Positions 1 through 39,461 of a stretch of 39,461 nt of DNA are shown here, piece after piece. The stretch lies in NCBI GenBank assembly GCA_024681515.1, contig JAILAR010000182.1, forward strand, positions 1 through 39,461, read 5' to 3'. A program made the translations under genes and the position numbers. The notes beneath the pieces are model-generated. The model worked only from the letters and a program-made list of their open reading frames with translations, searched no databases and was not told where the DNA came from. The stretch is from Eubacterium sp. (GTDB taxonomy: Bacteria; Bacillota; Clostridia; Lachnospirales; Lachnospiraceae). Numbering within the stretch: the stretch's first letter is position 1; each line of letters starts with the position of its first letter.

Positions 1-33
1 TTTTATTTTACTCGTGCGTGAGTGCAGGTCCTG

Positions 34-42
34 TGGTATAAT
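34..42 (+). promoter_or_regulatory. Extended -10 promoter element upstream of miaB
   Basis: A perfect TATAAT at 37-42 is preceded by TG one base upstream (34-35), which is the extended -10 configuration. No good -35 lies 17 bp upstream, as is usual for extended -10 promoters. It would give a leader of about 105 nt before miaB. The rest of 1-154 is A-rich leader with no open frame I can support. Confidence 0.45.
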
Positions 43-154
43 GCAGAATGGTTTTTTGTGTGTTTATGAAACAGAAAGAAATCTGAAATGCATCAAACTG
101 CAAAACACCCATCAGGAATAAAAATTTAAAACAAGCACAGACAGGAACAGAAAT

Positions 155-1684
155 ATGGACCAGAGAGTGATCAGTAATATCCCGGAGGAGTACCATGTGG
201 AAGAACCGATTCCCGCATCGGAACCGGAGCGGCAGGAATTCTTTATCCGGCTTTGCAGAAATTATGTTGAAACCAACCGGGCTCAGGGCCGGCAGCTGAC
301 CTATGCGATCGTAACTTTCGGTTGTCAGATGAATGCCAACGATTCCGACCGGATGCGTGGACTCTTGGAACGAATCGGTTATGTGGAAGCACCGGAGAAA
401 GAAGCGGATCTGGTGATCTTCAACACCTGCACCGTGCGGGAAAATGCAAATACGCGGCTGTACGGACATCTGGGGCAGCTGAAGCCTCGAAAAAGGGAAA
501 ACAGGAATTTCATGATCGGTCTCTGCGGCTGTATGATGCAGGAACCTTCGGTGGTAGCAAAAATCAATGCCAGTTACGCTTTTGTTGATTTCATCTTCGG
601 AACGTTTAATCTTCATCGTTTACCGGAGATCCTCTTTGCGCGTCTTCAGGAGAATAAGCGAATGATCGAAGTCCTTCCGAAGCCGATGGAACATGTGGAG
701 ATCCGGGGAGCCAAACGAAAATATGCCTTTAAATCCGGCCTGAATATTATGTATGGCTGCAACAATTTCTGCACCTACTGTATCGTTCCCTATGTTCGCG
801 GACGGGAGCGAAGCCGGATTCCGGAAGATATTCTCCGGGATGCCGGGAATCTGGTGGCGGACGGTGTGACGGAGATCATGCTTCTTGGACAGAATGTGAA
901 TTCCTACGGAACGAATTTTATTACGGAAAATCAGGTTTTTACGAGCGGTCAGGAAATTGATATTTATAAAACGAGCGGGATCCTTGCCGAGAATCCGGAT
1001 TACGGATTTCCGGAGCTTCTGGATGATGTCTGCCAGATCCCGGGACTGGTCCGTGTCCGTTTTATGACCTCACATCCGAAGGATCTGACGGATAAACTGA
1101 TTCGGGTAATCAAAAAGAATCCCAAGGTCTGCCGCCATATCCATCTTCCGGTTCAGTCCGGATCTACGGAGATTCTAAGGAGAATGAACCGTCGCTACAC
1201 GAAAGAGCAGTATCTGGCTCTGGTGGATCGGATCCGGACGGAATTACCCGAGGTATCCCTTACGACAGATATCATGATCGGATTTCCCGGAGAGACGGAG
1301 GAAGATTTTCAGGACACGTTGGATGTTGTGAGAAAAGCACAGTATGATCAGGCCTATACCTTTATATACAGCCGTCGGACCGGAACGCCTGCAGCTGAGA
1401 TGGAGCAGGTTCCCGAGGATGTTGTGAAGGACCGGTTTGACCGGCTTCTTGCACTGGTGACGGAGATCTCACACAAACGCTGCGGACGGTTTGAAGGGCA
1501 GGTCATGACTGCACTGGTAGAGGAACGGAGCGAGCAGAATCCGGAATACCTGACTGCACGCATGGAATATAACCTGGTGGTACATTTCCATGGGGGAGAT
1601 GAACTGATAGGGAAATATGTGAGGGTGAAGCTGACGGAGACACGTGGATTTTATTATACCGGTGAATTGATTGAGGTTCTGTAA
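155..1684 (+). CDS. miaB: MiaB, tRNA-2-methylthio-N6-dimethylallyladenosine synthase
   Basis: A radical-SAM methylthiotransferase that adds the methylthio group to i6A37 of tRNAs reading UNN codons; it acts after MiaA, which is encoded downstream in the same cluster. The 509-residue protein shows the N-terminal UPF0004 cysteines (TFGCQMN, FNTCTVREN, GLCGCM), the radical-SAM CxxxCxxC (C202, C206, C209 in GCNNFCTYC), an LGQNVNSYG motif and a C-terminal TRAM-like region. It is somewhat longer than the usual 440-480 residues because of an N-terminal extension of about 50 residues and an insertion of about 25 residues between LGQNVNSYG and FPELL. The start is ATG with AGGAA at 142-146. It is first in a run with mutS, mutL and miaA. 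Confidence 0.95.
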   Translation: MDQRVISNIPEEYHVEEPIPASEPERQEFFIRLCRNYVETNRAQGRQLTYAIVTFGCQMNANDSDRMRGLLERIGYVEAPEKEADLVIFNTCTVRENANTRLYGHLGQLKPRKRENRNFMIGLCGCMMQEPSVVAKINASYAFVDFIFGTFNLHRLPEILFARLQENKRMIEVLPKPMEHVEIRGAKRKYAFKSGLNIMYGCNNFCTYCIVPYVRGRERSRIPEDILRDAGNLVADGVTEIMLLGQNVNSYGTNFITENQVFTSGQEIDIYKTSGILAENPDYGFPELLDDVCQIPGLVRVRFMTSHPKDLTDKLIRVIKKNPKVCRHIHLPVQSGSTEILRRMNRRYTKEQYLALVDRIRTELPEVSLTTDIMIGFPGETEEDFQDTLDVVRKAQYDQAYTFIYSRRTGTPAAEMEQVPEDVVKDRFDRLLALVTEISHKRCGRFEGQVMTALVEERSEQNPEYLTARMEYNLVVHFHGGDELIGKYVRVKLTETRGFYYTGELIEVL

Positions 1685-1775
1685 CTCATTGGAAGTACAG
1701 ATGCGAAACCGGATGATCCCGATTATATACATTTGAGTTCTTTGAATACATTAAATTGAAAGTGAGATATTAACT

Positions 1776-4559
1776 TTGGAAATTGACAGAGCAAAACTGT
1801 CTCCCATGATGCAGCATTATCTGAAGACGAAGGATGAGGTAGGCGAAGCCATCCTGTTCTATCGTCTGGGAGATTTTTACGAAATGTTTTTTGACGACGC
1901 ACAGTTGGTGGCGCGGGAGCTGGAACTGACTCTGACCGGGAAGGACTGCGGTCTTTCGGAACGTGCCCCCATGTGCGGTGTTCCTTTTCATGCGGCGGAT
2001 ACATACATCACGCGGCTGATCGAGAAAGGTTACCGGGTAGCGATCTGCGAACAGGTGGAGGATCCGAAGCTCGCCAAGGGGCTTGTGGAACGTAAGGTGA
2101 TCCGTATCGTGACCCCCGGAACCAATATGGCAGAGCAGTCGCTGGAAGAGGGAAAGAATCATTTCATGATGTGTATTTCCGAAAACCGGGGACTGTACGG
2201 TATCGCCGTGACGGATATCACCACGGGAGCCTTCCTTTGCACCCGGGTTGATCGGTGGAATAAGGTCTGTGATGAGATCATCAAATTTGAACCCTGTGAA
2301 CTGATCCTTCCGGCTGCACTGTATCCGCCGAAGGATGCGGATGAAACGGTCCTGCATCCGGACAGTGTGTCGGTGGAAGGACTCCGCATGATGGATGAGA
2401 TCGCCCAGCGCCTGCACATTGCCGAAACAAAGGCACCGAATCATTATTTTGAATATCGAACCACACAGGAAAGCCTGCTCCGACAGTTTTCCATAATGTC
2501 CGTAGAGGGGCTTGGCCTGCATGATTATCCGGAAACCGTGATCGCTGCAGGCGCGCTGCTTCAGTATATCGCCGACACACAGATGACGGAGACCGAGCAG
2601 ATCAACCAATTGCAGCTTTATTTTACGGATCAGTATATGGTTCTGGATTCCTCTACGAGGCGTAATCTGGAGCTGTGTGAAACCATGCGGGAAAAACAGA
2701 AACGCGGATCTCTGCTCTGGGTTCTGGATCAAACGAAAACAGCCATGGGCGCAAGAAAACTGCGTACATGGGTGGAACAGCCGTTGCTTCAGAAACGTGC
2801 GATCGAGGATCGTCTGGACGCAGTAGAAGCCCTGTCCTCGCAGATGATCTCCAGAGATGAAATGCGGGATTATCTGGATGCGATCTATGACCTGGAACGT
2901 CTGATGACGAGGATCTCTCTCAGAACAGCCAATCCCAGGGATTTACTGGCATTTAAACAATCCATTCGGTATCTGCCCTTCCTGAAAAATAACCTGAGGG
3001 AGATCCTGGATAATCTAAAGTTTTCAGGAGCGGGTCCTTCAGCAGACGGTCCGGCGATCTTCCTGCGGCTTCTGGACGGGTATGACGATCTGTCGGATCT
3101 TTATGAGATGCTGGATCAGTCCATTGATGAAGATGCACCGATAACCGTAAAGGAAGGTGGTATCTTCCGTCCCGGTTACAGCGATCAGATCGATGATTTC
3201 AAGAATAAGAAGGCGAATTCCAAGCAGCTTCTGGCGGAACTCGAGGAGAAGGAAAAGAATGCTACCGGCATTCGGAATCTCCGGATCAAATACAACAAAG
3301 TGTTTGGTTATTATCTTGAGGTGACGAACTCTTTCAAGGATCAGGTTCCGGATTATTTTATCCGGAAGCAGACCCTGACAAATGCGGAACGTTATACCAC
3401 GACGGAACTGAATGAACTGTCGGATGTGATCCTGAATGCGGAGGACCGGCTGTTTGCGCTGGAATATGAATTATATGTAAAACTTCGGGATCAGCTGGCG
3501 GAAAGTGTTAAGCGGGTTCAGCATATGGCAGATGTGGTTGCGGAGCTGGATGCTCTGGCCTCGCTGTCCGTCACTGCAATGAAATATCATTATGTCCGTC
3601 CGACCATCAATGAAGAGGACCGGATCCGGATCGTGGGCGGCCGTCATCCGGTGGTGGAGCGGATGCTGGGAAATGATTCCTTTGTCCCCAATGATACAAA
3701 GCTGGACCTGGCGGAGGATCGGATCGCCATTATCACCGGTCCGAATATGGCCGGCAAATCCACCTACATGCGGCAGGTGGCATTGATCGCGCTGATGGCA
3801 CAGATCGGAAGCTACGTGCCGGCAGATCAGGCGGATCTCTGTATCTCCGACAGGATTTTCACCCGCGTCGGTGCCAGTGATGATCTGGCCCAGGGGCAGT
3901 CCACCTTCATGGTGGAAATGAGCGAAGTGGCTTCCATCCTGCGAAATGCAACCAGGAACTCACTGATCATCCTGGACGAGATCGGACGCGGGACCTCCAC
4001 CTTTGACGGACTGTCCATTGCGTGGGCTGTGGTAGAGTATATTGCAGATCCGAAGATCCTCGGGGCAAAGACTCTTTTTGCGACCCATTATCATGAACTT
4101 ACGGAACTGGAAGGGAAGCTCTCCGGAGTACAGAATTTCTGTATCGCCATCAAACAGACTGCAGACGGCATCGCATTTCTGCGCAAGATCATACCCGGCG
4201 GGGCAAACCGGTCCTACGGTATCGAGGTGGCCCAGCTGGCCGGCGTACCGGCAGCCGTGATCAACCGTGCAAGAGTCATTTCCGAGTTACTTGCAGAAGA
4301 AGATCTGACCGGCAATCTGAAATATCTGACGGTTCACGGAGAACGTGTTGACGGGGGAACTACGATCGATGTGGAAACCATTGAAAACGGTTCCACCGAT
4401 ACCGGTACGGATCCCGATGCTGCCACTGCGGGACGAGGCAAAGAGCGCTGCACAAAGAAGGAACGGGAAGTTCTCTCGGAACTTCGGGATATCGATCCCA
4501 ATTCCATGACCCCCATTGCGGCGCTGCTGACACTTCTTCAGTTGAAAGAGAAACTGTAA
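1776..4559 (+). CDS. mutS: MutS, DNA mismatch recognition ATPase
   Basis: The mismatch-binding clamp of post-replicative repair, working with MutL encoded next. The 927-residue protein carries the mismatch-wedge motif GDFYEMF (F34, E36), the connector, lever and clamp regions, and a C-terminal ABC-type ATPase with Walker A GPNMAGKS (655-662), followed by a DEIGRGTSTFDG Walker B and signature region and TLFATHYHEL. The start is a TTG, since the family's conserved N-terminus (LSPMMQHY) begins only a few codons in; the ATG at 1806 would cut into it. Near the C-terminus (about residues 855-890) is an acidic, Gly/Thr-rich insertion that probably accounts for the extra length over the usual 850-880 residues. 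The 91-bp gap after miaB shows no terminator. Confidence 0.96.
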   Translation: MEIDRAKLSPMMQHYLKTKDEVGEAILFYRLGDFYEMFFDDAQLVARELELTLTGKDCGLSERAPMCGVPFHAADTYITRLIEKGYRVAICEQVEDPKLAKGLVERKVIRIVTPGTNMAEQSLEEGKNHFMMCISENRGLYGIAVTDITTGAFLCTRVDRWNKVCDEIIKFEPCELILPAALYPPKDADETVLHPDSVSVEGLRMMDEIAQRLHIAETKAPNHYFEYRTTQESLLRQFSIMSVEGLGLHDYPETVIAAGALLQYIADTQMTETEQINQLQLYFTDQYMVLDSSTRRNLELCETMREKQKRGSLLWVLDQTKTAMGARKLRTWVEQPLLQKRAIEDRLDAVEALSSQMISRDEMRDYLDAIYDLERLMTRISLRTANPRDLLAFKQSIRYLPFLKNNLREILDNLKFSGAGPSADGPAIFLRLLDGYDDLSDLYEMLDQSIDEDAPITVKEGGIFRPGYSDQIDDFKNKKANSKQLLAELEEKEKNATGIRNLRIKYNKVFGYYLEVTNSFKDQVPDYFIRKQTLTNAERYTTTELNELSDVILNAEDRLFALEYELYVKLRDQLAESVKRVQHMADVVAELDALASLSVTAMKYHYVRPTINEEDRIRIVGGRHPVVERMLGNDSFVPNDTKLDLAEDRIAIITGPNMAGKSTYMRQVALIALMAQIGSYVPADQADLCISDRIFTRVGASDDLAQGQSTFMVEMSEVASILRNATRNSLIILDEIGRGTSTFDGLSIAWAVVEYIADPKILGAKTLFATHYHELTELEGKLSGVQNFCIAIKQTADGIAFLRKIIPGGANRSYGIEVAQLAGVPAAVINRARVISELLAEEDLTGNLKYLTVHGERVDGGTTIDVETIENGSTDTGTDPDAATAGRGKERCTKKEREVLSELRDIDPNSMTPIAALLTLLQLKEKL

Positions 4560-4596
4560 ATTTACGGCACAAAGAATACGAAAGAAGAATGTAACC

Positions 4597-6717
4597 ATGA
4601 TTCATATACTGGACCAGAAAACGATAGATAAGATTGCTGCCGGTGAGGTGATCGAGCGGCCGGCTTCCGTAGTAAAAGAGCTGGTGGAGAATTCCATCGA
4701 TTCCCACGCCACCCGTGTCACCATCGAGATCAAGGATGGCGGGACCGCCCTGATTCGCGTTACGGACAATGGAGACGGCATTTCGGCGGAGGATATCCGA
4801 AAGGCATTTATGAGACATGCTACCTCCAAGCTGGAAACCGCAGAAGATCTGGTGGGAGTCGAAACGCTGGGATTCCGGGGAGAGGCGCTGTCTACCATTT
4901 CCGCGGTCACACAGACGGAAATGATCACGAAAACGCCGGAAGCCCTGACCGGGATCAAATACGTGATCCACGGCGGGACCGAGGTGGAATGTAAGGAGAT
5001 CGGTGCACCGGACGGAACGACCATTCTGTGCCATAATATTTTTTACAATACACCTGCGCGGCTGAAGTTCCTGAAGACAAATATGACCGAAGGGTCGTAT
5101 ATCAGTGATCTGGTGTCCCATATCGCGCTTTCGCATCCCGAAGTTTCGGTCACGCTGATCAGTAACGGGAAAACCATCGTAGATACCAGCGGAAACGGGA
5201 ATCTGAAAGACACGATTTATACACTCTATGGACGCGACATTACGTCGGCGCTTCTTCCGGTAGATTATGAAGCGGACGGTATCCATGTGACCGGCTTTAT
5301 CGGAAAACCGTTTCTGGCCAGAGGAAACCGGAGCTTTGAGAATTATTTTGTGAACGGACGGTACATCAAGTCCCAGATCGTGAACCGTGCCATCGAGGAA
5401 GCGTACAAAACATATATCATGCAGCATCGTTTTCCCTTTACGGTGCTGTATCTGGAACTTCCGAAGGAAGAATGCGATGTCAACGTGCATCCCACAAAGC
5501 GGGAGTTCAAATATCAGAAGGAGAAGGCTCTGTTCTCCGCGGTATTCCATGCCGTACAAAGTGCGCTGGAGGATAAGACCCTGATCCCGGATGTGGCTGC
5601 GGATTATGGAACAAAGGAGAAAACCTATCGCGGAAATCCGGAGCTTCTGAAGGCAGACGAAGAAAAGAAGCCCGGCGGATATCCGGATATGGTCCGTGAG
5701 CGCAGTGGATACGGACAAAGCATAGTAAGCAAAGCCTCTCAGCCCGAAGCGGTGAACACGCCGGAAACAGCTGCGTTGAACGTTCCCGACGCAGGGGAAA
5801 GAAACACTCCGGATAGTAAGACGATGAACACTCCCCGTATGGAGACAGCGAGTGCGCCGCGGCAGCAGACGATAAATACATCTCATACACAGACGATAAA
5901 TTCACCTCGGACATCGCAATTCGATACAGTATGTAAGAGCACCGGCAGCGGCTCCTACAGTATTTTGGAAGCACTGATGCCGAAGGAATTCCGGGATCAG
6001 CTTCGGGAGAAAGAAGAAGCCGATGCCGCCAGACGAGAGGAAGAAGAGAAAGAACGACGGATCGCGGAAACGGCAAGTCAGGAGAAGTTTGAACAGGCTG
6101 CGCTCACGGATACGGAATATCTCTCCGAGCAGGCGGCTCCCGACATCAAGGTGATCGGGCAGGTCTTCAATACCTACTGGATCACACAGTACGGAGATAA
6201 TCTGTATTACATGGATCAGCATGCGGCGCATGAAAAGGTAAATTATGAACGCTTCCTGGCAGAGTTTAAGAACCGCAGGATCCACAGCCAGCAGATCTAT
6301 CCGCCGAAGGTCATTACACTGTCCAACGCGGATAAGGAAGCTGTACTTGCCGCATCCGAACTGTTTGAGAAAGCCGGCTTTGAGCTTTCGGATTTCGGTG
6401 GAAATGAGATCAAGCTCTCCGCACTGCCGGCGAACCTGCTGGGTCTGTCCGGAGAAGATGTTTTCCTGGAATTTGCATCGTATCTGTCCTCCGGGATCTC
6501 CGGCGTAACGGAAGATATCTTCGTTCATAAGCTTGCCACCATGGGCTGTAAGAGTGCCATCAAGGGGAATCAGCGGATCACCGTGCAGGAAGTGGAAACA
6601 TTGCTTCGGGAGCTTCTCACACTGGACAATCCCTATACCTGTCCCCACGGCAGACCGACGATCATCCGGATCTCAAAGGAGGAGATGGACCGACGATTCC
6701 GAAGAATCGTAGAGTGA
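4597..6717 (+). CDS. mutL: MutL, mismatch repair endonuclease
   Basis: Couples MutS mismatch recognition to strand incision. The N-terminal GHKL ATPase shows ENSIDSHAT, DNGDGI and GFRGEALSTI. The C-terminal dimerisation domain contains the DQHA-x2-E-x4-E metal-binding endonuclease motif (D540 to E551), so this is the nicking type found in bacteria lacking MutH, rather than the E. coli type. The linker (about 335-500) is low-complexity and includes seven tandem 8-residue repeats (reported separately) and a charged Glu/Arg stretch. The C-terminal GRPT motif is present. The 706-residue length is longer than the usual 620-650 because of the linker. It starts 37 bp after mutS with a weak AAAGAAG ribosome site. 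Confidence 0.95.
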   Translation: MIHILDQKTIDKIAAGEVIERPASVVKELVENSIDSHATRVTIEIKDGGTALIRVTDNGDGISAEDIRKAFMRHATSKLETAEDLVGVETLGFRGEALSTISAVTQTEMITKTPEALTGIKYVIHGGTEVECKEIGAPDGTTILCHNIFYNTPARLKFLKTNMTEGSYISDLVSHIALSHPEVSVTLISNGKTIVDTSGNGNLKDTIYTLYGRDITSALLPVDYEADGIHVTGFIGKPFLARGNRSFENYFVNGRYIKSQIVNRAIEEAYKTYIMQHRFPFTVLYLELPKEECDVNVHPTKREFKYQKEKALFSAVFHAVQSALEDKTLIPDVAADYGTKEKTYRGNPELLKADEEKKPGGYPDMVRERSGYGQSIVSKASQPEAVNTPETAALNVPDAGERNTPDSKTMNTPRMETASAPRQQTINTSHTQTINSPRTSQFDTVCKSTGSGSYSILEALMPKEFRDQLREKEEADAARREEEEKERRIAETASQEKFEQAALTDTEYLSEQAAPDIKVIGQVFNTYWITQYGDNLYYMDQHAAHEKVNYERFLAEFKNRRIHSQQIYPPKVITLSNADKEAVLAASELFEKAGFELSDFGGNEIKLSALPANLLGLSGEDVFLEFASYLSSGISGVTEDIFVHKLATMGCKSAIKGNQRITVQEVETLLRELLTLDNPYTCPHGRPTIIRISKEEMDRRFRRIVE
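5755..5922 (+). repeat. Seven degenerate 24-bp (8-residue) tandem repeats in the mutL linker
   Basis: The linker reads as seven in-phase octapeptides beginning at residue 387: NTPETAAL, NVPDAGER, NTPDSKTM, NTPRMETA, SAPRQQTI, NTSHTQTI and NSPRTSQF. At DNA level the last units still share the 12-mer CAGACGATAAAT at 5866-5877 and 5890-5901, exactly 24 bp apart, which supports origin by tandem duplication. Confidence 0.8.
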
Positions 6718-6756
6718 GATACGGTCCGTGAGATTGGGGAACTATAAACGAGAATC

Positions 6757-6761
6757 AGGAG
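6757..6761 (+). promoter_or_regulatory. Ribosome binding site that sets the miaA start
   Basis: AGGAG here directly abuts an ATG at 6762, which leaves no spacing, but lies 9 nt before the in-frame ATG at 6771. The second ATG is therefore the likely start. Confidence 0.75.
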
Positions 6762-6770
6762 ATGAATCTC

Positions 6771-7757
6771 ATGACGTTAAAGAATGTAAAAACGGAAAAA
6801 CTTCCCCTGATCATTCTTACCGGGCCTACTGCCGTAGGGAAGACAGGTCTGTCCATCGCGCTGGCAAAACGCCTGGACGGCGAGATCATTTCCGCAGATT
6901 CCATGCAGGTATATCGCGGTATGGACATCGGAACTGCGAAGATCCGGCCTGAGGAAATGCAGGGCGTTCCGCACCATCTGATCGATATTCTGGATCCGAA
7001 GGAATCCTTCGATGTGGTACAGTTTCAGCAGCTGGCAAGGCAGGCCATTCGGGAGATTCATGAGCGGGGGCATATGCCCATCGTAGTAGGCGGAACCGGA
7101 TTCTATATCCAGGCGCTGCTTTACGATATTGATTTCAAAGAGGAACCGGAGGAACCTGAATCACCAGACTCTGATATGGACGGGAAAATGCAGTCCCTCA
7201 GGCAGACACTCGAATTTCAGGCATCCACAGAGGAAGGCTACGAAGCCCTGGTGGAGGAACTGCGGCAGGTGGATCCGGAGACTTTGGAGAAGGTACATCC
7301 CAATAACAGGAAACGTGTGATCCGGGCAGTGGAATTCTACCGTCTGCACAAGGTCCCGATCTCAAAGCATAATGCCGAGGAACGGAAGCGAACGTCTGCC
7401 TATAACAGCCGGTATTTCGTCCTGACGGATGACCGTGCGAAGCTGTATGCCAGGATCGGACAGAGGATCGATGAAATGTTGGAAGAGGGACTTGTTGAGG
7501 AAGTCCGGCGCCTTCTGTCCGAGGGACTTACGCGAAAGCACATTTCCATGCAGGGTATCGGATACAAGGAGATCCTTGACTGGCTGGAGGGTGTATGTGA
7601 CTATGATACGGCCATCGATACGCTGAAGAAGAATACCAGGCACTTTGCCAAACGTCAGCTCACCTGGTTCCGCAGGGAACGGGACGTGATCTGGCTGGAC
7701 CGGGTGCAGTATCCCGGGGATGAGGATCTTCTGGATCTGATCCTGTCCCAAATCTGA
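6771..7757 (+). CDS. miaA: MiaA, tRNA dimethylallyltransferase
   Basis: Transfers dimethylallyl from DMAPP to N6 of A37 in tRNAs reading UNN codons, making the i6A that MiaB (first gene of this cluster) thiomethylates. The P-loop GPTAVGKT lies near the N-terminus, followed by the family motifs ISADSMQVYRGMDIGTAK, GVPHHLID, VVGGTGFYIQALL, NRKRVIRA and the C-terminal KRQLTWFRRE. From the chosen start the protein has 328 residues, normal for the family. The ATG at 6762 is rejected because it touches its ribosome site. A strong palindrome follows the gene at 7766-7781. Confidence 0.96.
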   Translation: MTLKNVKTEKLPLIILTGPTAVGKTGLSIALAKRLDGEIISADSMQVYRGMDIGTAKIRPEEMQGVPHHLIDILDPKESFDVVQFQQLARQAIREIHERGHMPIVVGGTGFYIQALLYDIDFKEEPEEPESPDSDMDGKMQSLRQTLEFQASTEEGYEALVEELRQVDPETLEKVHPNNRKRVIRAVEFYRLHKVPISKHNAEERKRTSAYNSRYFVLTDDRAKLYARIGQRIDEMLEEGLVEEVRRLLSEGLTRKHISMQGIGYKEILDWLEGVCDYDTAIDTLKKNTRHFAKRQLTWFRRERDVIWLDRVQYPGDEDLLDLILSQI

Positions 7758-7765
7758 TACACGGT

Positions 7766-7781
7766 CACGGAAGTTTCCGTG
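7766..7781 (+). other. Perfect short hairpin after miaA
   Basis: CACGGAA at 7766-7772 and its complement TTCCGTG at 7775-7781 are separated by only 2 nt. No U-run follows, so it is not a standard intrinsic terminator; it could be a 3'-end stabilising or processing hairpin. Confidence 0.4.
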
Positions 7782-7797
7782 TTCAGGGAAGAAATGC

Positions 7798-7872
7798 AAA
7801 TGAACGATACGAAGGAATACAGATACAAAAACGAATAGAATTACAAATAAAATAACGAATAAAAATACGAAT
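7798..7872 (+). repeat. A-rich leader with repeated ACGAAT/ATACGAA motifs
   Basis: The gap before the ynbB-like gene is strongly A-rich and repeats ACGAAT or ACGAA several times at short intervals (for example AAACGAATAG, AACGAATAAA and TACGAATGG). It has no open frame and no clear ribosome site. The repeats look like local slippage duplications; a regulatory role is not shown. Confidence 0.45.
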
Positions 7873-9169
7873 GGAAAGAACTATGGATCAGTTAAAACAA
7901 TACTATCTGGAACTTGGGATCGATGAAAAGGTATATGATTTCTGCGAAAAGATCGAAGAAGGGCTGAAAGACCGCTATGCAGCCATAGACCGGATCGCAG
8001 AGCAGAATCAGGTGAAGGTGCTCCGCGCCATGCAGAAAGCAAGGCTGGAGGAAGCACATCTCTACGGGACCACGGGCTATGGCTATAATGACAGCGGACG
8101 TACGGCACTGGAGGAGATCTATGCTGAGGTCTTCCATACAGAGGATGCACTTGTCCGTCAGCAGATCACCTGCGGCACCCATGCCCTCGGAATCGCACTT
8201 TCCGGAAATCTGCGTCCCGGAGACGAGATCCTTTCGGTGGCGGGAAAGGTTTATGATACCTTGCAGGGCGTGATCGGGATCCGGCCGGAACCGGGAGCAC
8301 TTTCCGAATTCGGCATCACTTATGATCAGGTAGATCTTTTGCCGGACGGCGGTTGGGATTTTGAAGGTATCCGTGCAAAAATAAAACCCGAGACAAAGAT
8401 CGTCCATATCCAGCGTTCCAAGGGCTATGAGACCCGTCCGTCCCTTTCCGTGGAGCAGATCGGAGAGGTGATCTCCTTTGTAAAATCCATTAAACCTGAC
8501 GTGATCTGCATGGTGGATAACTGCTACGGAGAATTCGTGGAAACCATCGAGCCCTCGGATGTGGGCGCGGATATGGTGGTAGGATCACTGATCAAGAATC
8601 CGGGCGGTGGTCTGGCTCCCATCGGAGGCTATATCTGCGGTACAAAAAACTGTGTCCGGCTGGCAGCGGCAAGGCTTACCACGCCCGGACTCGAGAAAGA
8701 AGTGGGCGCTTCCCTCGGTGTTACCCGTCAGTTTGCACAGGGACTGTTCCTGGCACCTACCGTGACTGCTTCGGCCCTGAAGGGCGCCATCTTCGCAGCA
8801 AATGTATATGAAAAGCTTGGATTTAAAGCCATCCCCAACGCTACGGAGGAACGGCATGACATCATCGAAGCCGTTGAATTCGGAAATCCGGAACTGATCC
8901 AGGCCTTCTGCGAAGGAATCCAGTCCGCGGCTCCGGTAGACAGCTTTGTAAAACCCATTCCCTGGGCTATGCCCGGGTACGACAGCGAAGTGATCATGGC
9001 AGCCGGTGCATTTATTTCCGGCGCATCCATCGAACTGTCTGCCGACGCCCCCATGAAAGAACCCTATGCAGTGTATTTCCAGGGAGGACTTACATATCCG
9101 CATGCAAAATTCGGAATCCTTTCCTCGCTGCAGAAGATTCATGAGAAAGATCTTGTGTCTCTTTCGTAG
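7871..9169 (+). CDS. ynbB: YnbB-like PLP enzyme (methionine gamma-lyase family, 'aluminium resistance' family)
   Basis: A fold-type I PLP-dependent enzyme of the family annotated as methionine gamma-lyase family or aluminium-resistance protein. The physiological substrate is not established. Visible features are the substrate/cofactor region GTTGYGYNDSGR, CGTHALG, IHIQRSKGYETRPSL, the aspartate MVDNCYGEF, and the Schiff-base lysine in VVGSLIKNPGGG (K242). The length of 432 residues fits the family (about 410-430). An in-frame ATG at 7883 (MDQLKQYY) matches the usual family N-terminus better and may be the true start; neither ATG has a strong ribosome site. Location next to miaA is conserved in Firmicutes (near miaA/hfq/glnR in Bacillus). 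Confidence 0.88.
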   Translation: MERTMDQLKQYYLELGIDEKVYDFCEKIEEGLKDRYAAIDRIAEQNQVKVLRAMQKARLEEAHLYGTTGYGYNDSGRTALEEIYAEVFHTEDALVRQQITCGTHALGIALSGNLRPGDEILSVAGKVYDTLQGVIGIRPEPGALSEFGITYDQVDLLPDGGWDFEGIRAKIKPETKIVHIQRSKGYETRPSLSVEQIGEVISFVKSIKPDVICMVDNCYGEFVETIEPSDVGADMVVGSLIKNPGGGLAPIGGYICGTKNCVRLAAARLTTPGLEKEVGASLGVTRQFAQGLFLAPTVTASALKGAIFAANVYEKLGFKAIPNATEERHDIIEAVEFGNPELIQAFCEGIQSAAPVDSFVKPIPWAMPGYDSEVIMAAGAFISGASIELSADAPMKEPYAVYFQGGLTYPHAKFGILSSLQKIHEKDLVSLS

Positions 9170-9189
9170 AACGGATCAATAAATAGTTT

Positions 9190-9218
9190 TTGACCAAGAC
9201 ATCAAATCGTGGTAAAAT
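9190..9218 (+). promoter_or_regulatory. Sigma-A-type promoter for radC and the shape cluster
   Basis: TTGACC (9190-9195), a 17-bp spacer, then TAAAAT (9213-9218), ending about 70 bp before radC. A small palindrome (AAAGTT-TT-AACTTT, about 9258-9271) lies between it and the GAAAGGAG ribosome site. Confidence 0.75.
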
Positions 9219-9289
9219 ACTCGGATAAGGCTGTAGAAAAGCTCCCGAAGAGGCAGAAAGTTTTAACTTTTTGAAAGGAGTGTATTTCT

Positions 9290-9982
9290 ATGACCAATTT
9301 ACGCATCTCTGACATGGCAGAGCAGAATAAACCATGTGAAAAAGCAATGCAGTATGGCATTCAGTCCCTCGGAGACGCCGAGCTTCTGGCAGTCATTCTG
9401 CGAAGCGGCACCAGGGAGGCAAATGTGATCCATCTTGCCGAACAGATCTTGGCCAGCCACCCGATCCACAAGGGACTCACCGGTCTGAATTATCTGACCA
9501 CCGAAGACCTGACGAAGATCCCCGGGATTGGAACCGTGAAAGCCGTTCAGCTGCAGGCCATTGCGGAACTATCCAGACGGATGGCCCGTGAGAAGACAAA
9601 GCAATATGTGCGGATGGATGATCCGAATTCCATAGCGGAGTATTTCCGTGAAGAAGTCCGGTATCTTGAGAAGGAACGGGTGTATGCCCTGTTTTTCAAT
9701 TCGGCCAACTGTTTTCTTCAGGATGTCAAGATCTCGGAGGGCAGTGTGAATGCATCCATCACTTCCCCAAGGGAAGTTTTTCGGGAGGCCCTTCGTTACG
9801 GAGCTGTCAGCGTGGTACTGTTGCACAATCATCCCTCCGGCTGCCCTGAGCCAAGTGAGACGGACCTTCTGGTGACAAAGCGGTTTAAAGAAGTCGGCGA
9901 GCTGCTCGGCATCCGACTGCTGGACCATATCATCATCGGAGGAAATGAATATCTCAGCTTTGCCGAACGCGGTTTGATATGA
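9290..9982 (+). CDS. radC: RadC-family JAB/MPN metalloprotein
   Basis: A DUF2466/RadC protein; the original DNA-repair role is disputed and the true function is unclear. The N-terminal helix-hairpin-helix region (about residues 60-85, with IPGIGTVKAVQLQAI) is followed by a JAB1/MPN metal site, HNHPSG (H179, H181) then SETD, with an upstream Glu-containing strand. The 230-residue length is standard. The start has a GAAAGGAG ribosome site and a dedicated promoter. It heads the shape cluster, as in many Firmicutes where radC precedes mreBCD; here mreB is absent between radC and mreC. Confidence 0.93.
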   Translation: MTNLRISDMAEQNKPCEKAMQYGIQSLGDAELLAVILRSGTREANVIHLAEQILASHPIHKGLTGLNYLTTEDLTKIPGIGTVKAVQLQAIAELSRRMAREKTKQYVRMDDPNSIAEYFREEVRYLEKERVYALFFNSANCFLQDVKISEGSVNASITSPREVFREALRYGAVSVVLLHNHPSGCPEPSETDLLVTKRFKEVGELLGIRLLDHIIIGGNEYLSFAERGLI

Positions 9983-10034
9983 TTCATTACGGAGCGCTTT
10001 TGGCGCGAAGTATAAAAATCAAAGGAATAATACT

Positions 10035-10886
10035 ATGAAGTTTAATCCGAAAAAAGACATATCTCCGAAGTACCTTTTTCTGGCGCTTTCCCTGATCTGC
10101 ATTCTTCTACTCGGACTGTCCCTTTTCTCGGATTCTTTTCTGCAAAAGACGAAGAGCGTCTTTGGAAAGCTCATTACGCCTCTGCAGGAGGGAATGAGCA
10201 GTATCGGAGAATGGGTAGAGGAACGGTTCCTCGTTTTCGGCGACGTGAAGGAACTGCGGGAAGAAAATGAGGCCCTGAAGAAGCGAAATCGGGAACTGGA
10301 AGAACAGATCGCCAAAAGTCAGGCAGAACTGACGGAACTGGCGGAGCTCCGTTCGCTGTATTCCCTGGATCAGATGTACCCGGATTACAATACCACCGCT
10401 GCACGGATCTTCTCCGTGGATTCCTCCGGCTGGTTCAATGAGTTCTATATCAACAAAGGTTTAAATGACGGAGTTTATGAGGATTGCAACGTTCTCTATG
10501 AAGGCGGACTGCTTGGGATCGTCGTAGAGTCCTATGATTCCTATGCGCGGGTTCGCGCCATTGTGGATGACCGTTCTAAGGTCACCGCTTCGGTGGGGCC
10601 GAACAGCGCGCTCTGTACCGTGGAAGGAAGCCTTACCACGTACAAGAACGGCTATCTCCTAGCCACGGATATATCCAAGGAGGCCAAAGTAAATGTAGGC
10701 GACCGTGTCATCACCGCAAATGTGTCCGACCGGTTTCTCTACGGACTGACCATCGGGTACATATCGGAGCTGATCCCGGACCCGAACAACCTGACCGTGA
10801 CCGCACGGATCCGGACTGCCGTGGATTTCAGTGATGTCCGGGATGTACTTGTGATCACGGATCGTAAACAGGAAGTGACCTATTAA
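10035..10886 (+). CDS. mreC: MreC, rod-shape-determining protein
   Basis: A membrane-anchored scaffold of the elongasome that links MreD, PBP2 and RodA outside the membrane. The 283 residues comprise a short cytoplasmic N-terminus, one transmembrane segment (about 12-31), a coiled coil (about 70-107, Leu/Glu heptads) and a beta-rich periplasmic-type domain with ARIFSVDSSGWFNEFYINKG and the GLLGIV motif. It is separated from mreD by only 2 bp. No MreB gene precedes it, which is unusual for this cluster. Confidence 0.93.
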   Translation: MKFNPKKDISPKYLFLALSLICILLLGLSLFSDSFLQKTKSVFGKLITPLQEGMSSIGEWVEERFLVFGDVKELREENEALKKRNRELEEQIAKSQAELTELAELRSLYSLDQMYPDYNTTAARIFSVDSSGWFNEFYINKGLNDGVYEDCNVLYEGGLLGIVVESYDSYARVRAIVDDRSKVTASVGPNSALCTVEGSLTTYKNGYLLATDISKEAKVNVGDRVITANVSDRFLYGLTIGYISELIPDPNNLTVTARIRTAVDFSDVRDVLVITDRKQEVTY

Positions 10887-10888
10887 AC

Positions 10889-11392
10889 ATGCGAAGAGTT
10901 TTAACGCTGACCATATTACTGATCTTATCCTTCCTTTTACAGACGACCGTTTTCTCCCTGCATGATGTCACCAGCGTATCTCCGAATCTGATGCTGATCC
11001 TGACCATGTCCTTTGGGATCATGCGGGGCAGAAGAGAAGGAATGCTGACCGGCTTTTTCTCCGGTCTTCTTTATGACCTCTTTTTCGGTTCCTGGCTGGG
11101 GCTGTATGCCTTTGTATACATGTGCATCGGCTATGTCAACGGAACATTCCATAAAAACTATCTGATGGAGGACGTGGGACTTCCCGTATTCATCATCACC
11201 CTGGACCAGCTGTTCCTGGATCTTGTGATCTTTATCAGCAGCTTCCTGCTCCGGAACCGTATGAACCTCGGCTTCTTTTTTGTGCACCGGATGCTCCCGC
11301 AGCTTCTGTATGATGCACTGATCACAGTACTTGTATACCGGCTGTATCTTCGGATCAACCGCCATATGAAGAGAAAGGCGGCCGGCGTATGA
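10889..11392 (+). CDS. mreD: MreD, rod-shape-determining membrane protein
   Basis: An integral membrane partner of MreC, 167 residues, with several hydrophobic segments and the family pattern near the first helix (PNLMLILTMSFGIMRGRREGMLTGFFSGLLYDLFFG). It sits between mreC (2-bp gap) and mrdA (4-bp ATGA overlap), so it is almost certainly translated as part of the same operon. Sequence conservation in this family is low, so identity rests on context plus hydrophobicity and the GxxxGLLYDL motif. Confidence 0.9.
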   Translation: MRRVLTLTILLILSFLLQTTVFSLHDVTSVSPNLMLILTMSFGIMRGRREGMLTGFFSGLLYDLFFGSWLGLYAFVYMCIGYVNGTFHKNYLMEDVGLPVFIITLDQLFLDLVIFISSFLLRNRMNLGFFFVHRMLPQLLYDALITVLVYRLYLRINRHMKRKAAGV

Positions 11393-14244
11393 AACTGTTC
11401 AAAGAATTCCTGATCTATGTAAAGGACCTGTTCCTGGAATATGTAAAGAGCCGGATCTTCCCTGTGACGATCCTGTTTTTTGTGCTTACATTTATTCTTG
11501 TGCACCGGCTTTTCTATCTGCAGATCCAGCAGGGCGAGACCTATACGGATGACCTGACGGTCCGGACAGAGAAGACCCTGACCATCCCCTCGATCCGCGG
11601 AAATATCTATGACCGCAACGGAAAGCTTCTGGCCAGCAGCCGCATGACGTACAATCTGACCTTCGGAAATGACAAGCAGCTGTCCGAGGAAGCGGAGCGG
11701 ATGGGAGTCCCCGAGAATGTACTGAAAAACCAGATCGTATCGGACACCATCGATATCCTGGAATCCCAGGGAGACAGCCTGCGACTGGATTTCCCCATAG
11801 CAAAGCGCGGGACCGGTTATACCTTTACGGTTTCCGGGGGACGTAAGAACGGATTCCTCCGGGATGTTTACGCGGCAAGCTCCTTTGACGAGCTGACGGA
11901 TGAACAGAAAAACAGTACGGCCGCGCAGGTGATCGAGGTTCTGACCGATCGTTTTGATCTGACGGACGAGTATTCCGAGACCAGAAAGATGCAGATCCTC
12001 GGCTGCCGCTATATGCTCTGGCTGAACCGGTTCCAGCAGTACAAACCGGTGGAGATCGCACAGAATATTTCCGAAAAGAGCCGGTCCACGATCCTGGAGA
12101 ATCAGGATCACCTGATCGGTATGGATATCACCGTGGATTCTGAGCGGTACTACACGGATGCCAAGTATTTTGCGCATATCATCGGATATGTGGGAAAAGC
12201 TTCCGATGATGACCTGGAACGTCTGAATACGGACGACAGTTCGATCAAATACACTACAAATGATATCGTGGGAAAGACCGGCATCGAGCAGATCTATGAA
12301 AACGAACTGCACGGGCGGGACGGAAGCGAGACCATGCTGGTAGATAATCTGGGAAAAGTGATCGAGGTTACGGATACCCGGCCTGCAGAGGCGGGCGGTG
12401 ATGTATACCTCACCATTGATGCGGATCTGACCAAGTACTGTTATGACATGCTGGAGAAGGAGATCGCGTCGATCCTGCTTTCCCATATGCTCGATTATGC
12501 CTATGCTCCGGAGCCGAATTCCGGCAACATCATTCCGGTTACGGATGTCTATGCGGCTCTGTTCTCCAATAATCAGATCAGTCTCAGCCATATGCGGGAT
12601 CCGGAAGCCACAAATCATGAAAAGGAAATTTATCATAAGATCGACACCTTCCGCACGGCTACGGTGGGGCGGATCCGGGAGGAGCTGACAGACAGCCCGA
12701 CAAACGTTTCGGCTCTCACCACCGAGTATCAGGATTACATGGAATACATCTGTGAAATGCTTGCCGAGCAGGGGCTCTATAAGCGTTCCATGCTGGACGA
12801 TTCGGATGCCACATTCCAGAAATATGTCCTGGGAAGCATCAGTCTGCAGAGCTTCCTTCGATATCTGATCAGTATCGAAGCCATCGATGTATCCTCCATC
12901 GAGGATGCCGACAAATACTATGATTCCGAAGAGATCTATCAGTTACTCCGGCGGTATATTCTGGATTATCTGTCCGAGGATGATATCTTTACCAAAAAAC
13001 TGATCCGGATCATGCTCCAGCAGTCCCAGATCTCCGGCCGGGACGTGATCGACCTGGTGTATGAGCAGGGCGTGCTGAATCCGAATACGGATCAGGATTA
13101 CAAGGATTATGCGGCGGGTGCCTGCGATTCCTACGAATTTATCCGCCTGAAGATCCGGAATCTGGATATCACTCCGGCTATGCTGGCACTGAAGCCCTGC
13201 TCCGGTTCCATCGTTGTTACGGATGTCCGGACAGGAGAGGTACGGGCACTGGTCAGCTATCCGAGTTATGACAATAACTATCTGACCAATTATATCGATT
13301 TCGATTATTATGACCGGCTGCTGGCGGATCAGACAACGCCGCTGATCAACCGTGCCACCAGCACCCGGACGGCGCCCGGTTCCACCTACAAGATCATTTC
13401 CGCCATCACAGGCGTCGAGGAAAATGCCCTTCAGCTGGACGAAGAGATCCAGGATAAGGGTGTCTTTGAAGAAGTATATACGAAGCCGGCCTGCTGGCTG
13501 TACAACGTCAACGGATCGAACCACGGAATGGTGGACATCCCGAAATCCCTGGACGTATCCTGCAACTATTTCTATTATGTTGTGGGACATCGTCTGGCGA
13601 CCCAGAATCCGAAGCTGGTATATGACGATGCGGCGGGCATCCGCAAGCTGGAAAAATATGCGTCCCAGTTCGGACTGGATTCCAAGACCGGGATCGAGAT
13701 CGAAGAGATCTCACCGCATATATCCGATAACGATGCCGTTACCTCGGCCATCGGACAGGGTAAAAATTCCTTTGCACCGGTGCATCTGTCCAGGTATGTA
13801 TCCACCATTGCCAGCGACGGAACCTGCTATAATATGACACTTCTGCAGAAGATCGTGGACAATTCCGGAAAGACCATCCGTACCGGCGAACATACCGTTC
13901 GCAATCATGTGAACATTTCTTCGCAGCTCTGGGATGCGGTGCATTCCGGAATGCGGCTGGTTGTGACCCATGACCTGGAGGATGACAAGATGCTGAACGG
14001 CGTCAACGTGGAGATCGCAGGAAAGACGGGAACCGCGCAGGAGAGCAAGAACGATCCGCCGCACGCCCTGTTCATATCCTATGCTCCCTATGCGTCACCG
14101 GAGATCTCCGTGACTACGGTCATCCAATATGGCTATGCATCTGCCAATGCCGCTGAGGTCACGGGATTTATCTACGCATATATGTATGACAAAGAGGCAC
14201 TTACGAATTCCTCACTGACAGGAGCCGGAAAGCTTTCGGACTAA
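11389..14244 (+). CDS. mrdA: MrdA/PBP2, class B penicillin-binding protein with a large insertion
   Basis: The elongation-specific transpeptidase that cross-links peptidoglycan with RodA. It has a transmembrane anchor (about 24-44), a dimerisation/pedestal domain, then the transpeptidase with the catalytic SxxK (S665-K668 in APGSTYK), SxN (S724-C-N726) and KTG (K879-T-G881). At 951 residues it is far longer than the usual 630-720. The excess is a largely acidic, helix-like insertion of about 240 residues (roughly 362-604), between TIDADLTKYCYDML and GSIVVTDVRTGEV. The catalytic motifs are intact, so the enzyme should be active. The start overlaps mreD by 4 nt. Confidence 0.93.
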   Translation: MKLFKEFLIYVKDLFLEYVKSRIFPVTILFFVLTFILVHRLFYLQIQQGETYTDDLTVRTEKTLTIPSIRGNIYDRNGKLLASSRMTYNLTFGNDKQLSEEAERMGVPENVLKNQIVSDTIDILESQGDSLRLDFPIAKRGTGYTFTVSGGRKNGFLRDVYAASSFDELTDEQKNSTAAQVIEVLTDRFDLTDEYSETRKMQILGCRYMLWLNRFQQYKPVEIAQNISEKSRSTILENQDHLIGMDITVDSERYYTDAKYFAHIIGYVGKASDDDLERLNTDDSSIKYTTNDIVGKTGIEQIYENELHGRDGSETMLVDNLGKVIEVTDTRPAEAGGDVYLTIDADLTKYCYDMLEKEIASILLSHMLDYAYAPEPNSGNIIPVTDVYAALFSNNQISLSHMRDPEATNHEKEIYHKIDTFRTATVGRIREELTDSPTNVSALTTEYQDYMEYICEMLAEQGLYKRSMLDDSDATFQKYVLGSISLQSFLRYLISIEAIDVSSIEDADKYYDSEEIYQLLRRYILDYLSEDDIFTKKLIRIMLQQSQISGRDVIDLVYEQGVLNPNTDQDYKDYAAGACDSYEFIRLKIRNLDITPAMLALKPCSGSIVVTDVRTGEVRALVSYPSYDNNYLTNYIDFDYYDRLLADQTTPLINRATSTRTAPGSTYKIISAITGVEENALQLDEEIQDKGVFEEVYTKPACWLYNVNGSNHGMVDIPKSLDVSCNYFYYVVGHRLATQNPKLVYDDAAGIRKLEKYASQFGLDSKTGIEIEEISPHISDNDAVTSAIGQGKNSFAPVHLSRYVSTIASDGTCYNMTLLQKIVDNSGKTIRTGEHTVRNHVNISSQLWDAVHSGMRLVVTHDLEDDKMLNGVNVEIAGKTGTAQESKNDPPHALFISYAPYASPEISVTTVIQYGYASANAAEVTGFIYAYMYDKEALTNSSLTGAGKLSD

Positions 14245-14280
14245 TACGGACGAAATCACTGATAATAATAAAAGAATACC

Positions 14281-15393
14281 ATGTTAAAAAAATATCGATT
14301 ACGAGACTTCAACTTCATATTGTTTATCCTGGTTGCCGGGCTGATGGTTCTGGGAGTCTTCGTGATCAACAGCGCGGATTCTTCCTTTACCCTGAAACAG
14401 GCCATCGGCGTCGGCGGCGCAGTGGTCATCATGATCGTAGTGTCCCTGGTGGATTATCATTTATGGATCCGGCTGTATCTCCCTGCCTACGGGGCGATCA
14501 TCGTGATCCTGATGGCGGTACTCTTGTTCGGAAATACGGTCAATAACGCGACCCGCTGGTTCACTATCGGCGGTCTGACGTTCCAGCCTTCCGAGCTGGC
14601 CAAGACGCTGATGATCATTTTCATGGCGGCGCTGATGGAGAAAATGATCGAAGAGGAGAAGGTCTCCAGGGCAAAGGGACTGCTTTTATTCGTCGGAAGC
14701 GTTGCGGTTCCTCTGATGCTGATCTTCCGGGAGCCGGACCTTTCCACCACCCTGTGTCTGGGGGTGGTCATGATACTCATGCTGTATCTGGCCGGACTCA
14801 GTTACAAGATCATTTTCATCGTACTGCTGGTACTGATCCCCGCAGTGGGAACCTTTATGTGGTACATCTCCCAGCCGGACCAGAAGCTGCTGAATCCCTA
14901 TCAGGTGGACCGTATCATGTCCTTCCTGAATCCGTCGAAGTATACGGATATGTACTCGCAGCAGGCAAGTTCCATTATGGCCATCGGTTCCGGAAAGGTC
15001 TGGGGCAAGGGACTGAATCCCGGTCCGGACATTGTGACCGTGGGATCCTCCGGCATGATCTCCGAGCAGCAGACCGACTTTATTTTTTCCGTTATCGGAG
15101 AGTCCTTCGGATTCGTCGGAAGTGTTTTGGTTATTGCAATCATTCTGTTGATAGTGTTACAATGTATAAGGATTTCCAGAAGGGCGAAGGACCCGAGCGG
15201 AATGCTTTTGGCAGGGGGTGCCGCGTGTCTGTTCATGGTCCAGTCATTCTTTAATATCAGTGTTACAACCGGCATATTACCGAACACAGGTATCCCGCTG
15301 CCGTTCATCAGTTACGGATTGACGTCCTTGCTTTCGTCGGCGATATTGGTGGGGATCGTGTTAAATGTCGGAATGCAGCCTGAGAGATGGTAA
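14281..15393 (+). CDS. rodA: RodA, SEDS peptidoglycan glycosyltransferase
   Basis: A SEDS-family polymerase that extends glycan strands with PBP2 (adjacent gene). The 370-residue polytopic membrane protein shows FQPSELAK, the RVDRI/SFLNP region, GSGKVWGKGLNPG and the conserved QQTDFIFSVIGESFG, then the C-terminal GIPLPFISYGLTSLL. FtsW and SpoVE share these motifs; the pairing with mrdA and mreCD favours RodA. Only 36 bp separate it from mrdA, leaving no room for the minCDE genes found at this place in some clostridia. Confidence 0.92.
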   Translation: MLKKYRLRDFNFILFILVAGLMVLGVFVINSADSSFTLKQAIGVGGAVVIMIVVSLVDYHLWIRLYLPAYGAIIVILMAVLLFGNTVNNATRWFTIGGLTFQPSELAKTLMIIFMAALMEKMIEEEKVSRAKGLLLFVGSVAVPLMLIFREPDLSTTLCLGVVMILMLYLAGLSYKIIFIVLLVLIPAVGTFMWYISQPDQKLLNPYQVDRIMSFLNPSKYTDMYSQQASSIMAIGSGKVWGKGLNPGPDIVTVGSSGMISEQQTDFIFSVIGESFGFVGSVLVIAIILLIVLQCIRISRRAKDPSGMLLAGGAACLFMVQSFFNISVTTGILPNTGIPLPFISYGLTSLLSSAILVGIVLNVGMQPERW

Positions 15394-15458
15394 TAATTTT
15401 AAAATAGTTTTGTGATTATTTTGGGGAAGCAGAAAAACGATTTGGGGGAAGGCATAGT

Positions 15459-15857
15459 ATGAATGTAGTACTCATTGCACATGATCCGAAGAAGAAGCTG
15501 ATGCAGAATCTCTGTATCGCTTACCGAGGGATTCTCTGTCATCATACACTGTATGCAACGGAAACCACCGGCCGACTGGTGGAGGAGGCTTCCGGGCTTA
15601 CCGTGCATAAATTCCTGGCAGGTCATCTCGGCGGCGTTCAGCAGATCGGCACGCAGATCGAGAGTAACCAGATGGATCTGGTGATCTTCATGCGGGATCC
15701 AATGATGCATATGACGGCGACCAGTGACTTTGTAAGCATCTGCACTTTGTGTGATGTTCACAACATTCCGATCGCAACCAATCTGGCCACGGCAGAGCTG
15801 ATGATCAAGTCTCTGGAACGCGGGGATCTGGACTGGAGAGATCTTTATAAGCACTGA
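15459..15857 (+). CDS. mgsA: MgsA-family protein (methylglyoxal synthase fold) with altered catalytic residues
   Basis: By fold and context this is methylglyoxal synthase, which converts DHAP to methylglyoxal and phosphate; family features are IAHDPKKKLM (H8, D9), the RDP motif (D80), D90 and DVHNIPIATNLATAE. The length of 132 matches clostridial MgsA. However, three usually invariant positions differ when aligned to E. coli MgsA: the catalytic base Asp71 is Val60 (GGVQQIG instead of GGDQQ), His98 is Ala87, and Gly46 of the phosphate-binding TGTTG is Glu35 (TETTG). Activity as a methylglyoxal synthase is therefore doubtful. It has a strong GGGGGAAGG ribosome site and sits after rodA, its usual place in clostridia. 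Confidence 0.82.
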   Translation: MNVVLIAHDPKKKLMQNLCIAYRGILCHHTLYATETTGRLVEEASGLTVHKFLAGHLGGVQQIGTQIESNQMDLVIFMRDPMMHMTATSDFVSICTLCDVHNIPIATNLATAELMIKSLERGDLDWRDLYKH

Positions 15858-15893
15858 TCCGGAATTCTATTTTTCTAAAAGAGATATACAAGC

Positions 15894-16886
15894 ATGAAAA
15901 AAGGAATCATTTATATCTTCCTGTTGCTGTTCTTATGTGGTGCAGTCTGTTTTGTCATGTACCGAAAGAACAGTCATTTTAGTGACGCCTATAATGAGAG
16001 CGGAGAGGAAAATCTGTCCGAGGATCTGGAAGGACTCTCCATATCCAAGCCTGCAGGTTTTTCCGGAAAGGTCACGGTGATCCCGGATAATACGGAGATC
16101 AACGCGGAAAACCTTCAGAACAATACCTATGCGGCGCTCATGGTAAACAATGATACACGGGAATGTATCGTTGCACATAATGTACACGAACGGATCTATC
16201 CGGCCAGCATGACGAAACTGCTGACCGGTATTGTGGTGTGTGACGCCATTGATGCAGGGGAGATCAGTCTGGACGAGGTGATAGAGTTGGATCATGAGAT
16301 CAGCCTCGGAAATATCTATGCCGTTCAGAGTGACCTGACGATTGGCAGCAAGATCTCCGTACGCAATCTGCTGACGGCACTGATGCTTTCTTCCTATAAC
16401 GATTATGCGGTGATCCTCGGTGAGCGGATCTCCGGAAGCGTGGATGCCTTCGTGGAACGGATGAATGCAAAGGCGAGGTCCATCGGAGCTACCTGCACCC
16501 ATTTTTCAAATCCCCACGGACTGGATGCTCTGGATCACTATACCACGGCGTATGATCTCTATCTAATCGTAAATAAGGCAGCGGAATATCCTCTTTTAGA
16601 GGAGATCGACCGTTACAGTGATTATACCTATACCTATGAAGACGGAAGCGGAACGGTCTGGGAAGACACGGCATCTGCCACGAATCATTTCATCACACAG
16701 GATGAGTATCTTCCGTCCTACATCACCATCGGTACATGGAAGACCGGTACCACCGGAGGTGCGGGAAACTGTCTTACCATGCAGGTAAAGATCCATGACA
16801 CAAGTTACACCATGCTGGTACAGGACAGCATCTCCAAGACGGATCTGTATGAGGTATACAGTGCGTTGTTTAACCTTGCGCAGTAA
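15894..16886 (+). CDS. D-alanyl-D-alanine carboxypeptidase (peptidase S11)
   Basis: A low-molecular-weight penicillin-binding protein that trims the terminal D-Ala from peptidoglycan stem peptides. The N-terminus has a hydrophobic segment (about 5-22) without an obvious signal-peptidase site, so it is probably an anchor. Active-site motifs are SxxK (S105-M-T-K108), SxN (S167-Y-N169) and KTG (K283-T-G285). At 330 residues it lacks the C-terminal beta-sandwich and amphipathic tail of DacA/DacF. It lies directly after the elongasome genes, consistent with a role in wall maturation. Confidence 0.9.
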   Translation: MKKGIIYIFLLLFLCGAVCFVMYRKNSHFSDAYNESGEENLSEDLEGLSISKPAGFSGKVTVIPDNTEINAENLQNNTYAALMVNNDTRECIVAHNVHERIYPASMTKLLTGIVVCDAIDAGEISLDEVIELDHEISLGNIYAVQSDLTIGSKISVRNLLTALMLSSYNDYAVILGERISGSVDAFVERMNAKARSIGATCTHFSNPHGLDALDHYTTAYDLYLIVNKAAEYPLLEEIDRYSDYTYTYEDGSGTVWEDTASATNHFITQDEYLPSYITIGTWKTGTTGGAGNCLTMQVKIHDTSYTMLVQDSISKTDLYEVYSALFNLAQ

Positions 16887-16911
16887 AGAATAAGCATCAA
16901 GAGGAATTTAC

Positions 16912-18363
16912 ATGGCAGACAGACATCCCCGAAAAAAAAGAAAAGCAAAAGTGGTCCGGATCTATCGGGGCTTTCAGATCAACTCGGCGCTGATCATATT
17001 TGGGGCGATCCTCATCTATGTTCTGGTGAGTGTTATTCTGGCGCTCAGAAAGGAACCGATCGCGACCTACCGGGTCAATTTCAGCAATCTGAATAATGAT
17101 ATCGTATGTGACGGGATCGCTCTCCGGCAGGAGAAGGTCGTTACCTCGCCCAAGTATGGATATGTCTGTTATTTCGTTAAGGACGGAGAGCGGATTGCAA
17201 GGAATGCCAATGTCTGTACCGTGGATGAAACCGGCGATCTGATCCGTGCCGTCAGTCAGGTGGATTCGGAACAGGCAAAGTTCAGCAGTGCGGAATACCT
17301 GGATATCCGAAATACCATCGATGTATATAAAACGAATTACTCCGATACGATCTTTTCGGATATTTACAATTTCCGGGAGACCATTGAATCCAGAGTTCTG
17401 GAAATGTCCAGTCAGCTGCTTATGAAGGAGTATTCCTCCAACAGTGCCGCAGCAAAAACATCCGTGCAGAATATGAAAGCTACGGACAGCGGTATCATCA
17501 CCTATTACACGGACGGGTATGAAAACCTGACCCCGGAGACACTGCAGCCGGATGACTTTAACAAAGAGGAATACAAGGCGACCACGATGAAAAGCGGTGA
17601 TGTCGTGGAAAACGGAGGAACCCTCTATAAGATCGTTCCGGACGAAGCCTGGACCATCTGCTGTTATATCACTGTGGAACAGGCAAACCTGCTTCAGGAG
17701 GAGGATGGGAAGCTGCTCTTTACGCTGAACAATTCCGATATGGAGCTGAGTGCCTATTATGACCTGATCCGAATGGGGGACGGTTACGTACTGGTCCTTC
17801 CCATGGAAAAATACATGATCGATTATGTGAATGAACGGTTCCTTTCCGTGGAGATCATTCTGGATAAATATGAAGGACTCAAGGTTCCGAATTCCGCACT
17901 GATCGATAAAACCCTTTATAAGATCCCTAAGGAATATATGACCCGTGGTGGAGATGATACTTCGCTGACCAAGGTCTTTGTCCAGAAGATGACTGAGGAA
18001 GGGGAGCTCACACAGGAAATGAGGGATCCTCACAATTATCTGTGGAATGATACGGATCATCTGGTGGATGCGGATGCATTTCTGGATACGGATATACTGA
18101 CTAAACCGGATTCCAATGAGACCCTGCCGGTCACCAAGCTGGAGCGGGTAACGGTCAGAGGCGTTTATTTCTGCAATCAGGGTCTGGCGGATTTCACACC
18201 GGTCACCGTGGTGCGGACCGGTGACGAGTTCACCATTGTAGAGGAGAAGGGGGATCCGCCGCAGTACGGAGAGGAAACCTATACAAAAGAAGGCAACCTG
18301 AAGGAATACGACAACATTGTGATGAACGTATCCCAGGTGACGGAAAACCAGATCATTTATTAA
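16912..18363 (+). CDS. HlyD-like membrane fusion/adaptor-type protein of the division cluster
   Basis: A 483-residue protein with a basic N-terminus (RHPRKKRKAK), one transmembrane segment (about 24-45) and a large extracytoplasmic part. The part after the membrane (VTSPKYGYVCYFVKDGERIARNANVCTV) resembles the barrel/lipoyl-like start of HlyD-type adaptors, and a matching half occurs after a helical stretch (MKSGDVVENGGTLYKIV). It occurs upstream of yggS-sepF in related clostridia, where it is annotated only as an HlyD-family or hypothetical protein. No transporter gene sits beside it, so an efflux role is not supported; a link to division or wall synthesis is inferred from position alone. Confidence 0.65.
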   Translation: MADRHPRKKRKAKVVRIYRGFQINSALIIFGAILIYVLVSVILALRKEPIATYRVNFSNLNNDIVCDGIALRQEKVVTSPKYGYVCYFVKDGERIARNANVCTVDETGDLIRAVSQVDSEQAKFSSAEYLDIRNTIDVYKTNYSDTIFSDIYNFRETIESRVLEMSSQLLMKEYSSNSAAAKTSVQNMKATDSGIITYYTDGYENLTPETLQPDDFNKEEYKATTMKSGDVVENGGTLYKIVPDEAWTICCYITVEQANLLQEEDGKLLFTLNNSDMELSAYYDLIRMGDGYVLVLPMEKYMIDYVNERFLSVEIILDKYEGLKVPNSALIDKTLYKIPKEYMTRGGDDTSLTKVFVQKMTEEGELTQEMRDPHNYLWNDTDHLVDADAFLDTDILTKPDSNETLPVTKLERVTVRGVYFCNQGLADFTPVTVVRTGDEFTIVEEKGDPPQYGEETYTKEGNLKEYDNIVMNVSQVTENQIIY

Positions 18364-18409
18364 AATGACCTGATAACAATCTGAAAATCAATAACAATCG
18401 GGGAAAATC

Positions 18410-19102
18410 ATGATCGAAGAGAATTACAGAAAAGTAGAAGAAAAGGTACGTGCGGCGGCTGTGAGGAGCGGCCGTCAGCCGGAGGATGTTACGCTGATCG
18501 CGGTTTCCAAAACCAAACCACTGTCGGATATTGAGGCTCTGATCCGCATCGGTGTACGGGAATTTGGAGAAAACAAACCGCAGGAACTGAAGGAAAAATA
18601 TGATTCCGTATCGCAGCCTGTCCATTTTCATCAGATCGGGCATCTTCAGACCAACAAGGTAAAATACGTGATCGACCGGGCAGTGCTCATTCATTCCGTG
18701 GATTCGGTCCACCTGGCGGAGCAGATCCAGAAAGAGGCTGAAAAAAGAGGGCTGACGACAGAGGTTCTGATCGAAGTAAATGCCGCCGGAGAAGATACAA
18801 AATTCGGAGTGTCCATCGATGAAACAGAGCCGCTGGTTCGCGAGATCGCAAAGTTTCCCAATATCCGGATCCGGGGTCTTATGACCATTGCGCCTTTTGT
18901 AGACGATCCGGAAGAAAACCGCGCCGTTTTTCGTGCGATGAAGCAATTATTGCTTGACATAAAATCGCAAAAAATAGATAATGTAGACATGAGTGTGCTT
19001 TCCATGGGAATGACAAATGACTATGAGGTTGCGATCGAAGAGGGTGCAACCATGGTACGTGTCGGAACCGCAATTTTCGGTGAGCGCAATTATGATATCT
19101 AA
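18410..19102 (+). CDS. yggS: YggS/YlmE family PLP homeostasis protein
   Basis: A PLP-binding protein (PLPBP/PROSC family) that buffers pyridoxal phosphate and affects amino-acid pools; no catalytic reaction is established. The alanine-racemase-like TIM barrel of 230 residues carries the PLP lysine in AVSKTKP (K34), FGENKPQEL, HQIGHLQTNKVK, LIEVNAAGE, RGLMTIAP, LSMGMTNDYEVAIEEGATMVRVGTAIFGER. It has a GGGGAAA ribosome site and leads into sepF, as in Bacillus (ylmE-sepF). A near-consensus promoter lies inside its 3' end. Confidence 0.94.
   Translation: MIEENYRKVEEKVRAAAVRSGRQPEDVTLIAVSKTKPLSDIEALIRIGVREFGENKPQELKEKYDSVSQPVHFHQIGHLQTNKVKYVIDRAVLIHSVDSVHLAEQIQKEAEKRGLTTEVLIEVNAAGEDTKFGVSIDETEPLVREIAKFPNIRIRGLMTIAPFVDDPEENRAVFRAMKQLLLDIKSQKIDNVDMSVLSMGMTNDYEVAIEEGATMVRVGTAIFGERNYDI
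18954..18982 (+). promoter_or_regulatory. Putative internal promoter for sepF-divIVA
   Basis: A perfect TTGACA (18954-18959), a 17-bp A-rich spacer and GATAAT (18977-18982) occur inside the yggS coding sequence, about 165 bp before sepF. The local sequence is A-rich compared with the rest of yggS, which is what a promoter inside a gene would look like. Experimental confirmation is lacking. Confidence 0.5.
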
Positions 19103-19133
19103 TCTATTATAAACAATCTATTTTAAAATGAAT

Positions 19134-19141
19134 GGGAGAAG
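19134..19141 (+). promoter_or_regulatory. Ribosome binding site that sets the sepF start
   Basis: GGGAGAAG ends 4 nt before the ATG at 19146. An in-frame ATG at 19128 lies upstream of it and has no ribosome site of its own, so 19146 is preferred. Confidence 0.7.
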
Positions 19142-19145
19142 AAAC

Positions 19146-19823
19146 ATGGGCAAGGGTAAAAAGAGCTTACTGGATTATTTTCGTGTAAGTGAAGAAGAGG
19201 ATGACGATTTCGACGAGGATACCGATGATCTCTTTGATGAAGAGGACGAAGATGAAGGTTTCAGTTTAGGCTCATTCGGCAGAAAGAAAAAAGAAAAACG
19301 TGCAGCTGCAGCGGAGCAGCCTGTGCCGCAGCCTGCCCCGCGTCCGCAATACACGCAGCCGACACCGACAACTTCCGCATATCGGCCGACAACTGCATTT
19401 CAGCCGTCTCAGCCCTCCTATACGGCAGCACCGACTGCTGCATCCGGGCGTAGTAGCAGCAGTAAACGTTATAAAAGTGAGGATTCCCGTCTCGTGAGCT
19501 TTGATAATCAGAAAAGATCAAATTATAAGTCTTCCAGTGAAGTTTATGTCATCCGGCCACAGGCATTTGATGATGCACAGACCGTATCGGACTTTCTGAA
19601 GGCCGGCAAAACGATCGTGATCAATATGGAAGGCGTGCAGCTGGATCCCGCACAGAGGATCATTGATTTCATCGGCGGTGCCTGCTACGGGCTTGGCGGA
19701 GACCTCAGGGCGATCTCTTCAAACATTTTTATTGCGGCACCGAGCAATATCGAGGTATCCGGAGATCTGAGGGATGAGATCCTGAATGATTCCACACTGT
19801 CTCCGCAGCTCGGCAAATATTGA
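19146..19823 (+). CDS. sepF: SepF, FtsZ-anchoring cell division protein
   Basis: Tethers FtsZ to the membrane and supports septum formation in Gram-positives. The short N-terminus (MGKGKKSLLDYFRV) can form the membrane-binding amphipathic helix. It is followed by a very acidic segment, a Pro/Gln/Thr/Ser-rich linker (about 55-115) and the conserved C-terminal DUF552 domain (VYVIRPQAFDDAQTVSDFLKAGKTIVINMEG, then RIIDFIGGACYGLGGDLRAISSNIFIAAPSNIEVSG). At 225 residues it is longer than B. subtilis SepF (about 150) because of the acidic part and linker. It is placed between yggS and divIVA; ylmG and ylmH, which lie between these in Bacillus, are missing. Confidence 0.94.
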   Translation: MGKGKKSLLDYFRVSEEEDDDFDEDTDDLFDEEDEDEGFSLGSFGRKKKEKRAAAAEQPVPQPAPRPQYTQPTPTTSAYRPTTAFQPSQPSYTAAPTAASGRSSSSKRYKSEDSRLVSFDNQKRSNYKSSSEVYVIRPQAFDDAQTVSDFLKAGKTIVINMEGVQLDPAQRIIDFIGGACYGLGGDLRAISSNIFIAAPSNIEVSGDLRDEILNDSTLSPQLGKY

Positions 19824-19852
19824 TTATAATAATCATAGGTGTTGATTATAAT
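19820..19852 (+). promoter_or_regulatory. Dyad and direct repeat upstream of divIVA
   Basis: A perfect 15-bp palindrome (TGATTAT-A-ATAATCA, 19821-19835) starts on the sepF stop codon. The 11-mer TTGATTATAAT occurs at 19820-19830 and again at 19842-19852, 22 bp or two helical turns apart. It could be an operator, or overlapping AT-rich promoter elements for divIVA. Confidence 0.4.
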
Positions 19853-19872
19853 TATATGGGGTTATTTGGGGT

Positions 19873-19881
19873 GAGGTGATC
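19873..19881 (+). promoter_or_regulatory. Near-complete Shine-Dalgarno before divIVA
   Basis: GAGGTGATC matches the 16S rRNA 3' end over 9 consecutive bases and ends 5 nt before the ATG at 19887, predicting very strong initiation of divIVA. Confidence 0.7.
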
Positions 19882-19886
19882 AACAG

Positions 19887-20576
19887 ATGCTAACACCGGT
19901 TGATATTCAACAGAAGAAGTTTAAAACAGGGATCGGTTACAACAAAGAGGACGTAAATCAGTTCTTTCATGAGGTATCCGTAAGTTATGAGGAACTGTAT
20001 CGTTCAAATGCCGATCTGAAGGAAAAGGTCATAACCATGACCGATACATTGCAGCATTACAAAGCTACCGAGGATAATCTTCAGAAGTCCCTGATGATCG
20101 CTGAAAAGAATACAGAAGAACAGAAGACAAATGCACAGCGTGAAGCCAGGAACATTGAAGCCGAGGCCAGAAGCCGCGCTAACGAGATCGTCAAAGATGC
20201 CAAAGCTCAGCTGGAGTATATGGAGCGAAGAATGGAAGAGCTCCGTGAACAATATGCAGAGTATAAACAGACCTTTGCCGAGACCATTCGTACACATCTT
20301 CGTAAACTTGGTGAATGGGATCAGGATCCCGATTATGAGCCGAAACCGAAGGAACCGCAGAGAAGCAGTGATTTCAGCGGATTCGGCGGACTCGGCGGAA
20401 TGGACGGGGAATATGGATTCCAGTTTACGGATTCATCATCCGATTCCGGTTCCTCAGGGTTGGGTAGTGCCGGTTCCGTAGGTGCATCCAGAGAAGAACG
20501 AAGGAGCAGTGCGGCAAATGTATATGGTTCCTCCGGACTTGGCGGTGAAGGGTTCGATCCCTTTGGCGTAAAATAA
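19887..20576 (+). CDS. divIVA: DivIVA domain protein
   Basis: A curvature-sensing coiled-coil protein that recruits partners to poles and septa. The N-terminal lipid-binding DivIVA domain (LTPVDIQQKKFKTGIGYNKEDVNQFFHEV) is followed by a long coiled coil (about 30-140) and a Gly/Ser-rich disordered C-terminal tail (about 150-229) with GFGGLGG, SSGLGSAGS and SSGLGGEGF. The tail is not typical of B. subtilis DivIVA and could be a flexible interaction region. The gene follows sepF in the division cluster and has an exceptionally strong ribosome site. Confidence 0.93.
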   Translation: MLTPVDIQQKKFKTGIGYNKEDVNQFFHEVSVSYEELYRSNADLKEKVITMTDTLQHYKATEDNLQKSLMIAEKNTEEQKTNAQREARNIEAEARSRANEIVKDAKAQLEYMERRMEELREQYAEYKQTFAETIRTHLRKLGEWDQDPDYEPKPKEPQRSSDFSGFGGLGGMDGEYGFQFTDSSSDSGSSGLGSAGSVGASREERRSSAANVYGSSGLGGEGFDPFGVK

Positions 20577-20605
20577 ACAAGCTCAGATACGATCATTGAT
20601 TATGG

Positions 20606-20665
20606 GGACAGGCTTTCAGATGCGTTCATATGCATTTGGAAGGGCTGTCCTCATGGTATTATGAG
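20606..20665 (+). other. Two adjacent hairpins in the divIVA-lspA gap
   Basis: The 133-bp gap can fold into a long imperfect hairpin (GGACAG at 20606-20611 with CTGTCC at 20645-20650, with further internal pairing towards a loop near 20624-20631). A second hairpin follows immediately (CTCAT at 20650-20654 with ATGAG at 20661-20665), then more CTCAT repeats. There is no U-run, so it is not a typical terminator. It may be a structured leader of lspA or an attenuated 3' end of divIVA. Confidence 0.45.
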
Positions 20666-20709
20666 CCGGCCTCATTAGCCTGCTCATAAGGCAGAGAGGA
20701 AATGAAAAA

Positions 20710-21369
20710 ATGCAGACGGCGAAAAAAAGCAAGATCCGGCAGATCCTTCTTTCGATTTTGGGAGTCATCGGGATCATCCTGATCGATCAGATCACAAAGC
20801 TGATCATTGTAAATAATCTGGAATTAAATGAGAGCATTCCGTGGATCAAGGATGTATTTGAGATCCGATATATCCAGAACACAGGAATGGCCTGGGGAAT
20901 GTTCAGCAACCGGACCTGGCTTCTGGCTCTGATCAGTGTCATTCTGATGGCCGGACTCATATATGTATACCGAAATCTGATGGGGAGTCGTTACTATGCG
21001 CCGCTGCGGATACTTGTGATCAGTATCATCGGAGGAGCTGCCGGAAATCTGATCGACCGGATCAGGCTGAATTATGTGGTCGACTTCCTGTACTTTAAGT
21101 TGATCGATTTTCCGGTTTTTAATGTTGCGGATATTTTTGTGACCGCAAGCGTGATCCTGCTGGTGATCCTGATGATCTTCAAATACAAAGGCAGGGATCT
21201 GGATGTGATGCTCGGGGACAGGATCCGGCTGGAAGACGGTACATACGTTGAGAAAAAGCCCGAAAAAAAGGCGAAAAAAACAACGGATAATAATTCAGAT
21301 ATTAAATCAGAGAATAACGCAGAAAACAGTGCAGTAAACAACGCAGAAAAGAAAGAAGACGATGAATGA
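20710..21369 (+). CDS. lspA: LspA, lipoprotein signal peptidase (SPase II)
   Basis: A membrane aspartyl protease that cleaves the signal peptide of diacylglyceryl-modified prolipoproteins. It has four hydrophobic segments, the IDQITK motif near the first, NTGMAWG, and the two catalytic aspartates in GGAAGNLIDRI and FNVADIF. At 219 residues it is longer than usual (150-180) owing to a charged Lys/Asn/Glu-rich C-terminal tail of about 45 residues (PEKKAKKTTDNNS, ENNAENSAVNNAEKK). The ATG has GAGAGGA at 20694-20700. The 3' end overlaps rluD by 8 nt. Confidence 0.95.
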   Translation: MQTAKKSKIRQILLSILGVIGIILIDQITKLIIVNNLELNESIPWIKDVFEIRYIQNTGMAWGMFSNRTWLLALISVILMAGLIYVYRNLMGSRYYAPLRILVISIIGGAAGNLIDRIRLNYVVDFLYFKLIDFPVFNVADIFVTASVILLVILMIFKYKGRDLDVMLGDRIRLEDGTYVEKKPEKKAKKTTDNNSDIKSENNAENSAVNNAEKKEDDE

Positions 21370-22297
21370 CCGCACCGCGAATAACTTCATAGAACTGACG
21401 CCTGAGCAGGAAGAGACCGGGCTCCGGCTGGATAAGTATCTTTCCGGTGCGCTTCCGGAGTATTCCCGTAGCTTTCTGCAGCAACTGATCGAAGATGGCA
21501 TGGTATCCGTGAATCAGAAGGCCGTGAAAGCCTCCTACAAGGCAAAATGCGGTGATTTTATCCACGTAGTCATACCGGAGCCGGAAAGACTCGATATCGA
21601 GCCGGAAAACATCCCTTTGGACATCGTCTATGAAGACACGGATCTTCTGGTCGTAAATAAGCCCCAGGGAATGGTTGTTCATCCTGCTGCGGGACATGTT
21701 TCAGAAACTCTGGTTAATGCACTGATGTATCACTGTGGGGATTCTCTGTCCTCCATCAACGGAGTTCAGCGTCCCGGGATCGTGCATCGGATCGATAAAG
21801 ATACCAGCGGTCTTCTGGTGGTCTGTAAATCAGACGCCGCTCATCGCGGTCTGGCACTGCAGTTTGCAGAGCACAGTATCACTCGTATCTATACTGCCGT
21901 CTGTCATGGAGTGATTTCCGAGTCCGGCACGGTGGACGCACCACTGGCCCGGGATCCGAAGGATCGAAAGCGCATCTCCATACAGGCAGGAGGAAGGCGG
22001 GCCGTGACCCATTATGAACCTGTGGAACGTCTGAAACAGGATTTTACACTGATCCGCTGCCGGCTTGAAACCGGAAGAACCCACCAGATCCGCGTACATA
22101 TGGCATCTCTGAAGCATCCGATCCTCGGAGATCCGGTATACGGCCCGAAGAAATGTCCGTTCAATCTTGAGGGACAGTTACTGCATGCGGGGGTGCTGGG
22201 ATTTAAACACCCGGTAACAGGGAAATATATGGAGTTCTGCAGTGAACTTCCGGAGCATTTTGACAGGATCCTTCGGCATTTGCGTTCCTGTGAATAA
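21362..22297 (+). CDS. rluD: RluA/RluD-family rRNA pseudouridine synthase
   Basis: Isomerises specific uridines of RNA, by homology in 23S rRNA. An N-terminal S4 domain (LRLDKYLSGALPEYSRSFLQQLI) precedes the catalytic domain with the HRIDKDTSGLLV motif, whose Asp is the nucleophile, plus LDIVYEDTDLLVVNKPQGMVVHPA, GRTHQIRVHM and the C-terminal HPVTGKYMEF. At 311 residues it matches RluD/YlyB. The lspA-rluD pairing is conserved in Firmicutes (lspA-ylyB), and the 8-nt overlap implies coupled translation. The exact target uridines cannot be read from sequence. Confidence 0.92.
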   Translation: MNDRTANNFIELTPEQEETGLRLDKYLSGALPEYSRSFLQQLIEDGMVSVNQKAVKASYKAKCGDFIHVVIPEPERLDIEPENIPLDIVYEDTDLLVVNKPQGMVVHPAAGHVSETLVNALMYHCGDSLSSINGVQRPGIVHRIDKDTSGLLVVCKSDAAHRGLALQFAEHSITRIYTAVCHGVISESGTVDAPLARDPKDRKRISIQAGGRRAVTHYEPVERLKQDFTLIRCRLETGRTHQIRVHMASLKHPILGDPVYGPKKCPFNLEGQLLHAGVLGFKHPVTGKYMEFCSELPEHFDRILRHLRSCE

Positions 22298-22317
22298 AAG
22301 ACTATGAATAAAAGACT
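22291..22317 (+). repeat. Two tandem 14-bp repeats spanning the rluD stop
   Basis: TGAATAAAAGACT at 22291-22303 recurs at 22305-22317. The first copy contains the rluD stop codon, so this is a small duplication of the gene's end. Confidence 0.6.
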
Positions 22318-22385
22318 GTAAAGTGAGTGTATATATTGAATCACACAGTTTCAGTCGTGTGTCTTAAATACGGAGATACAGAATC

Positions 22386-23297
22386 ATGGAAATGAAACCT
22401 GCCGACAACCGCATATCCGACTCTCAGACAGAAGAATTCAGCAGGATCGCAACACGTGTGTCCATCGTGAGCATCCTGGGAAATCTCGGCCTTTCGATCT
22501 TCAAGCTGCTGGCGGGGATCCTGGCACATTCCGGCGCCATGATCAGCGATGCGGTACATTCCGCATCGGATGTGGTAAGCAGTTTTATCGTGATCATCGG
22601 TGTCCGTATGTCCGGAAAAGCACCGGATAAAGATCATCCCTACGGACATGAACGGTTTGAGTGCGTGGCAGCGATCATTCTTGCCATGCTGCTGGCCATT
22701 GTCGGCGCGGAGATCGGACTGACTGCCATTAAATCCATTCGAGAAGGTTCGGACAGCCTGACGGTGCCGGGGACTCTTGCCCTGATTGCGGCGGTTGTGT
22801 CGATCATTGTCAAGGAAGCCATGTTCTGGTACACCCGTGCGGCAGCCATCCGCATCCGTTCCACAGCATTAAAGGCAGATGCATGGCATCATCGCAGTGA
22901 CGCACTTTCCTCTGTCGGCGCTCTGATCGGGATCGGCGGAGCGATGCTGGGATATCCGATTCTGGAGCCCATCGCCAGTATCGTGATCTGCCTCTTTATC
23001 TTTAAAGTGGCTGTGGATGTGTTTAAGGGTGCCATCGATCAGATGGTGGATCATCGCTGTGACGACGAGACGGAAGAGCAGCTCCGATCCTGCATCCAAA
23101 GACAGGAGGGCGTACAGGGTGTGGATCTGCTGCAGACAAGAATGTTCGGTTCCAGGATCTATGTAGATATTGAGATCCGTGTGGACGGGTCCTTACGGTT
23201 GATCGAAGCGCATGAGATTGCCGAACAGGTACATGACGCGATCGAAGAAGCATTTCCTTCGGTGAAACATGTGATGGTACATGTGAATCCTGCATGA
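22386..23297 (+). CDS. Cation diffusion facilitator (CDF) family metal transporter
   Basis: A proton-coupled exporter of divalent metals (Zn, Fe, Mn, Co or similar; the metal is not determined here). The 303-residue protein has six hydrophobic segments. The metal-site HxxxD motifs appear in transmembrane segment 2 (SDAVHSASD) and segment 5 (DAWHHRSDALSS), with the loop motif KDHPYGHERFE. A cytoplasmic C-terminal domain (VQGVDLLQTRMFGSRIYVDIEIRVD, then VKHVMVHVNP) is the usual dimerisation part. It is separated from rluD by 88 bp containing a weak CACAC/GTGTG hairpin. Confidence 0.93.
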   Translation: MEMKPADNRISDSQTEEFSRIATRVSIVSILGNLGLSIFKLLAGILAHSGAMISDAVHSASDVVSSFIVIIGVRMSGKAPDKDHPYGHERFECVAAIILAMLLAIVGAEIGLTAIKSIREGSDSLTVPGTLALIAAVVSIIVKEAMFWYTRAAAIRIRSTALKADAWHHRSDALSSVGALIGIGGAMLGYPILEPIASIVICLFIFKVAVDVFKGAIDQMVDHRCDDETEEQLRSCIQRQEGVQGVDLLQTRMFGSRIYVDIEIRVDGSLRLIEAHEIAEQVHDAIEEAFPSVKHVMVHVNPA

Positions 23298-23302
23298 TAA
23301 TG

Positions 23303-23350
23303 CTCCGCTCGGTTTCGTTCGCATACCTGTTTGCGACGGATCATGCGGAG
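23303..23350 (+). terminator. Possible nested-hairpin terminator after the CDF gene
   Basis: CTCCGC at 23303-23308 pairs with GCGGAG at 23345-23350, and inside it TCGCA (23319-23323) pairs with TGCGA (23332-23336). Only TAATTTTA follows, so the U-tract is weak. Confidence 0.4.
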
Positions 23351-23383
23351 TAATTTTATGATGATGCTGTATCGTAAACCAAC

Positions 23384-23416
23384 GATTTGATATGGATTTG
23401 ATATGGATTTGATATG
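23384..23416 (+). repeat. Three exact 11-bp tandem repeats
   Basis: GATTTGATATG occurs three times head to tail (23384, 23395, 23406) in the 180-bp gap between the CDF and MATE genes. An 11-bp period places each copy on the same helix face. Confidence 0.8.
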
Positions 23417-23476
23417 AAATTCAAACCAAGATTTTGAATCATTCTTCGGGCATCATCGTTATTTGAGGATATAATT

Positions 23477-24868
23477 ATGAAAACAGGAATTAAATCAAGA
23501 TATTTCGGCGATAAAGCCTTTTATAAAATGGTATTCGGGGTGGCCGTCCCCATTATGATCCAAAACGGCATCACCAACTTTGTAAGTCTGCTGGATAATA
23601 TCATGGTGGGGCAGATCGGAACGGAACAGATGTCTGGAGTAGCCATCGTGAACCAGCTGATGTTCATTTTCTTTCTCTGTATGTTCGGAGGACTGTCCGG
23701 CGTCGGCATCTTCACATCTCAGTATTACGGCTACAAGGATGACGAAGGGATCCGGTATACCTTCCGGTATAAATTCTGGCTGGGACTGATCATTGTGATC
23801 CTGGCGCTCACCGTGTTTCTGATCTTCGGTTCGGACCTGATCCAGGCATATCTGAACGGAAGTGAGGACGGCGGGGACCTTGTGGCCGCAAAGGGCTTCG
23901 GGGAGAGTTATCTTCTGGTGATCCTGACTTCACTGCCCGCCATCTATGTGGGAATGATGTACTCCAGTACTCTTCGGGAATGCGGCGAGACCAAGGTCCC
24001 GATGGTGGCAGGTCTGGTCGCGGTATGCGTGAACCTGCTGTTTAACTACCTTCTGATCTTCGGAAACTTCGGATTTCCGAAGCTGGGGGTTATCGGTGCT
24101 GCGATCGCCACCGTTCTGTCCAGATATGTGGAAATGACCATCATCGTTGTATGGTGCATCCGGCATAAACATACGCACACATACTTTAACGGCATCTTCC
24201 GTACGCTGAAAGTCCCCGGACATCTGGTCCGTAAATTCTTCCGTACCGGAATGCCCATCCTGGTAAATGAAGGTCTCTGGTCCGTGGGAGTCGCCCTGCT
24301 GGCGCAGGCCTACAGTGTCCGTGGACTGAACGTGGTGGCGGGGCAGAATATCGCCAACACCATCAATAATATTTTCAATGTGGTATTCATTGCCATGGGC
24401 GATGCTGTGGCGATCCTGGTCGGACAGGCCCTGGGAGCTGGAGAACTGGAAAAAGCGAAGGACTGGGCACGGAAGCTGATCGTAACCGGGATGCTCAGCG
24501 CACTGCTGATGGGGAGTCTCATGCTTTCTACGGCGCATCTGTTCCCGAAACTCTACGAGACCAACGATCAGGCCAGAGAGATCGCCGCCATGTTCATCAT
24601 CGTCCAGGCCATCGCCATGACCAAGGACGCCTTCCTGCATTGCAGTTATTTCACGCTGCGTTCAGGCGGAAAGACCATCATCACCTTCCTGTTCGACAGT
24701 GTATTCATGCTGGGCGTATCCGTCCCCGTGGCGTATCTGCTCAGTAATCTGACAGACCTTCATGTGGCCTGGATCTTTGCTCTGGTCCATACGGCGGATC
24801 TGCTCAAATGCCTGATCGGATATATCCTGCTCACGAAGGGTGTGTGGGTTCGCAATATCGTAAAATAA
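23477..24868 (+). CDS. MATE family multidrug/metabolite efflux transporter
   Basis: A cation-coupled antiporter exporting drugs or metabolites; the substrate is unknown. The 463-residue protein has about twelve hydrophobic segments in two MatE halves. The first half opens with AVPIMIQNGITNFVSLLDNIMVGQIGTEQMSGVAIVNQL; the second has GMPILVNEGLWSVGVALLAQAYS and FVVFIAMGDAVAILVGQALGAGE-like signatures. The gene has a GAGGA ribosome site and a strong terminator directly after it, so it ends the transcription unit. Confidence 0.93.
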   Translation: MKTGIKSRYFGDKAFYKMVFGVAVPIMIQNGITNFVSLLDNIMVGQIGTEQMSGVAIVNQLMFIFFLCMFGGLSGVGIFTSQYYGYKDDEGIRYTFRYKFWLGLIIVILALTVFLIFGSDLIQAYLNGSEDGGDLVAAKGFGESYLLVILTSLPAIYVGMMYSSTLRECGETKVPMVAGLVAVCVNLLFNYLLIFGNFGFPKLGVIGAAIATVLSRYVEMTIIVVWCIRHKHTHTYFNGIFRTLKVPGHLVRKFFRTGMPILVNEGLWSVGVALLAQAYSVRGLNVVAGQNIANTINNIFNVVFIAMGDAVAILVGQALGAGELEKAKDWARKLIVTGMLSALLMGSLMLSTAHLFPKLYETNDQAREIAAMFIIVQAIAMTKDAFLHCSYFTLRSGGKTIITFLFDSVFMLGVSVPVAYLLSNLTDLHVAWIFALVHTADLLKCLIGYILLTKGVWVRNIVK

Positions 24869-24876
24869 CTGTTCAT

Positions 24877-24918
24877 AAGCGCAAGACATTTGAATCATTC
24901 GATGATCTTGCGCTTTTT
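24877..24918 (+). terminator. Rho-independent terminator after the MATE gene
   Basis: A perfect 10-bp stem, AAGCGCAAGA (24877-24886) with TCTTGCGCTT (24906-24915), is followed by a T-run (24914-24918 and onward). Confidence 0.92.
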
Positions 24919-24940
24919 CTATGCATTTTGCACATAAAAA

Positions 24941-24969
24941 TTGAATGATTCACAGAATAATGCTATAAT
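24941..24969 (+). promoter_or_regulatory. Strong sigma-A promoter with extended -10
   Basis: TTGAAT (24941-24946), a 17-bp spacer, then consensus TATAAT (24964-24969) with TG one base upstream. It lies between a terminator and the next gene and so starts a new transcription unit. Confidence 0.88.
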
Positions 24970-24997
24970 GTATTGGGTTGTATTCTGAATAAAATAA

Positions 24998-25003
24998 GGG
25001 AGG
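24998..25003 (+). promoter_or_regulatory. Ribosome binding site that sets the start at 25009
   Basis: GGGAGG ends 5 nt before the ATG at 25009. The longer open frame begins with a TTG at 24975-region sequence just after the -10 box, which cannot be the start if transcription begins from this promoter. Confidence 0.85.
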
Positions 25004-25008
25004 TACTT

Positions 25009-25983
25009 ATGACAAATTCACAGATTTACAAGAAAACCCTGACATTTTCCCTTCGGCGTCTGCTCTTTAACACAATCTGCGTAATCGTGGTTCTGGCGCT
25101 GTCTACCGTGGGATTTGCAGTGGTTGAAAAAATGTACGACAAGGGCCTGATCGGTCTGGCTGTCGGACTTGTACTCGGCATCATCGTCGTTGCCGTGATC
25201 GCACATTTCTTCGCTTACACCTACAGCGCAGGCCAGATCGCAATGATGACCCGCGGCGTTACGGAAGGAACCCTTCCGGATGACGTGTATGGGGAAGGAA
25301 AGCGTATCGTGAAGGAGCGCTTTATGACGGTGGTTGCTTTCTATGCGGCTACCCGTGCCATCAAAGCCATCTTCAATCAGATCGGCAAGCTGATCACCGG
25401 TGCAGGAAGAGCCATCGGCGGGGATACCGGAGAGGGGATCGCCAGTGCCATCAACATCGGTATCCAGGTCGTGATCGGTTTCCTCAGCGACTGCTGCCTT
25501 GGCTGGGTATTCTATTTCAAGGAGAAGAGTTCTTTTAAGGCTGCACTGGAAGGCTGCGGCGTTTTCTTCAAGAACGGCAAAGCTCTGGTCCGCAACCTCG
25601 GCCGAATCTTCGGTATGGGTATCGCGTCTCTGGCGCTGATCGGCGGAGCACTTTCCGGCGTATTCTATCTGATCCTTTCCAACTTTACATCCTTATTCGA
25701 GAAGGTTGCGACTGAGATCGTAAATATCGCTTCAAAAGACGGCTCCAAGATTCCCGAATGGTTCACAAAGCCGGAGAATCTGGCACTGGTTGCAGCCATC
25801 ATCCTTGGTATCATTGTATGGAGCATCATTCACGGCGCATTTATCCGTCCGTTTATCCTGGTCGGTGTTCTTCGGAACTTCATGCAGGCAGGTCTTGCAA
25901 ACCTTCCGACGGAAGCAGATATGGCAGACCTGGCAAAGAAGTCCAGCAAGTTTGCAAAATATCAGGAAAAAGGCGACTTTTAA
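25009..25983 (+). CDS. Unrecognised multi-spanning membrane protein
   Basis: I do not recognise a named family. The 324-residue protein has about five or six hydrophobic segments: roughly 18-38, 46-70, a central pair flanking GIQVVIGFLSDCCLGWVFYF, one near IASLALIGGALSGVFYLIL and one near LALVAAIILGIIVWSIIHGAF. A glycine-rich stretch (GKLITGAGRAIGGDTGEGIAS) lies in the middle, and the C-terminus is polar and lysine-rich. It has the strongest promoter and a strong ribosome site in this half of the window, so it is probably well expressed. It is followed after 9 bp by the HNH gene, suggesting they are co-expressed. Confidence 0.8.
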   Translation: MTNSQIYKKTLTFSLRRLLFNTICVIVVLALSTVGFAVVEKMYDKGLIGLAVGLVLGIIVVAVIAHFFAYTYSAGQIAMMTRGVTEGTLPDDVYGEGKRIVKERFMTVVAFYAATRAIKAIFNQIGKLITGAGRAIGGDTGEGIASAINIGIQVVIGFLSDCCLGWVFYFKEKSSFKAALEGCGVFFKNGKALVRNLGRIFGMGIASLALIGGALSGVFYLILSNFTSLFEKVATEIVNIASKDGSKIPEWFTKPENLALVAAIILGIIVWSIIHGAFIRPFILVGVLRNFMQAGLANLPTEADMADLAKKSSKFAKYQEKGDF

Positions 25984-25992
25984 CGGAGCAGC

Positions 25993-26571
25993 ATGACGAT
26001 CACTACATATCCGGTAACGGTATCCGGAAATCATTTGCAGGAGAAATCGGTGCAGCGGCGGCTCGTCAGGTACGGGCTGACGGATGACGGCATCGATTTC
26101 TCCGGGCAGGTGACGAAAGGAAATTACAGGAAAATACGAAAATACTGTGAGAAGAACGATCTGATCGTTCGTCTTACAAATGCTCTCGGGCGAAGGCGTG
26201 CGGATTACCGAAGACGTTTTTTCCGGAGCCATAAGCCAGATATCGGGAAAAGATATATCTGTGTCTATTGCGGCAAATGGTTAAAACGGGAGAAAGTTTC
26301 GGTGGACCATCTCTACCCTGTAGGACAGGCGTCCCGGGATGTCCGGCTTCAAAAAAAGCTGTCAAGGCAAGGAATCCGGAACATTAATGACCCGAAAAAT
26401 CTGGTGGCGGCGTGCCAATCCTGCAATGCAAGGAAAGCAAATCAGATGGGCCTCTGGATCCTTCGGGGAAAGCTCGGGCGACATCCGGGTTTCTGGCTTC
26501 TTCTGTATCTGGCCGGACTCGCTGCCATAGCAGGGGCCGGCTCATATCTTTATACGATGTTTTTGATCTGA
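25993..26571 (+). CDS. HNH endonuclease-like protein with a C-terminal membrane segment
   Basis: A 192-residue protein. Residues about 86-150 form an HNH/McrA-type zinc-finger nuclease domain: CVYCG (C90, C93), VDHLYPVG (D105, H106), NDPKNLVAACQSCNARK (N-rich helix, C141, C144, N145). The first 85 residues are basic and of unknown fold. After the nuclease domain there is a hydrophobic segment (about 168-190, WLLLYLAGLAAIAGAGSYLY), so the protein looks tail-anchored, which is unusual for HNH nucleases. It sits between two membrane-protein genes (9-bp and 34-bp gaps). The nuclease motifs are complete; target and role are unknown. Confidence 0.8.
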   Translation: MTITTYPVTVSGNHLQEKSVQRRLVRYGLTDDGIDFSGQVTKGNYRKIRKYCEKNDLIVRLTNALGRRRADYRRRFFRSHKPDIGKRYICVYCGKWLKREKVSVDHLYPVGQASRDVRLQKKLSRQGIRNINDPKNLVAACQSCNARKANQMGLWILRGKLGRHPGFWLLLYLAGLAAIAGAGSYLYTMFLI

Positions 26572-26605
26572 AATCGTTTTATCAACACTCCAGGAGGAAA
26601 TCTTC

Positions 26606-27007
26606 ATGCCTACAAATCAGACACCTCATACCCCCGGTACCGGCTCAGACTACGCAAGACGGATGCGTACCGAGAAGGCTAAGGGAACGGCAAGACAGGA
26701 ACCCAGCATCGGAGCCCTGATCGCAAAGATCGCCATCGGGCTTCTGTTTATCGTTGTATGCTGTACGACCATGCCGAGTGAGGGTACATCCCGGATAGCA
26801 TATATTCTGGTGGGTATTGTCATCGGCGTTGCATTCATCGCCTGGGGCATCCTGGGATACCGGCAGCAGAAAAAACGGATCGAAGATGCAAAGTTGGAAG
26901 TGATCCTTTCCGAGCCGCTTCAGTCTTACGGAAATCAGGAACTCAATGATCTTGCTGCAAAATACGATGATCCGGCTTCCGGAAGCGGACAGAATTCCGG
27001 AAAATGA
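26606..27007 (+). CDS. Small two-helix membrane protein, unknown function
   Basis: A 133-residue protein with a polar N-terminus rich in Thr/Pro/Arg (1-35), two hydrophobic segments (about 38-55 and 64-85) and a polar C-terminal tail of about 45 residues. It has a strong AGGAGG ribosome site about 10 nt before the ATG. No family is recognised. It follows the membrane-anchored HNH gene and may belong to the same transcript. Confidence 0.7.
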   Translation: MPTNQTPHTPGTGSDYARRMRTEKAKGTARQEPSIGALIAKIAIGLLFIVVCCTTMPSEGTSRIAYILVGIVIGVAFIAWGILGYRQQKKRIEDAKLEVILSEPLQSYGNQELNDLAAKYDDPASGSGQNSGK

Positions 27008-27074
27008 ACATCGATCTCACTGAGACGGGATCGAATCACAGGAGACAGGATTACATCAGAGGAGGATCTTTAAT

Positions 27075-27986
27075 TTGGATCATAATTCAGCTCAAAACAG
27101 TCAGCAGAAAACGGATCAGTATTCCAATGAGCACAGGCCGATTCTTGCGATCTGCTATGATTTCGATAAGACCCTGTCCCCTGAGGATATGCAGGCTCAG
27201 GGCTATATCCAGTCCATCGGCTACACGGTCCCCCAGTTCTGGGAAGAATGCAACAAGCTGGGATCTGCCAATGAGATGGATCCGAATCTCGCCTATATGT
27301 ACGAGATGATCGCAAAGGCAAGGGGCAAGGTCCTTTTTACCCGGGAAACCCTTCGGGAAAACGGATCAAAAGTGAAACTTTTCCCCGGCGTGGCCACATG
27401 GTTTGACCGGATCAATGAATACGGCAAAAAGCAGGGACTGACTGTGGAGCACTATATCATTTCTTCCGGTCTGAAGGAAATGATCGAGGGAACGGAGATC
27501 GCGGAGAAGTTTACGAAGATCTACGCAAGTTCCTTCCTGTATGATGACGCAGGGGTTGCGGTATGGCCGGCCCAGGCAGTCAATTTTACAAATAAGACCC
27601 AGTTTCTGTTCCGTATCGAAAAAGGAGCACTGGATGTGAACGACAATGCCGTGAACAATTATTATCAGCCGCAGGATCTTCGGATCCCTTTCCGAAACAT
27701 GGTCTATATCGGAGACAGTGATACGGATATCCCCTGCATGAAACTGGTGAATATCAACGGCGGACACTCCATCGGTGTTTACAACAACGAAACAAAAGAT
27801 AAGCGGAAGGTTTTCCGAATGCTGTCCGAAAACCGGATCCGTTATATTGCACCTGCTGACTATACGGACGGTTCCCAGCTGGAAACCCTGGTAAAGCAGA
27901 TCATTGACCGTACCGTGGCAAATGAAGTTCTGCAGCGATACCATTATGACTGCGTGGAAGAGAAAAACTTTGCACCGAATACATGA
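27075..27986 (+). CDS. HAD-superfamily hydrolase (phosphatase-like)
   Basis: A 303-residue haloacid-dehalogenase fold protein. The nucleophile motif is DFDKT (D29, D31), motif II is in HYIISSGLKEMI, and the acidic motif is GDSDTD (D214, D216, D218). A helical cap follows motif I, typical of phosphoserine-phosphatase-like members. The start is a TTG preceded by GGAGG at 27061-27065 (9-nt spacing); there is no suitable ATG. The stop overlaps the cobT start by 4 nt (ATGA), which implies translational coupling. The substrate is unknown; see the separate observation on a possible link to alpha-ribazole phosphate. Confidence 0.88.
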   Translation: MDHNSAQNSQQKTDQYSNEHRPILAICYDFDKTLSPEDMQAQGYIQSIGYTVPQFWEECNKLGSANEMDPNLAYMYEMIAKARGKVLFTRETLRENGSKVKLFPGVATWFDRINEYGKKQGLTVEHYIISSGLKEMIEGTEIAEKFTKIYASSFLYDDAGVAVWPAQAVNFTNKTQFLFRIEKGALDVNDNAVNNYYQPQDLRIPFRNMVYIGDSDTDIPCMKLVNINGGHSIGVYNNETKDKRKVFRMLSENRIRYIAPADYTDGSQLETLVKQIIDRTVANEVLQRYHYDCVEEKNFAPNT

Positions 27987-29134
27987 CAGATATGGAAATG
28001 ACGAGCGAATTGCAGGATCTGATCTGCAGGATCGACGATCCCTTTAGCAAAGAGCATTATGAGAAATGCAGAAAACACTGGGACACCCTGGCAAAACCGC
28101 TGGACGGACTGGGGGATTTTGAAGAGCTGGTGGCCCGGATCGGCGGGATCCGGCATACGGCACTTCCTTCCGTCCGAAACCGAAAGCTCCTGCTTTTTCT
28201 TTCGGATAATGGGGTAGTGGAAGAGGGCGTATCCCAATGCGGCCCGGAAGTGACCCACAGTGTGGCGGAGGCCATGAGCCGACGACGTTCCACGGCGTGT
28301 GTTATGGCAGAAAAAGCAGGAATTGACGTATATCCTGTGGATATCGGTATGATCGGAGCAAAACTTCCCGGAATAACGGATCACAGGATCCGCGAGGGAA
28401 CCCGGAATCTTGCTTTTGAACCGGCCATGAATGCAGAGGAACTGTCTGCCGCGATCCTGACCGGGGCGAGGGCAGTGGAAACGCTCTGCAAAGACGGAAT
28501 GGAACTGCTCCTCCTCGGAGAGATGGGGATCGGCAACACTACGACGGCAACCGCTGTCAGCTGCGGGATCCTGGGACTGGATCCGGAAGAGGTCCCGGGT
28601 CGGGGTGCCGGGCTTTCAAATGAAAAGTTAAAACATAAATGCAGCGTGATCCGGGAGGCTTTAAAGCGTTATGACATGTGCGGAAAACGCCTGGATCATG
28701 CCGGGGCGGAACCGCCTGTAAACGAAGCGGCCAGGACTGTGCAGGAAGGAGTATTGAGAATACTCATCTGCGTCGGAGGGTATGATATCGCCGGGATGAC
28801 CGGGGCGCTCCTTATGGCAGCGGTGCGGCGTATTCCTGTGGTTCTGGACGGACTCATCACCCTGTCTGCGGCGCTGGCAGCTACCTTGCTCTGTCCAAAG
28901 GTTCGTGAGATCCTTATTCCGTCCCACTTTCCCAGGGAGCCCATGGGACGTCGCATTCTGGAAGAACTTAAACTGCACGCGGTGATCGACGGAAATCTGG
29001 CACTGGGGGAAGGAACAGGGGCGATCCTGCTTATTCCCATGCTGGATGTATGTCTGGAATATTATAATAACGGAACCTGTTTTGACTGCCTCGGGATCGA
29101 GGCATATCAACGTTTTGAGGAGGAAATGCCGTGA
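27983..29134 (+). CDS. cobT: CobT, nicotinate-nucleotide:dimethylbenzimidazole phosphoribosyltransferase
   Basis: Activates the lower-ligand base of cobalamin by making alpha-ribazole-5'-phosphate from a benzimidazole and nicotinate mononucleotide. Family features are the substrate loop LDGLGDFEELVARIGGI, SDNGVVEEGVSQC, LLLGEMGIGNTTTA, VVLDGLIT and the catalytic glutamate in LGEGTGA (E343). The 383-residue length is slightly above the usual 350. ATGs at 27983, 27992 and 27998 are all possible; the first overlaps the upstream stop. No other cobalamin genes and no cobalamin riboswitch are visible here, so this is an isolated cobT, which would suit salvage or ligand remodelling. Confidence 0.93.
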   Translation: MTDMEMTSELQDLICRIDDPFSKEHYEKCRKHWDTLAKPLDGLGDFEELVARIGGIRHTALPSVRNRKLLLFLSDNGVVEEGVSQCGPEVTHSVAEAMSRRRSTACVMAEKAGIDVYPVDIGMIGAKLPGITDHRIREGTRNLAFEPAMNAEELSAAILTGARAVETLCKDGMELLLLGEMGIGNTTTATAVSCGILGLDPEEVPGRGAGLSNEKLKHKCSVIREALKRYDMCGKRLDHAGAEPPVNEAARTVQEGVLRILICVGGYDIAGMTGALLMAAVRRIPVVLDGLITLSAALAATLLCPKVREILIPSHFPREPMGRRILEELKLHAVIDGNLALGEGTGAILLIPMLDVCLEYYNNGTCFDCLGIEAYQRFEEEMP

Positions 29135-29589
29135 GCGGATGGACGATCGTAATACTCATTGCAGGCGGAATCCTTATCATCATGCTGGTCGGATTTGTGT
29201 ATGCTTTGGGGATCGCAAGAAAAGACGGGCAGGCATCTGATGAGGATGAAACAAAGATTTCCTTTGCCGCGCAGCATGCCGCAAAAGAGCTTGTCAGCCT
29301 GAATGCCCAAAACCGTTCTCTGCTCTGTCGTGTATCACGCGGTATGACGGGGATCCGGGTAGAGATCTCATCTTCGGGTAATCCTCCGGTAAACTATGAC
29401 CGTGAGGTGCAGCTTGGAACCAAATCCGAGGATGAACAACGCCGGCTCTGCGGGCAGATGGCTCAGTCCATAGCGTATTTTACCAACAATCAGTTTATCC
29501 CCATGCAGGAATACAGTGATTCGTACCGTCTGGAGAAGAATCTTTACTACGTACCGCCGCAGACACCGACACCGGGAGGAATTGTATGA
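29131..29589 (+). CDS. Small single-pass membrane protein, unknown function
   Basis: A 152-residue protein with an N-terminal transmembrane segment (about 4-25, rich in Ile/Leu/Val), then a soluble domain with no recognised family (FAAQHAAKELVSLNAQNRSLLC, LGTKSEDEQRRLCGQMAQSIAYF). The start is GTG, supported by GAGGAGG at 29117-29123 and a 4-nt overlap with the cobT stop. It also overlaps the next gene by 4 nt. It may be a membrane accessory of the adjacent peptidase, but this is only position-based. Confidence 0.7.
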   Translation: MSGWTIVILIAGGILIIMLVGFVYALGIARKDGQASDEDETKISFAAQHAAKELVSLNAQNRSLLCRVSRGMTGIRVEISSSGNPPVNYDREVQLGTKSEDEQRRLCGQMAQSIAYFTNNQFIPMQEYSDSYRLEKNLYYVPPQTPTPGGIV

Positions 29590-30662
29590 GATATCCGAAA
29601 CCACTGTCCGATGGCGGGACCATCGGCTTCATAGCCCCGTCCTTCGGTGCATCCATAGAACCCTACACATCCGCTTTTGCAAATGCGCTGGAACATTTTC
29701 ATTCCATGGGATACAGAACTAAGCTCGGACCCAACTGCTATGCCGCTGACGGTATCGGGATCAGTACCCGTCCGGAGCGCTGCGGTACGGAACTAAATGA
29801 AATGTACGCCGATCCGGAAACAGATGCTCTGATCACCTGCGGCGGCGGAGAGCTGATGTGTGAGGTGGTTCCATATATCGACTGGGAACGGATCCGGCGG
29901 AGTGAGCCGAAATGGTATCTCGGGTATTCCGATAATACGAACTTTACATTTCTGTCTCCGGTCCTTGCGGATACGGCAGCGGTCTACGGCCCCTGTGCAC
30001 CGAGCTTCGGAATGGAGCCGATGAATGAGTCGCATCTGGATACGCTGGCGATTTTGAAGGGCGAAACGTCCGTGCACAATTATCCGAAATGGGAAAAGGA
30101 GAGTCTGAAGGATGAGGAGCATCCGACCGTTCCCTATAATCTGACAGAGGATTACCGGCAGCGGATCTTTGCTCCGGAGCTTCCGATTCAAAAGACCGGG
30201 GATCCGGCAGTCCCCATTGCCATGAATGAGACCTGTGCGGTGCAGCTGGAAGGCCGTCTGATCGGCGGATGTACGGATATCCTGGCCGTTCTGTGCGGAA
30301 CCAGGTTTGATAAGGTCTCGGAATTTCTCGAACGCTACAAAAAGGACGGATTTCTCTGGTTCCTGGAATGCTGCGATCTGAATCCCATGAGCGTCCGCCG
30401 CGCATTCTTCCAGATGAAGGAGGCCGGATGGTTCCGTTATGCCAGAGGCTTCCTGATCGGCAGATCCCTGCATTTCGGCGAAGAGATGATGGGACTGGAC
30501 ATGTATACGTCTATCACCGGCTGCATCGGCGAGCTGGGGGTACCGATCCTGATGGATCTGGATTTCGGACACCTGCCGCCGCAGATGCCGCTGATCAGCG
30601 GTGCATATGCAAAGGTACGTGCGGAGGATAACCGACTGGAGATACAGCATATACTTAAATAA
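29586..30662 (+). CDS. S66-family LD-carboxypeptidase-like protein
   Basis: Members of peptidase family S66 remove the terminal D-Ala from murein tetrapeptides (LdcA) or hydrolyse microcin C (MccF). The triad is visible: nucleophile S115 in GYSDNT, E261 in FLECCD and H329 in DFGHLPPQMP. The N-terminal GTIGFIAPS strand and the GGG at the nucleophile-side loop (ITCGGGELM) are typical. The 358-residue length is nearer to the MccF-like branch than to LdcA (about 305). The ATG has GGGAGGA at 29574-29580 and overlaps the previous gene by 4 nt. Whether it recycles murein or detoxifies a peptide-nucleotide cannot be decided from sequence alone. Confidence 0.88.
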   Translation: MRYPKPLSDGGTIGFIAPSFGASIEPYTSAFANALEHFHSMGYRTKLGPNCYAADGIGISTRPERCGTELNEMYADPETDALITCGGGELMCEVVPYIDWERIRRSEPKWYLGYSDNTNFTFLSPVLADTAAVYGPCAPSFGMEPMNESHLDTLAILKGETSVHNYPKWEKESLKDEEHPTVPYNLTEDYRQRIFAPELPIQKTGDPAVPIAMNETCAVQLEGRLIGGCTDILAVLCGTRFDKVSEFLERYKKDGFLWFLECCDLNPMSVRRAFFQMKEAGWFRYARGFLIGRSLHFGEEMMGLDMYTSITGCIGELGVPILMDLDFGHLPPQMPLISGAYAKVRAEDNRLEIQHILK

Positions 30663-30674
30663 CAGGGGGTTAGT

Positions 30675-31409
30675 ATGGGTTTATTTGACAAACTGAAAGA
30701 CGCGATGGAGAAGAAGGAGTGTGTCTTCTGCGGCAAGGAGATCGGCATGCTCGGAAAGAAGAAGCTGGAAGACGGCGTAATGTGCAAGGACTGCGTATCG
30801 CTGCTTTCTCCATGGTTTACGGACCGTAAGAACAGCACCGTGGCTGAGATCGATCAGCAGCTGGCTTACCGTGAGGAAAACCGTAAGAATCTGGAGAGCT
30901 TTAACGGCACGGCGCAGTACGGAGAGGACGCGGAGATCTTCATCGTGGATGAACCAAACCGTCGTTTTATCGTGCTTCCCAGAAAGAGCACAGACGTTGG
31001 AAAGTACAATCCGGATATTCTGTCCTTCGATGATATTACGGAAATGAAACTGGACATGAGCTATCATTCCACCGAGGAGAAACGCAGAAATTCCGACGGA
31101 CAGCAGGTGTCCTATGTGCCGCCGCATTTTGAGCACAGCTTTGATTTTTATATCAATATCGAAACACGTCATCCTTATGCACATAAGCACCGTGCACATC
31201 TGAATGGCAGGACACTGAAGGTCCACACACTTGGCCCGAAGATGCAGCGCAGCTACAGTCTGGATGCACTGGAAGATCTTCGCCGTTTCCTGGATTATTA
31301 TCCGCCCCGTACCCAGCATGATCAGTATGTGGCAGAACGGGAGATGGAAGACTGCTACTATTTTGCAGATATGGGCGATGCCATCTGCAGAGCGATCATG
31401 CGTGGCTAG
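30675..31409 (+). CDS. DUF4428-like zinc-ribbon protein
   Basis: A 244-residue protein. The N-terminus carries a four-cysteine zinc ribbon (C16, C19, C37, C40: CVFCGKEIG and MCKDC) preceded by a short amphipathic stretch (MGLFDKLKDAMEKK), the layout of DUF4428 proteins. The remainder (about 60-244) is a beta-rich domain with DDITEMKLDM and FYINIETRHPYA, reminiscent of PH-like domains, function unknown. A GGGGG ribosome site precedes the ATG. It lies 12 bp after the S66 gene and 30 bp before the ABC transporter pair. Confidence 0.75.
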   Translation: MGLFDKLKDAMEKKECVFCGKEIGMLGKKKLEDGVMCKDCVSLLSPWFTDRKNSTVAEIDQQLAYREENRKNLESFNGTAQYGEDAEIFIVDEPNRRFIVLPRKSTDVGKYNPDILSFDDITEMKLDMSYHSTEEKRRNSDGQQVSYVPPHFEHSFDFYINIETRHPYAHKHRAHLNGRTLKVHTLGPKMQRSYSLDALEDLRRFLDYYPPRTQHDQYVAEREMEDCYYFADMGDAICRAIMRG

Positions 31410-31439
31410 GAATCTTCGGCGACGATCGGGGTATATCGA

Positions 31440-32141
31440 ATGGCTTATGTTGAATTTCAAAACGTACAAAAGATCTATAAGAGCGGAGAAGTTTCAGTCT
31501 CCGCTCTTTCAGGTGCGACCTTTTCCATCGAAAAGGGAGAATTCTGTGTGATCGTCGGGGCTTCCGGCGCAGGTAAAACCACGATCCTGAACATTCTTGG
31601 CGGAATGGATACGCTGACAAGCGGCCGCGTTCTGATCGACGGAGAAGAGATCTCCGCATATGACAAGCGGCATCTTACCACATACCGCAGACTGGACGTG
31701 GGATTCGTATTTCAGTTCTATAATCTGGTACAGAATCTGACTGCTCTCGAAAATGTAGAACTGGCGGTTCAGATCTGCAAGAATCCGCTTCCGCCGGCTG
31801 ATGTCCTGAAAGAGGTGGGACTGGAAGACCGGATGAAGAATTTTCCGTCCCAGCTCTCCGGCGGAGAGCAGCAGCGAGTGGCCATCGCCCGGGCTCTGGC
31901 AAAGAACCCGAAGCTTCTGCTTTGTGACGAACCAACGGGCGCGCTGGATTATGTAACGGGAAAATCCGTACTGAAGCTATTGCAGGACACCTGTCGCAAC
32001 ACGGGGACAACCGTCATTGTCATCACCCATAACTCCGCACTGACGGCCATGGCTGACCGGATCATCCGCGTAAAAAGTGGAAAGATCCTGGAGGAAAAGC
32101 TGAATCCAAACCGGGTGGATATCGATGAAATCGAATGGTAA
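31440..32141 (+). CDS. ABC transporter ATP-binding protein (MacB/LolD type)
   Basis: The ATPase of an export-type or mechanotransmission ABC system. The 233 residues carry Walker A GASGAGKT (40-47), the Q-loop in [20 protein letters not shown], the signature LSGGEQ (139-144), Walker [13 protein letters not shown] and the H-loop in VITHNSAL. The NLxxxLTAxENVxL pattern is typical of the LolD/MacB/FtsE group. The last 17 nt overlap the FtsX-type permease gene, so the two subunits are translationally coupled. The ribosome site is weak. Confidence 0.94.
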
Positions 32142-34608
32142 CAAAAAAGCCCTACACAGATCCACGTTCCGTGAGATCCGTGGATCCTTCGGCCGCTTCT
32201 TTGCGATCTTTGCGATCATAGCGCTGGGAGTCGGCTTTTTTTCGGGTGTAAGGATCACGACACCGGCTATGGTCCATACCTTCGATCTGTTCTTTGAAGA
32301 GAAGAATTTATATGACTACAAACTGATGTCCACCATCGGCTGGGAAACCGAGGACGTGGAATACATACGAAAGAAGGAGGGAGTTCAATGCGCTGAAGGA
32401 TCAAAGCAGTATGATGTGATCTGTCTGGACAGAGAAGGTGCTGACAAAGTATATAAAGCGCATTCACTTACGAAGGAGATCAATCAGCTGGAGCTGAGGG
32501 AAGGGCGCTTCCCGGAAACCGCCGAAGAGGTACTGCTGGATAATCGAAACCGGGGAGATCTGAAACTCGGGAATCAGCTGGTCTTCTCCGAAAACTGTCC
32601 GAAGGAGAACGCCGATCATTTCCGCAGTAAGAGCTATACCATAGTGGGCTTTGCGGACTCTTCGCTCTATATCAATTTCGAGCGGGGAACCACTTCCCTC
32701 GGAAACGGCCTTGTTTCCGGCTTCCTGTATCTGACGGAGGACGCCTTCCGTGAAGACATCTATACTGAGATCTACGTGGATATGGATGTGCCCGGTGGCA
32801 TCTATACAGAGGAATACGACGAAGCCATGGATCTGCTGCGTCCTGCCTGGGAGAAGATCGCAGAAAAGGCCGGCGAGAGGCGTTTGAAACGCATCGTAAA
32901 TGATCCGCAGAACCTTCTGATGGTTCTCTGGGGATATATCTCCGGATCAGAGGATATGTCCGTGGATACGTTCCTGATGGAGCGAAATACGAACATCGGC
33001 TATGTCTGTTTTCAGAGCGATTCACAGATCGTGGAGCAGGTAGCAAGGATCTTTCCGATCTTTTTTATTCTTGTGGCTGCGCTGGTCTGTATGACCACCA
33101 TGACACGAATGGTAGAAGAGCAGCGGGGACAGATTGGGATCCTGAAAGCGCTGGGGTATTCGGACGGTGACATCCTGATGAAATACATTTCCTATTCCGG
33201 AAGTGCTTCGATCCTCGGGTGTATCATCGGCTACGGCGTCGGGATCATCCTGTTCCCTTCGGTGATCTATATTACCTACAATCTCATGTACATCTCCCTT
33301 CCGCTGCAGTTTGTCTTTGACTGGAAACTGGCGCTGATCTCACTGATGGTTTCCGTTTTATGTTCTGTCGGAATCACCTGGCTTGCCGTTCGTGTGGAAC
33401 AGAGACACGCACCGGCCATGCTCATGCGGCCGAAGGCACCGAAGCCCGGAAAAAGAGTATTTCTGGAACGGATCCCTGCAATATGGAACCGCCTCAAATT
33501 CCTTCATAAGGTTTCCGTACGAAATATCTTCCGGTATAAGGGTCGGTTTTTCATGATGGTCCTCGGGATCAGCGGCTGTACGGCGTTGCTTCTGACCGGT
33601 TTCGGACTGAAGGATTCCATCCGGGATTTTGCAAGGATGCAGTTTGAAGAGATCCAGACCTCGGATCTGGAACTGAACTTTAAAAACGGTGACGGAAAGA
33701 AGGCTCCTGCGGAACTGGAATCGTTATTGGACAAAGAGACAGAGGATTACATTCTGACCTACAACGCCAGCTGGGATCTGATCCATGAAAAGACAGTAAA
33801 AAGTGTAAGCCTGATCGTGCCGGATCAAAGCAGGGATTTCACAAAATTCTTCCGTCTGATGACCACGGACGGAGAGATTCTGTCCGTTCCGAAAAAGGGC
33901 GAAACACTGATCTCCGTTGCGCTGGCAGAGCGATATAAGCTGAAGGTGGGAGACACCGTCACACTGCGGAGTGAAGACTTAAAAGAAGTCAGCGTCACCA
34001 TCACCGGCGTGATCCGGAACCATATCTACAATTATGTGATCGCATCTCCGGAGGATATCCCCAGGGACGTGAACACTGCCTATGTCCGTTATGCAGAGGG
34101 AACGGATATCAATCAGGCGCAGACGACACTTGCCGAGTGCGGCTCTGTCACGTACGTTGATGTCTACGGCATCCGCAAAGAACGGTTTACGAATATGATG
34201 TCCAGTCTGGATTACATCGTGCTCGTTGTGATCCTAAGTGCCGCCGGTCTGGCATTCGTTGTACTCTACAACCTGACGAATATCAATATCACCGAACGGA
34301 TCCGGGAGATCGCGACCATCAAGGTCCTTGGTTTTTATCCAAATGAAACCGCCCAGTACGTCTTCCGGGAGAACATCGTTCTTACCTTCTTCGGCATGCT
34401 GGCGGGACTGGGACTTGGAATCCTGCTGCATCGATTTGTCATGACACAGATCATTGTGGATATGGTATACTTTAATATACAGATCCTGCCCATGAGTTTT
34501 CTGTACAGCTTTGCGCTGACCCTGATCTTCACTGTATTGGTGAACCTGTTCATGCGCAGAAAACTGGAGCGGATCAATATGGCAGAATCCCTGAAGTCAG
34601 TTGAGTAA
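32125..34608 (+). CDS. FtsX/MacB-type ABC permease
   Basis: An 827-residue membrane subunit pairing with the ATPase encoded upstream. It has an N-terminal transmembrane segment (about 21-41), a large extracytoplasmic domain (about 42-300), an FtsX domain with three hydrophobic segments (about 305-430), a further transmembrane segment near 470 (FFMMVLGISGCTALLLTGFG), a second external domain and a C-terminal FtsX domain (about 695-827). This doubled layout is found in large Gram-positive permeases of the type exporting lipids or peptides, or sensing antibiotics. No two-component system is adjacent. The substrate is unknown. The start is inside the ATPase gene. Confidence 0.92.
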   Translation: MKSNGNKKALHRSTFREIRGSFGRFFAIFAIIALGVGFFSGVRITTPAMVHTFDLFFEEKNLYDYKLMSTIGWETEDVEYIRKKEGVQCAEGSKQYDVICLDREGADKVYKAHSLTKEINQLELREGRFPETAEEVLLDNRNRGDLKLGNQLVFSENCPKENADHFRSKSYTIVGFADSSLYINFERGTTSLGNGLVSGFLYLTEDAFREDIYTEIYVDMDVPGGIYTEEYDEAMDLLRPAWEKIAEKAGERRLKRIVNDPQNLLMVLWGYISGSEDMSVDTFLMERNTNIGYVCFQSDSQIVEQVARIFPIFFILVAALVCMTTMTRMVEEQRGQIGILKALGYSDGDILMKYISYSGSASILGCIIGYGVGIILFPSVIYITYNLMYISLPLQFVFDWKLALISLMVSVLCSVGITWLAVRVEQRHAPAMLMRPKAPKPGKRVFLERIPAIWNRLKFLHKVSVRNIFRYKGRFFMMVLGISGCTALLLTGFGLKDSIRDFARMQFEEIQTSDLELNFKNGDGKKAPAELESLLDKETEDYILTYNASWDLIHEKTVKSVSLIVPDQSRDFTKFFRLMTTDGEILSVPKKGETLISVALAERYKLKVGDTVTLRSEDLKEVSVTITGVIRNHIYNYVIASPEDIPRDVNTAYVRYAEGTDINQAQTTLAECGSVTYVDVYGIRKERFTNMMSSLDYIVLVVILSAAGLAFVVLYNLTNINITERIREIATIKVLGFYPNETAQYVFRENIVLTFFGMLAGLGLGILLHRFVMTQIIVDMVYFNIQILPMSFLYSFALTLIFTVLVNLFMRRKLERINMAESLKSVE

Positions 34609-34626
34609 TATTTGTGAATATGGAAC

Positions 34627-34632
34627 AGGAGG
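34627..34632 (+). promoter_or_regulatory. Ribosome binding site that sets the deoD start
   Basis: A perfect AGGAGG ends 5 nt before the ATG at 34638. The longer frame would start at a GTG at 34614 and would place this site inside the gene. Confidence 0.85.
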
Positions 34633-34637
34633 TTCAT

Positions 34638-35393
34638 ATGACACCACACATTGAAGCAAAAAACGGCGATTTCGCCAAAACCGTTCTAATGCCCGGAGAT
34701 CCGAAACGCTCTGCCTTTATTGCAGAGACCTATCTGGAAGAACCACGACTGGTGAACAATCTGCGAGGGGTGCAGGGCTATACCGGAACCTACAAGGGAG
34801 TACCTGTATCCGTTATGGCCAGCGGCATGGGGATCCCGTCCATTTCCATCTATGCACATGAGCTTTATACGCTCTACGGGGTGGAAAATATCATCCGCAT
34901 CGGTTCCGCGGGGGCACTTAAAGAAGAGCTGCAGCTCGGAAGCGTGGTGGCCGGTATGTCCGCCTGCACGGATTCCAACGTGACCTCCCAGCTGGAACTG
35001 GGTGCGTATTATGCTCCGACCGCAGATTATACACTTCTGGAAACGGCAGTGCAGCAGGCGAGAGCGCTGGGCGTCACCATGCCTGTAGGCCCCATCTACT
35101 CCAGTGATGTCTTCTATGATGCCGCAAACCGTGCGCAGCGTATGGCAAAGCTGGGGGTTCTGGCAGTCGAGATGGAAGCGGCAGGGCTGTATGTTGCAGC
35201 GGCGCAGGCGGGAAAGAGAGCACTGGCGATCTGTTCGATCTCTGATAACGTGATCACCGGAGAAGCCATGAACGGAAAGGACCGCGAGACCACCTTCCAT
35301 GACATGATCACCATCGCACTGGAAACTGCAAGATCAATGGAAATGCGTCCGCAGTATAAAAAAATACGCACCTTGGCACGAAGGTCATCTTGA
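34638..35393 (+). CDS. deoD: DeoD, hexameric-type purine nucleoside phosphorylase
   Basis: Phosphorolyses purine (deoxy)nucleosides to free base and (deoxy)ribose-1-phosphate in salvage. From the chosen start the protein opens with MTPHIEAKNGDFAKTVLMPGDP, matching the E. coli DeoD N-terminus. It contains GSAGAL, the substrate-binding VEMEAAGLY and the catalytic-Asp region SISDN. The 251-residue length fits, with a basic C-terminal tail of about 12 extra residues (YKKIRTLARRSS). It follows the ABC permease by 29 bp with no terminator, but is functionally unrelated. The stop codon overlaps the -35 box of the next promoter. Confidence 0.95.
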   Translation: MTPHIEAKNGDFAKTVLMPGDPKRSAFIAETYLEEPRLVNNLRGVQGYTGTYKGVPVSVMASGMGIPSISIYAHELYTLYGVENIIRIGSAGALKEELQLGSVVAGMSACTDSNVTSQLELGAYYAPTADYTLLETAVQQARALGVTMPVGPIYSSDVFYDAANRAQRMAKLGVLAVEMEAAGLYVAAAQAGKRALAICSISDNVITGEAMNGKDRETTFHDMITIALETARSMEMRPQYKKIRTLARRSS

Positions 35394-35418
35394 AAACAGG
35401 CAAAAAGAATGGTACAAT
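35390..35418 (+). promoter_or_regulatory. Sigma-A promoter for the YbjN-like gene
   Basis: TTGAAA (35390-35395), a 17-bp spacer and TACAAT (35413-35418). The -35 overlaps the deoD stop codon. It gives a leader of about 45 nt ending in AAAGGAG. Confidence 0.82.
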
Positions 35419-35467
35419 CATTCATGTGATCGGGATCATCCCGAGAATAGAAAGGAGAAGGTTTCTT

Positions 35468-35884
35468 ATGGCAATGACATTTAAGGTTGCAAAGGCATTT
35501 TTTGATGCTCAGGGGTTAAAAAATCAGGTTATTAAAGAGGATTCCGTCCTCAGAGTCGGCTTTAATGCAGACAACAAGGACCAGATCGAAGTTATCGTCA
35601 TTTTTGATGAAAACGACCGTACGGTCGCTCTTCGCAGTTTTCATTACGTAAAGTACCCGGACGGAAAGCTGGATGCCATGTATCGTGTATGCTCTCAGCT
35701 GAACAACAGTTTCCGCTGGGTTAAGTTCTATGTTAACGAAGAAGACAACTCCATCACCATGGCGGATGATGCAGTGGTTCAGATTGAATCCTGCGGAGAA
35801 GAAATCAGCGAACTCGTGTTACGTATGGTTTCCATCGGAGATGACGCTTATCCGAAGTTTATGCAGGCAATCTACGCAAGCTGA
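35468..35884 (+). CDS. YbjN domain protein
   Basis: A 138-residue soluble protein of the YbjN family, whose fold resembles type III secretion chaperones; no biochemical role is settled. Visible features are FKVAKAFFDAQGLKNQVIKEDSVLRVGF, a central IEVIVIFDENDRTVALRSF strand pair and a C-terminal helix after ELVLRMVSIGDDAYPKFMQAIY. The ATG is preceded by AAAGGAG with about 10-nt spacing; the upstream frame extension crosses the promoter and is rejected. The gene has its own promoter and a strong terminator, so it is monocistronic. It directly precedes the giant AAA+ protease gene; a chaperone or adaptor relationship would be speculative. Confidence 0.85.
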   Translation: MAMTFKVAKAFFDAQGLKNQVIKEDSVLRVGFNADNKDQIEVIVIFDENDRTVALRSFHYVKYPDGKLDAMYRVCSQLNNSFRWVKFYVNEEDNSITMADDAVVQIESCGEEISELVLRMVSIGDDAYPKFMQAIYAS

Positions 35885-35936
35885 CAAAAAAACAACCGAC
35901 AATCTGTAACGATCAGATAGTACAGAAACATCATGC

Positions 35937-35974
35937 AGGGTTTGGATCCCTCCGGAACCAAACCCTCCTTTTTT
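35937..35974 (+). terminator. Rho-independent terminator after the YbjN-like gene
   Basis: GGGTTTGG (35938-35945) pairs perfectly with CCAAACCC (35958-35965), followed by a six-T run (35969-35974). It separates the YbjN-like gene from the protease gene. The remaining 53 bp to the next ATG is AT-rich with only poor promoter matches. Confidence 0.92.
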
Positions 35975-36027
35975 AAATAAAAAATCGTTTTGATCATATA
36001 TCATATACATAAAGCAGGAGATAACTT

Positions 36028-39000
36028 ATGAGTAACAGTGCAGTTTTAAATCAGATCATAAAAATGGGTCTGGGAACGCCGATCGGTCTGATCGGTGGTT
36101 TTGCCAAGTTGATTTCCATGGATCAGGGAGTGCTTGACACTCTTTTTTCTTCAGAAGAAGAGAAGGCGGACCTGCAGGCAATTCATACCATCATGGAAGA
36201 ATATGAAATTGATGTAAATCTGTTAAAGCAGGGAGCACCTTTACTCAGCCTGATGAGCACCGAACAGGATAAAAAAGAACTGGAAAAATATCTTGCAGGC
36301 ATAGAGTCATCAGGGAAATCCGTGATCGCGGCCGATGTGCTGAAGGATCTGCTCACCTGGAATATCCCGGAGCTGGAACTTGTCAAGAAGGGCCATAATA
36401 TGTCTCATATTCTGGATTATTCGGACAAGAATAAAGATAAATCTATGGAAAAGCGTAAGCAGGAAAAGCCCGCGAAAGAAGCGCCTGCTGCAAAAACGCC
36501 TGCAAAGAATGCAGAAAAGAAAAATGAACCGGCTGAAAAGCAGACTGCTTCCGAAAAAACCGAAGAAGCATCGGATACTTCTGCCGATCAGACACAGGAG
36601 ACAGAAGAAGCATCTACTGATCTCAGTATGCTGATCAAGCGCGTAAAACGGCTGACCGAGTGTCTGAAACTCCAGATCAAAGGACAGAACGAAGCCATTC
36701 GTCTCTTCGCAGAAGGTTATTTCCAAAGTGAGGTCTTTAAAGAAGAGGATCGGAAAGGACCGAGTGCTACGTTCCTTTTTGCAGGCCCTCCGGGTGTCGG
36801 AAAAACATTCCTTGCGGAAACGGCAGCTGCAAATCTGAATATGGCACATCTTCGACTTGACATGAGTGAATTTGCATCCCATGATTCTGTGAAGCGACTG
36901 GTGGGAACGGAGAAGCATTTTGCCGGTTCTGCGCCCGGCGTTCTTACTTCCTTTGTCAAGGAGAATCCGCGTTCCATCATCCTGTTGGATGAGATCGAAA
37001 AAGCGGAAGAGGATGTTATCTATCAGTTTCTTCAGGTTATGGATGGCGGAGTCCTTACGGACGCCATGACCAAAGAGCAGATCGATTTCAAAAACACGAT
37101 CCTGATCTTTACCACGAATGTCGGTAAGTCTCTCTACGAATCCAGAGATCGTATCAACCTGTCCGGGATTCCGCGGGCCGTTGTGATCAAGGCCTTGGAA
37201 GAAGAGAAGAATGAATACGGAAAGAACCGTTTTCCTGCGGCGATCTGTTCTCGTTTCGCTGCCGGAAATGTGATCATGTTCAATCATCTGGAGACACATA
37301 TTCTTCAGGAGATCACCAGCGGAAAGTTCACCGAAGCTGCCGATCACATCCGTTCATTGTATGATATCAACACAAAATATGACTCCAGACTTGCGGCAAT
37401 GTTCCTGTATACCCAAAGTGTCAATCTGGATGCGCGTAATATCTCTGCACAGAGTACGATCCTGGTCAAGAACGAGCTTTACGAGTTCGGGAGAAATCTG
37501 GAAGATGTTCATCGAACGGTGACCGACCTGAAGAAGCTGGTTTTTACCATTGAACTGCCGGAGGATAATCCGGAGATCCAGCAACTGTTCCATAACGAAG
37601 AACAGTCCAGCATCCTTCTGTTCGGAGATAAAAATACCTATGAGGGCGTCCCCTTCAGTGAGAAATGCAATGTAAAGATCACCGATTCCATTCAGGAAAT
37701 GCTGGAAACCATCGGGGATAAGGACATTTCCTTTGTAGTTATCGATCTGAACTTCGGTCTGGAAGTGCAGCATCAATATCTCAGCATGGACGACTGGGAT
37801 TCTGTCGGTATCCAGGCATTTAACGAACTCAGAGAAAAGCTTCCGCAGATCCCGGTCTATATCCTACAGAACAGTAATCTGCGTACGGAAGACGCAAACA
37901 CATTTACTTCCCGGGGCGCCCGGGGCTTCCTGGATATCTGTGATAAGACGGCATTCGCGAATTCGATCGCTGAGATCTGTAATCAGAGTTATATGCAGAA
38001 AAAGGTATATGAACTGTCTGACCGCGGCAGGATACTGAGCTATAATACCGCACAAAGGATCCTGGATGACGGACAGACCGCAGAGATCAAATTCTACGAT
38101 TTCAAGACACGTCTTGCTACCAGCGGTGAAGAAAACCAGATGATGATCGGTGATAACAACCGACCCAAGGAGCGGTTTGAAGACGTGATCGGTGCTGAAA
38201 GCGCCAAGAAGGAGATGGAATACTTCGTAAAGTTCCTGAAGAACCCGAAGAAGTATATGGCGAACGGCAGTAAACCGCCGAAGGGGATCCTGCTTTACGG
38301 GCCTCCGGGTACCGGTAAGACCATGCTGGCGCGTGCCATGGCAGGAGAAAGCGACGTTCCTTTCTTTGCAGCAAGTGCGACCGGATTCATGGATCGTTAT
38401 TTCGGTGAGAGTGAGCGGAAGATCCGTCAGCTCTTTGCGACAGCACGTAAGTTTGCTCCGAGTATCGTATTTATCGATGAGATCGATGCCATCGGAAAGG
38501 AACGTACGGGAAGTGAGCATACGCATATCACGGAAGAGATGCTGAATGCCCTGCTGATCGAAATGGACGGTTTCAATAAGAATCCGGCAAAACCGGTATT
38601 TGTTGTAGCTGCAACAAATTTTGATCTGGACGGTTCCGTATCCGGAAAAGAGCGTTCCCTGGATCCGGCACTTCTCAGACGTTTTGATAACCGTGTATAT
38701 GTGGATCTTCCGAAGGAAAATGAACGTCTGAAATACATGCAGATCCAATTGCAGAAGATCAAAGAACATGCCGTTACGGATAATGCATTACAGAGTATTG
38801 CCACAAGAACCACCGGGGAGAGTCTGTCGATCCTGAAGGATGTTCTGGATCTTGCTCTTCGAAATGCGACCAGAGAAGAAAAGGTATTAGATGATACGAT
38901 CCTTTTGAAGGCACTGGATGAATATCTGTATGGAGAAGAGCGTGAAAATAAGGAGGACTATTACAAATCCGTCTCCATTCATGAATCCGGTCATGCCTAT

Positions 39001-39461
39001 ATCTATACGCTTGGAGGATGGAAGCCCAGCTTTGTAACGATCATTTCCAGAGGAAATTTCGGCGGTTATATGCAGCATGAAAACTCGGAAGATACGCCGT
39101 CCTATACGAAGGAACAGCTGCTTTGGAGGATCCGGACCGCACTTGCAGGCCGTGCGGCTGAAATGGAGTTCTTCGGTGAAACGGAAGGAACGAATACCGG
39201 TATCTCATCGGATATTCAGAACGCGACCAACATTGCGATGAATATGGTATGTCGTTATGCGATGGCTGAGGATCATCTGATCAGTCTGCCTCCGGAACAG
39301 ATTCTGAAGACAGCAAGAGGCGAAAAACTGCTTGATACGGTCGAACAGATCCTTCAGGAGCAAATGATCGAAACCCGAAAACTGGTTCACGAAGGCAGGG
39401 ACAAGATCCAGGCACTGGCCGAGTTCCTGCAGCGTCAGAATCAGGCTACGGAAGCAGAGAT
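36028..39461 (+). CDS. Giant fusion: ClpB-D2-type AAA+, receiver-like domain, FtsH-type AAA+ and M41 protease (partial)
   Basis: One continuous frame of at least 1144 codons, cut by the window end. Order by residue: helical N-terminal region (1-131); Lys/Ala/Glu/Pro/Thr-rich linker (132-198); ClpB-D2-like AAA+ (about 205-510) with Walker A GPPGVGKT (253-260), Walker B IILLDE (317-322) and a C-terminal small subdomain; receiver-like domain (about 527-645) with an aspartate at the usual phospho-site (D573); FtsH-type AAA+ (about 713-920) with Walker A GPPGTGKT (758-765), pore loop YFGES (791-795), Walker B IVFIDE (813-818); and an M41 protease with HESGH (H985, E986, H989) and third ligand D1062 in SSDIQNAT. 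No transmembrane segment is apparent, unlike normal FtsH. By family knowledge it should unfold and degrade proteins using ATP and zinc; targets are unknown. The start has AGGAG at 36016-36020. Confidence 0.88.
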   Translation, partial: MSNSAVLNQIIKMGLGTPIGLIGGFAKLISMDQGVLDTLFSSEEEKADLQAIHTIMEEYEIDVNLLKQGAPLLSLMSTEQDKKELEKYLAGIESSGKSVIAADVLKDLLTWNIPELELVKKGHNMSHILDYSDKNKDKSMEKRKQEKPAKEAPAAKTPAKNAEKKNEPAEKQTASEKTEEASDTSADQTQETEEASTDLSMLIKRVKRLTECLKLQIKGQNEAIRLFAEGYFQSEVFKEEDRKGPSATFLFAGPPGVGKTFLAETAAANLNMAHLRLDMSEFASHDSVKRLVGTEKHFAGSAPGVLTSFVKENPRSIILLDEIEKAEEDVIYQFLQVMDGGVLTDAMTKEQIDFKNTILIFTTNVGKSLYESRDRINLSGIPRAVVIKALEEEKNEYGKNRFPAAICSRFAAGNVIMFNHLETHILQEITSGKFTEAADHIRSLYDINTKYDSRLAAMFLYTQSVNLDARNISAQSTILVKNELYEFGRNLEDVHRTVTDLKKLVFTIELPEDNPEIQQLFHNEEQSSILLFGDKNTYEGVPFSEKCNVKITDSIQEMLETIGDKDISFVVIDLNFGLEVQHQYLSMDDWDSVGIQAFNELREKLPQIPVYILQNSNLRTEDANTFTSRGARGFLDICDKTAFANSIAEICNQSYMQKKVYELSDRGRILSYNTAQRILDDGQTAEIKFYDFKTRLATSGEENQMMIGDNNRPKERFEDVIGAESAKKEMEYFVKFLKNPKKYMANGSKPPKGILLYGPPGTGKTMLARAMAGESDVPFFAASATGFMDRYFGESERKIRQLFATARKFAPSIVFIDEIDAIGKERTGSEHTHITEEMLNALLIEMDGFNKNPAKPVFVVAATNFDLDGSVSGKERSLDPALLRRFDNRVYVDLPKENERLKYMQIQLQKIKEHAVTDNALQSIATRTTGESLSILKDVLDLALRNATREEKVLDDTILLKALDEYLYGEERENKEDYYKSVSIHESGHAYIYTLGGWKPSFVTIISRGNFGGYMQHENSEDTPSYTKEQLLWRIRTALAGRAAEMEFFGETEGTNTGISSDIQNATNIAMNMVCRYAMAEDHLISLPPEQILKTARGEKLLDTVEQILQEQMIETRKLVHEGRDKIQALAEFLQRQNQATEAE

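Follow-up and report, generated by a model that had tools for sequence, protein, structure and literature searches.

ClpA, ClpC and ClpX work with a separate peptidase, ClpP. The typical FtsH layout is an N-terminal transmembrane domain together with one AAA+ domain, as set out in a review of FtsH (PMC9020784). The chloroplast proteins FtsH7 and FtsH9, described in the same review, have an extra protease domain that follows the second transmembrane helix (PMC9020784). They resemble the protein reported here as FtsH proteins with an additional domain, but that domain is not a second motor. A transmissible stress-tolerance island encodes clpK/clpG and ftsH together, and its FtsH is called membrane-bound (PMC8290217). 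These are two separate proteins, whereas the protein of this study is fused into one.

The nearest published counterpart found is the FtsH-type component of the MoxR-vWA 'FtsH ternary systems', which has two FtsH-type domains, the first of them inactive (PMC7159879). The likeness lies in two AAA+ domains per chain, the second FtsH-type. The difference is that our first module is Clp-type with intact motifs, and the protein does not classify as a member of these systems. In section 21 of that paper, no M41 peptidase is mentioned for the component. The first-pass annotation knew of no characterised protease with two such motors, and our literature search likewise found no description of a two-motor Clp-FtsH architecture (most subscription papers and bioRxiv were outside its reach).

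One reading frame with two AAA+ modules and an M41 peptidase

The window is the whole stretch of DNA analysed (39461 bases). As it is exactly one entire contig, the 3' end of the two-motor gene is lost. Compared with a complete relative (L005), the last 15 residues and the stop codon are missing. The protein encoded at this 3' end is called the window protein below. A Clp/Hsp100 D2-type AAA+ module, a receiver-fold domain, an FtsH-type AAA+ module and an M41 zinc peptidase follow each other in a single frame (Table 1).

Table 1. Features of the protease gene and of the two genes upstream
Feature	Position	Strand	Basis or remark
Phosphorylase-superfamily gene (PNP_UDP_1)	34614..35393	+	left border of variable slot
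YbjN-family gene directly upstream of protease	35468..35884	+	ATG at 35468 fits relatives; open frame from 35390 (TTG)
Two-motor protease gene	36028..39459	+	ATG start; 1144 aa readable; stop-free to contig end
N-terminal helical domain, residues 1-135	36028..36432	+	profile match to G041 AAA protein; model helical
Charged low-complexity linker, roughly residues 137-196	36436..36615	+	sequence read directly
Clp/Hsp100 D2-type AAA+ module (AAA_2), residues 245-409	36760..37254	+	Pfam AAA_2 2.5e-37, over cut-off
First-motor pore loop VGTEKHFAGSAPG, residues 292-304, aromatic F298	36901..36939	+	motif comparison across members
Receiver-like (CheY-fold) domain, about residues 524-659, Asp573	37597..38004	+	profile, model, structure search
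FtsH-type AAA+ module, residues 754-893, pore loop FMDRYFGES	38287..38706	+	Pfam AAA 1e-52, over cut-off
M41 zinc metallopeptidase, residues 979-1136	38962..39435	+	Peptidase_M41 1.9e-22, over cut-off; HESGH 985-989, Asp1062

The first-pass annotation had proposed a single frame with two AAA+ modules and an M41 peptidase. All three Pfam families were found over their cut-offs, and the concern that profile searches might miss one of the AAA+ modules did not materialise. The first motor has the Walker A and B motifs (GPPGVGKT 253-260, D321/E322), sensors, Arg finger and aromatic pore loop of an Hsp100/Clp D2 module, with R409 and R470 among its motif residues. The second motor has GPPGTGKT 758-765, D817/E818 and R885, and the peptidase has HExxH and the third Asp ligand. 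The annotation had also described the first motor as ClpB-D2-like. Its Clp/Hsp100 D2 character stood, and the ClpB part of the name was corrected: the ClpA model scored 157 bits and the ClpB model 137 bits, so 'Clp/Hsp100 D2-type' is the safer label. The protein reached 321.9 bits against the FtsH equivalog TIGR01241, below the cut-off of 600.

The gene runs to the contig edge, as could be expected if the frame were joined by assembly or were a relic in decay. However, another Lachnospiraceae genome (L005) holds a complete syntenic copy of 1169 aa, 67% identical to the window protein, and the frame is therefore no assembly join. Long frames free of stops were found in all 15 members of the family, and the nucleotide-binding and zinc motifs of the window are intact, as had been noted before. 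Join and relic are both extremely improbable.

The full-length predicted structure was poor (mean pLDDT 37) and hence unsuited to questions of ring geometry. Structure searches with it supported no more than the receiver and the core of the Clp D2 module; the remaining parts were barely probed.

The two-motor family compared with FtsH and Clp

The family analysis comprised 15 two-motor members. L059 (on a contig as long as that of L005 and therefore taken as the same record) and L070/G973 and L096/G305 (truncated at contig ends) were left out of the counts, and one alignment with ad hoc borders was excluded from the results. L006 and L007 were set aside as single-motor FtsH-like frames, and L008 and L009 because they matched the C-terminal part only. 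The motifs of both motors were intact in 14 of the 15 members and the peptidase site in all of them. The exception, L071 (G1180), lost key residues of both motors and retained the peptidase site.

The family shares with FtsH the order of AAA and M41 and the HExGH motif with a third Asp, and the C-terminal part of its profile aligns along soluble FtsH structures. It differs by the added Clp-type module and receiver-like domain, by two AAA+ modules where one is expected and by the lack of a strong transmembrane segment. It also forms a separate group: in a tree of the AAA-M41 part, all 15 members fell on one side of a branch against 27 FtsH rows (SH-aLRT 100, quick method). Inner placements are unsure because of long branches.

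The highest 19-residue Kyte-Doolittle mean of the window protein was 1.28, and no segment reached transmembrane strength. The maxima ranged from 1.05 to 1.67 in the 15 members, compared with at least 2.2 in 26 of 27 FtsH controls. The control below this value, L021, has only 97 residues ahead of Walker A. L005 (1.63) and L044 (1.67) slightly exceeded the customary mark of 1.6. The N-terminal transmembrane segments expected of FtsH are thus absent from the window protein by comparison with these controls, as the first reading had suggested.

With ClpA, ClpC and ClpB, the protein shares the AAA_2 core, Arg finger, sensor 2 and aromatic pore loop. In contrast to them, it has a single Clp-type module and its own M41 peptidase on the chain. 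In the AAA_2 tree, the 15 members split from the seven Clp/ClpX-type rows of the host (support 98/100). No ClpP-docking tripeptide (IGF/IGL type) was found between sensor 1 and the Arg finger in the 14 members from which this region could be excised, whereas four of five host rows had one (two of three Clp D2 modules and both ClpX/HslU-like rows). The host Clp-type row without it is the one we take to be ClpB-like, as expected.

Pore loop 1 of the window protein, in the Clp-type ring, presumably corresponds to the GYVG loop of Clp, and 14 of the 15 members keep an aromatic residue (F, Y or W) in this loop. Pore loop 2, in the FtsH-type ring, is deleted in four (L042, L044, L065, L066), and L043 (His) and L071 also lack its aromatic residue. 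From this pattern, the Clp-type ring is probably the main puller. The FtsH-type ring might instead be the sole working unfoldase, with the Clp-type module recruiting substrates as a structural or allosteric cap. In favour of this, the fusion of the FtsH-type module to the peptidase is that seen in FtsH, and the window protein itself keeps an aromatic pore loop 2. Still, this arrangement is unlikely: pore loop 2 is missing from four of the 15 members, and the first-ring motifs and aromatic loop persist in 14.

The receiver-like domain named in the first-pass annotation was recovered as a fold. No receiver family was among the 25 Pfam families listed of 46 that matched the window protein. A 14-row linker profile gave weak matches to PDB receivers (ArcA 0.0056, 4d6x 0.0068, NtrX 0.013, CheY 0.026), with a designed protein as the best match (0.00051). 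The AlphaFold model of this stretch had block pLDDT values of 71-90 across about residues 527-656. Foldseek matched it with a best E of 5.7e-6, and the titles were nearly all receivers or response regulators among the 50 matches listed (one exception, a complex I chain). The modelled domain is accordingly of CheY-like fold. The column of the phospho-acceptor Asp (Asp573) holds Asp in 15 of 15 members, and a single Asp stands at the expected place of the acidic pair in 10 of 15. The window protein has Gln and Ile at the expected Thr/Ser and Lys places. Judged by these residues, the domain retains the Asp without the remainder of the usual phospho-site.

Front ends, neighbouring genes and distribution

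The survey of relatives and neighbours placed the protein in a family that is modular and whose partner genes vary. Front ends and neighbours include a YbjN-family chaperone gene (in the window), fused RNase-H1-type domains, kinase genes and a type III-D CRISPR operon. The family has the look of a single protease core whose front end changes with the lineage. L043 is a mosaic that combines two lineages, and its FtsH-type motor is duplicated, which points to an exchange of modules.

The N-terminus of the window protein had no Pfam match and is predicted to be helical to about residue 140 (block pLDDT 52-80). It shares homology with the N-terminus of another kind of AAA protein in G041 (profile E 4.5e-10, against 0.12 for the best of 200 shuffles), and the gene of that protein follows a YbjN gene. 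Homology to Clp_N, suggested by eye for the N-termini of L060-L064, L066 and G973, gained no support from profiles: the profile of the L060-type N-termini found no Clp, and the G973 copy reached 10.9 bits against a cut-off of 20.7.

Within the flanks fetched, a YbjN or YbjN-like gene adjoins the protease at four of 15 loci, on opposite sides in the window and in L005. The host genome has a single YbjN match, namely this neighbour of the protease. Of 329 family genomes, 14 had a YbjN match, and 12 of these showed no two-motor frame next to the match. A hypergeometric value of 0.016 for co-occurrence was set aside, as it rests on an assumed five protease-bearing genomes among the 329.

The distribution is patchy. 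Counted as lower bounds with the own genome included, the protease occurs in at least 7 of 397 family genomes, at least 8 of 37 genus genomes (which account for every match found among 61 relatives), at least 2 of 391 class genomes and at least 3 of 398 phylum genomes. Mobile carriage found no support in the plasmids, phage records and viral contigs searched. In plasmids, the linker had no match and none of 3981 matching records covered 80% of the whole protein; in the eight plasmid matches listed, ftsH and a gene for a Clp-type ATPase were neighbours but separate genes. None of 145 phage records matching a 722-aa query covered 80%, and the 15 rows listed fell within residues 186-519. Two scans of viral contigs, with six short patterns each, confirmed no relative.

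The patchy distribution also bears on another purpose. The protein may be an activatable effector protease of defence or stress signalling, idle until a sensor or signal module (YbjN, hybrid-binding domain, kinases, type III-D CRISPR) triggers it, with the same two-ring chemistry used for something other than general quality control. Several loci point that way. The variable slot leads to a Cas9 gene in G792, and L065 closes a run of type III-D CRISPR genes on one strand, accompanied by CARF-HEPN genes and an array. L044 adjoins helicase-type genes with matches to models of a defence library. The surroundings of L061 include kinase, FHA and PP2C genes, those of L063 include kinase and FHA genes, and a kinase gene precedes L064. 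However, defence-type neighbours were found at only two of 15 loci (L044, L065), the helicase matches are generic and the scanned part of the window contained none. The viral-contig scans add nothing in its favour, and the PADLOC matches of the window protein (IetA, DolB, others) are AAA-domain families, for which reason no PADLOC assignment was made. On balance, we give this effector role well under even chances.

Proposed mode of action and meaning

We consider it likely that the gene encodes a soluble ATP-dependent zinc protease with two AAA+ rings on one chain and exchangeable recognition modules. The domain order, the intact motifs, the absence of a strong membrane segment, the conservation in other genomes, the grouping of the modules and the linked YbjN gene at some loci are observed. 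In a presumed hexamer with stacked rings, threading would proceed as follows. The N-terminal recognition domain, aided by a partner (in the window perhaps the YbjN-family protein), would present the substrate. The Clp-type ring would grip it via its aromatic pore loops and unfold it. The receiver-fold domain between the rings may act as a spacer or switch. The FtsH-type ring would pass the chain onward and hold the hexamer, and the M41 chamber would cut the chain.

Several observations do not fit this two-ring protease easily: the loss of key residues in both motors of L071, the lack of an aromatic residue in pore loop 2 of L043 and L071, the hydropathy maxima of L005 and L044 just past 1.6, YbjN genes at no more than four of the 15 loci, and the 12 of 14 YbjN-matching genomes without a two-motor frame next to the match.

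More tentatively, and with somewhat less confidence than for the effector role, the two-ring Clp-FtsH core could be a modular platform that bacteria combine with varied sensors. These would include peptide-binding chaperones of the YbjN type, hybrid-binding domains of the RNase-H1 type, signalling by Ser/Thr kinases, FHA proteins and phosphatases, and a type III-D CRISPR operon in one genome. In the CRISPR case, the core would act as a proteolytic effector of new architecture, switched on by a signal.

If true, a natural single-chain soluble two-motor metalloprotease would mean that Clp and FtsH machines can be fused in series. Such a protein would allow a direct test of which ring works, and it may serve as a compact tool protease. 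Through the exchangeable front ends and partner genes, one could study how bacteria direct proteolysis, perhaps against invaders as well.

The two-motor frame and its relatives

The window comprises one entire contig of a 3.13 Mb genome. The first-pass annotation had described a single frame with two AAA+ modules and an M41 peptidase, and the Pfam placements of AAA_2, AAA and Peptidase_M41 bore this out (see table). The top NCBIfam match of the protein was FtsH with 321.9 bits (best stretch: residues 703-1137), which is below the equivalog cut-off of 600 bits. The N-terminal motor scored 157 bits for ClpA vs. 137 bits for ClpB (NCBIfam). Three further M41 genes were found in the host genome, all of ordinary length.

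Coordinates of the window protease, its relatives and associated loci
Feature	Position	Strand	Remarks
Two-motor protease frame	36028-39459	+	ATG start, 1144 residues, open at contig end
AAA_2 (motor 1)	residues 245-409		Pfam, over cut-off
AAA (motor 2)	residues 754-893		Pfam, over cut-off
Peptidase_M41	residues 979-1136		Pfam, over cut-off
Member in L060	L060:4566-8189		~1200 aa
Member in L061	L061:7367-10930		~1200 aa
Member in L062	L062:7842-11381		~1200 aa
Member in L063	L063:2668-6240		~1200 aa
Member in L064	L064:7760-11353		~1200 aa
Protease with RNase H1 N-terminal domain	L042:7344-11084
Protease with RNase H1 N-terminal domain	L043:6436-12722		range with the two flanking genes that carry this domain
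Three motors, then M41	L043:7127-11968
Two-motor homologue	L065:6621-10823		1400 aa, extra C-terminal region
Type III-D CRISPR-Cas run	L095:2602-13295
Member in L071	L071:6573-9458		genome G1180
YbjN gene, then AAA protein	L118:3457-6090
Genes leading to Cas9 gene	L099:2193-9435		genome G792

An assembly join was not borne out. A complete copy of 1169 aa with 67% identity and the same upstream genes is present in a separate record (CAMPAX010000035.1, uncultured Lachnospiraceae), and a whole-protein search of 397 family genomes gave five long frames covering both motors besides that of the own genome (G288, G365, G299, G013 and G357, fetched as L040-L044). The two-motor frame is therefore real. 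With profiles of the linker, at least 7 of 397 family, 2 of 391 class and 3 of 398 phylum genomes were positive. The 61 close relatives gave at least 8 positives, each of them a genus member (at least 8 of 37 genus genomes). All counts include the own genome and are lower bounds, and the samples overlap.

Conserved motors, variable pore loop and descent

Fifteen members were analysed: the window protein, its complete syntenic relative L005, L040-L044, L060-L066 and L071. Two further members (L070 and L096), cut by contig ends, are outside this set. Walker B, sensor 1, the Arg finger and the sensor-2 Arg of motor 1, its pore loop aromatic (F, Y or W; residue 298 in the window), and Walker A, Walker B and the Arg at 885 of motor 2 were each conserved in 14 of 15 members. 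The exception was L071, with key residues of both motors gone and the M41 site intact; HExGH and the third-ligand Asp were present in all 15. Pore loop 2 was deleted in L042, L044, L065 and L066 and had no aromatic residue in L043 and L071. Excision of the relevant region was feasible for 14 members, and none of them had the ClpP-docking type of tripeptide. Among the host sequences, it was found in two of the three Clp D2 modules and in each of the two ClpX/HslU-like rows.

The earlier reading that no membrane segment is evident also held: the maximum 19-residue hydropathy mean was 1.05-1.67 in the 15 members (L005 and L044 barely over 1.6) vs. ≥2.2 in 26 of 27 FtsH controls. As three FtsH features (a single motor, a membrane segment and a score over the cut-off) were looked for and not found, the window protease is an AAA+ protease variant outside the FtsH equivalog. 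A literature search, with most subscription papers and bioRxiv outside its scope, found none on a Clp-FtsH-M41 fusion among the papers listed. The closest printed relative found was the FtsH-type component of MoxR-vWA systems, whose first FtsH-type domain is inactive (PMC7159879).

In an AAA-M41 tree (quick method, several long branches), the 15 members formed one side of a branch (SH-aLRT 100) vs. 27 FtsH rows. They also formed one side (98/100) in an AAA_2 tree with few controls, namely seven Clp/ClpX-type rows from the host genome. The simplest reading is a single old fusion. L043 carries one Clp-type and two FtsH-type motors, the latter 80% identical to each other. Its motor 1 has 61% identity to L042, and its AAA-M41 part has 59% to L040 and 41% to L042; L043 is thus a mosaic of two lineages.

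Front ends and neighbouring genes

The N-terminal domain of the window protein (residues 1-135) is helical in the predicted model and had no Pfam match over the cut-off. In G041, a profile of it built from four members matched the N-terminal end of another AAA protein with E 4.5e-10, compared with 0.12 for the best of 200 shuffles; this AAA protein comes after a YbjN gene. In L118, a YbjN gene is followed by a protein in which an N-terminal domain of the window type is joined to another AAA motor, with no M41 match.

A YbjN gene over the Pfam cut-off adjoins the protease in the window (upstream), L005 (downstream) and L040 (two copies). L066 has two YbjN-like genes, one below the cut-off (E 0.006) and one without a match. 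The single YbjN match of the host genome is the protease neighbour. YbjN matched in 14 of 329 family genomes and an adjoining two-motor frame was seen only in G000 and G288, which weakens a tight link between YbjN and the protease. In L106 (G215) and L110 (G109), the frames next to YbjN matches contain the motif GxPGTGKT. YbjN may partner AAA+ proteins more widely. Structures of the YbjN family are similar to those of type III secretion chaperones (PMC3575483, PMC5398634), and a role as peptide-binding chaperones is discussed for the superfamily (PMC9503650).

Other members have other surroundings. The RNase H1 N-terminal domain that begins the L042 and L043 proteases also occurs in two genes flanking L043. 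By eye, a gene with this domain seems to adjoin a YbjN gene in G182 (L111). Ser/Thr-kinase-type genes lie near L060-L064 (Pfam: L061, L063 and L064; by eye: L060 and L062). The neighbours are an FHA-kinase, a PP2C and a further kinase gene at L061, FHA-kinase and TPR-kinase genes with a PP2C-like gene by eye at L063, and a TPR-kinase gene before L064. Similar genes of ~158 aa lie downstream of L060 (no Pfam match) and L064. L044 adjoins helicase-type genes. L065 closes a same-strand type III-D run of Cas10, Cas5, Cas7, a CARF-HEPN gene and a weaker CARF match, with a seven-repeat array past one more gene.

Proposed mechanism and genomic slot

Two parts are constant across the protein family, namely the M41 site and the Clp-type gripper; the variable parts are pore loop 2 and the front end. 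We infer a soluble protease with predicted ring stacking: the Clp-type ring would pull the substrate, the FtsH-type ring would pass the chain on and hold the chamber, and front ends or partner proteins, as putative adaptors, would select substrates. Among the matches listed, Clp-type ATPase and ftsH genes are adjacent on plasmid NZ_LS974446.1 and seven others, and PMC8290217 describes a stress-tolerance island with Clp-ftsH genes. These plasmid gene pairs are an independent hint that Clp-type and FtsH activities belong together.

A phosphorylase-superfamily gene precedes the cassette in both the window and L005, and in L005 an integrase-family gene is next in line. In five genus-mates (L097-L101), wherever a match to the phosphorylase gene was available, different genes follow it; those of G792 lead up to a Cas9 gene. 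This position after the phosphorylase gene may be a cargo site. Together with the patchy distribution, the varying slot contents suggest that the two-motor protease is an accessory gene, gained and lost.
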